A stretch of DNA of 51,621 nucleotides, taken from positions 1 through 51,621 of the forward strand of contig JAUHYC010000024.1 of NCBI GenBank assembly GCA_030426685.1. The letters run 5' to 3'. Below the pieces are notes generated by a model. That model saw only the letters and a program-made list of their open reading frames with translations. It was not told the origin of the DNA and did not search any database. Positions 1 through 51,621 of the stretch are shown piece after piece (the first letter of the stretch is position 1; each line of letters opens with the position of its first letter). Source of the DNA: Alphaproteobacteria bacterium (GTDB lineage: Bacteria > Pseudomonadota > Alphaproteobacteria > Rhodobacterales > Rhodobacteraceae). A program made the translations under genes and the position numbers.

Positions 1-542
1 GCCACCCTGCGCGCAAAGAAGTGACGTTCATCCTCAGCCCGTTCGACACGGTAACACCCGGTGCCATTGGCCCTGTCCAGAGGTGTCACCACCTCTCCTG
101 CTCGGGTGATGACAAAGCGGGGATCGGACAGCAGGAACGGCAGGCCGGGATTAGCCTCGGCCAGTTCGAGCCGCAGATGGTGATGACCTACGGCCTCAGC
201 TTGCCCGACCTCATCCAGAACCGCCAGAACATCGTTCACGCCCAGCTTTGCGCCATCATGAAACACAACATCATCGCGCAGATCAAAGCTCCAGACTCGC
301 GCCTCGGCATCCGATTGCCAGCCAGTTGCCAGTTCGCCGCGCAACGCCCCATCCGGAGCGATTTCGGTCAAGGTATCGAACACCGCTCCGCGTGCGACTT
401 GCTCAAGGCTGTTGTCGCGCGGCACGGCGAGCCGCAGCGTTCCCCCTTGTTTCGGCGTATCCGCCAACGATGCCCCGGTGGCCGCAAGCAAAGCGGCGGC
501 AGCACCCGAGGCAAACAAAGCACGGCGGTCGATGCGGGTCAT
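1..542 (-). CDS. ABC transporter substrate-binding protein, peptide (SBP_bac_5) type, partial
   Basis: Periplasmic solute-binding protein of a peptide/nickel-type ABC importer; the left window edge removes its C-terminal part, leaving about 180 residues. The ATG is at 540-542. The N-terminus has twin arginines (TRIDRRALF) followed by an Ala/Leu-rich stretch ending ASLA, which fits a Tat or Sec signal peptide. After it come KQGGTLRLAV and then the family pattern AVFDTLTE...LATGWQSD...WSFDLRDDVVFHDG, typical of the first lobe of SBP_bac_5 proteins. The start overlaps the stop of the upstream peptidase gene by an ATGA, so the two are translationally coupled. The pairing suggests uptake of peptides together with their cytoplasmic cleavage (inference). 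The ligand cannot be read from this fragment. Confidence 0.85.
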   Translation of the reverse strand, partial: MTRIDRRALFASGAAAALLAATGASLADTPKQGGTLRLAVPRDNSLEQVARGAVFDTLTEIAPDGALRGELATGWQSDAEARVWSFDLRDDVVFHDGAKLGVNDVLAVLDEVGQAEAVGHHHLRLELAEANPGLPFLLSDPRFVITRAGEVVTPLDRANGTGCYRVERAEDERHFFARRV

Positions 543-1516
543 GCCAAGCCCTCCGCCACACGGTCCATGATGCGAACCAGTTCAGCGCTGATGCCCGGCT
601 CCGAAAGCGCATGGCCGGCCTGACGCACCATCTTAAGTTCGACACCGGGCCAGCGTTCGGCCAGATTCCATGCGGCCTGCGGCGGGCAGATCATATCATA
701 CCGCCCCTGCACGATATGACCGGAGATATGGGCAATCCGATCCATCTGACCCAGAATCTGCCCATCCCGTTCCAGGAAAGCCTTGTTGACGAAGTAGTGA
801 TTCTCGAGCCGCGCAAAGGTGCGGGCATATTCACCCGGGCTTTCACCCACTGATCCGTTGGTATGGATTGACGCCAGCGCGTTTTCCCAATGGGACCATG
901 CACGGGCATACAGGATCTCGGTCGCGCGATCGCCGGAAAAGAGGCGCTTGTTATAGGCTTGGATGGCGTTGCCCTGTTCTGACTCTGGCAGAAGCGATAT
1001 GAACCTGGACCATTGTTCGGGCCAAAACTTTCCTGAACCGCCACCATAAAACCAATCCAGCTCAGCCTGAGTCGCCAGAAACACACCGCGCAATACCAGA
1101 CGGTTGACCCGGTCGGGATGGGTCTGAGCATAGATCAGGGCCAGTGTTGCGCCCCAACTGCCGCCAAAGACGATCCAGTCTTCGATATCGAACAATTTGC
1201 GCAGGCGTTCGATATCGGCCACCAGATGCCAGGTCGTGTTGTTCTCGACCGAGGCGGTGGGCCGCGACCGTCCACAGCCGCGCTGGTCGAACAGAATCAC
1301 CCGATACGCCTGGGGATCGAAATAGCGCCGCATTGCAGGACTGCAGCCGCCGCCGGGGCCACCATGTAGAATCACCACCGGAATCCCGTTGGGATTGCCG
1401 CATTGCTCCACATAAATACGGTGCCCATCGCCCATATCGACCACGCGCTGATCAAATGGCTCGATCGGCGGGTACAGATATTGAACTGAGCGCTTTTGGT
1501 CCGGGTACTTGTCCAT
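539..1516 (-). CDS. pip: proline iminopeptidase
   Basis: Cytoplasmic alpha/beta-hydrolase of the S33 family that removes N-terminal proline from peptides; 325 residues, the usual length. The oxyanion-hole motif HGGPGGGCSP is at residues 51-60. The nucleophile elbow GGSWGA puts the catalytic Ser at 120. The other triad members are likely Asp274 (GRYDMICPP) and His302 (RQAGHAL). The opening YPPIEPFD is characteristic of bacterial Pip. It is the first gene of a two-gene unit with the peptide-binding protein (4-base overlap at 539-542) and is divergent from ubiG, with a 49-base promoter gap between them. Nothing looks broken. A related aminopeptidase with broader specificity is possible, but the family assignment is firm. 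Confidence 0.95.
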   Translation of the reverse strand: MDKYPDQKRSVQYLYPPIEPFDQRVVDMGDGHRIYVEQCGNPNGIPVVILHGGPGGGCSPAMRRYFDPQAYRVILFDQRGCGRSRPTASVENNTTWHLVADIERLRKLFDIEDWIVFGGSWGATLALIYAQTHPDRVNRLVLRGVFLATQAELDWFYGGGSGKFWPEQWSRFISLLPESEQGNAIQAYNKRLFSGDRATEILYARAWSHWENALASIHTNGSVGESPGEYARTFARLENHYFVNKAFLERDGQILGQMDRIAHISGHIVQGRYDMICPPQAAWNLAERWPGVELKMVRQAGHALSEPGISAELVRIMDRVAEGLA

Positions 1517-1565
1517 TATGGGCCTATATAGTCCTTAAGATGTAAAAGAGCATACGGAGACAGGA

Positions 1566-2315
1566 ATGCAAGCGCATCCGAACACGGTTGACCCGTCCGA
1601 GATCGCAAAATTCGAGGCGATGGCCGCGGAATGGTGGGACCCGCATGGGAAATTCAAACCTCTGCACATGCTGAATCCGTGCCGCCTGGATTATATCACA
1701 CAGCAGGTCGCGGGTGAGTTCGACCGTGATTTGACCGCTCCGAAACCGTTCGAGGGCCTGCGCCTGCTGGACATCGGCTGTGGTGGAGGGTTGCTGAGCG
1801 AACCCATGGCCCGTCTTGGCGCCACCGTGGTCGGGGCCGATGCCGCCGAGGGCAACCTGCCTGTCGCCCGTATCCATGCCGAACAATCGGGGCTGCAGAT
1901 CGACTATCGCCACACCACCGCCGAGGACATGGCCGCCGCAGGCGAACAGTTCGATGTGGTCTTGAACATGGAGGTGATCGAGCATGTGGCTGATCCGCTC
2001 TCTTACCTGACAGCCACGCAGCAATTGCTGAAACCCGGCGGGTTGGAGATTTGCTCGACCATCAACCGCAACCCGAAATCCTATGCCATGGCCATTTTCG
2101 GAGCCGAGGTCGTCATGCGCTGGCTGCCACGCGGCACGCATGAATGGAACAAGTTCATCACCCCCGATGAACTATTCGACCTATTGCGCCAGGCCGGGCT
2201 GGACCCGGTGGACCGCAAAGGGTTCGTGTTCAACCCGATCCTGTGGAACTGGTCGATCTCGGACCGGGATCTGAGCGTGAATTATGTGACGGCGAGTGTG
2301 AAGCCGGAATCCTAG
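1566..2315 (+). CDS. ubiG: bifunctional 2-polyprenyl-6-hydroxyphenol methylase / 3-demethylubiquinol 3-O-methyltransferase
   Basis: S-adenosylmethionine-dependent O-methyltransferase acting in two steps of ubiquinone synthesis. It has 249 residues, normal for UbiG. The N-terminal segment [19 protein letters not shown] is the family signature. Motif I, DIGCGGG, is at residues 69-75, followed by the acidic ADAAEGN loop. [10 protein letters not shown] and the C-terminal TINRNPKSY and GTHEWNKFI blocks are also typical. The ATG at 1566 is preceded by a GGAGACAGGA ribosome-binding site. It is divergent from pip. Downstream, only four bases separate its stop from an AT-rich unrelated gene. Confidence 0.97.
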
Positions 2316-2319
2316 AACA

Positions 2320-2907
2320 ATGGAAAGACCATTTTTGAACTTGGACGTTTATCGTATTCCACAGAAATCGTACTACACTTCTCTCGAACAAGAAATCGAT
2401 CACGCTTTTGATGAGCCTTTGTGGCGAGATGTACCCGAGGAAGTCAAAGAAAGGTCCAGAAAACAGCGACAACTACACCAGTACGAGACCCTAGGCCCGT
2501 GGGAATTCAATGAAATTGTTGGCTTCATACGACTCTATTTTTGCGGCACTCAGGTGCGTGGGGAGTACTTTAGCTCTGAAAAAACAAGAACCCGTCGGAC
2601 AAGAAAAAAGGTGTTCACTTTCAGGGCCTACAAATTGGCAGCAGAAGTCAACTTCAGGCCGACATCGTCCAGTGAAGAGATCTATCAATGCATCCTGAAA
2701 TACGTCGAAAGATGCAAAGTGAGCTCTCGGCCACCAGAGTTATCGACACTGCTCACCTCACCACCTTTGGACCACACACCAATTGGGCAAGTGTTTGGAA
2801 AAAGTAGGACAGCCCCTACTCCCCCTCCAACTGCAACCGCAAATCCCGCAGCACCGGCAGGGTGCTGCGGACCCGCTCCAGCCCCAGCTCTCCGACCACG
2901 CGGTTGA
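2320..2907 (+). CDS. hypothetical protein, AT-rich, 3' end runs into marR
   Basis: A 195-codon frame that I do not recognise. Residues up to about 160 look like a normal soluble protein: aromatic and charged, with a basic patch TRRTRKKVF and no signal peptide or membrane segment. By eye this DNA is clearly more AT-rich than the genes on either side, and codon use is less GC-biased, suggesting later acquisition. The last ~30 codons (from about 2816) are the antisense of the marR 3' end and give a Pro/Ala-rich tail, so the natural C-terminus is probably lost. A TAG in another frame at 2805-2807 would end the protein just before marR if there had been a one-base slip. The start lies four bases after ubiG with no good Shine-Dalgarno sequence. 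It may be a truncated gene. Confidence 0.5.
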   Translation: MERPFLNLDVYRIPQKSYYTSLEQEIDHAFDEPLWRDVPEEVKERSRKQRQLHQYETLGPWEFNEIVGFIRLYFCGTQVRGEYFSSEKTRTRRTRKKVFTFRAYKLAAEVNFRPTSSSEEIYQCILKYVERCKVSSRPPELSTLLTSPPLDHTPIGQVFGKSRTAPTPPPTATANPAAPAGCCGPAPAPALRPRG

Positions 2908-3256
2908 TCAGCGGGGCAATCGAGGAAATCGCCTGATCCCGCGCCCGACGACCTGCGGGGCTGATCGCGACCATTTTGCGGCGGGCGTCGTCCCAGTCGG
3001 GGCGGATGTGGATGTATCCGGCCCATTCCAGCTTGGCCAGGGTGTTGGTCATCGCGCCTCGGGTCACATGGAACGTATTGGCCAGTTGTGCCGGGGTGCG
3101 TTCGTCACCGACAAAGACCAGATGATTCAGCACAGAGAAATGCGAGATTTCCATGCCCTTGGGCAGCACCCGGCTCAGCCGGTTGCGCAATAGCTGGTCG
3201 GCAGTCAGGATCTCGCTGAACAGCGTGACCGCCATGGCATTTTTCTCGTCCGTCAT
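2816..3256 (-). CDS. MarR family transcriptional regulator
   Basis: A 146-residue winged helix-turn-helix protein of the MarR family; these are usually dimeric repressors released by small ligands. The recognition region reads TPAQLANTFHVTRGAMTNTLAKLE and the wing GYIHIRPDWDDARRKMVAISPAGRR, both matching the family well. It is the last gene of the minus-strand run comF-grxC-nitrilase-marR, 14 bases after the nitrilase gene, so it may be co-transcribed with it. Its 3' end overlaps about 92 bases of the convergent AT-rich frame. The ligand and target promoters cannot be deduced. Confidence 0.93.
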   Translation of the reverse strand: MTDEKNAMAVTLFSEILTADQLLRNRLSRVLPKGMEISHFSVLNHLVFVGDERTPAQLANTFHVTRGAMTNTLAKLEWAGYIHIRPDWDDARRKMVAISPAGRRARDQAISSIAPLINRVVGELGLERVRSTLPVLRDLRLQLEGE

Positions 3257-3270
3257 GGTCCGATTCTGGA

Positions 3271-4101
3271 TCAGGGTCCGTCAAAGGGACGGATATGTGT
3301 CAACGAAGGCACGCGGCGGCGTGCCTCTGCCACAGAACTATCATCCAAATCGAAAAAGTGAATGCCCGGATCGGTGCCTGCGTCGATCAGCACCTCTCCC
3401 CAAGGGGCGACGACCATGCTGTGGCCGTGGGTGTAGCGCGTCTTTCCACGCGTCTTCGGGTGCTCCCCCGTCTGTGCCGGGGCAAGCACCCAGCAGCCAT
3501 TTTCGATCGCGCGCGCGCGCAACAGCGATTCCCAATGCGCAGCACCCGTGACCGGAGAGAACGCCGCCGGAACGGTCAGGATGCGCGCACCCGCCCGCGC
3601 CAGCGCCGCGTACAGGTGCGGAAAGCGGATATCGTAGCAGATGGTCAGACCGACCTTGCCGAACTCTGTCTCGGCAATCACAGCCCGGTCACCGGGGCGG
3701 TAGTTCTTCGATTCGCGGAACGTCTCGGTCTCAGAGACCTGCACGTCGAACATATGGATCTTGTCATAGCGCGCCACGATCTTCCCCTGCGGATCGATCA
3801 TGAAACTGCGATTTGCAAACCGCCCGTCAGCGTCGTGGGTCTTGATCCCCAGCGATCCGATCAACAGCCACACGCCCAGCGCGGCAGCCTGTTTGCGCAG
3901 GCTGGCAAGGGTGATGTCATCTTCTTCGTGCTGCAATACCTCACGCTGTCGCGTGACGCTGGTCGAGACGCAATTTGTCACTTCGGGCGTCAGGATAAAG
4001 CGCGCGCCCTGCCTGGTCGCCTGGGCCACCATGGCGCGCACCATATCCAGGTTTTCGGCCGGATCGTCCGACGCAGTGATCTGCAGCAACGCCGTTTTCA
4101 T
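3271..4101 (-). CDS. carbon-nitrogen hydrolase (nitrilase superfamily, Nit1/Nit2-like amidase)
   Basis: Cytoplasmic omega-amidase-type hydrolase of 276 residues. The catalytic triad is visible: Glu40 (FILTPEVTN), Lys114 (RYDKIHMFDV) and Cys155 (GLTICYDIRFP). The Asp-Val-Gln block after KIHMF and the E-T-E-T-F-R-E-S segment match the branch acting on deaminated glutathione or 2-oxoglutaramate. That would make it a metabolite-repair enzyme (family knowledge, not proven here). Its ATG overlaps the stop of the glutaredoxin gene by one base (TGATG), giving tight coupling with grxC. That pairing fits a glutathione-linked role. The exact substrate remains open. Confidence 0.9.
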   Translation of the reverse strand: MKTALLQITASDDPAENLDMVRAMVAQATRQGARFILTPEVTNCVSTSVTRQREVLQHEEDDITLASLRKQAAALGVWLLIGSLGIKTHDADGRFANRSFMIDPQGKIVARYDKIHMFDVQVSETETFRESKNYRPGDRAVIAETEFGKVGLTICYDIRFPHLYAALARAGARILTVPAAFSPVTGAAHWESLLRARAIENGCWVLAPAQTGEHPKTRGKTRYTHGHSMVVAPWGEVLIDAGTDPGIHFFDLDDSSVAEARRRVPSLTHIRPFDGP

Positions 4102-4358
4102 CAGGCCGTCAACAGGTTGTCCAGCTTGCCCTCACGTTCCAGTTCGAAGAGGTCGTCACACCCCCCGACATGGGTGGTGCCGATGAAAATCTGCGGGACG
4201 GTGCGTTTCCCAGCAGCCCGTTGGATCATCTCGGGCTTGCGCTTGGGATGTACCAGCACATCGATTTCAGTGAATTCGACGCCTTTCTGTTTCAGCAAAC
4301 GCTTGGCTGCGTGGCAAAAACCGCACAGCGGCGAGGTGTAGATTTCAACCGGCTTCAT
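4101..4358 (-). CDS. grxC: glutaredoxin 3
   Basis: A small dithiol glutaredoxin of 85 residues that reduces protein disulfides with glutathione. The active site is CGFC at residues 12-15 (YTSPLCGFCHAAK). The cis-proline is in KRTVPQIFI and the glutathione-binding GGCDDL follows at 65-70, as expected. The start chosen is ATG 4356-4358, preceded by AAGGAACGGAAT; the in-frame sequence further upstream has no family similarity. It lies between comF and the nitrilase gene and shares a TGATG junction with the latter. Confidence 0.95.
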   Translation of the reverse strand: MKPVEIYTSPLCGFCHAAKRLLKQKGVEFTEIDVLVHPKRKPEMIQRAAGKRTVPQIFIGTTHVGGCDDLFELEREGKLDNLLTA

Positions 4359-4396
4359 ATTCCGTTCCTTTTGGGTTTCGCGCAATCTTGGGCGAA

Positions 4397-5095
4397 TTAG
4401 GCATCCTTGGCAACGCGCGCCAGTGCCAACACGAAAATATGATTTGCCCCCGCTGCACGGCACACACGGGCACAAGCCGCCAGCGTCGCGCCCGAAGTCA
4501 GAACATCATCCACCAGCAGGACATCCCGACCCTGCAGATGCTGAATGCGCCGGGGGTGCACACTGATGGCACCTTCCAGGGCCGCGGCCCGCTCCTGTGC
4601 CGTCTTCCCGTCAAGCACAGGTGTACGTTGTTTGCGCCGCAGCAGGTCGGGGACGCATTGATGCCCGGTCTCGCGCCCGAGATGCTGTGCCAGCAGAGCC
4701 GATTGGTTGTAGCGCCGCCTGATCAGTCTGGTCCAGTGCAGCGGCACCGGTGCGAGCATCATGCCAGGGTGGAATAGCTCGCGACCCGCCCGCGCCATCC
4801 AACGGGCGGCAGGACGCGCCAATTCCGGCCTGTCACCGTGTTTCAATGAGAGGATCAACGCTTTTGCGCGGCCCTGATACAAAAGCGCCGCCCGCCCGTC
4901 CCGCCATGGGCGCGGTGTGCGGAGACAGTCGTCACAATCAATCCGGTGACCATCTCGCCCACCCGGCAGTGGCACGCCACAGCTTTCGCAGATCGTGCCA
5001 CCGATGAACGGTGTGTCACGCCAGCAGACACCGCAGAGGCCGAAATCGGATTCAGTCAACGCGCCGCATCCCAGACAGCGCGGTGGATAGATCAT
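4397..5095 (-). CDS. ComF family protein (double zinc ribbon plus phosphoribosyltransferase domain)
   Basis: ComF-type protein of about 232 residues. The N-terminal zinc-ribbon region carries four Cys pairs: CLGC, CGVC, CESC and CDDC between residues 7 and 57. The C-terminal part is a type I phosphoribosyltransferase fold with the PRPP loop VLLVDDVLTSGAT. In naturally competent bacteria ComF helps DNA uptake; in roseobacters the role is untested. I chose the ATG at 5095 (MIYPPRCLGC), which keeps the gene clear of the divergent methyltransferase start at 5142. Upstream in-frame GTG codons would overlap that gene. It heads the comF-grxC-nitrilase-marR run. Confidence 0.9.
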   Translation of the reverse strand: MIYPPRCLGCGALTESDFGLCGVCWRDTPFIGGTICESCGVPLPGGRDGHRIDCDDCLRTPRPWRDGRAALLYQGRAKALILSLKHGDRPELARPAARWMARAGRELFHPGMMLAPVPLHWTRLIRRRYNQSALLAQHLGRETGHQCVPDLLRRKQRTPVLDGKTAQERAAALEGAISVHPRRIQHLQGRDVLLVDDVLTSGATLAACARVCRAAGANHIFVLALARVAKDA

Positions 5096-5141
5096 TTCGA
5101 CAGCGGTTTGAATCCGCTGCCGAATGCGATACTTGCGCCCT

Positions 5142-5972
5142 ATGAAACTGCCATCCGACACCGCACCCTCTCTGTTTGATCGCCGCGCCCTTGCACGCCA
5201 TCGTGCACGCGCGCAGGACGAAGCGCTGTTCCTGCATCGCGCCGCGATCGACGAGGTGCAGGATCGTCTGTCCATGGTTAACAAATCCTTTAGCGCACCT
5301 GCCGTAGTGACACCGTTCCCCCAGATTTGGGAGGGGGAGCTACCAGCTGCCCGGATCATCTCGGATGATGAGGTATTGGATCTGCAACCCGGCGCCCATG
5401 ACCTGGTCGTACATGCGCTGGCACTGCATTGGGCAAACGACCCGGTGGGTCAGCTGATCCAGTGCCATCGTGCTCTGAAACCCGACGGGCTTCTACTGGC
5501 GATCAGTCTGGGTGGTGAAACCCTGCACGAATTGCGCGCCGCATTGGGTCAGGCTGAAATCGAGATCGCTGGCGGCCTCAGCCCCCGAATCGCTCCTATG
5601 GCAGAGCTGCGGGACATGGGTGCATTGCTGCAACGGGCGGGACTGGCTTTGCCGGTTGCGGACAAGGCCACTTTATCCGCAGAATACCGCGATCTGATCC
5701 ATCTGATGCATGACCTGCGCGCCATGGGCGAGGCCAACGCCCTGTCGGATCGCCTGAAATATCCCACGCGCCGCGCCGTAATCCGCAGGGCTCAGGAAAT
5801 CTATGCCGCGCATTTTAGTACGCCCGGGGGGCGCTTGCGGGCGACTTATGAGCTGATTTGTCTGACCGGCTGGTCGCCTGACGAAAGCCAACCCAAACCC
5901 CTGCGCCCCGGGTCGGCTCAGATGCGTCTGGCCGACGCGCTGGGCACCGATGAGGGCAAACTGCCCGATTGA
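5142..5972 (+). CDS. SAM-dependent methyltransferase, BioC/NDUFAF5-like
   Basis: A class I methyltransferase-like protein of 276 residues. It begins PSLFDRRALARHRARA, the characteristic opening of the alphaproteobacterial family related to BioC and the mitochondrial complex I factor NDUFAF5. The segment DLVVHALALHWANDPVGQL matches the post-motif region DLVVSNLALHWVND of that group, and PDGLLLAISLGGETLHELR follows. Motif I is weak, so activity is not assured. The start chosen is ATG 5142; an upstream in-frame ATG at 5124 would overlap the comF leader more. It is divergent from comF and 55 bases upstream of hemH, possibly in the same transcript. Confidence 0.85.
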   Translation: MKLPSDTAPSLFDRRALARHRARAQDEALFLHRAAIDEVQDRLSMVNKSFSAPAVVTPFPQIWEGELPAARIISDDEVLDLQPGAHDLVVHALALHWANDPVGQLIQCHRALKPDGLLLAISLGGETLHELRAALGQAEIEIAGGLSPRIAPMAELRDMGALLQRAGLALPVADKATLSAEYRDLIHLMHDLRAMGEANALSDRLKYPTRRAVIRRAQEIYAAHFSTPGGRLRATYELICLTGWSPDESQPKPLRPGSAQMRLADALGTDEGKLPD

Positions 5973-6027
5973 CGACCGGTCGATTCCAGTTATCTCAGGT
6001 CAGACGCCACTTATTAGGAAGCCTCAT

Positions 6028-7077
6028 ATGTTTGACGCCACTCGCCCAAATCACGCCCCCGCCGACCATCCCAGGGTCAAAATGGGCCGCGTCGGTGTGC
6101 TGTTGGCCAATCTGGGCACGCCGGACGATTACAGCTATTGGCCGATGCGCCGCTATCTGAACGAGTTCCTGTCGGACAAGCGAGTCATCGACTACCCGGC
6201 CTGGAAGTGGCAACCGATCCTGCAAGGGATCATCCTGACCAAGCGACCCTTCAGCTCGGGCGAGGCCTATAAGTCAATCTGGAACCACGACAAGGGCGAA
6301 AGCCCGCTGATGACGATCACCAAGGATCAGACTGCCAAGCTTCGCGCGGCGCTCCAGACCCGCTATGGCGATCAGATCATGGTGGAGTTCTGCATGCGAT
6401 ACGGCAACCCCTCGACTGCCTCCAAGGTTCGCCAGATGGTGGCAGAAGGCTGCGACCGCATCTTGTTCTTTCCACTTTACCCACAATATGCCGGGGCCAC
6501 GACGGGTACCGCGAATGACCAGTTCTTTCGCGCATTGATGAAAGAGGCGTGGCAACCTGCCAGCCGAACGGTGCCCGCCTATTTCGACGAGCCGACCTAT
6601 ATAGATGCGTTGGCGGGGTCTGTCGAACGCGCCTACGCGGCGATGGAGGTTAAGCCGGACATTCTGGTATGCTCTTACCACGGGATGCCTGAGCGTTATC
6701 TGCAGCAAGGGGATCCCTATCACTGCCAATGCATCAAAACCTCGAGATTGCTGAAAGAGCGCCTGGGCTGGTCGGATGATCAGCTGATCTCAACCTTCCA
6801 GTCGCGGTTCGGACCCGAGGAGTGGCTGAAACCCTATACCGTCGACCACGTCGCCGATCTGGCGCGGCAGGGCAAAAAGAACATCGCCGTCATCGCACCT
6901 GCGTTTTCCGCCGATTGCATTGAAACGCTGGAAGAGATCAACGAAGAGATCAAGGAAAGCTTTGAAGAGGCGGGGGGCGAATCGTTTACCTATATTCCCT
7001 GCCTCAATGATGAAGACGCGCACATCGCTGCCTTGGGTAAGGTGATCGAAGATAACCTAAGCGGCTGGTTGGACTAA
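6028..7077 (+). CDS. hemH: ferrochelatase
   Basis: Inserts Fe2+ into protoporphyrin IX, the last step of protoheme synthesis; 349 residues from ATG 6028. The opening GVLLANLGTPDDYSYWPMRRYL is typical. The catalytic His is at 218 (CSYHGMPERYL) and the conserved Glu at 299 (CIETLEEINEE). The CQC-type cysteine segment (YHCQCIKTSRLL) is present. An upstream in-frame ATG at 5950 lies inside the previous gene and is not credible. A strong two-way terminator follows at 7101-7134. Confidence 0.97.
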   Translation: MFDATRPNHAPADHPRVKMGRVGVLLANLGTPDDYSYWPMRRYLNEFLSDKRVIDYPAWKWQPILQGIILTKRPFSSGEAYKSIWNHDKGESPLMTITKDQTAKLRAALQTRYGDQIMVEFCMRYGNPSTASKVRQMVAEGCDRILFFPLYPQYAGATTGTANDQFFRALMKEAWQPASRTVPAYFDEPTYIDALAGSVERAYAAMEVKPDILVCSYHGMPERYLQQGDPYHCQCIKTSRLLKERLGWSDDQLISTFQSRFGPEEWLKPYTVDHVADLARQGKKNIAVIAPAFSADCIETLEEINEEIKESFEEAGGESFTYIPCLNDEDAHIAALGKVIEDNLSGWLD

Positions 7078-7100
7078 CGCGCGGCCTCAACCGGGTACAA

Positions 7101-7134
7101 AAAAAAGGCGGTGGAGAACTCCACCGCCTTTTCT
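7101..7134. terminator. bidirectional Rho-independent terminator
   Basis: A perfect 10-bp inverted repeat, GGCGGTGGAG / CTCCACCGCC, flanked by an A-run on the left and TTTTCT on the right. It can therefore stop transcription from both hemH (+) and the small exported protein gene (-). Confidence 0.9.
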
Positions 7135-7152
7135 AAAGATATTGCTCGTCGA

Positions 7153-7335
7153 TTAGCTTGCGGCAACAGCAGCAGCAACAACAACCAGCAGGATCAGCGG
7201 CAGGATGATGCCCTGCGACGTGCCCTGGGTTTCTTCGACAACAACAGGTGCTTCAACAACCGGCTCTTCCAGGTTGCCAGCATATGCGGTCGAAGCAGCA
7301 GCAGTCAGAGCAGCAGCGAGAACGAGTTTCTTCAT
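7153..7335 (-). CDS. small exported protein with C-terminal hydrophobic segment
   Basis: A 60-residue protein starting MKKLVLAAALTAAAS with a probable signal-peptidase site after STAYA (about residue 19). A short acidic/Val-rich linker (NLEEPVVEAPVVVEE) follows, then a hydrophobic C-terminal helix (GIILPLILLVVVAAAVAAS). The mature protein would be about 40 residues, anchored in a membrane. A good AGGTTAA-type ribosome site precedes ATG 7335. I recall similar short proteins beside hemH in other Rhodobacteraceae, but I know no function. It converges on hemH across the shared terminator. Confidence 0.75.
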   Translation of the reverse strand: MKKLVLAAALTAAASTAYAGNLEEPVVEAPVVVEETQGTSQGIILPLILLVVVAAAVAAS

Positions 7336-7474
7336 ATTAACCTCCAGAATTTGCACGATTCCCAATAGCGAAACCGCACATCTAAGACTTACCTCGTGAG
7401 TTTTTCTAATCAGCTATGCCCGCGGATTGCAATTGCAACTTGCGCGGCAAGCGGGTTCGTGCGCGAAAATGTCG

Positions 7475-8074
7475 TCAAATTAGCAACACTTGCGTGCCAA
7501 CTTTGGTCATCGAGAACAGCTCAGCGATATCTTCGTTGAACAAGCCGATGCAGCCATTCGACGAACGGCGCCCGATTTTGCGCGTATCATGGGTGCCGTG
7601 GATGCGGTAATACTTCCAGCTCAAATACAAAGCGTGCGTTCCCAATGGGTTATCTGGCCCCGGCGGAATATAGTCCGGCCACTCCGGATTGCGCTTTTTC
7701 ATCGATGGCGTCGGTGACCAGCTTGGGCCTTCGACTTTGCGGATGACACTGGTGCGCCCGCGGCGGGTCAGCTCCTCAGTCAATGGCACCGATGAAGGGT
7801 AGAGTTTGTAGACAGATTGGTCATCTGACCAATAATGCAGCGCCCGCGACACGGTATCGACCAGAATGGCCCCGTTTTTTGTGTTCGAGAAATAGGGCTG
7901 CCAGTCCAGCGCCCTGAAACCTGATACGTTCCGGCGCACTTCGGGCTCCGGCTCGGGCGCGGGACGCAGAGGATCACCGGGAATATACTGAGCAAGCGCC
8001 GGTGAGGCGAGTGTCGCTGTCGCGCCCGCAAGAAATCCCCGGCGCGTCTGGGACTGAATGTGTTTCTTGACCAT
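7475..8074 (-). CDS. L,D-transpeptidase (YkuD family)
   Basis: Periplasmic L,D-transpeptidase of 199 residues that forms 3-3 cross-links in peptidoglycan or attaches proteins to it. The N-terminus has a twin-arginine motif (TRRGFLAGA) and a cleavage region ASPALAQ near residue 29, so export by Tat is likely. The YkuD active site is complete: His159 (YYRIHGTHD) and Cys175 in RRSSNGCIGLFNEDI, with the conserved Ser/Asn/Gly. A Pro/Glu-rich linker (PAPEPEPEV) joins signal and domain. It is divergent from the CAP-domain lipoprotein gene. Confidence 0.93.
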   Translation of the reverse strand: MVKKHIQSQTRRGFLAGATATLASPALAQYIPGDPLRPAPEPEPEVRRNVSGFRALDWQPYFSNTKNGAILVDTVSRALHYWSDDQSVYKLYPSSVPLTEELTRRGRTSVIRKVEGPSWSPTPSMKKRNPEWPDYIPPGPDNPLGTHALYLSWKYYRIHGTHDTRKIGRRSSNGCIGLFNEDIAELFSMTKVGTQVLLI

Positions 8075-8242
8075 GCTGAGAGGTCCTTTGCTTAATGCGA
8101 ATGCAAAATCTGAGGCATTTTATGGCCAGAATGCTTCAGTCGCAAATCAAACCGGCAGAATCACGCAAGGTAGGGTCATTGTGCATTTGCGATGGGGCTG
8201 GAAGCGGGTTATTTCCCTTGCGACACATAATTCAGGCCGATC

Positions 8243-8758
8243 ATGACACGTATTTTCTCGCTCCTCACGATTTGTTTTGTCGCTTTGGCGGCATGCACCG
8301 ATTCGGGCACATCTGCCATCGGTGCCGATGGCAGACCGTTGCCATCCGTCTACAAGATTCGCGGCAATCCGGAAAAGTTGCAGTTCCGAATGCTGGATTC
8401 GGTCAACGCGTTGCGGCAGGCTTCGGGGCTGCAGCAGGTTCAGCTAAACGCACAATTGAACGCGGCAGCTGAGACTCATGCAAAAGACATGGCGCGCCAG
8501 AATCGGCCCTGGCATTTCGGCTCGGACGGGTCTTCGCCGCTGGATCGGGCTTCGCGGGTCGGCTATTTCGGAACATTCCTGGGCGAGGCGATCTCGGAAA
8601 CCTACGAGACCGAGACCGAAACCCTGGCTGCGTGGATGCAGGAACCCGGTCCGCGTGCGGTCATCATGGACCCCAAGGCCACTCAGATGGGCTTTGCCTG
8701 GCATCAGGAAAGCGGTGGCAAGATCTGGTGGACGTTGGAAATGGGAACCGGGGGCTGA
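8243..8758 (+). CDS. CAP (SCP/PR1) domain lipoprotein
   Basis: A 171-residue secreted protein. The N-terminus MTRIFSLLTICFVALAAC ends in a lipobox (LAAC, Cys18), so it is probably a lipoprotein. The rest is a CAP domain: LDSVNALRQASGLQQV, ETHAKDMA, HFGSDGSSPLDRASRVGY, FLGEAISE, and the C-terminal MDPKATQMGFAWH motif. Bacterial CAP proteins are extracytoplasmic with mostly unknown activity. The domain fills the protein and nothing is missing. A strong terminator follows. Confidence 0.9.
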   Translation: MTRIFSLLTICFVALAACTDSGTSAIGADGRPLPSVYKIRGNPEKLQFRMLDSVNALRQASGLQQVQLNAQLNAAAETHAKDMARQNRPWHFGSDGSSPLDRASRVGYFGTFLGEAISETYETETETLAAWMQEPGPRAVIMDPKATQMGFAWHQESGGKIWWTLEMGTGG

Positions 8759-8774
8759 TTACGCCCCCCGAAAC

Positions 8775-8806
8775 AAAAAAAGCCCCCGATAATCGGGGGC
8801 TTTATT
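8775..8806. terminator. bidirectional Rho-independent terminator
   Basis: A 9-bp perfect stem, AGCCCCCGA / TCGGGGGCT, with loop TAA, preceded by an A-run and followed by TTATTGTTT. It separates the CAP lipoprotein gene (+) from convergent ptsN (-). Confidence 0.88.
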
Positions 8807-8821
8807 GTTTCTGATGGCGCT

Positions 8822-9289
8822 TCAGGCCGCTTGCATCGACTGCGCTTCGGTCAGAATCGCGTACAGCTTGACCGGATCGGGATTGGCCCGCAGCTTTGCG
8901 CAGACAGCCTGTTCGCGAAGCGTGCGCGAGACAAGCGCCAGCGCTTTTAGATGGTCAACACCCGCCTCTTCCGGCGCAAACAGGGAAAAGGCCAGATCGA
9001 CGGGCTGGCGATCGACCGACCCGAAATCGATAGGTTTTTCCAGCAATACAAACACGCCAGAGACTGTCTCAATCTCGGGCAGACGTGCATGAGGCAGTGC
9101 AACGCCATGGCCAACACCTGTGGGCCCCAGGCTTTCACGCTCTAACAGGCTGTCGACAATCGCCTGTGCGTCCAGACCAAGTGTCGCGGCGGCAACGTCG
9201 CCAATCTCCTGAAACAAGCGCTTCTTGCTGGACGCGGCAGAAAGCACGCGCACCGCTTCGGGCTTCAGAATGCTCGAAAGCTCCATCAT
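8822..9289 (-). CDS. ptsN: PTS IIA-like nitrogen regulatory protein PtsN
   Basis: EIIA-Ntr, the last phosphoacceptor of the nitrogen phosphotransferase system, a regulator of metabolism and K+ transport rather than a sugar transporter. It has 155 residues. The phosphorylated His is in GVGHGVALPHARL (His67 from the first Met). The family block RESLGPTGVG and the C-terminal LRANPDPVKLYAIL are present. Two adjacent Met codons (9289 and 9286) can serve as start. It follows hpf by 54 bases, the usual partner order, and ends at the shared terminator. Confidence 0.95.
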   Translation of the reverse strand: MMELSSILKPEAVRVLSAASSKKRLFQEIGDVAAATLGLDAQAIVDSLLERESLGPTGVGHGVALPHARLPEIETVSGVFVLLEKPIDFGSVDRQPVDLAFSLFAPEEAGVDHLKALALVSRTLREQAVCAKLRANPDPVKLYAILTEAQSMQAA

Positions 9290-9343
9290 TTTGCTCCTGA
9301 GCCTTGCCCCCGAAGATGGGGGCAGGCCAATAATTCTTGCCTG

Positions 9344-9907
9344 TTACGGATCGATCCATCCGATATTGCCGTCATCGCGCCGATAAACGACATTCAATCC
9401 GTCCTTGTTCTCATTCCGGAACACCAGCACCGGGGCACCGGCAAGTTCCATCTGCATGACAGCCTCACCAACGCTTAACGATGGGATCTTGGTTTCCATC
9501 TCAGCCACAATCATCGGCTGCAGCGATTCAGGTTCGTCGGCTGTACCCGATTCGTCAGAGGCGAGGATATAAGAGGACGCTCCAAAGAGTTCAACCGGCT
9601 CGGACCGATCCTTATGGTGGTCTTTCAGACGACGCTTGTATCGGCGCAGTTGTGTTTCCATTTTGTCGCAGCAGCCTTCGAACGCTGCGTAGATCTCTGT
9701 TGCATGAGCCTTGGCCTGAGCGGTCAGACCGGTCGACAGATGCACGGTGGTTTCGCATACATATTCATGCGCCGAACGGGAAAAGACGACGTTGGCGTCT
9801 GTTGGCCGCTGGGCATATTTGCCCACAACCTCGCCCAGTTCGGTCTGCACATGGGTCTGCAGGGCCGCACCGATGTCGATCTGTTTTCCGCTGATTTGGT
9901 AACGCAT
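9344..9907 (-). CDS. hpf: ribosome hibernation-promoting factor, long form
   Basis: Long-form HPF of 187 residues that dimerises and silences 70S ribosomes under starvation. The N-terminal S30AE domain begins MRYQISGKQIDIGAALQ and covers about residues 1-105. The C-terminal dimerisation domain is about 130-187 (PMIVAEMETKIPSLSVGEAVMQMEL ... RRDDGNIGWIDP). The start is ATG 9907 with GAAGGAGATCAC just before it; the open frame upstream is unrelated. It sits between lptB and ptsN with no rpoN in between. Two inverted repeats in its upstream region (9941-9955, 10102-10127) could regulate it. Confidence 0.95.
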   Translation of the reverse strand: MRYQISGKQIDIGAALQTHVQTELGEVVGKYAQRPTDANVVFSRSAHEYVCETTVHLSTGLTAQAKAHATEIYAAFEGCCDKMETQLRRYKRRLKDHHKDRSEPVELFGASSYILASDESGTADEPESLQPMIVAEMETKIPSLSVGEAVMQMELAGAPVLVFRNENKDGLNVVYRRDDGNIGWIDP

Positions 9908-9940
9908 GTGATCTCCTTCACAATTCACACCCATTCTGGC

Positions 9941-9955
9941 GTCACGGACCGTGAC
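9941..9955. promoter_or_regulatory. 15-bp perfect palindrome upstream of hpf
   Basis: GTCACGG-A-CCGTGAC, a 7-bp perfect inverted repeat with a one-base centre, 34 bases before the hpf start codon. It could be an operator or a 5'-leader hairpin. No regulator can be named. Confidence 0.4.
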
Positions 9956-10101
9956 GGACTTGTTTTTATCGGGTGGGGGGTCGCGGCAGTTTCTGCGGTT
10001 GCCGTTGATCCAGCCCTTCGAAGAAGGGGCATCGCGATCCAGACTGGAACCGAAGAATTGCCATATCCCAATTGAGGCAAGAGACGGCGGGAGAGTCAAT
10101 C

Positions 10102-10127
10102 AAAACAGGTGTGTATATACCAGTTTT
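10102..10127. promoter_or_regulatory. 26-bp interrupted inverted repeat upstream of hpf
   Basis: AAAACAGGT and ACCAGTTTT, spaced by eight bases; 8 of 9 positions pair. It lies in the 252-base gap between lptB and hpf, about 195 bases before the hpf start and 33 beyond the lptB stop. It looks like a dimeric regulator site; the centre GTGTATAT is AT-rich. Confidence 0.4.
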
Positions 10128-10159
10128 CCGCCATGCGCCCGGCGCAATCCCGCGCAAGC

Positions 10160-10918
10160 CTATGAAATACGGAAGTTTTCCCCCAAATACACCCTTCGCA
10201 CATTTTCGTTTTCCACCACCTCGTCGGGGGTGCCGGACATCAGAACCTGGCCATCATGCAAAATATAGGCCCGATCCACGATTTCGAGCGTTTCGCGCAC
10301 GTTATGATCCGTGATCAACACACCAATCCCACGCTTTTTGAGATCGGCCACCAGATGCCGGATATCGCCCACGCTGATCGGATCAACCCCGGCAAACGGT
10401 TCATCCAGCAACAGATATTTCGGATCGGCGGCGAGGCAGCGCGCAATCTCCACCCGGCGGCGCTCACCGCCTGACAAAGCCAGCGCAGGCGCACGGCGCA
10501 GGTGCTCGATCGAAAAATCCGACAACAGCTCTTCCAGACGTTCCTTGCGGCGATGCGCATGTTTTACGGTGATGTCCAGAACCGCGGCGATATTGTCTTC
10601 GACGCTCATGCCGCGAAAGATCGACATCTCTTGCGGAAGATAGCCGATCCCCATCCGAGCGCGACGATACATCGGCAGGGTCGTGACGGTCTGGCCGTCA
10701 ATTGTGACGGTGCCCGCTTCTGGGAACACCAGCCCGGCTACGGAATAGAAGGTGGTGGTTTTGCCAGAACCGTTCGGACCCAGCAGCGCCACAACTTCCG
10801 ACCGGTCCAGTGTCATTGAGACATCGCGGATGACGGTCTTTTTTCGGTAGGACTTCCGCAGCTTTTCGATCTTCAGGCCAGAGGTGCCTTCGGCAACGGA
10901 CAGGTTGGGGCGATTCAT
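10160..10918 (-). CDS. lptB: LPS export ABC transporter ATP-binding protein
   Basis: ATPase of the LptB2FG complex that drives lipopolysaccharide from the inner membrane to the Lpt bridge. It has 252 residues. Walker A GPNGSGKT is at 47-54, the Q-loop GYLPQEMSIFRGM near 93-104, the signature LSGGERRRVEIA at 148-159 and Walker B YLLLDEPFAGVDP at 168-180, followed by the switch His (LITDHNVRET). A short extension (NLSVAEGTSG) precedes the core. Its start overlaps the lptA stop by one base, so lptC-lptA-lptB form a unit. Confidence 0.97.
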   Translation of the reverse strand: MNRPNLSVAEGTSGLKIEKLRKSYRKKTVIRDVSMTLDRSEVVALLGPNGSGKTTTFYSVAGLVFPEAGTVTIDGQTVTTLPMYRRARMGIGYLPQEMSIFRGMSVEDNIAAVLDITVKHAHRRKERLEELLSDFSIEHLRRAPALALSGGERRRVEIARCLAADPKYLLLDEPFAGVDPISVGDIRHLVADLKKRGIGVLITDHNVRETLEIVDRAYILHDGQVLMSGTPDEVVENENVRRVYLGENFRIS

Positions 10919-11409
10919 CAGTTTTCACCCGGCTGCAAAATGGTCTTAACACGTCCCGACATCGTTGCGGTACCGGCGGTCAGGTTTGCGATCATCTGAT
11001 CGCCGCTGATGATGCTCGGGCCTTGCGTCAGCAACACATTGCCCTTCATCTCGATCACGCCGGAATCAATGGTGTATTCCGCCCAGTCCCCTTCGGCTGC
11101 GTCGGGAGGGCTGACAAGAACCACGTTTTCGGTGGCCTCCATCCGCTCGATGGCCGAGCGTTCTTCGTTGTAGATCACCAGAACCCGCTCGGCAGACAGG
11201 CGCATTTCACCCTGAATGACGATGACATTGCCCAGAAACTCGGCCGATCCGTCCTCCTGGTTCACGTTCAACGTCTCGGATGTCACTTCGACTGGCTGAC
11301 TCGGGTCGGCCTTGACCGCACCAAACGCAACTTGTGCCTCCTGCGCCGAAACGGGCGCCGCCCCAACGATCAGAGCAATACACACAGAGGCTACACGTAA
11401 ATCAAACAC
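10918..11409 (-). CDS. lptA: lipopolysaccharide transport periplasmic protein LptA
   Basis: OstA-like periplasmic bridge protein of 163 residues that carries LPS between LptC and the outer membrane. A signal peptide covers about residues 1-22 (ending APVSA-QEA). The beta-jellyroll repeats are recognisable: VEVTSETLNVNQEDGSAEFLGNV and, later, IDSGVIEMKGNVLLTQGPS with MIANLTAGTATMSG. It lies four bases after lptC and overlaps lptB by one base. Confidence 0.93.
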   Translation of the reverse strand: MFDLRVASVCIALIVGAAPVSAQEAQVAFGAVKADPSQPVEVTSETLNVNQEDGSAEFLGNVIVIQGEMRLSAERVLVIYNEERSAIERMEATENVVLVSPPDAAEGDWAEYTIDSGVIEMKGNVLLTQGPSIISGDQMIANLTAGTATMSGRVKTILQPGEN

Positions 11410-11412
11410 GGG

Positions 11413-12012
11413 TTATCTTTCAGCTTTTTGAGGCTCGTATATCAGCTTCACGCCATCTGTAAAAAGAATATGGACCGGGCCGTCTTTTTTTTCGGTTCCA
11501 AATGTCATGCGCCCGGCGGTAAAGTCGCCAATCGGGCCGGTCCCGTCAATCTGGCCCGGCGTGTCGCCGCGTATTTCGTCCAGCGATGTGTTCAACAGGT
11601 CGGTTGTCACCTGAATACCATCTGCGGTGGTGATGACCACGTTCCCGGCGAATGTCGCGGTCCCCTTGTCAGGCCGGACCATGCCGGTGTTGGATTCCAA
11701 CGTAATCTCACCGCCGCTGCTCAGGCCAAAACGCCCCTGCACCTCGGCCGCGGTGGGGCTGCCATCGGCACTGCCCTGGCTGGCACGGCGGGCCTCGACC
11801 CGGATCTCTTCGCCTTTGCGGGTCACACCTTTATAGTCCGGACGGGTGATGATCTGTTCAGTCAGACGTTCGTCAATCTCCTGACCGCTGAACGGGACCG
11901 AGACATTGGTGTCGACGCTGCGCGACAGAAGAAAAACCGTGGAGAGCAGCAGAATTGCCGCCAGTGGCAATACCACCTTCAGGAATTGTACCCATCTGGA
12001 ATGGCGGTCCAC
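11413..12012 (-). CDS. lptC: LPS export ABC transporter periplasmic protein LptC
   Basis: Bitopic inner-membrane protein of 199 residues that receives LPS from LptB2FG. A basic N-terminus (MDRHSRWVQFLKVV) leads into one membrane helix at about residues 13-30. A periplasmic OstA-like fold follows (IDERLTEQIITRPDYKGVTRKGEEI and GRFGLSSGGEITLESNTGMV). Order and spacing with kdsD (12 bases upstream) and lptA (downstream) match other alphaproteobacteria. Confidence 0.92.
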   Translation of the reverse strand: MDRHSRWVQFLKVVLPLAAILLLSTVFLLSRSVDTNVSVPFSGQEIDERLTEQIITRPDYKGVTRKGEEIRVEARRASQGSADGSPTAAEVQGRFGLSSGGEITLESNTGMVRPDKGTATFAGNVVITTADGIQVTTDLLNTSLDEIRGDTPGQIDGTGPIGDFTAGRMTFGTEKKDGPVHILFTDGVKLIYEPQKAER

Positions 12013-12024
12013 CGGCGACCTCCC

Positions 12025-12993
12025 TCAGCCCAGACCGACGCGCAGGCAGTCGTGGATGTGTATCAGGCCCTGCGCCTGCCCCGGTGCATCGGGGTCGATC
12101 ACGAACAAAGATGTTATCTTGCGGTCATTCATGATCGCCACGGCTTCTTCGGCCAGTATATCCGGGCCAACGGTAGTTGGATTCTCGGTCATGACCTGAT
12201 CTGCGCTGTTCTCCAGCAACCCATCCATATGTCGCCGCAAATCTCCGTCGGTGATGATGCCGATCAATTGCCCCTGCCCATCTGTGACGCCGGCAACACC
12301 AAACCCTTTCTGGCTTATTTCAATCAGCGCATCACCCATGGGCGTGTCGTTCGACACAAGCGGTAATGCCGCGCCCGAATGCATCAAATCTCGCACCGTA
12401 CTGAGGCGGGCCCCCAGCTTGCCGCCGGGGTGGAAAGCGCGAAAGTCCTCGGGTTTGAAATCCCGATACTTCATCAGCGCGATTGCCAGCGCATCGCCCA
12501 TCGCCAGCGTCAGTGTGGTCGAGATCGAAGGCACCATGCCGAACCCGCAGGCCTCACCCAGCGACGGGATCAACAGATGCACATCGGCCTGCTTCATCAA
12601 CGTGCTCTCGGGCTTGCTGGACAGCCCGATCAGCGGGATACCAAATCGGCGCGTGAAGGCCAGCAGATTGGCCAGCTCGGGGGCCTCGCCCGAGTTCGAG
12701 ATCGCCAGCACGACATCACCCTTCGACACCATACCCAGATCGCCATGACTGGCTTCTGCGGGGTGCACGAAATAGGCGGGGGTTCCGGTGCTGGCCAGTG
12801 TCGCGGCGATCTTGTGGCCAATATGGCCGGACTTGCCGATACCGCTGATGATAATTCGGCCCGGAGCCCCAAGGATCAGCTGCACGGCCTCGGCAAAATG
12901 TTCGTCCAGCCCTTCGGCCAGCACGTCCAGCGCACGGGCCTCATCGGTGACGACCTGCCGGGCCGTTCTCAGAAATGCTTCGATATCAGTCAT
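12025..12993 (-). CDS. kdsD: arabinose-5-phosphate isomerase (KpsF/GutQ family)
   Basis: Converts ribulose-5-phosphate to arabinose-5-phosphate, the first committed precursor of the LPS sugar Kdo. It has 322 residues: an SIS domain at about 30-180 (IISGIGKSGHIGHKIAATLASTGTPAYFVHPAEASHGDLG) and a pair of CBS domains at about 205-322 (VRDLMHSGAALPLV, ITDGDLRRHM, VMTENPTTV). Its start overlaps the stop of rnd by ATGA. The usual neighbour kdsC (Kdo-8-phosphate phosphatase) is absent between kdsD and lptC. Confidence 0.95.
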   Translation of the reverse strand: MTDIEAFLRTARQVVTDEARALDVLAEGLDEHFAEAVQLILGAPGRIIISGIGKSGHIGHKIAATLASTGTPAYFVHPAEASHGDLGMVSKGDVVLAISNSGEAPELANLLAFTRRFGIPLIGLSSKPESTLMKQADVHLLIPSLGEACGFGMVPSISTTLTLAMGDALAIALMKYRDFKPEDFRAFHPGGKLGARLSTVRDLMHSGAALPLVSNDTPMGDALIEISQKGFGVAGVTDGQGQLIGIITDGDLRRHMDGLLENSADQVMTENPTTVGPDILAEEAVAIMNDRKITSLFVIDPDAPGQAQGLIHIHDCLRVGLG

Positions 12994-13604
12994 GAATGCG
13001 CAAAAATATCCGTTTCGGGCCAGCCCGCGAGATCCAGCTTCGCGCGCATCGGCAGAAAGTCAAAACAAGCCTGAGCCATCTCAGCCCGGCCCTCACGCGC
13101 CAGGCGCCCATCCAGCGCCTCGCGCAGCTGATGCAGGTACAGAACATCCGACGCGGCATAATCCAGCTGCGCGTCGGTCAGGGTCTCGGCACCCCAGTCG
13201 CTCATTTGTTGCTGTTTCGAGATATCGACGCCGATCAGTTCCTGACACAGGTTTTTCAACCCATGCCGGTCAGTGTATGTGCGCACCAGACGGCTGGCGA
13301 TCTTGGTGCAATAGACCGGTGCGGCCAGTGCGCCGAAGGCATGATACATCGCCGCGATATCGAAACGGCCAAAGTGAAACAGCTTCAGCACATCAGGGTT
13401 TTCCAGCATCGAACAAAGGTTGGGCGCCTCTGTCTGTCCCTTCTCAACCTGCACGATATGGCTGTTGCCATCGCCGCCCGACATCTGGATCACACACAGA
13501 CGATCGCGATGCGGGTTCAGACCCATAGTTTCACAGTCAATGGCCACGATAGGCCCCAGATCCAACCCGTCCGGCAGGTCGTTTTTATACAAGTGGTTCG
13601 CCAC
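12990..13604 (-). CDS. rnd: ribonuclease D (short form)
   Basis: A DEDD-family 3'-5' exoribonuclease of 204 residues, about half the length of E. coli RNase D because the C-terminal HRDC domains are absent; short forms are common in alphaproteobacteria. Exo I is IVAIDCETMGLN (DxE), exo II KLFHFGRFDIAAMYHAF, and exo III YAASDVLYLHQL with the catalytic Tyr/Asp. It is the first gene of the minus-strand run leading through kdsD to the lpt genes, with a 4-base overlap to kdsD. Confidence 0.92.
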   Translation of the reverse strand: MANHLYKNDLPDGLDLGPIVAIDCETMGLNPHRDRLCVIQMSGGDGNSHIVQVEKGQTEAPNLCSMLENPDVLKLFHFGRFDIAAMYHAFGALAAPVYCTKIASRLVRTYTDRHGLKNLCQELIGVDISKQQQMSDWGAETLTDAQLDYAASDVLYLHQLREALDGRLAREGRAEMAQACFDFLPMRAKLDLAGWPETDIFAHS

Positions 13605-13763
13605 GCGGATATCCTCTGTGCGGTGTCGACCCCGAGATAGGGGGTTTGGCCTCCAAACTCAACGCCGTCCTTGGAAAAGCCCGATCTGGCAAGGATCGCT
13701 TGACCAAACCTCCAACACCGGAACTATGGGGCGCATGAAATCGCGATTGAGAATTCACGTCCG

Positions 13764-15083
13764 ATGCTGAGCATATTGAGAAACCGCACCTACCGGCACC
13801 TGTTGGCCGCGCAGATCGTCGCGCTGACCGGGACCGGCCTGGCGACGGTGGCGTTGGGATTGTTGGCCTTCGATCTGGCCGGAGATGCCGCCGGGCTGGT
13901 GCTGGGCACAGCGTTGACCATCAAGATGGTTGCCTATGTGACCATCGCACCCCTGGCTGCTGCAATTGCTGAGCGGTTGGACCGGCGCAGGATGCTGGTC
14001 ACACTGGATTTGCTACGGGCACTGGTGGTGGTTTGCCTGCCATTCGTCACCGAAATCTGGCAGGTATACGTGCTGATCTTTGTGCTGCAGTCGGCCTCGG
14101 CCGGATTTACCCCGGCATTTCAGGCAACGATCCCTGACGTGCTGACCGACGAGCAGGACTATACCAACGCCCTCTCTCTTTCGCGGCTTGCATATGATCT
14201 GGAAAGCTTGTTGAGCCCAATGCTGGCGGCGGTGCTGTTGCTGTTGGTCAGTTTCGACATCCTGTTTCTGGGGACAAGCGCCGGGTTCATCGCCTCGGCT
14301 TTGCTGGTTGTGTCGGTCGCCCTGCCTTCTCCGAAACCATCTGTAAGGCGAGGCATCTATGACCGAACCACTCGCGGCATACGCATCTATCTGAAAACCC
14401 CGCGCCTGCGAGGGCTATTGGCGCTCAGCTGGAGCGCGGCGGCGCTCAGTGCGATGGTGCTTGTCAATACGGTCGTGATCGTGCGTGCCGATCTGGGTCT
14501 GTCCGAAAGCGCCGTTGCCATCGCTCTGGCCGGGTTTGGCGGTGGATCAATGCTGGCTGCCTTTACCCTGCCGCGCTTGCTAGAGCGTGTTTCGGACCGC
14601 CAGACCATGCTGAGCGGGGCGGCGCTGGCGACCGGCACCATGGCCGTTGCTGCGGTCTTGTCTTCGACTATGCCAATATCGCTTGGGTTGCTGACACTGA
14701 TCTGGGCCATGGTGGGCTTTGGATACTCTGCCACCCTTACGCCGTCGGGTCGCCTGCTGACGCGGTCCGCTCACCCCGAGGATCGCCCCGCCGTATTTGC
14801 TGCGCAGTTCACGCTGTCCCATGCCTGCTGGCTGGTCCTCTATCCATTGGCCGGTTGGCTGATGACCCGATATGGTACCACGGTCGCAATGGCCATCCTG
14901 GCCTCAGCCGCTGTGTTGGGGCTTTCCATGGCAATACGCGTCTGGCCACGCGGAAGCCGTGCGGCGGTGATCCACACGCACCCCGATCTGCCCGCAGATC
15001 ACCCACATCTCGCCGGGCCTGACCCGCATGCCCATCCTATCGTGATCGACGAGCTGCATCCGCATTACCCGCGCACGCCTTGA
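13764..15083 (+). CDS. MFS transporter with His-rich cytoplasmic tail
   Basis: Major facilitator superfamily efflux-type permease (DHA3/macrolide-exporter-like) of 439 residues. It opens MLSILRNRTYRHLLAAQIVALTG, and about 12 hydrophobic helices can be followed to near residue 395. The A-motif region is AERLDRRRMLVTLD. The C-terminal ~35 residues are rich in His, Asp and Pro (IHTHPDLPADHPHLAG, then PDPHAHP and ELHPHYP), with eight His. That suggests metal binding or sensing (inference). The ATG at 13764 is overlapped by the stop of a tiny upstream frame. An Lrp-family regulator follows 60 bases downstream and may control it. Confidence 0.88.
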   Translation: MLSILRNRTYRHLLAAQIVALTGTGLATVALGLLAFDLAGDAAGLVLGTALTIKMVAYVTIAPLAAAIAERLDRRRMLVTLDLLRALVVVCLPFVTEIWQVYVLIFVLQSASAGFTPAFQATIPDVLTDEQDYTNALSLSRLAYDLESLLSPMLAAVLLLLVSFDILFLGTSAGFIASALLVVSVALPSPKPSVRRGIYDRTTRGIRIYLKTPRLRGLLALSWSAAALSAMVLVNTVVIVRADLGLSESAVAIALAGFGGGSMLAAFTLPRLLERVSDRQTMLSGAALATGTMAVAAVLSSTMPISLGLLTLIWAMVGFGYSATLTPSGRLLTRSAHPEDRPAVFAAQFTLSHACWLVLYPLAGWLMTRYGTTVAMAILASAAVLGLSMAIRVWPRGSRAAVIHTHPDLPADHPHLAGPDPHAHPIVIDELHPHYPRTP

Positions 15084-15143
15084 GCCCGCCCCGCGTTCTG
15101 CCATAAACCGAGAGTTACGCACTATCCGAACCCCGGAGCCTTT

Positions 15144-15572
15144 ATGGACCAGCTTGACCGCCGCATCATCGCCGCCCTGCAACACAATGCGCGCGACTCG
15201 ACCACGCGCATTGCCGCAACGCTCGGCGTGGCGCGAACCACGGTTCACGAGCGCATCAACCGCATGGAAGAGCGCGGCATCATCGCGGGGTATTCGGTCG
15301 TGCTGCGCGAAACCGAAGATACGCCCCGGGTTCAGGTCATCGTTCTGCTGGAAGTGCAGCAAAAGGAAACCACCCGCATCATCAAACGGCTCGAAGCCTA
15401 CCCCGAGGTCAAGCTTTGCCTGTCGATCAACGGTGAATTCGACCTGCTGCTCTCGGCCGAAGCTCCGCGAATCGAGGATCTTGATGTTCTCGTCGACGAG
15501 TTGGCGCGCATTCCGGGCGTGTCGCGGACCAATACCAGTGTTGTTTTTGGCCGGAAGATCGACCGCACCTGA
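15144..15572 (+). CDS. Lrp/AsnC family transcriptional regulator
   Basis: A 142-residue feast/famine regulator. The N-terminal helix-turn-helix begins LDRRIIAALQHNARDSTTRIAATLGVARTTVHERINRMEERGII (about 4-47). The C-terminal RAM ligand domain follows: VIVLLEVQQKETTRIIKRL ... CLSINGEFDLLL ... LARIPGVSRTNTSVVFGRK. Such proteins usually sense amino acids. It is transcribed in the same direction as the MFS transporter; whether it regulates that gene or the flagellar unit 70 bases downstream is unknown. Confidence 0.93.
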   Translation: MDQLDRRIIAALQHNARDSTTRIAATLGVARTTVHERINRMEERGIIAGYSVVLRETEDTPRVQVIVLLEVQQKETTRIIKRLEAYPEVKLCLSINGEFDLLLSAEAPRIEDLDVLVDELARIPGVSRTNTSVVFGRKIDRT

Positions 15573-15578
15573 GGCGTG

Positions 15579-15593
15579 CTAACCCTCTGTAAA
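15579..15593 (+). promoter_or_regulatory. degenerate CtrA-like box before the transglycosylase-flhA unit
   Basis: CTAA-CCCTCTG-TAAA matches 6 of 8 defined bases of TTAA-N7-TTAA and lies 51 bases before the transglycosylase ATG. That spacing matches the better boxes before motB and flgE. Weak on its own. Confidence 0.3.
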
Positions 15594-15644
15594 CCGAAAA
15601 CTGGCTAGCCTGGACCGGATTGACCCCAATCCCGGACCGACAGA

Positions 15645-16331
15645 ATGCCAGATCAAAAACTCCTGATCGCACTGTTTCTGGTGCACCTCCTTGCGACACC
15701 GGCCAGCTTTGCCGCGTCCGGTGTCGAAACTGCAGCGCTCTGCGATCGTGCCGCGCAGCGCGCGGCGCGGTCCGAAGGTGTTCCGCTGGATGTACTCAGG
15801 GCCATCGCCCGTGTCGAAACCGGCCGCACAATGGGCGGTCGGATGGAACCATGGCCATGGACCGTCAACCGTGAGGGCAAGGGGTATTGGTTCGCTTCGG
15901 CGGTTGAGGCCAAGGCTTATGTCTTCGACATTTTCAAGTCGGGTGAACGCAGCTTTGATGTGGGCTGTTTCCAGATCAATTACCGCTGGCATGGCAAGGC
16001 GTTCCGATCCATCGACGCCATGTTTGACCCCGACAAAAACGCGGCCTATGCAGCGCGCTTTCTGAATGAGCTTCACGCCGAGCTGGGCTCCTGGACCGCT
16101 GCCGCCGGGGCCTATCATTCGCGGACACAGCCCCTTGCCACCTCATATACCGACCGTTTTCGTACCGTTCTGGCACAGTTGAGCGAATCCACGGCTCAAG
16201 GCGGGCAGAACCCCCTTGCTTCTTCTGCCAGGCCCCTGATCCCACTGGATACCGGCCCGTTCAGCCAGAGCGCGTTGGGATCACTGGTTCCCCGATCCCG
16301 CGCCACCTCTACGTTCATCCCCTTCAACTAG
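15645..16331 (+). CDS. lytic transglycosylase (SLT domain), flagellar-associated
   Basis: Periplasmic peptidoglycan-cleaving enzyme of 228 residues. A signal peptide spans about 1-24 (LLIALFLVHLLATPASFAAS). The SLT core has the catalytic Glu58 (LRAIARVETGR), the motif GCFQINYRWHG and AAGAYHS. It lies nine bases before flhA, as first gene of the flagellar export-gate unit. A dedicated transglycosylase (SltF) serves rod assembly in Rhodobacter sphaeroides, whose FlgJ lacks the hydrolase domain (established for that species). The position suggests the same job here. The C-terminal ~45 residues are Ser/Pro-rich and of unknown role. Confidence 0.9.
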   Translation: MPDQKLLIALFLVHLLATPASFAASGVETAALCDRAAQRAARSEGVPLDVLRAIARVETGRTMGGRMEPWPWTVNREGKGYWFASAVEAKAYVFDIFKSGERSFDVGCFQINYRWHGKAFRSIDAMFDPDKNAAYAARFLNELHAELGSWTAAAGAYHSRTQPLATSYTDRFRTVLAQLSESTAQGGQNPLASSARPLIPLDTGPFSQSALGSLVPRSRATSTFIPFN

Positions 16332-16340
16332 GAGCCGCCC

Positions 16341-18428
16341 GTGCCCCGGATCGATATCCGAACTCTGTTTTCCCCGACCGTTCTGCTGGCCCTGGCTCTT
16401 ATGACGGTCATCGTGATGATGATCCTGCCCATGCCCGCCTGGGTGCTGGATGTCGGGCTTGCGGCTTCGTTCGCTCTGGCAATTCTGATTTTCACCCTGA
16501 CGCTTTTCATCGAGCGGCCGCTGGATTTCTCTTCGTTCCCGACCATCCTACTGGCTTCGCTGATGCTGCGACTCTCGCTGAATGTCTCGTCGACCAAGCT
16601 GATCATCGGGCAAGGCCATACCGGCACCAACGCCGCCGGTGACGTGATTGAGGGGTTCGCCCAATTTGTCATGAGCGGCAGCATCTTTCTGGGCCTTGTG
16701 GTGTTCGGTGTCCTGCTGATCGTGAATTTCATGGTGATCACCAAAGGCGCAGCGCGCATGGCCGAAGTTGGCGCCCGTTTTGCTTTGGACGGGATGCCGG
16801 GAAAGCAGCTGGCCATCGACAGCGATATGTCGGCCGGGGCGATTGACCACCAGCAGGCCAAGGAACGACGTGAGAGAGAACAGCAGGAGACAACATTCTT
16901 CGGTTCGCTCGACGGGGCGTCGAAATTTGTTAAAGGTGATGCCGTTGCCGGGCTTCTGATCACCCTACTGAACCTTGTCATGGGCCTTGTGATGGGTGTC
17001 ATCGTGCATGGCATGCCGGTATCGTCTGCGTTTGAAACCTACGCGATTCTGACCGTGGGCGACGGTCTGGTCTCACAGATTCCGGCCGTGATCATCTCGA
17101 TTGCCTCTGCGTTGTTGCTCGCACGTGGCGGTACACAGGGAGCGACTGACAGCGCGATCTTCTCGCAGCTCGGGCGGCATCCGGCGGCGCTGGCGACTGT
17201 CGCGGTTCTGATGGCACTGTTCGCGCTGGTGCCGGGTCTGCCGTTCCTGCCTTTCATCCTGGGGGCCGGTGCGCTGGGCTACGCCGCTTATTCCGGCCTC
17301 AGGAAACGAAGCGCCGAAAATGCAGGCGCCGAGGTCGCCACAAGCGAAACGGACACCCCCGTTCCGCAGGCCATCGGTGATGTGCTGGACCTTGACGATG
17401 TGCATCTGGAATTTGCACCCGATCTGGTCAGCATGGTGCTGAACCCCGGCACCGGTCTGGATGCCCGGATCGCCAATATGCGGACCTATGTCGCCTCAAG
17501 CTTTGGGTTGATCCTGCCCGAGATACGCCTGACCGACCGGACCGATCTGCCAACCGGAACCTACGTCATAAAGGTACAGGGCGTGGAACAGGCACGCGGC
17601 GTGTTGAATTCAGAACTCGTACTGGCGCTGGTGCAGGACGGGCAGGACATGCTGCCCGACGGTACCGATGTGACCGAGCCCGTCTATGGCGCGCCAGCAC
17701 GCTGGATCCTGCCCAAGGATCAGGAGGCAGCCGCCCTGAACGGTGCCACCATCGTCACACCGCCCGAGATTCTGGCAACTCATCTGCTTGAGATCATCAA
17801 ACAGAATTTCTCGCGCCTTCTGACACTGAAATCCCTGCGCCGCCTGCTGTCCGAGATGACGCGCCTCAGCGATCCCACCCGCGCCGAGGCCAATCGCAAG
17901 CTGCTGGACGAACTGATCCCCGACAAGGTGCCCATCGACACATTGCACGCCGTGCTGCGCCTATTGCTGGACGAAAGGGTCTCGATCCGCAACATGGCGC
18001 TCATTCTGGAGAGCGTGGCCGAAGCGCGCCTGACCACCACCCAGCCCGAAGGCATTTGCGAATTTGTCCGTCAGCGGCTGGGCTTTCAACTGGTTGCCGA
18101 CATGAAGCGCGAGGACGGTTCGATCCCGCTGATCCAATTGGCTCCGGAATGGGAGGATACTTTTGCCTCCTATCAGATCGACACGCCGAATGCCGGTCTG
18201 GACGTGGCCCTGCCACCCAACCTGTTCAACAAGCTCGCCGATGGCGTCCATGACAGCGTAACGAAATCGGCTGATCACGGCCTGTTTCCGGCCATTGTCA
18301 CCTCAACCCGTCGGCGGCGGCTGCTGCGCACGATCATGCACGCGCGCGGTATCGCAAATCCGGTTCTGTCCTTCGAAGAGATCGGGCTCGAGGCGCGGCC
18401 CGCGCTGGTCGGAACGGTGGCCGCGTGA
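16341..18428 (+). CDS. flhA: flagellar biosynthesis protein FlhA
   Basis: Largest component of the flagellar type III export gate, 695 residues, full length. The N-terminal ~310 residues carry about eight membrane helices (LALALMTVIVMMILPMPAWVLD and onward). The conserved cytoplasmic FHIPEP-type loop includes GARFALDGMPGKQLAIDSDMSAG. The C-terminal cytoplasmic domain (about 360-695) includes FGLILPEIRLTD and the LLKSLRRLLSE region, and it binds chaperone-substrate complexes. GTG 16341 is the start. Its stop overlaps fliR by four bases, as expected for an operon. Confidence 0.97.
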   Translation: MPRIDIRTLFSPTVLLALALMTVIVMMILPMPAWVLDVGLAASFALAILIFTLTLFIERPLDFSSFPTILLASLMLRLSLNVSSTKLIIGQGHTGTNAAGDVIEGFAQFVMSGSIFLGLVVFGVLLIVNFMVITKGAARMAEVGARFALDGMPGKQLAIDSDMSAGAIDHQQAKERREREQQETTFFGSLDGASKFVKGDAVAGLLITLLNLVMGLVMGVIVHGMPVSSAFETYAILTVGDGLVSQIPAVIISIASALLLARGGTQGATDSAIFSQLGRHPAALATVAVLMALFALVPGLPFLPFILGAGALGYAAYSGLRKRSAENAGAEVATSETDTPVPQAIGDVLDLDDVHLEFAPDLVSMVLNPGTGLDARIANMRTYVASSFGLILPEIRLTDRTDLPTGTYVIKVQGVEQARGVLNSELVLALVQDGQDMLPDGTDVTEPVYGAPARWILPKDQEAAALNGATIVTPPEILATHLLEIIKQNFSRLLTLKSLRRLLSEMTRLSDPTRAEANRKLLDELIPDKVPIDTLHAVLRLLLDERVSIRNMALILESVAEARLTTTQPEGICEFVRQRLGFQLVADMKREDGSIPLIQLAPEWEDTFASYQIDTPNAGLDVALPPNLFNKLADGVHDSVTKSADHGLFPAIVTSTRRRRLLRTIMHARGIANPVLSFEEIGLEARPALVGTVAA

Positions 18429-19198
18429 TTGCCCTGCCGCCCGAGCTGTTGCCGCATCTTGCGGAGAACCTGTGGCATTTGTTTGCCATTTTCCTGCGCG
18501 CCTCTGCACTGGTTTCCCTGCTGCCCGCTTTCGGTGAGCGCAGTATCCCTGTGCGGGTCAAACTGGGCCTGGCCTTGGCCTTTTCGCTGGTCGCTGCACC
18601 AGCGGTTGCTGCCACTGACGCACAACCGGAATTTGGACGAATGGTAACCTTGATCGGAACCGAGATCGCAACCGGCCTCGCATTGGGAATTGGATTGCGC
18701 CTTTTTGTTCTGGCGCTGCAGACCGCAGGCTCCATTGCCGCACAGGCCACGTCTCTTTCGCAGATCTTGGGCGGAGCAGCGGCAGAGCCCGTACCGGCGA
18801 TGGGATATCTGCTGACTCTTGCGGGGTTGGCTTTGGCGGTCTTGCTGGGTCTGCACATCCGGGCGGCACAATTCCTGATCTACAGCTATACGCTGTTCCC
18901 GCTTGGCACATTGCCAATCGCGCCGGATCTGAGCCAGTGGGGCGTCGCGCAGATATCGCGCAGCTTTGGACTGGCCTTTGCGCTGGCGATGCCGTTTGTT
19001 ATCGCGTCTTTGATCTACAACCTTGCGCTTGGCGTCATCAATCGCGCCATGCCTCAACTTATGGTCGCCTTCGTCGGAGCCCCCGCGATCACTTTCGCGG
19101 GTCTGTTTTTACTGTTCGCGGGCACGCCACTGATCCTGTCCGTCTGGTCTGACGCATTATTTGCCTTCCTGCAGAACCCATTGGGGCCACCAAAATGA
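18425..19198 (+). CDS. fliR: flagellar biosynthetic protein FliR
   Basis: Integral membrane component of the export gate, 257 residues with about six hydrophobic helices. Recognisable blocks are FLRASALVSLLPAFGERSIPVRVKLGLALAFSL, GTEIATGLALGIGLRLFV and the C-terminal NLALGVINRAMPQLMVAFVGAP, all typical of FliR. It is joined to flhA and flhB by 4-base overlaps at both ends (18425-18428, 19195-19198), so the three proteins are translated from one coupled message. Confidence 0.96.
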   Translation: MIALPPELLPHLAENLWHLFAIFLRASALVSLLPAFGERSIPVRVKLGLALAFSLVAAPAVAATDAQPEFGRMVTLIGTEIATGLALGIGLRLFVLALQTAGSIAAQATSLSQILGGAAAEPVPAMGYLLTLAGLALAVLLGLHIRAAQFLIYSYTLFPLGTLPIAPDLSQWGVAQISRSFGLAFALAMPFVIASLIYNLALGVINRAMPQLMVAFVGAPAITFAGLFLLFAGTPLILSVWSDALFAFLQNPLGPPK

Positions 19199-20283
19199 AC
19201 GCGTCAGATGATGATAGCGACAAGTCTTTTGAGGCCACCCCGCAAAAGCTGGAGAAAGCCCGCAAGAAAGGCGAAATTGCAAAATCCAACGACCTGTCGG
19301 TGGTGGCCGCCTATGCTGGCTTGATCGCCGCGCTTTTGCTGTCGGGCAAGCACCTGGCCGAGCAACTCGGCTCGTTATTCATGGTTCTGATTGATCAATC
19401 CGATCAGGTCACCGACCTGCTGATCTCCGGACCCGCTGCAGCCCCACTGACCGGCGTTTTGAAGGCAACTCTTGTACCAATTGCTGCGTTATTCGTTGTA
19501 CCCGCCACTATGGTTCTGCTCAGCCTGATCGCCCAACGCGCTTTGATCTTTGCCCCGGACAAACTGAAACCCAAGGGCTCTCGCCTGTCGATCTTGTCCA
19601 ATGCACGGAACAAATTTGGCCGTGGTGGCCTGTTCGAATTCGCCAAGAGCTCCGCGAAGCTGCTGATCTATGGCACGTGCCTGGCGCTGTTTCTGCACGC
19701 GCACCTGCCCGAGATGCTTTCGGCCAGCGCCGCCCCCACACGCTCGTCCATCCTGTTGATGATGACCCTGCTCATGCGCTTCCTGTTCATCGTCGTCACC
19801 ATTGCTCTGGCAATTGGCATTGTCGACTACCTGTGGCAACACGCCGAGCATTTGCGCAAGAACAGGATGTCGCGCAAGGAAATTCAGGATGAAACCAAGG
19901 AATCCGAAGGGGACCCACACGTCAAGCAGCAACGCCGTCAACGCGCGCAGGACATCGCCTCCAACCAGATGATGGCTGACGTGCCCAAAGCAGATGTTGT
20001 GATCGTGAATCCGACTCATTACGCGGTTGCGCTCAAGTGGACGCGCGCGAGCGGAACCGCTCCAGTCTGTGTTGCCAAGGGTGTTGACGAAGTCGCCGCC
20101 ACAATCCGTGCGACCGCCGGCAAGGCCAATGTTCCCATCCACTCCGATCCGCCAACGGCGCGTGCGCTTCATGCCACGGTGGAAATCGGCCACGAGATTG
20201 CGGAAGAGTATTATCGCCCGGTAGCGGCCGCCATCCGGTTTGCCGAAGCCATGCGGAAACGCGCAAAAAGTCAGGTTGCATGA
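19195..20283 (+). CDS. flhB: flagellar biosynthesis protein FlhB
   Basis: Export-gate protein of 362 residues that switches secretion specificity from rod/hook to filament substrates. The family opening ATPQKLEKARKKGEIAKSNDL is present, then four membrane helices to about residue 215. The autocleavage site NPTH is at 272-275 in VIVNPTHYAVALKW, so the switch function should be intact. The C-terminal block GKANVPIHSDPPTARALHATVEIG also matches. It overlaps fliR and the following FliJ-like gene by four bases each. Confidence 0.97.
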   Translation: MNASDDDSDKSFEATPQKLEKARKKGEIAKSNDLSVVAAYAGLIAALLLSGKHLAEQLGSLFMVLIDQSDQVTDLLISGPAAAPLTGVLKATLVPIAALFVVPATMVLLSLIAQRALIFAPDKLKPKGSRLSILSNARNKFGRGGLFEFAKSSAKLLIYGTCLALFLHAHLPEMLSASAAPTRSSILLMMTLLMRFLFIVVTIALAIGIVDYLWQHAEHLRKNRMSRKEIQDETKESEGDPHVKQQRRQRAQDIASNQMMADVPKADVVIVNPTHYAVALKWTRASGTAPVCVAKGVDEVAATIRATAGKANVPIHSDPPTARALHATVEIGHEIAEEYYRPVAAAIRFAEAMRKRAKSQVA

Positions 20284-20660
20284 AACGCAAACAGATGAAA
20301 GACCTGCGGGTCGTGACCGAAATCGCTTATCAGCGGGAGCAGCAAAAGCTAGGCCCCCTCTTGCAGCAAGAGGCACGGATACTGCAGCAGCTGACCCGAC
20401 TCGATGGCCAGCTGGCCGAGGTCAAAACTCAAGGCGCGCAAACCGACGGATATAAGGTCACCGGTACGGATCTGCTGTGGCACGGTTGGGAATCCGCCAC
20501 ACGGCGGCAACTGAACATTGAGCTGGCGCGGTTGAGGTCCCAGAAGCTCTCGGCGATGGATGATCTGCGCCGGGCCTTAGGCCGCAAACAGGCGGTGGCG
20601 GACCTGTCGCAGCGCCTGCACGAAAGACCGGGCAGATCGCCTTGTATCAATGAAAGTTGA
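20280..20660 (+). CDS. hypothetical protein, FliJ-like coiled coil
   Basis: A 126-residue, Gln/Leu/Arg-rich, mostly helical protein. Heptad-like stretches (LRVVTEIAYQREQQKLGPLLQQEARILQQL and LARLRSQKLSAMDDLRRALGRKQAVADL) predict an antiparallel coiled coil, the shape of FliJ, the export-ATPase stalk and chaperone escort. There are no membrane segments. It overlaps flhB by ATGA and ends the unit, converging on fliL. I infer a FliJ-type role from size, shape and place; sequence alone does not prove it. Confidence 0.75.
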   Translation: MKRKQMKDLRVVTEIAYQREQQKLGPLLQQEARILQQLTRLDGQLAEVKTQGAQTDGYKVTGTDLLWHGWESATRRQLNIELARLRSQKLSAMDDLRRALGRKQAVADLSQRLHERPGRSPCINES

Positions 20661-20676
20661 GGCGTGTTGGTAGGGT

Positions 20677-21174
20677 TCAGGTATCCTGTCGACTAACGCT
20701 CATGATCAGAACATTTGAGACATCCTGACCCAGTTCCTTTTGCGCAGCCTCCAACAGCGCTTTGCGGAGGGCTGCCAGATTGTCCGATCGCGTAAAAGCG
20801 CCGTCAAATCCTCCGCTATTCGCATGATCAAACATGACCTGAAGAAACCGGTCTCTTAGCTTTGGCTCAAGCTCATAGAATGCCTCGGCAAGCCCCGGGC
20901 GCATTTCCAGGCTGAGGGACATGGTAACAAGCGCGGATATCTCGTCTTCTGCAACCACGGGAACCACGAATTGCTTCGTGAGCTTCAGGTACTCCTGGGA
21001 TATTTCCTTGTCCTCTTTCCCGGGTTTGGCGGGCATGGACTTGCTCTGATCAGCCTCTGAAGTGGCTGGTGCGTTCTCAACTTCAGTTTTCTTCGCAGGG
21101 CCCAGAACAACCCCGGCACCGACGCCTGCGGCGAGGCCGGCCACAAGGCATGCGATTGGCAACAACTTTCCCAT
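20677..21174 (-). CDS. fliL: flagellar basal body-associated protein FliL
   Basis: Inner-membrane protein of 165 residues that rings the stator and supports torque. One N-terminal membrane helix (LLPIACLVAGLAAGVGAGVVLG) is followed by a Lys/Glu/Ala-rich linker (about 28-58). The periplasmic FliL domain then runs YLKLTKQFVVPVVAEDEISALVTMSLSLEM ... LRDRFLQVMFDHANSGGFDGAF, with a regulator-like C-terminus QKELGQDVSNVLIMSVSRQD. It is the last gene of the minus-strand rod/ring operon, 12 bases after flgH. Confidence 0.9.
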   Translation of the reverse strand: MGKLLPIACLVAGLAAGVGAGVVLGPAKKTEVENAPATSEADQSKSMPAKPGKEDKEISQEYLKLTKQFVVPVVAEDEISALVTMSLSLEMRPGLAEAFYELEPKLRDRFLQVMFDHANSGGFDGAFTRSDNLAALRKALLEAAQKELGQDVSNVLIMSVSRQDT

Positions 21175-21186
21175 AACGTCAAACCC

Positions 21187-21921
21187 TCAAAACGGTAAAA
21201 CTGTATCGAGAATCTGTTGCCCGTATCGCGGCTGCTGCACATCCGTGATCTGACCGCGACCACCATAGGACACGCGCGCCGACGCAATCTTGTCATAGGT
21301 GATTTCATTCTGGCGTGAGATATCCTCGGGGCGGACATAACCTGCGACCAGCAGCTCGCGGAGTTCGAAATTCACCCGCAACTCCTGCGAGCCAGAGATA
21401 GACAGGACCCCGTTAGGCAACACGTCAACAACAGTTGCCGCCACGCGCAACGTCAGTTTCTCTTTGCGTTTGACTGACCCTTTGCCCTTGCTGACCGAGG
21501 CTGAATCAATAGACACGGCTTCATCCAGCGAGGCACCTTCCGGCAGCCGTTCAGCCGCGCGTTGGGGCAGACCGAACAGGTCGGGCACCGCAAGGCTTTC
21601 GGATCCCGCACGCGAACGGTTGGTGTCGTTGGAGAACTCGGCCTTTTCGTCCAGCTCGATCACGACCGTCAGAATATCGCCCTTCTTCATCGCCCGCTGA
21701 TCCCCCAAGAGCGAGTGTTGACCACCGCTCCAAAGCGAGGAGCGATCAACGGAACGTTGCGGCTGGCTGTGCAATGGCAGGCCGGGCCACAGCATTGCAA
21801 CGTGCTCGGGTGATTCTGTGTTGGGCGTCAGACTGGGCGGTCTGCCCAAATGGTCCAACCGACCGCAGGCGGACACGCCCAGAGCCATTAACAGCAGGAG
21901 TTTCGTCAGGTTTGGCATCAC
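21187..21921 (-). CDS. flgH: flagellar L-ring protein FlgH
   Basis: Outer-membrane lipoprotein forming the L-ring bushing of the basal body; about 244 residues. The signal peptide ends in a lipobox (ALGVSAC, Cys about 19). Family blocks are LWSGGQHSLLGDQRAMKKGDILTVVIELDEKAEFSNDTNRSR and the C-terminal QELRVNFELRELLVAGYVRPEDISRQNEITYDKIASARVSYGGRG. Both a GTG (21921) and the adjacent ATG (21918) can start it; the first overlaps the flgA stop by four bases, the second by one. Confidence 0.96.
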   Translation of the reverse strand: MMPNLTKLLLLMALGVSACGRLDHLGRPPSLTPNTESPEHVAMLWPGLPLHSQPQRSVDRSSLWSGGQHSLLGDQRAMKKGDILTVVIELDEKAEFSNDTNRSRAGSESLAVPDLFGLPQRAAERLPEGASLDEAVSIDSASVSKGKGSVKRKEKLTLRVAATVVDVLPNGVLSISGSQELRVNFELRELLVAGYVRPEDISRQNEITYDKIASARVSYGGRGQITDVQQPRYGQQILDTVLPF

Positions 21922-22334
21922 TTGACCTCGATTTGACCATCGGGGCGGATTACGCCCATTACCGTTGTGCGCGATGACAGATTCATCACGCGAATTCGCT
22001 CGCCCGCCGCGCCGCGACCCAATGCCCGACCTTCTGCAGTGATCGAGAGTGCGACATGGTCGAAAACCAGCGTCACCAGATCATTCCGGTCAACGATTGC
22101 AGGTGGACCGATATCTGACAGCCGAATGGGCCTGCCCGGGTAAAGCGCAATACGCGCCTCCTGGCCGATCAGGTCCGGCAGGTTTTGAATCGCACCGTTT
22201 GCGTCGATGGGTTTGACCTCCAGATCCGACGCTGCGATCACCTCCTTTGCGCGGATCGTGCGGGTGGGCACAACAATCTCGGCCAATGCGGCAAAAGGGA
22301 TCAGCGCAAGAATGCATATCAGATTGCGCATCAC
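21918..22334 (-). CDS. flgA: flagellar basal body P-ring formation protein FlgA
   Basis: Periplasmic chaperone for P-ring (FlgI) assembly, 138 residues. This is the short form, essentially signal peptide plus SAF/C-terminal domain, without the N-terminal extension of enterobacterial FlgA. The signal peptide is MMRNLICILALIPFAALA. The SAF-like core reads VVPTRTIRAKEVIAASDLEVK ... LIGQEARIALYPGRPIRLSDIGPP ... VTLVFDHVALSITAEGRALG ... IRVMNLSSRTTVMGVI. It overlaps flgG upstream by four bases and flgH downstream. Confidence 0.94.
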   Translation of the reverse strand: MMRNLICILALIPFAALAEIVVPTRTIRAKEVIAASDLEVKPIDANGAIQNLPDLIGQEARIALYPGRPIRLSDIGPPAIVDRNDLVTLVFDHVALSITAEGRALGRGAAGERIRVMNLSSRTTVMGVIRPDGQIEVK

Positions 22335-23116
22335 CGGACCTGCGTTGTCGCGCCCATCATCTGGTCCACGGCAGATATGACTTTGGCGTTCATCTCATAT
22401 CCCCGCTGCGCCTCGATCAGTTCTGTCACTTCTCGCACAGCATCGACCGAACTGTCTTCAAGATACCCTTGCCGCAGCGTACCCAACCCGTCCTCGCCCG
22501 GTGTACCCACAACCGGCGGGCCGGAGGCTTCGGTTTCCTTGAACAGGTTGCTGCCCACCGCCTCAAGCCCCTTGGCATTTGAGAAGCTGGCCAGACTGAA
22601 CTCACCGAGCAATTGCCCTTCGGCGGTATCATCGAAATAGGCATAGACCTCACCCGCGGCGTTAATCGAGATCGATCTGGCATCGTCTGGGATGGTGATT
22701 TCCGGTGCAACGGCAAACCCGTCCGAAGTGACGATCAAACCTTCGGCGGACCGCTTCAGACTGCCATCGCGGGTAAAGGCAGACTGGCCGTTTGGCAATG
22801 TCACTTCCAAATAGCCGCGCCCTTCAATGGCAACATCCAGATCACTGCCGGTTGCGGACAAACCGCCCTGCTCCAACTGGACCGTCACGGCAGCGGGGCG
22901 CACCCCCAGACCCAACTGGATGCCCGTTGGTAGCACTGTACCGTCCGAGGCATTCACCGCCCCTGCCCGCGCCATCTGCTGATAGTGCAAATCTGCAAAT
23001 TCAGCCCGGCGCGCGTTATAGCCCGTGGTGTTCATATTCGCGAGGTTGTTCGATATGGTCTCGACCCGCATCTGCTGCGCGGTCATGCCCGTTGCCGCAA
23101 TTTTCAATGCACGCAT
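22331..23116 (-). CDS. flgG: flagellar distal rod protein FlgG
   Basis: Structural protein of the distal rod, 261 residues as usual. The N-terminal rod motif is MRALKIAATGMTAQQMRVETISNNLANMNTTGYNARRAEF. The central FlgG-specific GRGYLEVTLPNGQSAFTRDGSLKRS follows, and the C-terminal helix is DAVREVTELIEAQRGYEMNAKVISAVDQMM. Downstream of flgF by 21 bases, with an AGAGGAGACAATC ribosome site. Confidence 0.97.
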   Translation of the reverse strand: MRALKIAATGMTAQQMRVETISNNLANMNTTGYNARRAEFADLHYQQMARAGAVNASDGTVLPTGIQLGLGVRPAAVTVQLEQGGLSATGSDLDVAIEGRGYLEVTLPNGQSAFTRDGSLKRSAEGLIVTSDGFAVAPEITIPDDARSISINAAGEVYAYFDDTAEGQLLGEFSLASFSNAKGLEAVGSNLFKETEASGPPVVGTPGEDGLGTLRQGYLEDSSVDAVREVTELIEAQRGYEMNAKVISAVDQMMGATTQVR

Positions 23117-23137
23117 GTGATTGTCTCCTCTTTCTGC

Positions 23138-23848
23138 TCAACGCATCAACGCCTTGAGGGCGCCACGAACCCGTTCGTCTTCGGCATCGAGAAAGCTCTG
23201 CCCTAGCTCATAGGCACGCTGAATCTCGATCATCCGCGTGACTTGACCGATGGCGTTGACGTTTGAACCCTCAAGAAACCGGTGCAGCACAACTGGTTCT
23301 TCGACCGGATCAACCTGCCCACCAGCACGAAAGTGAGCACTGCCCTCGCGCACCAGATTTTCCGGGTCAGCAACGGAATAGACACCGATCTGGCCAAGGA
23401 ACTGGCCATTGACACTCAGCGTGCCATCGCTCCCGACGTCTATTCCCGCAGCATCCGAGGGGATAAATACCGGGGCGCCGCTGATGTCCATGACACGATG
23501 TCCATCCATCGTGACCAGATCGCCCTCAGCACTGGGTGAAAAGCTGCCCGCGCGGGTCAGCCGATTGCCCGCCGGTGTTTCGATCATGAAAAACCCGTCA
23601 CCTTCGATGGCGAAATCGAACGTACCGCCGGTTTCGGTCAATACACCCTGCTGCAATGATGTGCTGCGCACCTGTGCCCGGCTCAGCGACAGAGAAGGGC
23701 CGCCCGGCAGATCGCGAACGAACTCCGAAAAGACCAGCCCCTGCTGGCGATAACCGGTGGTATTGGCGTTGGCGATGTTGTTGGCGACCAGCCGCATTTC
23801 ATTCAACAGACCAGACTGGCGTGAGAGGGTGACATAGGCGGTGTCCAT
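23138..23848 (-). CDS. flgF: flagellar proximal rod protein FlgF
   Basis: Proximal rod subunit of 236 residues. The N-terminus is MDTAYVTLSRQSGLLNEMRLVANNIANANTTGYRQQGLVFSEF, with the middle FEFAIEGDGFF-type block (TFDFAIEGDGFFMIETPAGNRLTRAGSFSPSAEG). The C-terminus is LEGSNVNAIGQVTRMIEIQRAYELGQSF. Its start overlaps the fliQ stop by one base (TGATG). Confidence 0.96.
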   Translation of the reverse strand: MDTAYVTLSRQSGLLNEMRLVANNIANANTTGYRQQGLVFSEFVRDLPGGPSLSLSRAQVRSTSLQQGVLTETGGTFDFAIEGDGFFMIETPAGNRLTRAGSFSPSAEGDLVTMDGHRVMDISGAPVFIPSDAAGIDVGSDGTLSVNGQFLGQIGVYSVADPENLVREGSAHFRAGGQVDPVEEPVVLHRFLEGSNVNAIGQVTRMIEIQRAYELGQSFLDAEDERVRGALKALMR

Positions 23849-24120
23849 CAGCGACCTCCGGCGATCAGTGGGATCAACGTCCCGGTAAAAAAGGTAACGA
23901 GGGTTTGGGTCATGAAGCCCATCGAAATCCAGAACACGACAACGATGGCAATCAGCTTGGGCACAAAAGTCAGGGTCATCTCCTGCACCGAGGTCAACGC
24001 CTGAAACAGACCAACGGCGAGGCCTGAGATCAACGCGACCGCCAGAATAGGGACCGAAGTGATGACTGCGACCCAGAGCGCCTGGCGCACGATGTCATAG
24101 AACAGGCCTTCGCTCAGCAT
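23848..24120 (-). CDS. fliQ: flagellar biosynthetic protein FliQ
   Basis: Small export-gate membrane protein of 90 residues with two helices (ALWVAVITSVPILAVALISGLAVGLFQALT and FVPKLIAIVVVFWISMGFM). It matches FliQ closely: Q-A-L-T-S-V-Q-E-M-T-L-T-F-V-P-K is the diagnostic loop. It sits three bases after fliE and overlaps flgF by one base. fliP, often adjacent, is not in the window. Confidence 0.96.
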   Translation of the reverse strand: MLSEGLFYDIVRQALWVAVITSVPILAVALISGLAVGLFQALTSVQEMTLTFVPKLIAIVVVFWISMGFMTQTLVTFFTGTLIPLIAGGR

Positions 24121-24123
24121 GAC

Positions 24124-24414
24124 TCAGACCGGCATCCTCAGGATTTCCTGATAGGCCTCGACCACCTTGTTCCGCACGATCACCGCCGTTTCCACCGCCA
24201 GCTCGGTCTGCGCCAGTGCCTGAACCAGCGCGTGCGGATCGGCCTGGCCCACCATAGAGGATTGCGCCACCTGCTCGCTGTGTTTCAGCGTTGCGGCGAA
24301 ATCCCGGAAACCGGATCGCAGCCCTTGCGCCAACCCTTGATGATCAGGATCGGCCTGCGTCGCCGGACGGGCGCCGGCATAGTTTTGTGCCGCGGTGAGG
24401 GATCGGATATCCAT
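24124..24414 (-). CDS. fliE: flagellar hook-basal body protein FliE
   Basis: Adaptor between MS ring and rod, 96 residues. The conserved C-terminal half is LVQALAQTELAVETAVIVRNKVVEAYQEILRMPV, the FliE signature (EAYQEILRMPV). The FRDFAATLKHSEQVAQSSM segment is also typical. It follows flgC by 12 bases and precedes fliQ by three. Confidence 0.95.
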   Translation of the reverse strand: MDIRSLTAAQNYAGARPATQADPDHQGLAQGLRSGFRDFAATLKHSEQVAQSSMVGQADPHALVQALAQTELAVETAVIVRNKVVEAYQEILRMPV

Positions 24415-24426
24415 TCTGGCTTTCCT

Positions 24427-24813
24427 TTATTTGCGGAGTAGGTCCATCAGGCTCGATGACATCTGCCGGGTCTGATCGAACATTTTGAGATTGGCCTCAT
24501 AGCTGCGCTGCGCCTCGCGCGCGTCAGCGATTTCGATCATCAGATCGACATTCGAGCCTTTGTAATGACCGGTTGCATCCGCCATAGGATGGCCCGGGTC
24601 GTAGATACGGGTCAGGTCCCGGCGGTCGAGCTTGACCCGCCCGGCCTGAACCATCTGCTGACCGCCCTTTTCAACGGTTTCGAAGGGCACCGTCTTGCGT
24701 CGGTATCCTGGTGTATCGGCGTTCGAGATATTCTCGGACACATGACGCAGGCGCGCCGCCTGTGCCCGCAGGGCACTCGCAGACGCGGACAGAGAAAACG
24801 AAAAGTCACTCAT
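24427..24813 (-). CDS. flgC: flagellar proximal rod protein FlgC
   Basis: Rod subunit of 128 residues. The N-terminal rod motif is FSLSASASALRAQAARLRHVSENISNADTPGYRRKTVPFE. DPGHPMADATGHYKGSNVDLMIEIADAREAQRSYEANLKMFDQTRQM is the C-terminal helix. It lies between flgB (11 bases upstream) and fliE. Confidence 0.96.
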   Translation of the reverse strand: MSDFSFSLSASASALRAQAARLRHVSENISNADTPGYRRKTVPFETVEKGGQQMVQAGRVKLDRRDLTRIYDPGHPMADATGHYKGSNVDLMIEIADAREAQRSYEANLKMFDQTRQMSSSLMDLLRK

Positions 24814-24824
24814 CCCAATCCTCC

Positions 24825-25211
24825 TTAAGCCCGGCCCAGAGAGGTGCGCAGGATACCGATGGATGAGCGATAGATGGCCAACGCCCGATCATGCTGCCGC
24901 TTGACCTCGACCGCTTTCAGCATCTCTTCTTCCAGCGACACGCCGTTACCATTGGGATCGCCAGACGGATCGGCAGTATATTCCACCCAGTTCTGGGCAC
25001 CCGTGCCACCATGCAGATGGCTGGCGCGGGTAGCCGCCATCGCCACCTCGTTGCCAGTGTTTTCGAACGCAGTGTAAAAGGCTTCGATGTCGCGCGGCTG
25101 ATATCCGGGCGTATCCGCGTTGGCCATGTTGCGTGAAATGACTGCCTGCCGTTGCCCGGCATGGGTTGCCATTGCGTACGCTGTCTTAAAGACGTTCAGG
25201 TCATAGAACAT
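24825..25211 (-). CDS. flgB: flagellar basal body rod protein FlgB
   Basis: Proximal rod subunit of 128 residues, start taken at ATG 25211 (MFYDLNVFKTAYAMATHAGQRQ) with GAGGGAGAAACCCCG before it; nine more in-frame codons upstream are not family-like. The rod motif QAVISRNMANADTPGYQPRDIEAF and the C-terminal EEEMLKAVEVKRQHDRALAIYRSSIGILRTSLG are present. It is the first gene of the nine-gene minus-strand operon and is divergent from fliI across an 89-base gap that holds one CtrA half-site (GGTTAAG). Confidence 0.95.
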   Translation of the reverse strand: MFYDLNVFKTAYAMATHAGQRQAVISRNMANADTPGYQPRDIEAFYTAFENTGNEVAMAATRASHLHGGTGAQNWVEYTADPSGDPNGNGVSLEEEMLKAVEVKRQHDRALAIYRSSIGILRTSLGRA

Positions 25212-25245
25212 CGGGGTTTCTCCCTCGATCGATTTCAATCAAGGC

Positions 25246-25251
25246 TTAACC
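25246..25251. promoter_or_regulatory. CtrA-like half-site (TTAACC) in the flgB/fliI divergent gap
   Basis: TTAACC, 34 bases from the flgB start and 50 from the fliI start. A second TTAA at N7 spacing is missing, so this is only a half-site. It is listed because full boxes occur before motB and flgE. Confidence 0.25.
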
Positions 25252-25300
25252 CCGATTCGTTTAGAAACCGTTTGCGACAAACCAATTTGGAGGGTCTCCG

Positions 25301-26641
25301 GTGGCTGATCTCGATCCAACGCATCTGAAAGGCGCATTCGACAGGATGTCGGCTGTACGGCATATGGGGCGGGTGACCAGCGTTGCGCGCGGCGTAATCG
25401 AAATAGACGGTTTGGCCGGACGGGCGAGGATCGGGGATCATCTGACTTTGCACCGCCACTGCGGTCCGGATCTGCACGGTGAAGTGCTGAACGTCGAATC
25501 GGATTTGATCCAGATGCTGCCCGGTGCCGCTCCTGACGGTGTTTGCCTGGGTGACCGGGTGCAACTGGATCAGATGCCCGCCTTCGCCCCAGGGATGCAC
25601 TGGCTGGGGCGGGTGGTCGATCCGTTCGGCACCCCTCTGGACGGCAAACCTCTGCTGCCCGGAACGCAGGAACGTGATCTGATGCAAAATCCGCCCACCG
25701 CGGTCTCACGCAAACCGCTGGGTGCACGGATGGAAACGGGGTTGGCTATGCTCAACACCGTTCTGCCCATCGTCCAGGGACAGCGGGTTGGACTGTTTGC
25801 CGGATCGGGCGTTGGTAAATCGACCCTGTTGGCCACGCTCGCCCGTTCGATGCAGGCGGACGCGGTGGTCGTGGCGCTGGTAGGTGAACGCGGGCGCGAA
25901 GTGAACGAGTTTGTCGAATCCGCACTGGGTGCGGAGGGCATGAAGCGATCCGTTGTGGTCGCGGCAACCTCGGACCAGTCCGCACTGGCCCGCAGGCGTT
26001 GCGCCTGGTCGGCCATGTCAGTGGCCGAGTATCTGCGGGACGAAGGGCTCAATGTACTGTTTCTGGTCGACTCGGTCACCCGTTTCGCCGAAGCACATCG
26101 CGAGATTGCCGTTGCCATGGGTGAGGCGGCCTCATTACGCGGGTATCCACCCTCGGTCACACCCTTGATCGCCAACCTGTGCGAGCGCGCAGGCCCCGGC
26201 ACGGCAAAACAGGGTGATATCACAGCGGTGTTCAGCGTATTGGTCGCGGGTTCGGACATGGACGAGCCGGTCGCTGATATTCTGCGAGGGGTTCTGGACG
26301 GCCACATCGTGCTCAGCCGGGACATCGCTGAGCGCGGGCGTTTTCCGGCCATTGATCTCAGCCGGTCGGTATCGCGCAGCTTGCCCGATGCGGCATGCAC
26401 CGAAGAGAACCAGCTGATTTCCGAAACCCGCAAACTGGTCGGCAGCTATGAGCAATCCGAAGTCATGATCAAGGCCGGGCTTTATTCCGAAGGGTCCGAT
26501 CCGCTTCTGGATCAGGCCGTTCGCGTGCATGAAGAATTGGACGGGTTCTTTGGCAAGGCAGAAACGGACGGTATCGCGAGCAGTTTTGATCGCCTGCGTT
26601 TGATCCTGCGCCGGGCCGGAGCCAACCTGCCCCGCGCGTGA
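25301..26641 (+). CDS. fliI: flagellum-specific ATP synthase FliI
   Basis: Hexameric ATPase that energises flagellar export, homologous to F1-beta; 446 residues. Walker A is GSGVGKST at 168-175. ALVGERGREVNEFVES (about 192-207) and Walker B VLFLVDSVTRFAEAHREIA (about 252-270) follow, then RGYPPSVTPLIANLCERAG. The C-terminus SYEQSEVMIKAGLYSEGSDPLLDQAV is typical. The start is GTG 25301, preceded by the strong site GGAGGGTCTCCG. First gene of the third flagellar block. FliH, its usual partner, is not in the window. Confidence 0.96.
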   Translation: MADLDPTHLKGAFDRMSAVRHMGRVTSVARGVIEIDGLAGRARIGDHLTLHRHCGPDLHGEVLNVESDLIQMLPGAAPDGVCLGDRVQLDQMPAFAPGMHWLGRVVDPFGTPLDGKPLLPGTQERDLMQNPPTAVSRKPLGARMETGLAMLNTVLPIVQGQRVGLFAGSGVGKSTLLATLARSMQADAVVVALVGERGREVNEFVESALGAEGMKRSVVVAATSDQSALARRRCAWSAMSVAEYLRDEGLNVLFLVDSVTRFAEAHREIAVAMGEAASLRGYPPSVTPLIANLCERAGPGTAKQGDITAVFSVLVAGSDMDEPVADILRGVLDGHIVLSRDIAERGRFPAIDLSRSVSRSLPDAACTEENQLISETRKLVGSYEQSEVMIKAGLYSEGSDPLLDQAVRVHEELDGFFGKAETDGIASSFDRLRLILRRAGANLPRA

Positions 26642-26661
26642 AATCAAGACAGTTTTAAGTG

Positions 26662-26676
26662 TTAAGACCGCCTTAA
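26662..26676 (+). promoter_or_regulatory. CtrA-like box before motB
   Basis: TTAA-GACCGCC-TTAA, an exact match to TTAA-N7-TTAA, 46 bases before the motB ATG. A further TTAA lies just upstream (26655-26658). Confidence 0.6.
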
Positions 26677-26722
26677 GACCTGCCCTGTTACCCCGGTGGA
26701 CGGGTGATAAAAGGTGGTGGAG

Positions 26723-27562
26723 ATGGGTGCGCAAACCAATGCGGCGCCAATCATCATCAAGAAGAAGCGCGTGTCCGGTGGCGAGGGCCATCATGGCGGC
26801 GCGTGGAAGGTCGCATATGCGGACTTCGTGACGGCCATGATGGCCTTCTTCATGTTGATGTGGCTGCTGAATGCAACGACCGAAAAGCAACGCAAAGGGC
26901 TGGCGGATTACTTTTCGCCGACAATCCCGGTCAATCCAGTGTCCGGGGGTGGTGACGGTGCCTTTGGCGGTGACAATATGTTCTCGGAAAAAACCATGGT
27001 CATGGATGGCTCGGGCGCTAGTAACCGCAACCCGACCGAGGCGAAACAGGCCCGGGGATCAACCGGGGTCGATGCCAAAGGTGGCGGCAAGGGCGCATTC
27101 GAGGACTTCTCGTCGCTTGAAGCGCAGCTTTTGGGCCGGACAGGTGAAAGCCTGGTGTCGGACAAGATGCTCAAGCACATCGTCACGCGCGTCACCGACG
27201 AAGGCTTGGTGGTGGAGCTGTTTGCAACCAACGAACAGCCCCTTTTCGAATCAGATACCGACAAACCTACGCCCATGATGCGGGCTCTCGTACTTCTGGT
27301 CGCCAGATCTTCGGATCTGGTCACCAACGCCATTGCGGTCGAGGGGCACGTGCGGTCATCACCAATCGTACTGGCCAAAAACCCCGTCTGGGACCTCTCG
27401 ACCGCGCGGGCGCAGATGATCCGGCAAATATTGCAGGACAAGGGCGTCGCGCCACAGCGTCTGGTTCGCGTGACAGGACATGCAGATCGGCAATTGTCAG
27501 TCGCAAACCCGATGGCTCTGCGCAACAACAGGATCGAGATCATCTTCCTGCGCGCACCCTGA
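26723..27562 (+). CDS. motB: flagellar motor protein MotB
   Basis: Stator subunit, 279 residues from ATG 26723 (AAAGGTGGTGGAG just upstream; in-frame GTGs at 26714 and 26717 are alternatives). The single membrane helix includes the proton-binding Asp34 (VAYADFVTAMMAFFMLMWLL). A Gly/Asp-rich plug and linker run about 58-125. The C-terminal OmpA-like peptidoglycan-binding domain ends GHADRQLSVANPMALRNNRIEIIFLR. The partner motA is not adjacent. It has its own promoter region with a perfect CtrA-like box. Confidence 0.94.
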   Translation: MGAQTNAAPIIIKKKRVSGGEGHHGGAWKVAYADFVTAMMAFFMLMWLLNATTEKQRKGLADYFSPTIPVNPVSGGGDGAFGGDNMFSEKTMVMDGSGASNRNPTEAKQARGSTGVDAKGGGKGAFEDFSSLEAQLLGRTGESLVSDKMLKHIVTRVTDEGLVVELFATNEQPLFESDTDKPTPMMRALVLLVARSSDLVTNAIAVEGHVRSSPIVLAKNPVWDLSTARAQMIRQILQDKGVAPQRLVRVTGHADRQLSVANPMALRNNRIEIIFLRAP

Positions 27563-27591
27563 ATCAGAAAGGATAGACCGCATTTTACCTG

Positions 27592-27606
27592 TTAGCGCGC
27601 TGTTAA
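27592..27606 (+). promoter_or_regulatory. CtrA-like box before flgE
   Basis: TTAG-CGCGCTG-TTAA matches 7 of 8 bases of TTAA-N7-TTAA and lies 54 bases before the flgE ATG, a spacing like that of the motB box. Confidence 0.5.
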
Positions 27607-27660
27607 GGGCCGGCGCGGTAGGTGTTGCATCAACGATTGACGCAACAAAAGGGCGTGCCG

Positions 27661-28956
27661 ATGACCATTTCCTCTTCGCTGAATGCCGGTGTGGCGGCGT
27701 TGAAGGCCAATGCCAACAGGCTGGCCACAATCTCCGACAACATCGCCAATTCGTCGACCTTCGGCTACAAACGGGTCGAGACGGATTTTCACAGCATGGT
27801 TACCACAGGACAGGGCGGCAGCTATTCGGCGGGTGGTGTGCGGACCACCAGCCAGCGCCTGATCGACCAGCGCGGTCCACTGGTCCCGACTAACAATTCG
27901 ACGGATCTGGCCGTACGCCAACGCGGCATGCTGCCGGTCCGGCCAAGCTCTCAGATCGGGACGGCATCGAATGAGATGCTTTTGACCACAACCGGATCGT
28001 TCCGTACCAACGACGCCGGGTACCTGGTCACCGAATCCGGTCTTGTTCTGCTGGGATGGCGGGCTGGGGCGGACGGCTCGATTCCGAACGTACCGCGAGA
28101 CACTCCGGCAGCGTTGGAACCCATTCAGCTGAGCGTCAACCAACTCTCCGGTGCGCCCACTACTCTGATAAACCTGCGAATGAACCTGCCCGCCACCGCA
28201 ACCGATGCCGGGACGCCGGGCGATCCCCAGCCGTTGTCGGTGGAGTATTTCGACAATCTGGGAAAATCCGAAAGCGTTGACATCCAACTCGTACCAACGG
28301 TTCCGGCCTCGGGTTCCAGCAATGAATGGACAATGACACTTCGCGACTCCGCCTCGGGCGGGGCGGTCATCGGCGAGTATACACTGGCCTTCACCGACAG
28401 TCGCACCGCCGGCGGGACGCTGGCGAGTGTAGCGACAGTATCCGGCGGGGCCTATGATCCGGCATCCGGCAGTCTGGTAGTGAATGTTGCAGGCGGTCCG
28501 ATTGAGATCAATATCGGCCAGATCGGCGACGCTGACGGGATTACGCAGCTGTCGGATACCTTCGCTCCCGTCTCCATCACGCGCGACGGCTCGGCCGTCA
28601 GCACGATGACGGATGTTCAGGTTGACGCAAAAGGGTTTGTCTTTGCGATCTACGAATCAGGCGTCAGCCGCCGCATGTTCCAAATTCCACTGGCGGATGT
28701 ACCAAACCCCAACGGGCTGACGGCGCTGGACAGTCAGACTTATGCCCCGTCCCGCGAAAGCGGTACGTTCTTTTTGTGGAACGCAGGTGAAGGGCCCACC
28801 GGGGATATCGCTTCTTTTTCACGCGAGGAATCGACAACCGATGTCGCCACCGAACTGACGTCGATGATCCAGACTCAGCGGGCCTATTCCTCGAGCGCCA
28901 AGGTCATCCAGACCGTGGATGAGATGCTGCAGGAAACAACCAATATCAAACGCTGA
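27661..28956 (+). CDS. flgE: flagellar hook protein FlgE
   Basis: Hook subunit of 431 residues; ATG 27661 chosen because MTISSSLNAGVAALKANANRLATISDNIANSSTFGYKR is the family N-terminus, whereas 13 in-frame codons before it are not. A variable Thr/Ser/Gly-rich central domain (about 170-330) is followed by the C-terminal TDVATELTSMIQTQRAYSSSAKVIQTVDEMLQ. It is followed 33 bases later by flgK. The hook-capping protein gene flgD, needed for assembly, is not in the window. Confidence 0.95.
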   Translation: MTISSSLNAGVAALKANANRLATISDNIANSSTFGYKRVETDFHSMVTTGQGGSYSAGGVRTTSQRLIDQRGPLVPTNNSTDLAVRQRGMLPVRPSSQIGTASNEMLLTTTGSFRTNDAGYLVTESGLVLLGWRAGADGSIPNVPRDTPAALEPIQLSVNQLSGAPTTLINLRMNLPATATDAGTPGDPQPLSVEYFDNLGKSESVDIQLVPTVPASGSSNEWTMTLRDSASGGAVIGEYTLAFTDSRTAGGTLASVATVSGGAYDPASGSLVVNVAGGPIEINIGQIGDADGITQLSDTFAPVSITRDGSAVSTMTDVQVDAKGFVFAIYESGVSRRMFQIPLADVPNPNGLTALDSQTYAPSRESGTFFLWNAGEGPTGDIASFSREESTTDVATELTSMIQTQRAYSSSAKVIQTVDEMLQETTNIKR

Positions 28957-28989
28957 TCCAGCGGTTGAGCACCAGGAAGGGGTGGTCCG

Positions 28990-30441
28990 ATGAGTATGTC
29001 GACAGCTTTGAACAACGCCCTTAGCGGGCTCAGCGCGGCCAGCCGCGGCGCCGCAGTTGTTTCAGGGAATATCGCCAATGCCCTGACGCCGGGATATGCC
29101 CGCAGATCACTGGAGCTGACAACCAGTGCAGTTTCGGGCAACGGCGTACGCATCGCCGGCCTTGTGAGGCATCAGGATCCGGTTCTGCTGGCCAACCGTC
29201 GCGCAACCGATGCGGATCTCACAGCAAGCATGTTGCTGTCCCAATTTCATACAGGTTTCGAAAGCCTGGTTGGAACCGCCGACGACGCCACTTCGATCGC
29301 CGCAAAGCTGTCAGAGTTTGAAAGCAGCCTGATCACGGCTGCCAGTCTTCCCGGCTCGGCCCAGCGTCTGGACCAGGTCGCCCGATCTGGTCGCGACTTG
29401 AGCAAGACGCTCAATCAGGCGTCCGAGGGGTTGCGGCAGATGCGCTCTGACGCCGATCGTACGATTGGCAAGCATGTCGAAACCCTGAATCAGACCCTGA
29501 AAGACATCGAAAAGCTGAATGCCCGTATCCCTGCGATCCGAAATTCAGGCGGTGACATTGGCGCGTTGCTGGATCAGCGGCAAGTGCTGATTGATCAGGT
29601 CAATGAAATGGTGCCCGTGAACGTGGTCGCCCGCGACAACGATCGAGTGTCCTTGTACTCTGACGGTGGCCTGATCCTTCTGGAGGGAAGCGCCGCTGAG
29701 TTCTCGTTTTCGACAACGGGCGATACCATGCCGCACATGACAATCGGAAACGGCTTGCTGTCGGGTCTCGAACTCAATGGTCAACCTGTGCGGCTCACTG
29801 GCGATTTCGCGCAGATACGTGGTGGGGCGTTGATGGCACAGTTTGACATCCGCGACAATCTGGCGGTCGAGGCGCAGGCAGATCTGGATACCGTTGCCCG
29901 CGATCTGATCGAAAGGTTTGAGGCCGCTGGCCTCGACCCGACCACAACTGCCACTGAGCCCGGCCTGTTCACCGACTCGGGCAACAGGTTTGACCCCTTG
30001 ACGCAAACCGGCCTGGCCCTGCGGATATCTCTGAACACGATCGTCGACCCCGATGAGGGTGGCGACAGCTGGAAACTGCGGGCAGGGCTGGGTGCCGCGG
30101 CCCCCGGCGCACCGGGCGACGCACGCCAGTTGCAAGCCTTTGGCGCAGCTCTTTCTGGCGCGCGTGCCGTCCCGGGAACGGGTCTTGGAACCGGTGACAT
30201 GCGCGCTGCTGAGCTTACTGAGGCGCTGATTTCCAAAGCTGGAGCAAACGCCCATGTCGCGGAGAAGCGAAACGCCTTTGCGGCAACTGCCCAAAAAAAC
30301 ATGGAGCAGCTGGTGGCGGAGCAAGGTGTCGACAGCGATACGGAACTACAACACCTGATTCAGATCGAACAGGCTTATGCAGCAAACGCGCGCGTCATTT
30401 CGGTGGTCGACGACCTGATGGAAACTCTGCTGAGGCTTTGA
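28990..30441 (+). CDS. flgK: flagellar hook-associated protein FlgK
   Basis: First hook-filament junction protein, 483 residues, shorter than the ~550 of enterobacteria. N-terminal MSTALNNALSGLSAASRGAAVVSGNIANALTPGYARRSLEL, a middle with DIEKLNARI and GDIGALLDQRQVLIDQVNEM, and the C-terminal GVDSDTELQHLIQIEQAYAANARVISVVDDLMETLLRL are all diagnostic. A GGAAGGGG site precedes the ATG. It runs directly into flgL. Confidence 0.95.
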   Translation: MSMSTALNNALSGLSAASRGAAVVSGNIANALTPGYARRSLELTTSAVSGNGVRIAGLVRHQDPVLLANRRATDADLTASMLLSQFHTGFESLVGTADDATSIAAKLSEFESSLITAASLPGSAQRLDQVARSGRDLSKTLNQASEGLRQMRSDADRTIGKHVETLNQTLKDIEKLNARIPAIRNSGGDIGALLDQRQVLIDQVNEMVPVNVVARDNDRVSLYSDGGLILLEGSAAEFSFSTTGDTMPHMTIGNGLLSGLELNGQPVRLTGDFAQIRGGALMAQFDIRDNLAVEAQADLDTVARDLIERFEAAGLDPTTTATEPGLFTDSGNRFDPLTQTGLALRISLNTIVDPDEGGDSWKLRAGLGAAAPGAPGDARQLQAFGAALSGARAVPGTGLGTGDMRAAELTEALISKAGANAHVAEKRNAFAATAQKNMEQLVAEQGVDSDTELQHLIQIEQAYAANARVISVVDDLMETLLRL

Positions 30442-30443
30442 AC

Positions 30444-31451
30444 ATGACCTTGAATTCAATCGGCGATCTAGCGCGCGGCCTGACCCTGAGAACCCGCAGC
30501 ACCGAGATCAAATCACAGATCGAGACCCTTTCTTACGAAATGTCCACCGGCAAAGTGCGGGATATTTCGGACCGTCTGGCTGGCGACTATTCCCATCTGC
30601 TGGATCTGGAGCGCAATCTCGAACGGCTGCAGGCTTTTTCCGTCGCCACGGCTGAGGCGCGGATATTCACCGATGCGATGCAGCTTGGTCTGAAAACATT
30701 CAGCGATTCAGTGTCCGAGATATCATCGTCCCTTCTGTCCTTTGGAACCGCCAATCAAACGGTTACGCATGAGCAGGCATCGGTTCTGGCGCGAAATGAG
30801 TTGGACACGATGATCTCGGCATTGAACGGTCGAGCGGGTGGGCGCAGCCTGTTTTCCGGCACTGCGACAGATGTCTCTGCACTCTCGGCAGCTGATACGT
30901 TGCTGAGCTCGCTACAGGCGGAGCTGACCGGATTGACCACGTTGACGGATATTCGTCAGGCCGCAGAGGATTGGTTCAATGATCCGGCAAGATTTGACGC
31001 CGTGATTTACCAGGGCAGTACGGCCTCGCTTTCCCCCATACAGATCTCCGAGAACGAGCAGGTTGAGGTTTCGATCACTGCAACCGATCCCGCGCTCAAG
31101 GCCGCTCTGCGGGACACCGCCGTGGCAGCACTCGCCTCAGATGCCGCGCTGAACTGGGCACCCGATCTGCGCACAGCATTGTTTACTCAGCTCGGCGTCG
31201 ATCTGTCCAACGCCCAGAATGCAACGGTCAATCTTCGCGCTCAGGTCGGTACAGCCGAGGCGCGTGTGGAGCAGGCGGCAACGCGAAACGCCGCCGCCAA
31301 GACTAGCGCCGAAAGCGCCCGAAACGATCTGATCCTGGCTGATCCCTACGAAACCGCTGCGCGGCTGCAAACCGTGCAGTTCCAGTTGGAAAGCCTTTAT
31401 TCCGTTACAGTCCGCAACGCCAATCTATCGCTGGTGAATTTCCTGAGATGA
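30444..31451 (+). CDS. flgL: flagellar hook-associated protein FlgL
   Basis: Second junction protein, flagellin-like, about 335 residues. The N-terminus NSIGDLARGLTLRTRSTEIKSQIETLSYEMSTGKVRD and the C-terminal helix YETAARLQTVQFQLESLYSVTVRNANLSLVNFLR match FlgL. GRAGGRSLFSGTATD is the typical FSGT block. The start is probably ATG 30444; the in-frame TTG at 30438 overlaps the flgK stop. Its stop overlaps the flgI ATG by four bases. Confidence 0.92.
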   Translation: MTLNSIGDLARGLTLRTRSTEIKSQIETLSYEMSTGKVRDISDRLAGDYSHLLDLERNLERLQAFSVATAEARIFTDAMQLGLKTFSDSVSEISSSLLSFGTANQTVTHEQASVLARNELDTMISALNGRAGGRSLFSGTATDVSALSAADTLLSSLQAELTGLTTLTDIRQAAEDWFNDPARFDAVIYQGSTASLSPIQISENEQVEVSITATDPALKAALRDTAVAALASDAALNWAPDLRTALFTQLGVDLSNAQNATVNLRAQVGTAEARVEQAATRNAAAKTSAESARNDLILADPYETAARLQTVQFQLESLYSVTVRNANLSLVNFLR

Positions 31452-32542
31452 AAATCCTCGCTTTGCTTCTGATATTGCTGCCCTGCATCGCCAGTGCCGG
31501 GACAATCCGCCTAAAGGATCTTGTGGATTTCGACGGCGTGCGCGGCAACGACCTGGTGGGCTATGGTCTTGTAGTCGGGCTAAACGGCACGGGCGATGGC
31601 CTGCGCAATGCGCCATTCACCGAAGAGATCATGTCCAACATCCTCGAACGGCTTGGCGTCAACGTGAATGGCGAGGATTTTCGTCCGAAAAACGTGGCTG
31701 CAGTGCTGGTCACCGCCAGCCTGCCACCGTTTGCACGGGTCGGAGGCCAAATTGATGTCACGGTTTCCGCGATCGGTGATTCTAAAAGCCTGCTTGGCGG
31801 AACGCTGGTAATGACCCCGCTCAACGCAGCGGACGGACAAATTTATGCGGTGGCACAAGGCACTGTGCTGGCAGGTGGTGCAGTTGCCGAGGGTGACGCC
31901 GCCTCGGTCGTGCGAGGCGTACCGACGTCGGGCGTCATACCATCGGGCGCACGGGTGGAGCGCGAGATCGATTTTGAACTCTCCGACCTGACCCAACTCA
32001 GGCTGGCGCTACGCGAACCGGATTTTACAACCGCAGGGCGGATTGAAAGGGCAATAAACACAGAATTCAATCGCACCGTGGCGCTCATGCGGGATTCCGG
32101 AACGGTGGAGTTGAGCATTGAGGCGACGCAAGCGATATCAACCGCCCATGCGATCGGTCGGATTGAGAACATATTGGTGGAACCTGAAAGTAAGGCTCGT
32201 GTTGTTGTGGATCAGAGGTCCGGCACCATCGTCATGGGTCAAAATGTCCGAATTTCGCGCGTCGCGGTGTCTCAGGGGAACCTGACACTGACGGTCGAAG
32301 AGGCTCCCATTGCCGTTCAGCCCAATCCGTTTGCGCGCGGCGAAACGGTTGTGGTCCCGCGCACGCTTGCGGGAATAGAAGAAGAGGAAGGCACCGGGCT
32401 TGCCGAAATCCCCGAGGCGACGACGCTCTCAGAGGTTGTTGCCGGATTGAACGCGTTAGGGGTGTCGCCACGCGATATGATCGACATTCTGAAAACGATC
32501 AAAGCCGCGGGCGCGCTTCATGCCGAGTTCATCGTCCGGTAA
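31448..32542 (+). CDS. flgI: flagellar P-ring protein FlgI
   Basis: Periplasmic P-ring subunit, 364 residues. The signal peptide is MKILALLLILLPCIASAG. Family motifs: RLKDLVDFDGVRGNDLVGYGLVVGLNGTGDG, FRPKNVAAVLVTASLPPFARVGGQIDVTVSAIGDSKSLLGGTLVMTPL, ARVVVDQRSGTIVMGQNVRIS, and the end LSEVVAGLNALGVSPRDMIDILKTIKAAGALHAEFIV. Full length and intact. Last flagellar gene of the window; it converges on the unknown cassette 39 bases away. Confidence 0.97.
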   Translation: MKILALLLILLPCIASAGTIRLKDLVDFDGVRGNDLVGYGLVVGLNGTGDGLRNAPFTEEIMSNILERLGVNVNGEDFRPKNVAAVLVTASLPPFARVGGQIDVTVSAIGDSKSLLGGTLVMTPLNAADGQIYAVAQGTVLAGGAVAEGDAASVVRGVPTSGVIPSGARVEREIDFELSDLTQLRLALREPDFTTAGRIERAINTEFNRTVALMRDSGTVELSIEATQAISTAHAIGRIENILVEPESKARVVVDQRSGTIVMGQNVRISRVAVSQGNLTLTVEEAPIAVQPNPFARGETVVVPRTLAGIEEEEGTGLAEIPEATTLSEVVAGLNALGVSPRDMIDILKTIKAAGALHAEFIVR

Positions 32543-32581
32543 GTGCGCAGCCCTGAGATAGCCGCGCGCTTCGTTTTGGCG

Positions 32582-33226
32582 TCATCTGGATTTCCAGCTG
32601 TCCAACCAACGTCGGAAGCCTTTGCGTTTCTCGTCAATCGCGTCCCCTGCGGCATACAGGCCGTCTTCCATATTCTCCAGAACCGGGTCAATTTTCCGTT
32701 GCCGAAAGCGGCGCCACCGAACCCAGATCGCCCACACCAACGCCGCCAAAACCGTCAGGAAGATGATATTGAACCAAGGTATGATACGCACATCCGGTCC
32801 TTCAACATGCCGGATGAATATCGCGTTGGGAAAGATCGACATGAACTCATTGCGCCAGCCGTAATGTGTCACGATCACCCAATCGGGGTTTTCTTTGGTC
32901 GACTTGGCGTCATTAGCCTCGGTATAGAGGTTCGCCGTGTCGAACTTGAAATAGGGCGGCCAACCCCAGCCGGTGTCTTCGTTGCGATAGACGATTGGTT
33001 TACCATTGGCGCGGACGGCCTGAATGAACTGCACATCGCGATTGGATAGGCTGGTGGATTGATCTTCGGGTTCTGACCAGAAGATCCGGGTCCAATCGGT
33101 CAGGTCCTGACGCTCTTCGTAGGTGTTGACGATCCGCACGACATCGTGCTGCGGCAGGGAATACTGCAGGATCGCCCCAACCGTGACCCAGAAGATGATG
33201 ATAATTGCCCATTTCACATAGGCCAT
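32582..33226 (-). CDS. DUF1523-type membrane protein
   Basis: A 214-residue protein with an N-terminal membrane helix (VKWAIIIIFWVTVGAILQYSL) and a second one near 150-172 (IIPWFNIIFLTVLAALVWAIWVRW), leaving a ~120-residue extracytoplasmic domain between them. That domain has many aromatic residues (VYRNEDTGWGWPPYFKFDTANLY, DWVIVTHYGWRNEFMSIFPNAI). The pattern fits DUF1523, a family without a known function. The C-terminal tail is basic and cytoplasmic. It is the last gene of the minus-strand cassette, 10 bases after a small membrane protein gene. Confidence 0.8.
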   Translation of the reverse strand: MAYVKWAIIIIFWVTVGAILQYSLPQHDVVRIVNTYEERQDLTDWTRIFWSEPEDQSTSLSNRDVQFIQAVRANGKPIVYRNEDTGWGWPPYFKFDTANLYTEANDAKSTKENPDWVIVTHYGWRNEFMSIFPNAIFIRHVEGPDVRIIPWFNIIFLTVLAALVWAIWVRWRRFRQRKIDPVLENMEDGLYAAGDAIDEKRKGFRRWLDSWKSR

Positions 33227-33236
33227 GCCGTTACCC

Positions 33237-33503
33237 TCACATATAATTCACGACGTAGATCAGCGCGCCAATCGCCACCCAGGGCACAATATAGACACCC
33301 AAAATCAATTTGCGCCGGAACGAATTGTCATAGACGTGCAAACCGCGGGCGACAAACACTTCTTTGTTGCCGGTTTTGCCTTTCTCGTCCCACCAGGTTT
33401 CCAGCTTCTGCCGCCTGACACTGCGCGAATAATAAGACAGCGCGAAATAGGCAATCGTCTGAACAACCAGCAGGATCAGGAACAGGCGCATCGCTCCGAA
33501 CAT
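33237..33503 (-). CDS. small two-helix membrane protein of unknown function
   Basis: An 88-residue protein with two hydrophobic helices: about 5-22 (MRLFLILLVVQTIAYFAL) and 65-86 (LILGVYIVPWVAIGALIYVVNY). A charged cytoplasmic or periplasmic loop between them reads YYSRSVRRQKLETWWDEKGKTGN. The start is ATG 33503 (GGGAGGAATTGAA before it), two bases before the stop of the upstream gene, so translation is probably coupled. I recognise no family with certainty. Confidence 0.8.
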   Translation of the reverse strand: MFGAMRLFLILLVVQTIAYFALSYYSRSVRRQKLETWWDEKGKTGNKEVFVARGLHVYDNSFRRKLILGVYIVPWVAIGALIYVVNYM

Positions 33504-33504
33504 T

Positions 33505-34842
33505 TCAATTCCTCCCGACCGCACCCCATGGACCAACGCGCGAGATGACCTCATCGCTGACCCGGTAATTGCCGCTCATATCCGGTTCATGCCCGAACAG
33601 CGCGGCGCGGGCACCAGCCTTGTCCACCTGATACTCGCGCGCAAGGAAATCAGCAACATAGGCTTTCTTGGTCTCGGGCCAACTTGCGTAGGTCTTGTAG
33701 AACAGCTCCTTGTGGCAAATGAACAGCTGGCGTGGGTCCAGCGGGGCAAGCTCGGCCAGCAGCATGTTCACCAGATCGCGGTTCGGCGTATCCGCCGCAC
33801 GCAGGGTATAGAAATAGGCCGGATGGTCCGAGGTGATGCGCGGCCAGCGCCCGCCATCACTCGCCCAGCGCAACAGCTGCGCAAGACCGTGATACGCCTC
33901 AGGCAGTTGGTCCGAGTGATTGCGCGCCAGACGCCTCATATCGCTGCGGTCCAGCCCGGTCAGGTCAACATCGGCATCTGCAGCGGCAGCGATGGTCAGG
34001 AAATCCATTTTCTGTTGCAGGATCGCGGCGGCATCTACGCCGCGCGCTTTGACAATCGGTTCAACCAGATCGTTGTAGTCCAGAAACTTTGCAATCTGGT
34101 TTCGCTGCGATGGGCCAAAGACGTATTTGATCGGCATATCGTCAGGCTTTTCGCCCATGCAAATCGCCGCCGGGTGATCCAAATCCGGGAAAAGATACAG
34201 ACCACCGAAATGCGCCGTCCAGAAATTGCGCTGCTCAAACGCGGTGTGGCGCAGGCGCACCGGGTTTCTGGTGACGTCACCGGTTTCCTTGGCGGTTTCG
34301 ATCATCTTGGCGATCAGCACATCGTCGAACCAGGCGTCCTCTTCGGTTTTGAATCGTTCGACCATGCCCGCCAGCTGCTCGGCCTTACGCAGGGTGCCGC
34401 ATGCGGTATCGGCCTCGATCTCGATCTTGCGCAGGTTCAGCAGGTCGCGCGGGGTGGTGAGCTTGATGACCGAGTTCACCAGCTCTCCGGCCACCGCATC
34501 GGTGGCGGTCAGAGCAAACAGTTGCGCCTCGTTCATCTCGATGAATTCCCGCAGGAGATCGCGCGAGGTCGAGAATTTGACGTTCAGCAAAGGCGCGCGT
34601 TTCTGCTCGGTCGTCAGCAGGATGAACTGCCGGTTGACCCCGTTGGGATTAAGATAGAGCTCGTCCTCCAGCTCAATCCCCACCTCCGGCGAATAGCCCG
34701 AGATATCGACATGGAAATCCGAAAGCTGAGTGGTCTTGCCCGCCAGATGTTGCAACGCGCGGTTATACCGCTCGACCAGAGCCGGGCTGGAGATGTGGAC
34801 GAGGTTTCCGAACATCAGGCCTTTTTTGATGAGGCGGATCAT
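33505..34842 (-). CDS. DUF6638-type protein of unknown function
   Basis: A 445-residue soluble protein from ATG 34842 (MIRLIKKGLMFGNLVHIS); GGGAAGG lies a little upstream. I remember this sequence type as DUF6638, found in Rhodobacteraceae, without known function. Visible: an alpha/beta N-terminal part with YSPEVGIELEDELYLN; a helical centre (LLNLRKIEIEADTACGTLRKAEQLAGMVERF); and a C-terminal part rich in Tyr and Phe (CHKELFYKTYASWPETKKAYVADFLAREY). No signal peptide, membrane helix or nucleotide-binding motif. It is downstream of the AAA+ ATPase gene after a 148-base GC-rich gap with hairpins. Confidence 0.75.
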   Translation of the reverse strand: MIRLIKKGLMFGNLVHISSPALVERYNRALQHLAGKTTQLSDFHVDISGYSPEVGIELEDELYLNPNGVNRQFILLTTEQKRAPLLNVKFSTSRDLLREFIEMNEAQLFALTATDAVAGELVNSVIKLTTPRDLLNLRKIEIEADTACGTLRKAEQLAGMVERFKTEEDAWFDDVLIAKMIETAKETGDVTRNPVRLRHTAFEQRNFWTAHFGGLYLFPDLDHPAAICMGEKPDDMPIKYVFGPSQRNQIAKFLDYNDLVEPIVKARGVDAAAILQQKMDFLTIAAAADADVDLTGLDRSDMRRLARNHSDQLPEAYHGLAQLLRWASDGGRWPRITSDHPAYFYTLRAADTPNRDLVNMLLAELAPLDPRQLFICHKELFYKTYASWPETKKAYVADFLAREYQVDKAGARAALFGHEPDMSGNYRVSDEVISRVGPWGAVGRN

Positions 34843-34901
34843 GACATTGGCCTTCCCGCACAACGGTAGCGATGCGCCCGGCCCGAGGGTGGGTGCGGAA
34901 C

Positions 34902-34948
34902 GCGCCCGCCCTGGGGGGCGGGTCGGGCGCGTCGCGGCTGCGCCGCGA
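34902..34948. repeat. two GC-rich hairpins between cassette genes
   Basis: Nested arms GCGCCCG (34902-34908) / CGGGCGC (34924-34930), with an alternative inner pair CCCGCC / GGCGGG, are followed by TCGCGGC / GCCGCGA (34932-34948, loop TGC). No T-run follows on either strand, so this is at best an attenuator or mRNA-stabilising structure in the 148-base gap. Confidence 0.5.
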
Positions 34949-34990
34949 TATCATTCTCAAATATAAACCTGTATTCTATGAACACGAAAC

Positions 34991-35323
34991 TCATGCTCGC
35001 AGTCCTTTTGCAAATGCAAAAATGATCGCGAAACCAAGGGGTACAGCAATCAACCAGAACTGTAGCTGAAAATAAACCATAACATCTGCAGGATTTGCAT
35101 TGCCAACGTCCACGGCGAGTCGGTCGACAAAAAAATCCATCAAAATGTAGCTGGCAAGAATTGCCAGAATAGCGCAAGCCGCACCAGAGGCTAATAATGG
35201 AAGAAGCCATTCCTTTCCGTTGGCTTTAGCCGCGCGAGCCGTTCGATAGGCTCGGCACCCTATTGGAATAGCAACCACAGTGCTCAGCAGTAGAGGCAAA
35301 CCTATGGCGATCAAATAATTCAC
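34991..35323 (-). CDS. small three-helix membrane protein, AT-richer than neighbours
   Basis: A 110-residue membrane protein with helices at about 4-22 (LIAIGLPLLLSTVVAIPIG), 40-65 (LLPLLASGAACAILAILASYILM) and 86-108 (YFQLQFWLIAVPLGFAIIFAFA). By eye its DNA is more AT-rich than the genes on both sides, and codon choice is less GC-biased. It overlaps the AAA+ ATPase stop by four bases (ATGA), so it is coupled to it. No family recognised. It may be a lineage-specific addition to the cassette. Confidence 0.7.
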   Translation of the reverse strand: MNYLIAIGLPLLLSTVVAIPIGCRAYRTARAAKANGKEWLLPLLASGAACAILAILASYILMDFFVDRLAVDVGNANPADVMVYFQLQFWLIAVPLGFAIIFAFAKGLRA

Positions 35324-37251
35324 CCCTTCCCCTCCAGATACCGCCGCTTGGCCTCTTCCATCCGGCCCATCTCGCGGACCGCATTCTCGATGGCGACCTC
35401 ATCGCTCTTGTCGGCATAGCGGAACTCGCTGTCGGCGTAGCGGTTGATTTCCTGGGTCACCATCTCAACCGTGATCGGCTGGCGAAGGTCCTCGATCATC
35501 GCTTTCTTAGTGTCGTAGTCACGGAACAGGAACAGGTCGGGGTTCTCCATCCATTCGTCGGGCAGTTCGAAATCCATCGCGCGGACCTTGACCGCGTCGG
35601 TGATGTTCTTGATCGCGCGACCGGTAAAGCGCTCATCCGCCTGTTGGATCGCCTTGAGGTAGGTGCCCAGCTTGGCGATCGTGTCCATCTGGCCGATATC
35701 GCCGGACACCCGGTCAAAGACCTGCAACAAGGCGTCCTCGTGCGGGCGAGAGTGGCTTTCGAAACTAGCGGCGACGGCCTTTTTGATTTCCTGCGCGGCA
35801 TAGGCTTCGTGTGCGCCCAGCGGGATGTCGTGGTTGCGGCCCATCAGCAGGTGCAGGATATCAATGTAATCCTCACGGGTCTGCGGCCCGTCCACCAGGA
35901 ACCGCGCGCCCGCCCGCTGGCGCAGGGCATCGTCGACATTCTCGGGGTAGTTCGAGAACATGCCAAAGGTGCAGTTGCCGCGCACAACAGTGTTGGCACC
36001 CGCGAAGCTCTCCATCAGCACGGCGGTGATTTCCAACTGCCCGGCTGACGACTGCCGGTCGCCGCGTTTACCCGCCAGTTGGTCGATATCGTCGATGGTG
36101 CCGAAACCGATGACCGTGGGGTCGATGATCGTGTTGATAAATGCCTTGGCGTTCTGGCCGGACTTGCCCTGATAGCTGTCGATATTGTCGGTGCTCAGGT
36201 TCTGATAGCGGAACGGATAGCCCGCGTTCTGGCAATAGTCGTTGATCAGCCCGGCCATCATCTGAATCAGGGTGGTCTTGCCGGTGCCCGGTTTGCCGTC
36301 ACCCATGAAGGTAAAGATGAACCCGCCAAGCTCGGCAAAAGGGTTCAGGCGGCGTTCGAAATCATAGGCCATCACCATCTTGGCCAGCTTCATGGCCTGA
36401 TATTTGGCGATGTGGTTGCCCACCACCTCGTTCGGTTTCTTGAACGTCATGGTCAGGGTGGTGGATTTGGCTTTTGAGGCCGGTTCGAATCCACGAATCG
36501 TCAGTTCATCCGCCCCGATATGCCAGGCCGCGTTCTGGAACGGGGCCAGATGGCCCGCCGATTGGGCCCGCAGGGCGGCCTTTTCCATTAGCTGTTCAGC
36601 GTAGGCACTGGTGGCCGCGATCAGGCGGGCGTCGTCGGAGGCGTGTTTGGCGAGCGTCTGGTCCAGCTCCCACAGCGCGCCGTGCAGGGCGAGTTGGCCA
36701 TTATCGGTCAGAACCTCTTCGATCTCACCGATATCGACGGTGGTTTCGCCCAGATGCGAGGACATCAGATAGGCCAGCGCATTGCCGAAGGTGTGTAGCG
36801 TGATCAGTGCCTCAGCCGTCAGCAATTCCGAAAACTCGGTCTTTCGGGCGGCGGGCAAGTCCCCAGCTAGATTGGCGCGTTTGAGATCGGCCAGCGGGGT
36901 CTGTTCCGCATAAGCATCAGCAACGGCCAGAGCGATGGCAATGGCACGCCGAAGGGCTTGCTGCGTGGTGGCCTGGGGCGGTGAGACCAGAGTATCCCCG
37001 TCATCTGACGCTTCGATCCGTTCGACCAGATGCACGCCATCCGCGCGGACGGTGCGACGTGTCACCAGCCCCGGTGTCGTGGACCGAAACCGCCGCCCTG
37101 TTGACACCCCCGGTGACCGCTCGACCGGCACGTCAGCCACCTTCGCAATCCGTGGCGCATGTTCGAACCCATTCAGCAAGGCGGTCGCCGCCGGATAATG
37201 CGTGCGAATGTCGTTTTCGCGCAATTCCATCTGATCTGACGTCAAACTCAT
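35320..37251 (-). CDS. AAA+ ATPase of an uncharacterised cassette
   Basis: A 643-residue protein. The AAA+ core is in the middle: Walker A GKPGTGKT at 319-326, Walker B IGFGTIDDID at 381-390, a sensor-1 Asn in MFSNYPEN (about 434) and candidate arginine fingers in DDALRQRAGARF (about 441-451). The C-terminal helical lid extends to about 560. The first ~300 residues are an unrecognised helical domain; the last ~80 include ITVEMVTQEINRYADSEF and a charged tail. No signal or membrane segment. It sits centrally in the minus-strand cassette and is coupled to a small membrane protein downstream. Substrate-remodelling or MoxR-like chaperone activity is plausible, but the family is unknown to me. Confidence 0.85.
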   Translation of the reverse strand: MSLTSDQMELRENDIRTHYPAATALLNGFEHAPRIAKVADVPVERSPGVSTGRRFRSTTPGLVTRRTVRADGVHLVERIEASDDGDTLVSPPQATTQQALRRAIAIALAVADAYAEQTPLADLKRANLAGDLPAARKTEFSELLTAEALITLHTFGNALAYLMSSHLGETTVDIGEIEEVLTDNGQLALHGALWELDQTLAKHASDDARLIAATSAYAEQLMEKAALRAQSAGHLAPFQNAAWHIGADELTIRGFEPASKAKSTTLTMTFKKPNEVVGNHIAKYQAMKLAKMVMAYDFERRLNPFAELGGFIFTFMGDGKPGTGKTTLIQMMAGLINDYCQNAGYPFRYQNLSTDNIDSYQGKSGQNAKAFINTIIDPTVIGFGTIDDIDQLAGKRGDRQSSAGQLEITAVLMESFAGANTVVRGNCTFGMFSNYPENVDDALRQRAGARFLVDGPQTREDYIDILHLLMGRNHDIPLGAHEAYAAQEIKKAVAASFESHSRPHEDALLQVFDRVSGDIGQMDTIAKLGTYLKAIQQADERFTGRAIKNITDAVKVRAMDFELPDEWMENPDLFLFRDYDTKKAMIEDLRQPITVEMVTQEINRYADSEFRYADKSDEVAIENAVREMGRMEEAKRRYLEGKG

Positions 37252-37266
37252 CTTTTTCCTCGCAAT

Positions 37267-37319
37267 GCCGGGCTGAAGCCCGGCCTACTCAAATCACGTA
37301 GGGCGGGCTTCAGCCCGCC
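37267..37319. repeat. REPIN-like pair of inverted REP hairpins
   Basis: Two imperfect copies of one hairpin in opposite orientation. Left: GCCGGGCT-GA-AGCCCGGC (37267-37284) followed by CTAC. Right: GTAG followed by GGCGGGCT-TC-AGCCCGCC (37302-37319). The GTAG head plus GC-rich palindrome is the REP hallmark, and the tail-to-tail pair with a 9-base spacer is the REPIN form. It lies in the 75-base gap between two co-directional genes. Confidence 0.75.
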
Positions 37320-37326
37320 ACTGGTC

Positions 37327-38445
37327 TCAATATCTCAGCACCTGTCCGGCCTTGCTGACGACAAACTTGCGCACGTCCGCAAACCCCGGCGGGTTGCGCT
37401 CGGCCAGAACCTGAAACGGACGCTGGGGCAGGATGATCGACCGCTGGGTGCGCGTGGCCCCGGTCTCGGCCCCCTGCCCGCCGAACGGGTCCAAAGCGAA
37501 CACCTCACGCTCGACGGTTGAGAACCACCCGGCACGTTCTTCGATCACTTCTTCGCTTTCCAACTCTTCGGTGGTCCAAGCCAGCGCCCAGTCCTGGCCT
37601 TCGGGCGCCTGCGCGTCCTCAAGTACCTGCCGCAAAGGACCCGATTGCTCAGTAAACGCCGAGGAATACATCGGTCCAACATGGATGCGGCGCAGGTGTT
37701 TGGGGTGCAGGTCGTCGAAATCCTGATCAAAGCCCTTGGCAATGGTCACCAGTTTCAGCCCGCCCAAAGATTGCGCCATCAGATGTGCCTGTACCTCGGG
37801 CCAGCGGCGTTGATCCTTGGGCAGGGCGGTTTTGCCGCTGTCTTCCAACTGCATCAGGTAGATGACCGGCAGGTTGATTTGGCTGTCATAGACCGCCCAG
37901 TGGATCAGAAATTTGCGCCGCTCGCCCTCATTCCCGATCCAGTGGCATTCGGGATCGTTGCGGGCCCAGAACAGCTGACCCTTCAACAATTCCTCGTAAT
38001 AGAGCCTTTGGGACAGAGCGAATTGCAGCTTGGTGGGGATGTCCTGATCGCTGATGATGGTCCGCACCATGTCGGTTTTCAGGTCATCTTCCGAGGGCAT
38101 ATTCGCCAGATGCACCTGCGCCTGCTGCGCGTCATTGGCCATGGTCAGCAACTCGGCCGCCACCGGAAACCCGCTGTCGCGCTTGTCCATGGCGAGGCTG
38201 CCAAAGAACCGCCCGGTATCACGCCCGACCAGCAGGTATTTCATGCTCAGCGCGCGGAAGGTGTAGAGCAGGCCCGAGAGGTAACGCGAAATAATCCGCA
38301 CCTCTTGCTTGCTGATCGCGCCCTCCGCCTCCATCGTCGCGGCCACGCGCAGGAGGTGGACGGTGATTACCTCGAATTTGCGGAAATAACGACGCGAGGC
38401 GAAGGTGTCGGTCAGGCCGACATGGTCTTGGGTGGGGTCAGTCAT
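37327..38445 (-). CDS. hypothetical protein of the AAA+ cassette, 372 residues
   Basis: A soluble-looking protein I cannot assign. The N-terminal half is helical: RRYFRKFEVITVHLLRVAATMEAEGAISKQEVRIISRYLSG, then LAMDKRDSGFPVAAELLTMANDAQQ. The middle has YYEELLKGQLFWARNDPE and an Ile/Leu-rich INLPVIYLMQLEDSGKTAL. The C-terminus is acidic and then Arg/Pro-rich. No nucleotide-binding motif, signal peptide or clear membrane helix. It overlaps the small membrane protein gene before it by eight bases and is followed by a REPIN-like repeat and the AAA+ gene. Guilt by association links it to that ATPase. Confidence 0.75.
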   Translation of the reverse strand: MTDPTQDHVGLTDTFASRRYFRKFEVITVHLLRVAATMEAEGAISKQEVRIISRYLSGLLYTFRALSMKYLLVGRDTGRFFGSLAMDKRDSGFPVAAELLTMANDAQQAQVHLANMPSEDDLKTDMVRTIISDQDIPTKLQFALSQRLYYEELLKGQLFWARNDPECHWIGNEGERRKFLIHWAVYDSQINLPVIYLMQLEDSGKTALPKDQRRWPEVQAHLMAQSLGGLKLVTIAKGFDQDFDDLHPKHLRRIHVGPMYSSAFTEQSGPLRQVLEDAQAPEGQDWALAWTTEELESEEVIEERAGWFSTVEREVFALDPFGGQGAETGATRTQRSIILPQRPFQVLAERNPPGFADVRKFVVSKAGQVLRY

Positions 38446-38665
38446 CCTCTGAGCGTTCTTCTGTTTCTTTGTTCTTTCTGACTAAGAGATACAAGTTGAC
38501 GAGGCTACCCACACATATGGCGGAATAAGTTCCAACCCACTCAGCCGTTGTTTCGGGCAACATCCAAATTATCGCCAGTACTATCAGCGTCGCGATGACC
38601 ATTTGGAAAACCCACTCAGGAACTGACCTAGGCAAACCAATTACCCTGAATTCAGATAACTTCAT
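38438..38665 (-). CDS. small membrane protein, AT-richer than neighbours
   Basis: A 75-residue protein with two hydrophobic segments, about 17-36 (VFQMVIATLIVLAIIWML) and 43-62 (WVGTYSAICVGSLVNLYLLV), and a charged C-terminal tail (RKNKETEERSEDD). Its DNA is visibly AT-richer than the two flanking genes. It is coupled on both sides: ATGA with the coiled-coil gene (38662-38665) and an 8-base overlap with the 372-residue gene (38438-38445). No family recognised. Confidence 0.7.
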   Translation of the reverse strand: MKLSEFRVIGLPRSVPEWVFQMVIATLIVLAIIWMLPETTAEWVGTYSAICVGSLVNLYLLVRKNKETEERSEDD

Positions 38666-39741
38666 CCGCCATACAAATTCTTATCATGCTTCTCGACAAT
38701 CGCGGCAAAGCGGCGGGCAAAGCGTTCATCCGCCTTGGCCTTTTTCTCCAGCACGTCGCGGGCAAAGACCATGTGGTCCTCATGCGCCTCAAGCATGTCG
38801 GCCATCTTCTGGTTGGTCGCGGTGCCGATGGCGGCCATGGCGGTCTGCGCCTCTTGGTCGGTCTGCACGCCGATCTCGTTGATGCGGTGGGCCACGTCCT
38901 GCTGCTGCGCGGTTTTCAGCGATTTGGTCAGGGCGTCATACAGCACCACGCGCTGTTGCGTGTCTGTCTGCAGCTTGTTGATCAGCACCATCTGCGTCGC
39001 CGCCTGGTTTTGTAGGGAATCGACCCAAGTCTTGCCCTTTTCGATATACCGCTCCAGCGTCTGTGATTTGGCCAGCTTGACCTGCTCTTCCTGAACCTTG
39101 GCGTTGTATTGCTTGTTCAACTCGGCCAGTTCGGTTTCCAGCTGGGTCCGCGCGGCGGCGTCCTGTTCGACGCTGATCTTGTTTTCCAGAGTGATAATCG
39201 TCGGATCCATGCCCTGAATTTCGGCGCGCAAGGCTTCCAGTTCGGCCATGGTGGCCTCGCGGTCGTCCAGCGTGACGGTCAGGTTGTCCTCGACCTTCAC
39301 CCGCTGTTCTTCCAGCACCGACAATTGCCCTTCCAGCAGTTTCACGATCACATCCGACTTGGCGATCAGGTCCTGCAGCTTGTCGTCAATATTGGCAGTG
39401 CGCATCCGCTCCTGCCGCATCGACTCAGATTTGGCCTTGGCGAAGATGCCGACAAAGGACTCCCATCCGGTTTTCGAGCGCATCTCGTCGAAATCCTTGG
39501 AAAACGCATTGGTCACATCGTCCAGACCCATGATCAGCTCAGCGATATTAGCGTTCATCACCTCGGTATGGGCGTGCACGTCCTCGAGCGTGGCGTTTTC
39601 GATGTCTATATCCGCCTCGGCAGTGCCGATCTTGGCCCGCGCTGCTTCAATTCGCGAGGTTAGCCCCTCGATCTGTGACTGGCTTTCTCGGACCTTTTGT
39701 TGCGTTTCCTCAATCAACGCTTCGAATTGCTGGTTCGACAT
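38662..39741 (-). CDS. coiled-coil protein, distantly TelA-like
   Basis: A 359-residue, almost entirely helical protein. Heptad-rich stretches are at about 5-75 (EETQQKVRESQSQIEGLTSR onward), 125-225 and 310-350. The central and C-terminal layout resembles the toxic-anion-resistance family TelA: IVKLLEGQLSVLEEQRVKVEDNL, then a conserved-looking LQNQAATQMVLINKLQTD. I see this as distant similarity only. No signal or membrane segment. It is the first gene of the cassette (start ATG 39741, AGGGATAGCAAGAG upstream), so it sets the transcript that includes the AAA+ gene. Confidence 0.75.
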   Translation of the reverse strand: MSNQQFEALIEETQQKVRESQSQIEGLTSRIEAARAKIGTAEADIDIENATLEDVHAHTEVMNANIAELIMGLDDVTNAFSKDFDEMRSKTGWESFVGIFAKAKSESMRQERMRTANIDDKLQDLIAKSDVIVKLLEGQLSVLEEQRVKVEDNLTVTLDDREATMAELEALRAEIQGMDPTIITLENKISVEQDAAARTQLETELAELNKQYNAKVQEEQVKLAKSQTLERYIEKGKTWVDSLQNQAATQMVLINKLQTDTQQRVVLYDALTKSLKTAQQQDVAHRINEIGVQTDQEAQTAMAAIGTATNQKMADMLEAHEDHMVFARDVLEKKAKADERFARRFAAIVEKHDKNLYGG

Positions 39742-39964
39742 CTCTTGCTATCCCTGTTTTTTCTTATGTACCCAATAAGATAGGTAATGTTACACGTATT
39801 TACATCCCTTTGGATGCCAAATTCCTGCAAAGATTGGCAAATTCAGGCAAGAAAGGAAAGTTGAGACGACGCCGGTCTGAGCGTGATCAATCAAGCGCGT
39901 CATAGACGCAACGCTCAATACCAACACGCTGTGCGGCAATACCGCATCCCTGAAGAAATCAGGC

Positions 39965-40224
39965 TTAGTAGTTCGAGGAACGGAAGTTCACCACTTCGTC
40001 GTCCTGGATCGCGCGACCTCGAGATCGATCAGATCAATTTCATCCGCATTGGTGGTGTAAGAAAGCGTGCGCTCAAAATCCACGGCACGGTAGCCCTGAT
40101 TTGACAACGCTGCATGGGTCCGGTGCATACACAGGCCAATGGCATTCTCTTCGGCCGAAACATGAGGATGCTTTTTGTCGTGAGAGCCATGTTTGTGATG
40201 GTGCTTGGCGGGCGTTACGGCCAA
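39965..40224 (-). pseudogene. possible frameshifted small gene remnant
   Basis: Reading leftward from a TTG at 40224, a frame gives a His/Lys-rich start (KHHHKHGSHDKKHPH) and then credible sequence, GYRAVDFERTLSYTTNADEIDLIDLE, before losing sense and stopping at about 39988. Two bases out of phase, the sequence continues IQDDEVVNFRSSNY and stops with TAA at 39965-39967, directly before a small hairpin (CCTGA/TCAGG). A single slip at about 40000-40025 would join the two halves. No ATG and no ribosome site are seen. It could also be coincidence. Confidence 0.3.
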
Positions 40225-40424
40225 GAACTAAAGGCGATTACAGCGCAAACGCCTCCGACAGAGACAGTTTTCAGGCATTTTGGTCACGATATCCTATTGG
40301 CTGTCTGCAAAGAGTGCATCGGCGTCTCGTTTCTGAAAAGCTAGCGTCACAGTTGCGTGCATTTCCGGACTTATTGCGAGGGTAACTGCGAAGCCGCTAG
40401 AATGGTCTTGGTCCAGACACACTT

Positions 40425-40452
40425 CGCCCCGCGCCTGGAGGGACGCGGGGCG
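40425..40452 (-). terminator. GC-rich hairpin downstream of hsp20
   Basis: A perfect 9-bp stem, CGCCCCGCG / CGCGGGGCG, with a 10-base loop, 53 bases past the hsp20 stop. No T-run follows, so termination is uncertain. Confidence 0.4.
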
Positions 40453-40504
40453 TGTGGTGCGACAATCCAAAGAGGAAGAGATTATCGCGCGTTTTCCATC
40501 GGCC

Positions 40505-40972
40505 TTAGTTTACGGCCTTGGCGTCAACCACATCTTTTTCGATGGCCTTGGCCGAGGTGATCTCGATCCGGCGCGGTTTCAGGGCTTCGGGCACCTCACG
40601 CTTCAGATCGATGTTCAGCATCCCGTTCTCATGGCTGGCGCCCGTGACGCGGACGTGATCAGCCAGCGCAAAGCGGCGCTCAAACGCACGGGTTGCGATG
40701 CCCCGGTGCAGATAGCTGCGCTCCTTGTCCTCGGCGCCTTTCTTGCCAGCAACCACCAGTGAATTCTCTTTCACTTCGACCGACAGGTCATTTTCGGAAA
40801 ATCCGGCGACAGCAACCGAGATGCGGTAAGTGTCGGCATCGGTTTTTTCGATGTTGTAAGGCGGGTAGCTGGGTTGGCTCACATCATTGGTCAGTACCCG
40901 GTCCATCATATCGGCGATCTGATCAAAGCCGATAGTGGCGCGGTGCAGCGGTGCAAAATCAAATGTACGCAT
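40505..40972 (-). CDS. Hsp20 family small heat shock protein
   Basis: ATP-independent holdase chaperone (IbpA-type) of 155 residues. The N-terminal MRTFDFAPLHRATIGFDQIADMMDRV is the class A start. The alpha-crystallin domain spans about 36-130: YPPYNIEKTDADTYRISVAVAGFSENDLSVEVKENSLVVAGKK ... LHRGIATRAFERRFALADHVRVTGASHENGMLNIDLKREVPE. The C-terminal IxI-type motif (RRIEI) follows. A heat-shock-type promoter can be proposed about 100 bases upstream. Confidence 0.95.
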   Translation of the reverse strand: MRTFDFAPLHRATIGFDQIADMMDRVLTNDVSQPSYPPYNIEKTDADTYRISVAVAGFSENDLSVEVKENSLVVAGKKGAEDKERSYLHRGIATRAFERRFALADHVRVTGASHENGMLNIDLKREVPEALKPRRIEITSAKAIEKDVVDAKAVN

Positions 40973-41069
40973 GTGTGTATCCTCTTTCTCGAGCGATTTG
41001 CGAATTTGCCCTCCGTTCGGACGGGCGGTGATTGAACCGGGCCCCTGTTCAGGCGGCCCGATACAGATC

Positions 41070-41098
41070 AGATGGGAAGCGGAAAGGCGGGGTTCAAG
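41070..41098 (-). promoter_or_regulatory. possible RpoH-type promoter of hsp20
   Basis: On the minus strand CTTG (41098-41095), an 18-base spacer and CCCATCT (41076-41070) resemble the heat-shock sigma consensus (CTTG ... CCCATNT). It ends about 97 bases before the hsp20 ATG and starts at the end of the upstream protease gene. Confidence 0.35.
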
Positions 41099-41912
41099 AC
41101 CCTCCGGCGCTGAGAAATTTCGCCCCGGAACTGGATTTGTCCGACCCCGGCTGCAGCCTGCGAATATTCGCGGTCGGACGGGGTGCGTCGCGACGCAAAA
41201 TCGCCTTCAATTCCGAGACGGTGCCGGACAGTTCCATCCCGTATCCGACCTTCTGCCGCCCATCCGTGGCCACCGCTGAAACAACCGACAAGATTTGCCA
41301 GCGCGGGCCGTTTTTGGCCAGAATCGCAGAGCCTGACGACCCGAATGTTACATCGCAGTTAAAGCTGATCAGGCCCTGCGCACGTTGCAGAATATTGCAC
41401 GACCGCTGGCGCGTAATGGCCTCTGCCCGGCCACGACCATAAGAGGCGACGCTGATCTCGCTGTCGCTGATGCGGCCACTATGCAGGGCAAACGGATCGG
41501 CAATCGAATAGGGAATCGGCTCTTCCAGCCGCATTAGAGCCACATCAACCCGCACCCGTGGGGCTGATACCGGGGCATTGACGACAAATTCCGGATGCGC
41601 TGCAATCTGGATGACTTTCCGGTCAGCCAGCGCCTGGCCATCGCTCAGCCCGGCGCGAAAGGTCACTTCGCCCGGGGCATATGGCCGACCAGTTGCCTTG
41701 TCCAAGGCGCAATGTGCTGCCGTCAGCACGATATCCCGCGCAATCAGAGTTCCTGTGCAGAAACCCTCGTCGCCGATATCCAGCCGACCGACAGCCTCCC
41801 AGCCATATAGATCATCACGGTCCGTCAAACGGCGCTTGCCGCTGTTCTGAGCCTGTGCGGTGGTAACAATAAATGAGAAAACGAATGCTATACCTAATAA
41901 AACACGGGTCAT
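41094..41912 (-). CDS. secreted trypsin-like serine protease (S1)
   Basis: Exported S1-family protease of 272 residues. A signal peptide ends at about 21 (FIVTTAQA-QN). The triad is complete: His67 (VLTAAHC), Asp123 (RVDVALMRL) and Ser194 (VTFGSSGSAIL). The GSSGSA context differs slightly from the usual GDSGG, so specificity may be unusual. A C-terminal ~35-residue Arg/Pro/Ser-rich tail follows the fold. Its start overlaps the stop of the similar protease gene upstream by ATGA (41909-41912). Substrate unknown. Confidence 0.9.
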   Translation of the reverse strand: MTRVLLGIAFVFSFIVTTAQAQNSGKRRLTDRDDLYGWEAVGRLDIGDEGFCTGTLIARDIVLTAAHCALDKATGRPYAPGEVTFRAGLSDGQALADRKVIQIAAHPEFVVNAPVSAPRVRVDVALMRLEEPIPYSIADPFALHSGRISDSEISVASYGRGRAEAITRQRSCNILQRAQGLISFNCDVTFGSSGSAILAKNGPRWQILSVVSAVATDGRQKVGYGMELSGTVSELKAILRRDAPRPTANIRRLQPGSDKSSSGAKFLSAGGS

Positions 41913-42694
41913 GGTTTCAGAAATTTAGCCCCCAGGTTCTTGGTACCTTTGTTGAAAGAAGCGTTCATACCGCGCCCTTGTGAAAGCTCGGCCTGCAACA
42001 GTTCCAGTGACTGTTCCAGGGCAGTGCCCAACGCGACTCGCTGACCGTGCATCTCAGCCTTTGCCGCCACCACCGAAACGATGCGCGGGCGTTCTCCGTC
42101 AAATGAAAAGATCGGCGCGCCCGAGGCTCCGAAATCCACGTTGCACGACATCACCAGAATGCCAGCCTGCCGGGCCATGACCGAACAGACCTCCTGCAAC
42201 GAAGGGGCTTCGGCCCGGTCATGAGCATATGAGACCACGCCGACCTCCTCGCCCCGCGTTGGCCTGTCGCCTGTTTCAAACGGGATGACTGAGGTGTTTC
42301 GGATGGGCTGCCGCAGTTCAATCAGCGCGATATCATGGCGCACCCGCGTGACAGAGGATCCGTCGCCATATTCATAGCTGGGATGCACCACCGTCCGCTG
42401 CGCCGCCCGGTAGGCCAGGGCATGACCAAGGCGCCAACCGGCCAGAAACTCGATCCGAGCGGGATCTATGCGTTGGTTCGTGACCTTGTCGAACAGGCAA
42501 TGCGCCGCCGTCAGGACCAGAGTGGGTGAGATCAGCGCACCCGTGCAAAACCCGGTTCCATCGATATCCAGACGACCCACAGCCATCCACTCGCGCCCGG
42601 CATCGGTGGTTTCAAGGCGTTTCAGCCCAGTATCCTGCGCCTGTGCGGTCAAGGGCAGCAAGCTGATGGCAAAGGCCGCGATCCAGTTGTGCAC
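41909..42694 (-). CDS. secreted trypsin-like serine protease (S1), tandem paralogue
   Basis: A 261-residue relative of the next gene downstream, sharing layout and motifs: signal peptide to about 20 (LPLTAQA-QD), WMAVGRLDIDGTGFCTGALIS, His65 (LTAAHC), Asp121 (RHDIALIEL), Ser191 (VDFGASGAPIF). The active-site Ser is in GASGAP rather than GDSGG. By eye the two proteins align along most of their length, so they are likely an old tandem duplication. It is the first gene of the pair. Confidence 0.9.
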   Translation of the reverse strand: MHNWIAAFAISLLPLTAQAQDTGLKRLETTDAGREWMAVGRLDIDGTGFCTGALISPTLVLTAAHCLFDKVTNQRIDPARIEFLAGWRLGHALAYRAAQRTVVHPSYEYGDGSSVTRVRHDIALIELRQPIRNTSVIPFETGDRPTRGEEVGVVSYAHDRAEAPSLQEVCSVMARQAGILVMSCNVDFGASGAPIFSFDGERPRIVSVVAAKAEMHGQRVALGTALEQSLELLQAELSQGRGMNASFNKGTKNLGAKFLKP

Positions 42695-42813
42695 GTGGGT
42701 CTCCGGTCAATGGGTTTACCCCTGAATCCTACGTGCGTGGTGAGGCAAAAATAGGGCAATCGCGGTTGCGGTCTATTGCGCCCGATCCTGATGCAAAACC
42801 GCCGCGATCTGTG

Positions 42814-44127
42814 TCAGCGCAGTTTGGGTATCGCGTCCTGACCAGCCGACATCGCCCGCGGAAACGGCCCCCCTGTCGCCCAGTCCAGCAGTTCCACCGT
42901 ATGAACGACAGGAATGTCCGTGCCCGAACCGATCTGCATCATGCAGCCAATATTCCCCGCTGCAATCACATCCGGTTTCCTGGCTTCAAGCGTGCGCACC
43001 TTGCGTTGTTTCAGCTTGGCCGAGATTTCGGGTTGCATCAGGTTGTAGGTGCCCGCGCTGCCGCAGCAGAGATGGCTATCAACAGGCTCTAACACGGTGA
43101 AACCAGCCTTTTTAAGCAGGTCTTTCGGATGCGATTTGATCTGTTGGCCGTGCTGCAGCGAACAGGCTGCGTGATAAGCGACCACCATGTCTTTCCCGAC
43201 TTCGCCCGGCAGGTCCAACTGCACCAGAAGCTCGCTGATATCCATCGCGATATCCGAGACCCGTTCAGCCTCCCGCGCCAGTGGTGCGTCACGAAACATA
43301 TGCCCGTAGTCCTTTACCGTGGTACCGCAGCCCGAGGTGTTGATGACGATGGCATCCAGCCCCTCACCATCCATCTCGCGCACCCAGGCTTTGATGTTGG
43401 CAGCGGCGGCGGCGTGGCTTTCGCGGGTCTTGCCCATATGGTGGGTCAGCGCCCCACAGCACCCGGCCCCTTCGGCCACAACAACTTCGCAGCCAAGCCG
43501 GGTCAGCAGCCGAATCGTGGCGTCGTTGATATCAGTGTTCAGCGCCTTTTGCGCGCAGCCCGTCATCAGGGCGACGCGCTTTTTCCGCTCTTGAATGGGC
43601 GCAAAGCTTTGCGGGTCGTCATTACGGCTGACCGGCGGAATGTGTTTGGGAGCCATGTCCAGCATCGCCCTCAACCGCGCATCGGGCATCATAAACCTGA
43701 ATGGACGACCCAACTTTGCCCCGATCAGCGCCCAGCGAAACCGCATTGGATAGGGCAAAATCCGCGCCAGAATCCAGCGCAACATACGATCGGTCAAAGG
43801 GCGTTTGTAGTTCGCCTCGATATACTCACGCGCATGATCCACTAGATGCATGTAATGTACGCCCGATGGACACGTGGTCATGCAGGCCAGACACGACAGA
43901 CAGCGGTCAATATGCTTAACCGTCTTCTCATCTGGAACACGCTCGTTTTCCAGCATGTCCTTGATCAGGTAGATCCGTCCGCGTGGACTGTCCAGTTCAT
44001 CCCCCAGCACCTGATAGGTGGGGCATGTAGCGGTGCAGAATCCGCAATGCACGCAATTCCGAAGAATCTCGTTCGAACGGCGGGTCGCCGGATCCTGCAA
44101 TTGTTGTTCTGTGAATAACGTCTGCAT
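42814..44127 (-). CDS. glcF: glycolate oxidase iron-sulfur subunit
   Basis: Electron-transfer subunit of glycolate dehydrogenase GlcDEF, 437 residues. Two 4Fe-4S motifs are seen: Cys25, 28, 31 and 35 (CVHCGFCTATCP) and Cys76, 79, 82 and 86 (CLSCLACMTTCP). Two CCG-type domains follow (GAGCCGALTHHMGK, SGCGTTVKDYGHM, HAACSLQHGQQI, HLCCGSAGTYNLMQPE). Last gene of the glcDEF operon, three bases after glcE. Glycolate is a major algal excretion product, which fits a marine heterotroph. Confidence 0.96.
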   Translation of the reverse strand: MQTLFTEQQLQDPATRRSNEILRNCVHCGFCTATCPTYQVLGDELDSPRGRIYLIKDMLENERVPDEKTVKHIDRCLSCLACMTTCPSGVHYMHLVDHAREYIEANYKRPLTDRMLRWILARILPYPMRFRWALIGAKLGRPFRFMMPDARLRAMLDMAPKHIPPVSRNDDPQSFAPIQERKKRVALMTGCAQKALNTDINDATIRLLTRLGCEVVVAEGAGCCGALTHHMGKTRESHAAAAANIKAWVREMDGEGLDAIVINTSGCGTTVKDYGHMFRDAPLAREAERVSDIAMDISELLVQLDLPGEVGKDMVVAYHAACSLQHGQQIKSHPKDLLKKAGFTVLEPVDSHLCCGSAGTYNLMQPEISAKLKQRKVRTLEARKPDVIAAGNIGCMMQIGSGTDIPVVHTVELLDWATGGPFPRAMSAGQDAIPKLR

Positions 44128-44130
44128 CGC

Positions 44131-45231
44131 CTACCTCATGACCCCCGGGTTAAACAGACCCTTAGGATCAAATTTCGTCCGGATTCCCTGTGTTAGAGCC
44201 TTAACTCCGGAGGGCTCCGGCTGGAATTGCCCTAGCTTGTCCATTGTCTCGCTTTCGGCGCGCACCAGTGTTGCGTGACCGGAAAACCCGCCAAGCCGCT
44301 TGCGCAGGTCCACACCGCCTGGGACACGCAGCCAAATCAGCCCCCCACCCCAATCGAACAGCGCCTGATCGGCCTCGGCCCGCGCCGCAATTTCGGGTGC
44401 ATCCCCCGGTTTGACGGAAATCCGCCAGACATCACCGTCTTGCCCATGGAATGCGCGAACATCACGGATCGCAGCCCAAAGAGACGCCGAATCCGCCTCT
44501 TCGCAGGTCTGACCAAACCGCGTCAGCTCGGCAGTCAGCTTCTCTGCCCGATAGGAGACCGATTCCGCGAAGCCTTCGATCCTGATAAACGCTTTTCCGG
44601 CTGCGGGATCATAAGCCGCTCCGCTCACTTCGAACGGAGATTTCAACGCCGCCGAAAGCACTGTCACTGCCGCTCCTGCATCCGGGACTTGGACCGACAA
44701 TGTCGCGGCCTGCTCAGGTTTGGGTAGCACTTTCAGCGAAACCTCAGTCAGCACCCCCAACGTGCCCCACGAGCCCGCCATCAGCTTGACCAGATCATAG
44801 CCGGTGACATTCTTCATCACCCGGCCACCATTCTTCAATACTTGCCCACGTCCGTCGACAAAGCGCACACCCAGCAGGAAATCCCGGCAGGCCCCAGCCT
44901 GAATTCGCCGCGGTCCCGAGATGTTCGCCGCCACAACCCCACCAATTGTTGGTGCACCGTGCGTGCCCAACAACCCTTGATGGTCCATCGGCTCAAAGGC
45001 AAGCTGCTGTCCTTCTTTCGCCAGAATAGACTCTATTTCTGCGATTGGCGTCCCGGACTGCGCCACCAGCGTCAGCGCCCCGGGCTCATACAAAGTGACG
45101 CCGCTAAGCCCCGCGGTGCTCAATGCGGGCTGCAGTCCGGCCACACCTCGCGTGCCACCGCCAACGATCCTCACCGGAGCGTTCAATCCCATCACCAATT
45201 CAGCCAGTTCGGCTTCTGTTTCAGGTTTCAT
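44131..45231 (-). CDS. glcE: glycolate oxidase FAD-binding subunit GlcE
   Basis: Second flavin-binding-type subunit of glycolate dehydrogenase, 366 residues from ATG 45231 (MKPETEAELAELVMGLNAP); the longer in-frame sequence is not family-like and overlaps glcD. PCMH-type FAD motifs: PVRIVGGGTRGVAGLQ, GTHGAPTIGGVVAANISGPRRIQAGACRDFLLGVRFVDGRGQVLKNGGRVMKNVTGYDL. The end GIRTKFDPKGLFNPGVM is typical of VAO-family oxidoreductases. Between glcD (61 bases upstream) and glcF. Confidence 0.95.
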   Translation of the reverse strand: MKPETEAELAELVMGLNAPVRIVGGGTRGVAGLQPALSTAGLSGVTLYEPGALTLVAQSGTPIAEIESILAKEGQQLAFEPMDHQGLLGTHGAPTIGGVVAANISGPRRIQAGACRDFLLGVRFVDGRGQVLKNGGRVMKNVTGYDLVKLMAGSWGTLGVLTEVSLKVLPKPEQAATLSVQVPDAGAAVTVLSAALKSPFEVSGAAYDPAAGKAFIRIEGFAESVSYRAEKLTAELTRFGQTCEEADSASLWAAIRDVRAFHGQDGDVWRISVKPGDAPEIAARAEADQALFDWGGGLIWLRVPGGVDLRKRLGGFSGHATLVRAESETMDKLGQFQPEPSGVKALTQGIRTKFDPKGLFNPGVMR

Positions 45232-45292
45232 ATTGCTTCTTCTGTTCACAGATATATTGAAGGATCGTGTTCCCGTATCAGGGGCAGAGCGC

Positions 45293-46732
45293 CTATTCCG
45301 CTGCCACTCGCCTTGCTTCAGAAACATCCAGTGGAAACACCTTTGCTGGATTGAGCAGCCAGGCCGGGTCAAACACATCCTTGACTGCCATCTGTGCCTC
45401 AAGATCCTGAGGCGTGTACTGGTGATGCATCAGGTCGCGCTTTTCGATACCCACCCCGTGTTCACCGGTCAGGCACCCCCCTTCATCGACACAGAGCTTC
45501 AATATCTCGGACCCGAACGCCTCGCATTTCTCAAGGTCGCCCGGCTTGTTGGCGTCAAACAGGATCAGCGGGTGCATGTTGCCATCCCCGGCATGAAAAA
45601 CATTACCAACCGGCAAACCAAATTCCTCGCTCAACGCGCTGATACGGCGCAAGACTGCAGGCAGCGCTGAAACCGGGATCGTTCCGTCCAGACACATGTA
45701 GTCGTTCAGCTGACCCATGGCGCCAAAGGCCGATTTTCGACCCAGCCAGATCTTGGCGCTTTCCTCGGCCGACTGGCTTTCTCGCAGCTCCACCGGATCG
45801 TGGCGTTTGGCAATCTCGATAATCTTGGTCAATTGGTGGTCGATCTCGGCCTCTGATCCTTCGACTTCGACAATCAGCAATGCTTCGCAATCGGGGTAGC
45901 CGGCATTGGCAAAATTCTCGCAGGCCTGAATGCACAGCCGATCCATGAACTCGATCGCCACCGGCAATATCCCCGATTTGATAATGTCAGAGACACATTG
46001 CCCCGCCACCTCATTGTCATCAAATCCCATCAGAACCGGGCGCGCGCCCTCGGGCTTGCGCAGAATACGAAGGGTGGCTTCGGTCACCACGCCCAACTGC
46101 CCTTCCGAACCACAGATGACACCCAGCAAGTCCAATCCGGGCGCATCTAGATGCGCGCCGCCGATCTCGACGATACTGCCATCCATCATCACCATGGTCA
46201 CGCCCAGCAGGTTGTTCGTGGTCACCCCGTATTTCAGACAATGCGCCCCGCCCGAATTCATCCCAATGTTTCCGGCAATGGCACAGGCCAGCTGAGACGA
46301 TGGGTCGGGCGCGTAAAAGAAATCTTCCGCTTCGACCGCGCCAGTTACGCTCAGATTGGTCCGCCCGGCCTGAACCCGGATGAAGCGATTGTCATAATCG
46401 ACCTCCAGCACCTCGTTCATGCGCGCCACGCCTAAAATGACACAATCGGCTGTCGGCAAGGCTCCACCGGCCAGGGATGTGCCCGCGCCGCGCGGCACCA
46501 CAGGCACGCCCTCTTCCTGGCAGATGCGCAGGATGTCCGAGACCTCCTGAGTGGTTGATGGCAGCACTGCCAACATTGGTGGGCAGCGATACGCCGTCAG
46601 GGCATCGCATTCATAAACCCGCGTCTCTGCCTCGTCGTGAATGACGGCATCGGGTGGCAGCACTTGCAGCAAGCGATCCAGCACCGCGCGCTTGCGCCCC
46701 AATATCTCTGGGCTCGGCTGTGGCATCTCCAT
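45293..46732 (-). CDS. glcD: glycolate oxidase subunit GlcD
   Basis: Catalytic FAD subunit that oxidises glycolate to glyoxylate, 479 residues. I start it at ATG 46732 (MEMPQPSPEILGRK), which has GGAGGATCAACC directly upstream; about 99 further in-frame codons run into the divergent gene and are not family-like. PCMH FAD domain at about 40-220: VVPRGAGTSLAGGALP, QLACAIAGNIGMNSGGAHCLKYGVTTNNLLGV. FAD-oxidase C domain to the end: GNVFHAGDGNMHPLILFD, GGCLTGEHGVGIEKR. First gene of glcDEF, with an operator-like inverted repeat 15-35 bases upstream. Confidence 0.96.
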   Translation of the reverse strand: MEMPQPSPEILGRKRAVLDRLLQVLPPDAVIHDEAETRVYECDALTAYRCPPMLAVLPSTTQEVSDILRICQEEGVPVVPRGAGTSLAGGALPTADCVILGVARMNEVLEVDYDNRFIRVQAGRTNLSVTGAVEAEDFFYAPDPSSQLACAIAGNIGMNSGGAHCLKYGVTTNNLLGVTMVMMDGSIVEIGGAHLDAPGLDLLGVICGSEGQLGVVTEATLRILRKPEGARPVLMGFDDNEVAGQCVSDIIKSGILPVAIEFMDRLCIQACENFANAGYPDCEALLIVEVEGSEAEIDHQLTKIIEIAKRHDPVELRESQSAEESAKIWLGRKSAFGAMGQLNDYMCLDGTIPVSALPAVLRRISALSEEFGLPVGNVFHAGDGNMHPLILFDANKPGDLEKCEAFGSEILKLCVDEGGCLTGEHGVGIEKRDLMHHQYTPQDLEAQMAVKDVFDPAWLLNPAKVFPLDVSEARRVAAE

Positions 46733-46746
46733 GGTTGATCCTCCAT

Positions 46747-46767
46747 TTGGTAAAATATTATTACCAA
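46747..46767. promoter_or_regulatory. perfect inverted repeat (putative operator) before glcD
   Basis: TTGGTAA (46747-46753) and TTACCAA (46761-46767) with a 7-base AT spacer, 14 bases before the glcD start and next to its ribosome site. The GGT...ACC half-sites recall GntR/FadR-type operators, such as those of GlcC and LldR regulators, though the spacing is wider. Confidence 0.5.
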
Positions 46768-46812
46768 TTTCAGCATCTGGCAAGTTTTCTTCTGCAGACG
46801 TAATGTCGCGGA

Positions 46813-47523
46813 ATGACATGGATCGATCGCGCGCTCTTGTTTTCTCCCCTGGATTTTGCAGCCATCGCTTTGTTGCTGGGGGCCTGGCAGTGGATCGGAT
46901 GGCGAATCGAGAATCCGTCTCCCAACAAGCTATCTGTGGCCTTGATGATGGATAATTATCGCCGCGACTGGATGCGCGAGATGGTAACGCGCCAGCCTCG
47001 GATGTTCGATGCGCAGGTGGTGGGCGCAATGCGGCAGGGCAGTACTTTCTTTGCCTCGACGACGATGATCGCCATCGGAGGGGGGCTCGCCCTGCTTGGC
47101 AATACCGAACAGCTGGCGGGCGTGGCCAGTGATCTGGCCATCGGCAGCGCCCCCGCGCTGGTCTGGGAGATCAAGATACTGGTTGTGGTGTTGCTGCTGG
47201 CCAATGCCTTCCTGAAATATGTCTGGGCCCATCGCCTGTTCGGCTATTGCGCTGTGCTGATGGCCTCTGTTCCAAACGACCCCGAAGATGCGCAAGCCTA
47301 TCCTCGCGCGGCGCAGGCGGCTGAAATTTGCGTCACCGCTGCGCGCAGCTTCAACCGTGCCTTGCGCGTGACCTATTTCGCGCTCGCTTCACTGGCCTGG
47401 ATATTGGGGCCCATTGCCCTGATGCTGAGCGCGGCAATAACCTTTGGCGTTCTGTATCGCAGGGAATTTGCGTCACAATCCCGGTCCATCCTGCTGAAAC
47501 AGATCCCCAACACAGAGTCGTGA
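46813..47523 (+). CDS. DUF599 family membrane protein
   Basis: A 236-residue inner-membrane protein with about four hydrophobic segments: near 11-30 (LDFAAIALLLGAWQWIGW), 78-96 (STTMIAIGGGLALLGN), 115-140 (WEIKILVVVLLLANAFLKYVWAHRLFGY) and 195-215. The loop MDNYRRDWMREMVTRQPRMFDAQVVGAMRQGSTFFAST is the DUF599 signature. No function is known for the family. Divergent from glcD across an 80-base gap that also holds the operator-like repeat. Confidence 0.9.
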   Translation: MTWIDRALLFSPLDFAAIALLLGAWQWIGWRIENPSPNKLSVALMMDNYRRDWMREMVTRQPRMFDAQVVGAMRQGSTFFASTTMIAIGGGLALLGNTEQLAGVASDLAIGSAPALVWEIKILVVVLLLANAFLKYVWAHRLFGYCAVLMASVPNDPEDAQAYPRAAQAAEICVTAARSFNRALRVTYFALASLAWILGPIALMLSAAITFGVLYRREFASQSRSILLKQIPNTES

Positions 47524-47558
47524 TCGCATTGCCACAGCTGAAACCGTAGATTCATGCC

Positions 47559-47912
47559 ATGCGATATGTGATTCTAAGCGCCCTTCTGGCCAACCCGGCC
47601 TTGGCCGACCCCTCAATGATCGAACAGGTCCGTATCAGTTCTGCCGGAGATACGTGGCGATTCGATGTAACGATCCGACATCCCGACACCGGCTGGGATC
47701 ACTATGCCGATGGCTGGCGCATATTGGATATGGACGGGAATGAGCTGGGGATGCGCGTCCTGCACCACCCGCATGAGAATGAGCAGCCGTTTACCCGCTC
47801 ACTCAGCGGTATTTCGATTCCCGGCGGGGCAACGCAGGTGCAGATCCAGGCGCGTTGCAGTGTGGATGGGTGGAACACCGACACCACGATTGTTCAGCTG
47901 AACGGGTCCTAG
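47559..47912 (+). CDS. small exported protein of unknown function
   Basis: A 117-residue protein with a short signal peptide (MRYVILSALLANPALA-DP). The mature domain looks like a compact beta-sandwich: IEQVRISSAGDTWRFDVTIRHPDTGWDHYADGWRILDMDGNELGMRVLHHPHENEQPFTRSLSGISIPGGATQVQIQA, with a single Cys in ARCSVDGW. The WRFDVTIRHPDTGWDHYADGW pattern recurs, as I recall, in small Rhodobacteraceae periplasmic proteins, but no role is known. Its stop overlaps that of the convergent flavodoxin-like gene by four bases (CTAG). Confidence 0.8.
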   Translation: MRYVILSALLANPALADPSMIEQVRISSAGDTWRFDVTIRHPDTGWDHYADGWRILDMDGNELGMRVLHHPHENEQPFTRSLSGISIPGGATQVQIQARCSVDGWNTDTTIVQLNGS

Positions 47913-48394
47913 AACACTCCCAGAGTCAGGCCAGCGCCCAGCGCCGCACCGATCTCGCGGCAATGGTCCAATTCGTCCTGCGGAATGGTTTTCTCAGCCA
48001 GAATTGCCTCGGGCGTTTGTGCATGGGTGCAGATGATCAGGGGTGGTTGCACCTCTTTCAGGCGCCAGCCAGTTGCAATTCGGGCAATCTGGCGGGCGGC
48101 GTTCTGACCGTCCGATCCGGCGCAGATCATCTGCGCATAGGGGCGTCCCTCGATCTTGCCTAGCACCGGGTAGTAGCTGCGATCGAAAAATTCTTTCATC
48201 AGACCCGATAGTGCCGCCAGATTCTCAGGCGCGCAAAAGATGTAACCATCCGCTGACAGCAAATCATCCGGTCCGGACTGATCGGCGGGTTTCAGGATCG
48301 TCACCGCCTCTTCCTGCGCCGCCTCGGCCGCGGCTTCGGCCATCTGCCGGCTGCCTCCGGTGCGCGAGTGGTAGACGATCAAGAGCTGCGCCAT
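47909..48394 (-). CDS. flavodoxin / NAD(P)H-dependent FMN reductase-like protein
   Basis: A 161-residue flavodoxin-fold protein. The FMN phosphate loop is IVYHSRTGGSRQMAEAAAE (about 6-24). YIFCAPENLAALSGLMKEFFDRSYYPVLGKIEGRPY matches the WrbA/NQO-like family, and MICAGSDGQNAARQIARIATGWRLKEVQPPLI follows. Probably an FMN-dependent reductase or electron carrier; the partner is unknown. It follows rlmH by one base on the minus strand, suggesting co-transcription with rsfS-rlmH. Confidence 0.88.
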   Translation of the reverse strand: MAQLLIVYHSRTGGSRQMAEAAAEAAQEEAVTILKPADQSGPDDLLSADGYIFCAPENLAALSGLMKEFFDRSYYPVLGKIEGRPYAQMICAGSDGQNAARQIARIATGWRLKEVQPPLIICTHAQTPEAILAEKTIPQDELDHCREIGAALGAGLTLGVF

Positions 48395-48395
48395 G

Positions 48396-48866
48396 TCAGA
48401 CCCGATGATAGGGGCCGCCCGACAGGATGGTTGCGGCCCGATAAAGTTGTTCGGCCAGCATCACACGGACCAGCATATGGGGCCAGACCATTGATCCGAA
48501 GGAAATGGAAAAATCGGCCTCTGCCCTCAAATCAGAGTCTATTCCGTCCGCGCCACCAATGATCAGCGCCAGATCCTGTCGCCCGGCATCGCGCCATCCG
48601 CCCAGCTTGTTGGCAAAATCCGGTGAGGACATTACCCGCCCCCGCTCATCCAGCGTGCAGATCACGGCGCCTTTGGGCAGAGCTTTGCGTAGCAAGGCGG
48701 CCTCGGCGCCCATGCCCGCGTTTTTCTTATCCTCGACCTCGATCACCTTCGCAGGACCAAGGCCCAGCGCGCGGCCGGTCCGATCGAAACGGGTCAGGTA
48801 ATCATCAAGCAGGGATTTCTCCGGTCCGGCGCGCAATCGCCCGACCGCAACTATGCTGATACGCAT
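48396..48866 (-). CDS. rlmH: 23S rRNA (pseudouridine1915-N3)-methyltransferase RlmH
   Basis: SPOUT-class enzyme that methylates pseudouridine 1915 of helix 69 in 23S rRNA, 156 residues. Opening MRISIVAVGRLRAGPEKSLLDDYLTRF; SAM-binding knot region CTLDERGRVMSSPDFANKL, LIIGGADGIDSDLRAEAD and the C-terminal SFGSMVWPHMLVRVMLAEQLYRAATILSGGPYHR, all diagnostic. It is downstream of rsfS, a ribosome-linked pair conserved in most bacteria. Confidence 0.97.
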   Translation of the reverse strand: MRISIVAVGRLRAGPEKSLLDDYLTRFDRTGRALGLGPAKVIEVEDKKNAGMGAEAALLRKALPKGAVICTLDERGRVMSSPDFANKLGGWRDAGRQDLALIIGGADGIDSDLRAEADFSISFGSMVWPHMLVRVMLAEQLYRAATILSGGPYHRV

Positions 48867-48910
48867 GTCTCTCTCGCCTCCGGCCTCTCAATACAGGCCA
48901 GGATGGCGCC

Positions 48911-49270
48911 TCAGTTGGCTGAGGCGCTGCCGCCCTGAGGCAGCCACATCTTTTCCAGCTGGTAGAATTCACGCACTTCGGGGCGGAAGATATGGACGAT
49001 CACGTCGCCCGTATCGATCAGCACCCAGTCGCCGGCATCTTTGCCTTCGACCTTCGAGGTGAAGCCGAATTCCTGCTTGATGCGATCCGTCAGCTTTTCC
49101 GCCATGGCCGAGACCTGACGGGTCGACCGGCCCGACGCGATCACCATGTGATCGGCAACCGAGGATTTGCCTTGCAGGTTGATCTGCACGACATCTTCGG
49201 CCTTGTCGTCGGAAAGTGAGGATAGGATACGTTCAAGCAGCTTATCGCTGATGGACTGAGAGTGGGCCAT
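48911..49270 (-). CDS. rsfS: ribosome silencing factor RsfS (RsfA/Iojap)
   Basis: Binds ribosomal protein L14 and blocks subunit joining in starvation, 119 residues from ATG 49270 (MAHSQSISDKLLERILSS). Core: DDKAEDVVQINLQGKSSVADHMVIASGRSTRQVSAMAEKL ... VEGKDAGDWVLIDTGDVIVHIFRPEVREFYQLEKMW, complete. No clear ribosome site lies before this ATG or the GTG at 49273. Instead the stop of an 18-codon frame with a strong AAAGGAGG overlaps the ATG (TGATG), so translation may be re-initiated. A longer N-terminus via non-ATG codons cannot be excluded. Confidence 0.92.
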   Translation of the reverse strand: MAHSQSISDKLLERILSSLSDDKAEDVVQINLQGKSSVADHMVIASGRSTRQVSAMAEKLTDRIKQEFGFTSKVEGKDAGDWVLIDTGDVIVHIFRPEVREFYQLEKMWLPQGGSASAN

Positions 49271-49326
49271 CACACTGGCCCCGTCATCGGCGGGCAAACC
49301 CGCCTGAGTATGTAGAGACAGGACAT
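49270..49326 (-). CDS. putative leader peptide upstream of rsfS
   Basis: ATG 49326, three bases after AAAGGAGG, opens an 18-residue frame, MSCLYILRRVCPPMTGPV. Its TGA (49270-49272) shares one base with the rsfS ATG. Within it lies a small hairpin (GGCGGG-TTTG-CCCGCC). This would couple rsfS translation to the leader. The SD spacing is short, so start use is not certain. Confidence 0.4.
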   Translation of the reverse strand: MSCLYILRRVCPPMTGPV

Positions 49327-49435
49327 AGTCCTCCTTTGCTGCGCGCCGCCAGAACCCCGGCGCTGGGGTACTATAAAGGTAACAAGCGCTTTGCAACATT
49401 TCAATGAAGGCGCGTGATGCGCCCTTCACGAGCGC

Positions 49436-50797
49436 TCAGTCTTTGGCGGGTTGTTGCCCGTCTGCGTCGTTGGCTTCCTCCTCCAACAGTCGCACTTCGC
49501 GCTGTGGGAAGGGCACCGAGATGCCTTGGTCCTTGAACGCATACCACAGGGCCAGATAGACATTGCCCCGGATATTGGTCAGCCCCTTGGTCGGATCACT
49601 GATCCAGAACCGCAGAACATAGTCTACGCTGCTGTCGCCAAATCCGGTGATATGGCAGACGGGTTCATGCAAGCCATCGCACAACACGCGCTCAACCGTT
49701 TTCACCGCCTGGATTGCCGTTTCGCGTACATTGCGTGGGTCATCGCCATAGCTGGTACCGAAATGCAGATCCAACCGCACGAATTTGTCCGAATGCGACC
49801 AGTTCACCACCTGGTTGGTTATCAGGTCCTCATTCGGGATCAGGTATTCGCGGCCATCCCGCGTGACGACCGAGACATAGCGCGCGCCCAGCGCATTGAT
49901 CCAACCAAAAGTATCGCCCAGCGAAATGACATCGCCCGGCTTGATGGAACGATCTATCAGGATGATGATGCCGGAGATCAGGTTCGAAACCACTTTCTGC
50001 AGACCAAACCCGATACCTACACCAATGGCACCGGACAGCAGGGCAATCCCAGTCAGGTCAAACCCCAGCGTGCGAATTGCGGTCAGGAAAACTGCGCCAT
50101 ACAGCAGCACCTGAATGCCCTTGGCCAGCAGAACCTGCATCGAAGGCGTTATGTCATCGTTGTTTTTCAGCCCCCGCTCAGCCGCGCGGGTTCCGATGCG
50201 GGCCAGTGTCAGCAAGACACCGATCAGCAATGCCGCCTTGATGATACCCAGGGCTGAGATGTGCAGATCCCCTATCGAGATCGCAACCCCGTCCAGAAAC
50301 CCGGCCACGTCATCCGTGAGACTCAGTGCCAACAGCGTTGCATAGACCCACATCGACCACTTGAAGATTTGCCGCAGCGTCCGGTTGCGCACCAACCGCG
50401 ACACCAAGGCGATGGCAAGCCACGCGGCAGCCAGGGTCGCAATCACACCAATGATATAGCTGCGCGATGGCCATGTGATGTGCTGCATCAACCAATACAG
50501 GCCCCAGGACATCAACACGAAATACACTAAAGTCAATCGGCGCATCAGCTGGACAAGGATGCGCAACCGCCATTTCGGCCATCCGGTGCGGGCGCGGCTC
50601 CAGGCCTCCCATCGGCCGTGGGTCAGCAGTTTGAGAATATAGGCCAGACCCCAGAGAAGCAGGATGATGACCAGCTGATACTGACGCCACCCCGGCGTAA
50701 CGACCAGCTCAATCAAGTTTTCGAATTGCGAGGAAAAGGCTGCCGTCATGTTGGCGTAGAGCTCTGACAGCGTTTCCGGTAGCAGGTCTTGGTTCAT
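49436..50797 (-). CDS. mechanosensitive ion channel, MscS family (multi-helix type)
   Basis: Inner-membrane channel of about 453 residues opening under membrane tension to release solutes. About six hydrophobic helices precede the MscS core. The pore helix is LLSGAIGVGIGFGLQKVVSNLISGIIIL. The beta domain has KPGDVISLGDTFGWINALGARYVSVVTRDGREYLIPNEDLITNQVVNWSHSD and the C-terminal alpha/beta domain ends VPFPQREVRLLEEE. Starts at 50797 (MNQDLLPETL), 50815 (ATG) or 50833 (TTG) are possible; I chose 50797 by position and a weak upstream site. Not obviously in an operon with rsfS (165-base gap). Confidence 0.92.
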   Translation of the reverse strand: MNQDLLPETLSELYANMTAAFSSQFENLIELVVTPGWRQYQLVIILLLWGLAYILKLLTHGRWEAWSRARTGWPKWRLRILVQLMRRLTLVYFVLMSWGLYWLMQHITWPSRSYIIGVIATLAAAWLAIALVSRLVRNRTLRQIFKWSMWVYATLLALSLTDDVAGFLDGVAISIGDLHISALGIIKAALLIGVLLTLARIGTRAAERGLKNNDDITPSMQVLLAKGIQVLLYGAVFLTAIRTLGFDLTGIALLSGAIGVGIGFGLQKVVSNLISGIIILIDRSIKPGDVISLGDTFGWINALGARYVSVVTRDGREYLIPNEDLITNQVVNWSHSDKFVRLDLHFGTSYGDDPRNVRETAIQAVKTVERVLCDGLHEPVCHITGFGDSSVDYVLRFWISDPTKGLTNIRGNVYLALWYAFKDQGISVPFPQREVRLLEEEANDADGQQPAKD

Positions 50798-50883
50798 GAC
50801 CGCCAGATTGACCATCCACGCGAGGCTATGCAAGCCTGCACACCGGATTGAGCCTTGATCGCAATCAAAGCGCGATATATCAG

Positions 50884-50997
50884 ATGCGCATGAGACTCAA
50901 AGTGGCCCAAATCCAGAACCTGGAAGATCGCGCGCGGCTGCGCGAACGGTTCTTTGGAGCTACCCGCACGGTTCTGGCCCGCCTATCTGCGGCCTAA
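50884..50997 (+). CDS. possible small basic protein upstream of leuC
   Basis: A 37-codon frame (ATG 50884 or 50890) encoding a basic, helical, Arg/Leu-rich peptide ([19 protein letters not shown] in the middle). It ends with TAA 43 bases before the leuC start. It lacks a run of Leu codons, so it is not a classic leu attenuator leader. No clear ribosome site. Listed only as a candidate. Confidence 0.3.
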
Positions 50998-51040
50998 GCC
51001 ACCTCGCCAGCTATTTCTCATTACATTCGGGAGAGGACCG

Positions 51041-51621
51041 ATGTCCCCCAAAACACTCTATGACAAGATCTGGGATGCCCATGTCGCGCACGAAGCCGAT
51101 GATGGCACTTGTTTGCTTTATATCGACCGCCATCTGGTCCACGAAGTCACCAGCCCGCAGGCGTTCGAAGGACTGCGCATGGCGGGCCGCAAAGTGCGCG
51201 CACCGGAAAAAACCATCGCTGTGCCGGACCACAATGTGCCGACCACTCCGGGCCGCGTAAACGGGATCGAAAACCCGGAATCGCGCATACAGGTCGAAGC
51301 GCTGGACAAGAACGCCAAGGATTTTGGCATTCACTATTACCCGGTGCATGACGTCCGTCAGGGCATCGTGCACATCGTGGGCCCCGAACAGGGCTGGACC
51401 CTGCCCGGCATGACCGTCGTCTGCGGCGACAGCCACACCGCCACCCACGGCGCCTTTGGTGCGCTGGCCCACGGTATCGGCACGTCCGAGGTTGAGCATG
51501 TTCTGGCCACACAGACCCTGATCCAGAAGAAGTCCAAGAACATGAAGGTGGAAATCACCGGCAAACTGCAGCCGGGCGTGACCGCCAAGGACATCACTCT
51601 GGCCGTGATCGGCGAGACCGG
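51041..51621 (+). CDS. leuC: 3-isopropylmalate dehydratase large subunit, partial
   Basis: Aconitase-family subunit of isopropylmalate isomerase in leucine synthesis; the right edge cuts it after about 193 of the usual ~470 codons. It begins [15 protein letters not shown] with GGGAGAGGA just upstream. Diagnostic blocks: [94 protein letters not shown]. The first cluster Cys is expected in [12 protein letters not shown] (about 129). leuD is expected downstream. Confidence 0.97.

Follow-up and report, generated by a model that had tools for sequence, protein, structure and literature searches.

Lamassu and CBASS are modular conflict systems in which a conserved NTPase core is combined with variable effectors. 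Toxin-antitoxin modules are selfish in their own right and often come with a promoter. Defense genes also gather in hotspots between core genes, for example the core defense hotspots of Pseudomonas aeruginosa (PMC10250203) and the P2/P4 hotspots (PMC9122126).

The operon analyzed here lies in a window of 51,621 nucleotides (the whole stretch of DNA examined) from a member of the Rhodobacteraceae and contains a AAA ATPase gene. Like Lamassu and CBASS, it has a conserved ATP-binding core and exchangeable effector-like genes; unlike them, its eight proteins here yield only weak PADLOC matches, and its core also occurs free of cargo. With the hotspots of PMC10250203 and PMC9122126, it shares conserved flanks with swapped conflict-type cargo between them. 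However, its cargo occupies as many as three junctions within a single short operon and usually consists of small ORFs that often overlap the upstream stop codon and are mostly not known defense genes. The operon also resembles Vps4/ESCRT-III and the PspA-AAA pairs in a section of PMC11237479 in placing a classical AAA ATPase beside membrane proteins and a helical protein that may form polymers, but MIT, Snf7, and PspA were not found in it by sequence and its gene set is a different one.

Results

An earlier note on this DNA had described eight minus-strand genes forming one compact block, and all eight ORFs are present in the window. The first is CC (38662..39741), which encodes a long coiled-coil protein of 359 amino acids. 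It is followed by TM1 (38438..38665; 75 amino acids, two transmembrane [TM] segments predicted from hydropathy), H372 (37327..38445; 372 amino acids, protein family not known), AAA (35320..37251; a classical AAA ATPase of 643 amino acids), and TM2 (34991..35323; a predicted membrane protein of 110 amino acids). The block continues with DUF6638 (33505..34842; 445 amino acids from a conserved ATG; PF20343) and TM3 (33237..33503; a small membrane protein of 88 amino acids from the ATG at 33503), and a DUF1523 membrane protein (32582..33226; 214 amino acids; PF07509) ends the operon in Rhodobacteraceae. The three overlaps named in the note are exact: TM1 overlaps the CC stop by 4 nt (38662-38665) and the H372 start by 8 nt (38438-38445), and TM2 overlaps the AAA stop by 4 nt (35320-35323). 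Compactness holds at these junctions but not at the H372-AAA junction (75 nt) or between TM2 and DUF6638, where the gap is 148 nt from the conserved ATG at 34842, or 127 nt if the TTG at 34863 is used. The most likely start of TM3 is the ATG at 33503, 1 nt past DUF6638, although its longest ORF begins at 33554; with this ATG, the DUF6638-TM3 gap is 0 to 1 nt in 20/20 Ruegeria-type loci. Pfam bore out the labels given to the AAA ATPase (PF00004, E 2e-11), the DUF6638-type protein (5e-233), and the DUF1523-type protein (8e-72), and in the same scan CC, TM1, H372, TM2, and TM3 fell below every family cut-off.

Next, we compared the block across genomes. In 73 of 80 relatives, CC, H372, AAA, DUF6638, TM3, and DUF1523 are all present and keep this order. 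Of the seven other loci, a contig end truncates four, TM3 alone is missing from L083, and more than that is missing from L037 and L038; counted singly, TM3 is in order in 75/80 loci and DUF1523 in 76/80. Co-occurrence and gene order, the check proposed in the note, thus support a conserved gene set made of an ATPase, a coiled-coil protein, and membrane proteins for these six genes, but do not support TM1 and TM2 as fixed parts of one machine. The eight genes are two different things, a conserved core set and cargo (TM1 and TM2). The core consists of CC, H372, AAA, and DUF6638 (conserved core genes 1 to 4), joined in Rhodobacteraceae by TM3 and DUF1523. The core four occur in order on one strand in 49/51 distant loci, among them loci of Rhizobiaceae, including Sinorhizobium meliloti pSymB, and of two Vibrio species. 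A DUF1523 match is also present in L113, L116, and L117, but the f155 (Rhizobiaceae-type), Sinorhizobium, and Vibrio loci that were fetched gave none; in S. meliloti, a DUF2333 gene follows DUF6638. The window's own genome has a single copy of AAA and is one of the 20 genomes, out of 299 from Pseudomonadota, that have the DUF6638 family; 0 of 14 named control genomes have it. On the other side of CC, the interval to hsp20 in relatives held metabolic, peptidase, or VWA-type genes among the 33 scanned and no defense island.

TM1 and TM2 are close to orphans. By tblastn, TM1 was found in 0/80 relatives and TM2 in one (L015), where the homologue has three TM segments predicted from hydropathy. A search of 5.8 billion proteins at E<=0.001 returned one relative of TM1 and five of TM2 besides itself, and the corresponding slots of other genomes hold mostly unrelated genes. 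The remainder of the AAA-DUF6638 slot (34843..34990, minus strand) has an abrupt boundary where DUF6638 starts. Among 20 loci aligned, window included, L015 is the only one to share this stretch along its length, and L013 and L019 share the part near its 3' end; in 19 of the 20, common sequence sets in with the start codon of DUF6638 (L025 did not align there; L014 was left out).

To count such cargo in Rhodobacteraceae, the window's own locus included, we called a junction loaded when its gap was at least 150 nt. This was the case for CC-H372 in 49/77 loci, AAA-DUF6638 in 65/74, and H372-AAA in 11/79. In the 20 Ruegeria-type loci, CC-H372 was loaded in 19 and AAA-DUF6638 in all 20, and 0/148 gaps reached 150 nt at eight neighboring junctions used as a control. 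The slots turn over between close relatives: in pairs of loci with AAA at least 95% identical, any homologous forward slot ORF was found in only 11/135 pairs for CC-H372 and 21/137 for AAA-DUF6638. The longest forward slot ORF has at least two predicted TM segments in 34/49 CC-H372 slots and 33/65 AAA-DUF6638 slots, compared with 0 and 0 for the longest reverse ORF and 0 and 1 for the shuffled gap; in about half of the AAA-DUF6638 slots, the longest ORF therefore lacks two TM segments. Most commonly, a slot ORF starts by overlapping the upstream stop by 4 nt (18 CC-H372 and 26 AAA-DUF6638 loci). Pfam assigned nine families at E<=1e-4 to 97 Rhodobacteraceae slot ORFs, and because most of this cargo is without a known family, its toxicity is a guess. 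In addition, putAbiC and AbiJ_NTD4 each matched one of these 97 ORFs. Individual PADLOC matches include a Mrr-type restriction enzyme in L030 (E 5e-33) and a PDC-S31 candidate in L051 (E 1e-23). The PADLOC enrichment of slots over flanks is weak, with 18 families coming from a few of the 97 slot ORFs and five families in 97 length-matched flank ORFs (one at E 4e-14).

In Rhizobiaceae, the cargo includes DUF559 endonucleases and Fic proteins as well as toxin-antitoxin genes of the Phd/PIN and MazEF types. Matches among the distant loci scored E 8e-21 for DUF559 and E 2e-8 for MazF. The AAA-DUF6638 junction is loaded in 29 of 50 distant loci, labeled DUF559 (13), Phd and/or PIN (10), MazF (1), and other (5), with 21 empty; mapped on the AAA tree, these labels require at least 21 changes. 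Fic-like proteins occupy the H372-AAA junction of L165, L183, and L190 (L183 versus FICD, E 7e-31). Within 20 Rhizobiaceae-type genomes, 9 of 60 DUF559 matches fall inside the operon. The DUF559, PIN, Phd, and MazF motifs in the slots were all on the same strand as the operon. Some other slot content is reversed: L160 has an IS4-like transposase in this orientation, and L185 has a phospholipase-D-like ORF. Rhodobacteraceae have two loaded junctions and Rhizobiaceae mainly one. Taken together, the gap, turnover, control, and distant-locus counts describe a conserved core with cargo swapped at fixed positions.

We then examined the AAA protein. It scores 44.8 bits against PF00004 (cut-off 21.2), which makes it a classical AAA by Pfam. 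Using the customary motif names and definitions (Walker A/B, pore loop, sensor 1, SRH), we located Walker A at residues 317-327, a pore-loop-like SYQGKS at 359-364, a Walker B-like TIDDID at 385-390, and an SRH-like DDALRQRAGAR at 440-450. These columns are largely invariant among 18 aligned sequences, in which Walker A, the sensor-1-like N434, and the SRH-like region are conserved. Walker B reads DD instead of DE in 18/18, and hydrolysis may therefore be weak. The closest solved relatives by sequence are the i-AAA protease domain, FIGL1, Vps4, and katanin, and 4067 relatives were found at E<=0.001 in the 5.8-billion-protein search. MIT and Vps4_C gave no Pfam match at E<=1, a threshold at which a very diverged domain could be missed. 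The likeness to MoxR/VWA systems suggested earlier goes no further than a AAA ATPase with partners: the match to PF07728 is poor (E 0.22, 12 bits, cut-off 22), the protein is absent from the genome's 18 PF07728 matches, and Pfam detected no VWA family at E<=1 among the eight proteins. PADLOC matched the eight proteins weakly, the best match being AAA to TRIP13 (E 6.6e-6, 23.7 bits) and the best for CC being LmuB (E 9.5e-4, 15.4 bits); we read these as a generic AAA and a generic coiled coil.

The AlphaFold model of CC (pLDDT 70, pTM 0.55) consists almost entirely of helix and includes a long antiparallel hairpin (118-191/195-294). The suggested relationship to TelA systems, with which the operon has a coiled-coil protein in common, was not borne out. 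CC has no TelA (PF05816) match at E<=1, nor do 18 aligned CC proteins at E<=0.1; hhalign gave a probability of 0.3% against a TelA set of 11 sequences with low diversity; and the genome's own TelA is encoded on a different contig. Neither CC nor 17 relatives matched Snf7 or PspA (PF03357, PF04012).

Discussion

The core order is conserved in marine and soil bacteria and the gap genes differ by genome, many of them resembling small membrane proteins, nucleases, or toxins, and this combination points to a likely modular cellular-conflict system, for example one of antiviral defense. We give this reading, with the AAA core controlling the cargo, a chance just short of even. In this reading, a previously undescribed AAA core hosts exchangeable effectors and, we infer, likely controls them; because the core is also found without cargo, it must do something by itself. 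AAA would be a hexameric motor that threads substrates past its pore-loop-like aromatic residue, CC would serve as an elongated adaptor or as a substrate of AAA, and H372 and DUF6638 may be sensor or adaptor subunits; in Rhodobacteraceae, TM3 and DUF1523 would tether the complex to the inner membrane. Infection or stress would prompt the core to release or activate the co-transcribed cargo, which would then damage the membrane, nucleic acids, or translation so that the cell halts. Exchange of the cargo could keep the system ahead of phage counter-defense. A more specific and doubtful form of this proposal is an undescribed class of AAA-controlled conflict systems in Rhodobacteraceae, Rhizobiaceae, and Vibrio. 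In it, a sensor chassis of CC, H372 with a possibly T-fold-like beta domain, slow classical AAA, and DUF6638 would gate effectors at fixed, often translationally coupled junctions, with membrane-active proteins, DUF559/Mrr nucleases, PIN/MazF RNases, and Fic enzymes as the candidate effectors.

The main rival is a permissive insertion hotspot: the operon would serve an unrelated housekeeping function, and genes that are selfish or addictive (such as DUF559 elements, orphan membrane genes, and toxin-antitoxin modules) would persist in its junctions because insertions there are tolerated or well expressed. We consider this possible but clearly less than an even prospect. It fits the many loci with no loaded junction (5/72 complete Rhodobacteraceae loci and 20/49 distant loci), the weak slot-over-flank PADLOC enrichment, and the presence of one IS element and of typical selfish modules among the Rhizobiaceae cargo. 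It fits less well with the loading of junctions in this one operon while eight neighboring junctions in Ruegeria-type loci stay unloaded, with the 4-nt stop/start overlap as the commonest cargo start in Rhodobacteraceae, and with DUF559, PIN, Phd, and MazF motifs that follow the operon strand only.

Two further explanations give the membrane a larger part. In an envelope remodeling or stress machine, the kind of system suggested in the note, the AAA core would work on the membrane via TM3/DUF1523, and the variable membrane proteins would be fast-changing clients or adaptors. The near-constant presence of TM3 and DUF1523 in Rhodobacteraceae, the predicted TM segments of so many slot ORFs, and the bacterial classical AAA ATPases that adjoin PspA/Snf7 in a section of PMC11237479 are consistent with this. 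However, slot proteins are mostly without detectable mutual relationship, the Rhizobiaceae AAA-DUF6638 slot holds nuclease and toxin-like genes, and sequence matches to PspA, Snf7, and TelA are absent, and we consider such a machine unlikely. Still less probable, and in our view improbable outright, is a bacterial ESCRT-like pair in which CC would be a membrane-bending polymer, AAA its Vps4-like disassembler, and the other proteins accessories. Against it are the missing MIT/Vps4_C and Snf7/PspA matches in AAA and CC, a CC-PspA profile comparison at noise level, and a structural comparison of CC in which STAT3, syntaxin, F-BAR, and further helical chains all ranked above VIPP1.

If the conflict-system reading is true, it would give DUF6638, H372, and CC their first functional frame and would provide, in a set of orphan small membrane proteins of marine Roseobacters, a list of candidate effectors that can be searched. 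The operon would be a fixed genome address where new toxins, nucleases, and membrane-active proteins could turn up. Even if it is a neutral hotspot, insertions inside a conserved operon and the share of Rhizobiaceae-type DUF559 matches that fall there are unusual and testable.

Conservation and spread of the core genes

The eight minus-strand open reading frames (ORFs) at 39741-32582, and the three overlaps that the earlier note named among them, are present in the sequence. In order, they encode a coiled-coil protein (CC), TM1, a 372-residue protein (H372), an AAA protein, TM2, a DUF6638 protein, TM3, and a DUF1523 protein. The note had read these as one eight-part machine, which is half right: a six-gene set is conserved in order, and TM1 and TM2 are not core members. 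The genome (103 contigs, 3.87 Mb) lies near Ruegeria, its AAA being 96% identical to one AAA of Ruegeria sp. ANG-R. Among the best 80 of 574 AAA relatives from named genomes, a choice biased to close relatives, 73 loci had CC, H372, AAA, DUF6638, TM3, and DUF1523 all in this order and on a single strand. Four incomplete loci (L036, L056, L060, and L090) end at a contig end, and L083 lacks only TM3. The true exceptions are two untruncated loci: L037, which has AAA without DUF6638, TM3, and DUF1523, and L038, which has AAA without any other core gene.

Counting the window's own genome each time, 83 of 198 genomes sampled within the family had AAA, as did just 4 of 240 sampled across the class, and DUF6638 was found in 20 of 299 phylum genomes. 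AAA was also present in 88 of 151 genomes of a second alphaproteobacterial family, f155, which we take for Rhizobiaceae because, in the AAA tree, it encloses the loci from named Sinorhizobium and Shinella genomes. We assembled 51 distant loci from 40 of these 88 genomes, picked before the content of the junctions was seen, and 11 other loci (L113, L116 to L120, and L160 to L164). The core four (CC, H372, AAA, and DUF6638) were complete and ordered in 49, including those of S. meliloti pSymB, V. parahaemolyticus, and V. vulnificus; L169 has no DUF6638 match and L173 is cut. On pSymB, a DUF2333 gene follows DUF6638.

Core proteins and gene starts

The AAA protein (gene 35320-37251) is a classical AAA (PF00004, 44.8 bits). 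Among proteins of solved structure, those closest to it in sequence are an i-AAA protease domain, FIGL1, Vps4, and katanin. Across 18 aligned sequences, there is strong conservation of what we take to be Walker A (GDGKPGTGKTT, residues 317-327), a pore-loop-like segment (SYQGKSGQN, 359-367), and an SRH-like segment (DDALRQRAGAR, 440-450). The second acidic residue of Walker B is usually Glu (Asp-Glu); the presumed Walker B here, TIDDID (385-390), has Asp-Asp, with both Asp residues invariant in the 18 sequences. The predicted CC model (pLDDT 70, pTM 0.55) is nearly all helix and includes a long antiparallel hairpin; fold comparison gave no telling match. H372 was modeled confidently (pLDDT 85, pTM 0.85); a search found no significant match, and its predicted beta domain weakly resembles T-fold proteins. 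Searching the PDB with the DUF6638 profile gave no sequence hit at an E value of ≤5. At the DUF6638 C terminus (33505-33560), a GPWG tail, which could be a recognition tag, is common to 13 of 18 aligned DUF6638 proteins and absent from those of L113, L116, and three f155 loci.

The DUF6638 start is most likely ATG 34842, since the DNA sequence common to the aligned loci begins there in 19 of 20 (window included; L025 not aligning; L014 left out). TM3 most likely starts at 33503; in all 20 Ruegeria-type loci, its start then falls 0 to 1 nt past the end of DUF6638. The region upstream of the operon (40505-42694) contains, as judged by eye, one gene of Hsp20 type and two trypsin-like genes. What lies between hsp20 and CC varies among relatives and includes aldehyde dehydrogenase, phytase-like, M24, and VWA genes. 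Elsewhere in the genome, a canonical TelA gene sits on another contig (G000:C26:75382-76374, E = 1.5e-108), and no PspA match was found.

Exchanged ORFs between the core genes

TM1 was found by tblastn in 0 of the 80 relatives and TM2 in 1; a search of 5.8 billion proteins gave one relative for TM1, five for TM2 besides itself, and 4067 for AAA. Their junctions, CC/H372 and AAA/DUF6638, carry other ORFs, here called cargo, in other loci. Leaving out loci with a flanking gene called at <200 amino acids and including the window, gaps of at least 150 nt occurred at 49/77 CC/H372, 65/74 AAA/DUF6638, and 11/79 H372/AAA junctions. In 20 Ruegeria-type loci (L013 to L031 and L059; 18 titled Ruegeria), the corresponding counts were 19/20, 20/20, and 1/20, against 0/148 at eight neighboring control junctions (17 to 20 loci each), six with flagellar-type genes named by eye plus DUF1523/TM3 and TM3/DUF6638.

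The longest forward ORF had at least two predicted transmembrane (TM) segments in 34/49 CC/H372, 33/65 AAA/DUF6638, and 0/11 H372/AAA gaps; at the first two junctions, the longest reverse ORF never did, and shuffled gaps gave 0 and 1, respectively. A 4-nt overlap with the upstream stop was the commonest start (18 and 26 loci). TM-bearing ORFs starting beside that stop fell into 20 clusters from 34 ORFs at CC/H372 and 19 from 43 at AAA/DUF6638. Even pairs of loci with AAA at least 95% identical shared any homologous forward ORF in only 11/135 and 21/137 cases. The largest cluster, in AAA/DUF6638, spans eight loci (L014, L026, L045, L057, L059, L065, L074, and L084); its first member, 284 amino acids long, is membrane-type at its N terminus and contains a GDTLAG motif, and four members scanned singly against the PADLOC defense-system models (L045, L059, L065, and L074) gave no match.

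Nine Pfam families (E ≤ 1e-4) matched a few of 97 Rhodobacteraceae cargo ORFs (longest forward ORF per gap, ≥60 amino acids, window's own left out), with Mrr_cat, Mrr_N, NA-iREase1, putAbiC, and AbiJ_NTD4 in one ORF each. Length-matched flank ORFs (n = 97) matched 42 families, and no restriction or abortive-infection family was among the 25 listed. Eighteen PADLOC families matched the cargo (E ≤ 0.001), and among 20 long ORFs scanned singly, strong matches came from L030 (PDC-S02, 5e-33; Mrr-type, 2e-30) and L051 (PDC-S31, 1e-23). The flank control yielded five PADLOC families, one at 4e-14, so enrichment for known defense models is not established in Rhodobacteraceae. Mrr-type cargo matched the PDB weakly (0.0055).

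In the distant loci, the AAA/DUF6638 junction ranged from a few-base overlap to about 3 kb and was at least 150 nt in 29/50. Its motif labels were DUF559 (13), Phd and/or PIN (10), MazF (1), other (5), and empty (21). On the AAA tree, these labels require at least 21 changes, and 200 shuffles averaged 25.9 and never fell below 22; exchange is therefore frequent and tied to ancestry only slightly. Fic-like proteins (L165, L183, and L190) and DUF559-like ORFs (L171 and L172) occur in H372/AAA, and a DUF559 ORF occurs in CC/H372 of L188. By sequence, single members matched FICD (7e-31), MazF (1.7e-8), an endonuclease-like protein (DUF559 cargo, 8e-21), and, weakly, PIN (0.005). With both gap strands scanned, DUF559, PIN, Phd, and MazF motifs lay on the operon strand only.

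Twenty of the 40 fetched f155 genomes, selected with labels already known (DUF559 at AAA/DUF6638 in 6/20 selected versus 4/20 unselected), held 60 DUF559 matches. By coordinates, nine lie inside the operon (six AAA/DUF6638, two H372/AAA, and one CC/H372), against about 0.04 expected in its 60 junctions by our own estimate, which assumes 60 random matches, roughly one junction per kilobase, and about 100 Mb. The same genomes held 242 PIN matches.

Among other AAA/DUF6638 contents, pSymB carries an IS4-like transposase reversed relative to the operon (L160:11688-12851) and adjoining an endonuclease-domain gene, L185 a reverse-strand 566-amino-acid phospholipase D family-like ORF, and L195 a pair of similar pilin-like ORFs, each about 390 amino acids long (the contents of L185 and L195 were named by eye).

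Possible role of the operon

In modular conflict systems, toxin-like or membrane-type cargo is exchanged around a core that stays conserved. The operon resembles them, and also the defense hotspots between core genes, which share this anatomy of conserved flanks and exchanged cargo (PMC10250203 and PMC9122126). Because of this shared anatomy, we tentatively favor, at somewhat under even confidence, the reading that the operon would be a conflict system whose AAA core controls the cargo. Counting against it are the loci without cargo (5/72 complete Rhodobacteraceae and 20/49 distant), the weak PADLOC contrast between slots and flanks, and the reversed elements in two slots. A serious rival, which we rate as somewhat less likely, is that the junctions are a permissive insertion hotspot.

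In the cargo-free loci, the core must have an activity of its own. The literature searched yielded no description of a cargo site of this sort, internal to one operon and built around an AAA core.
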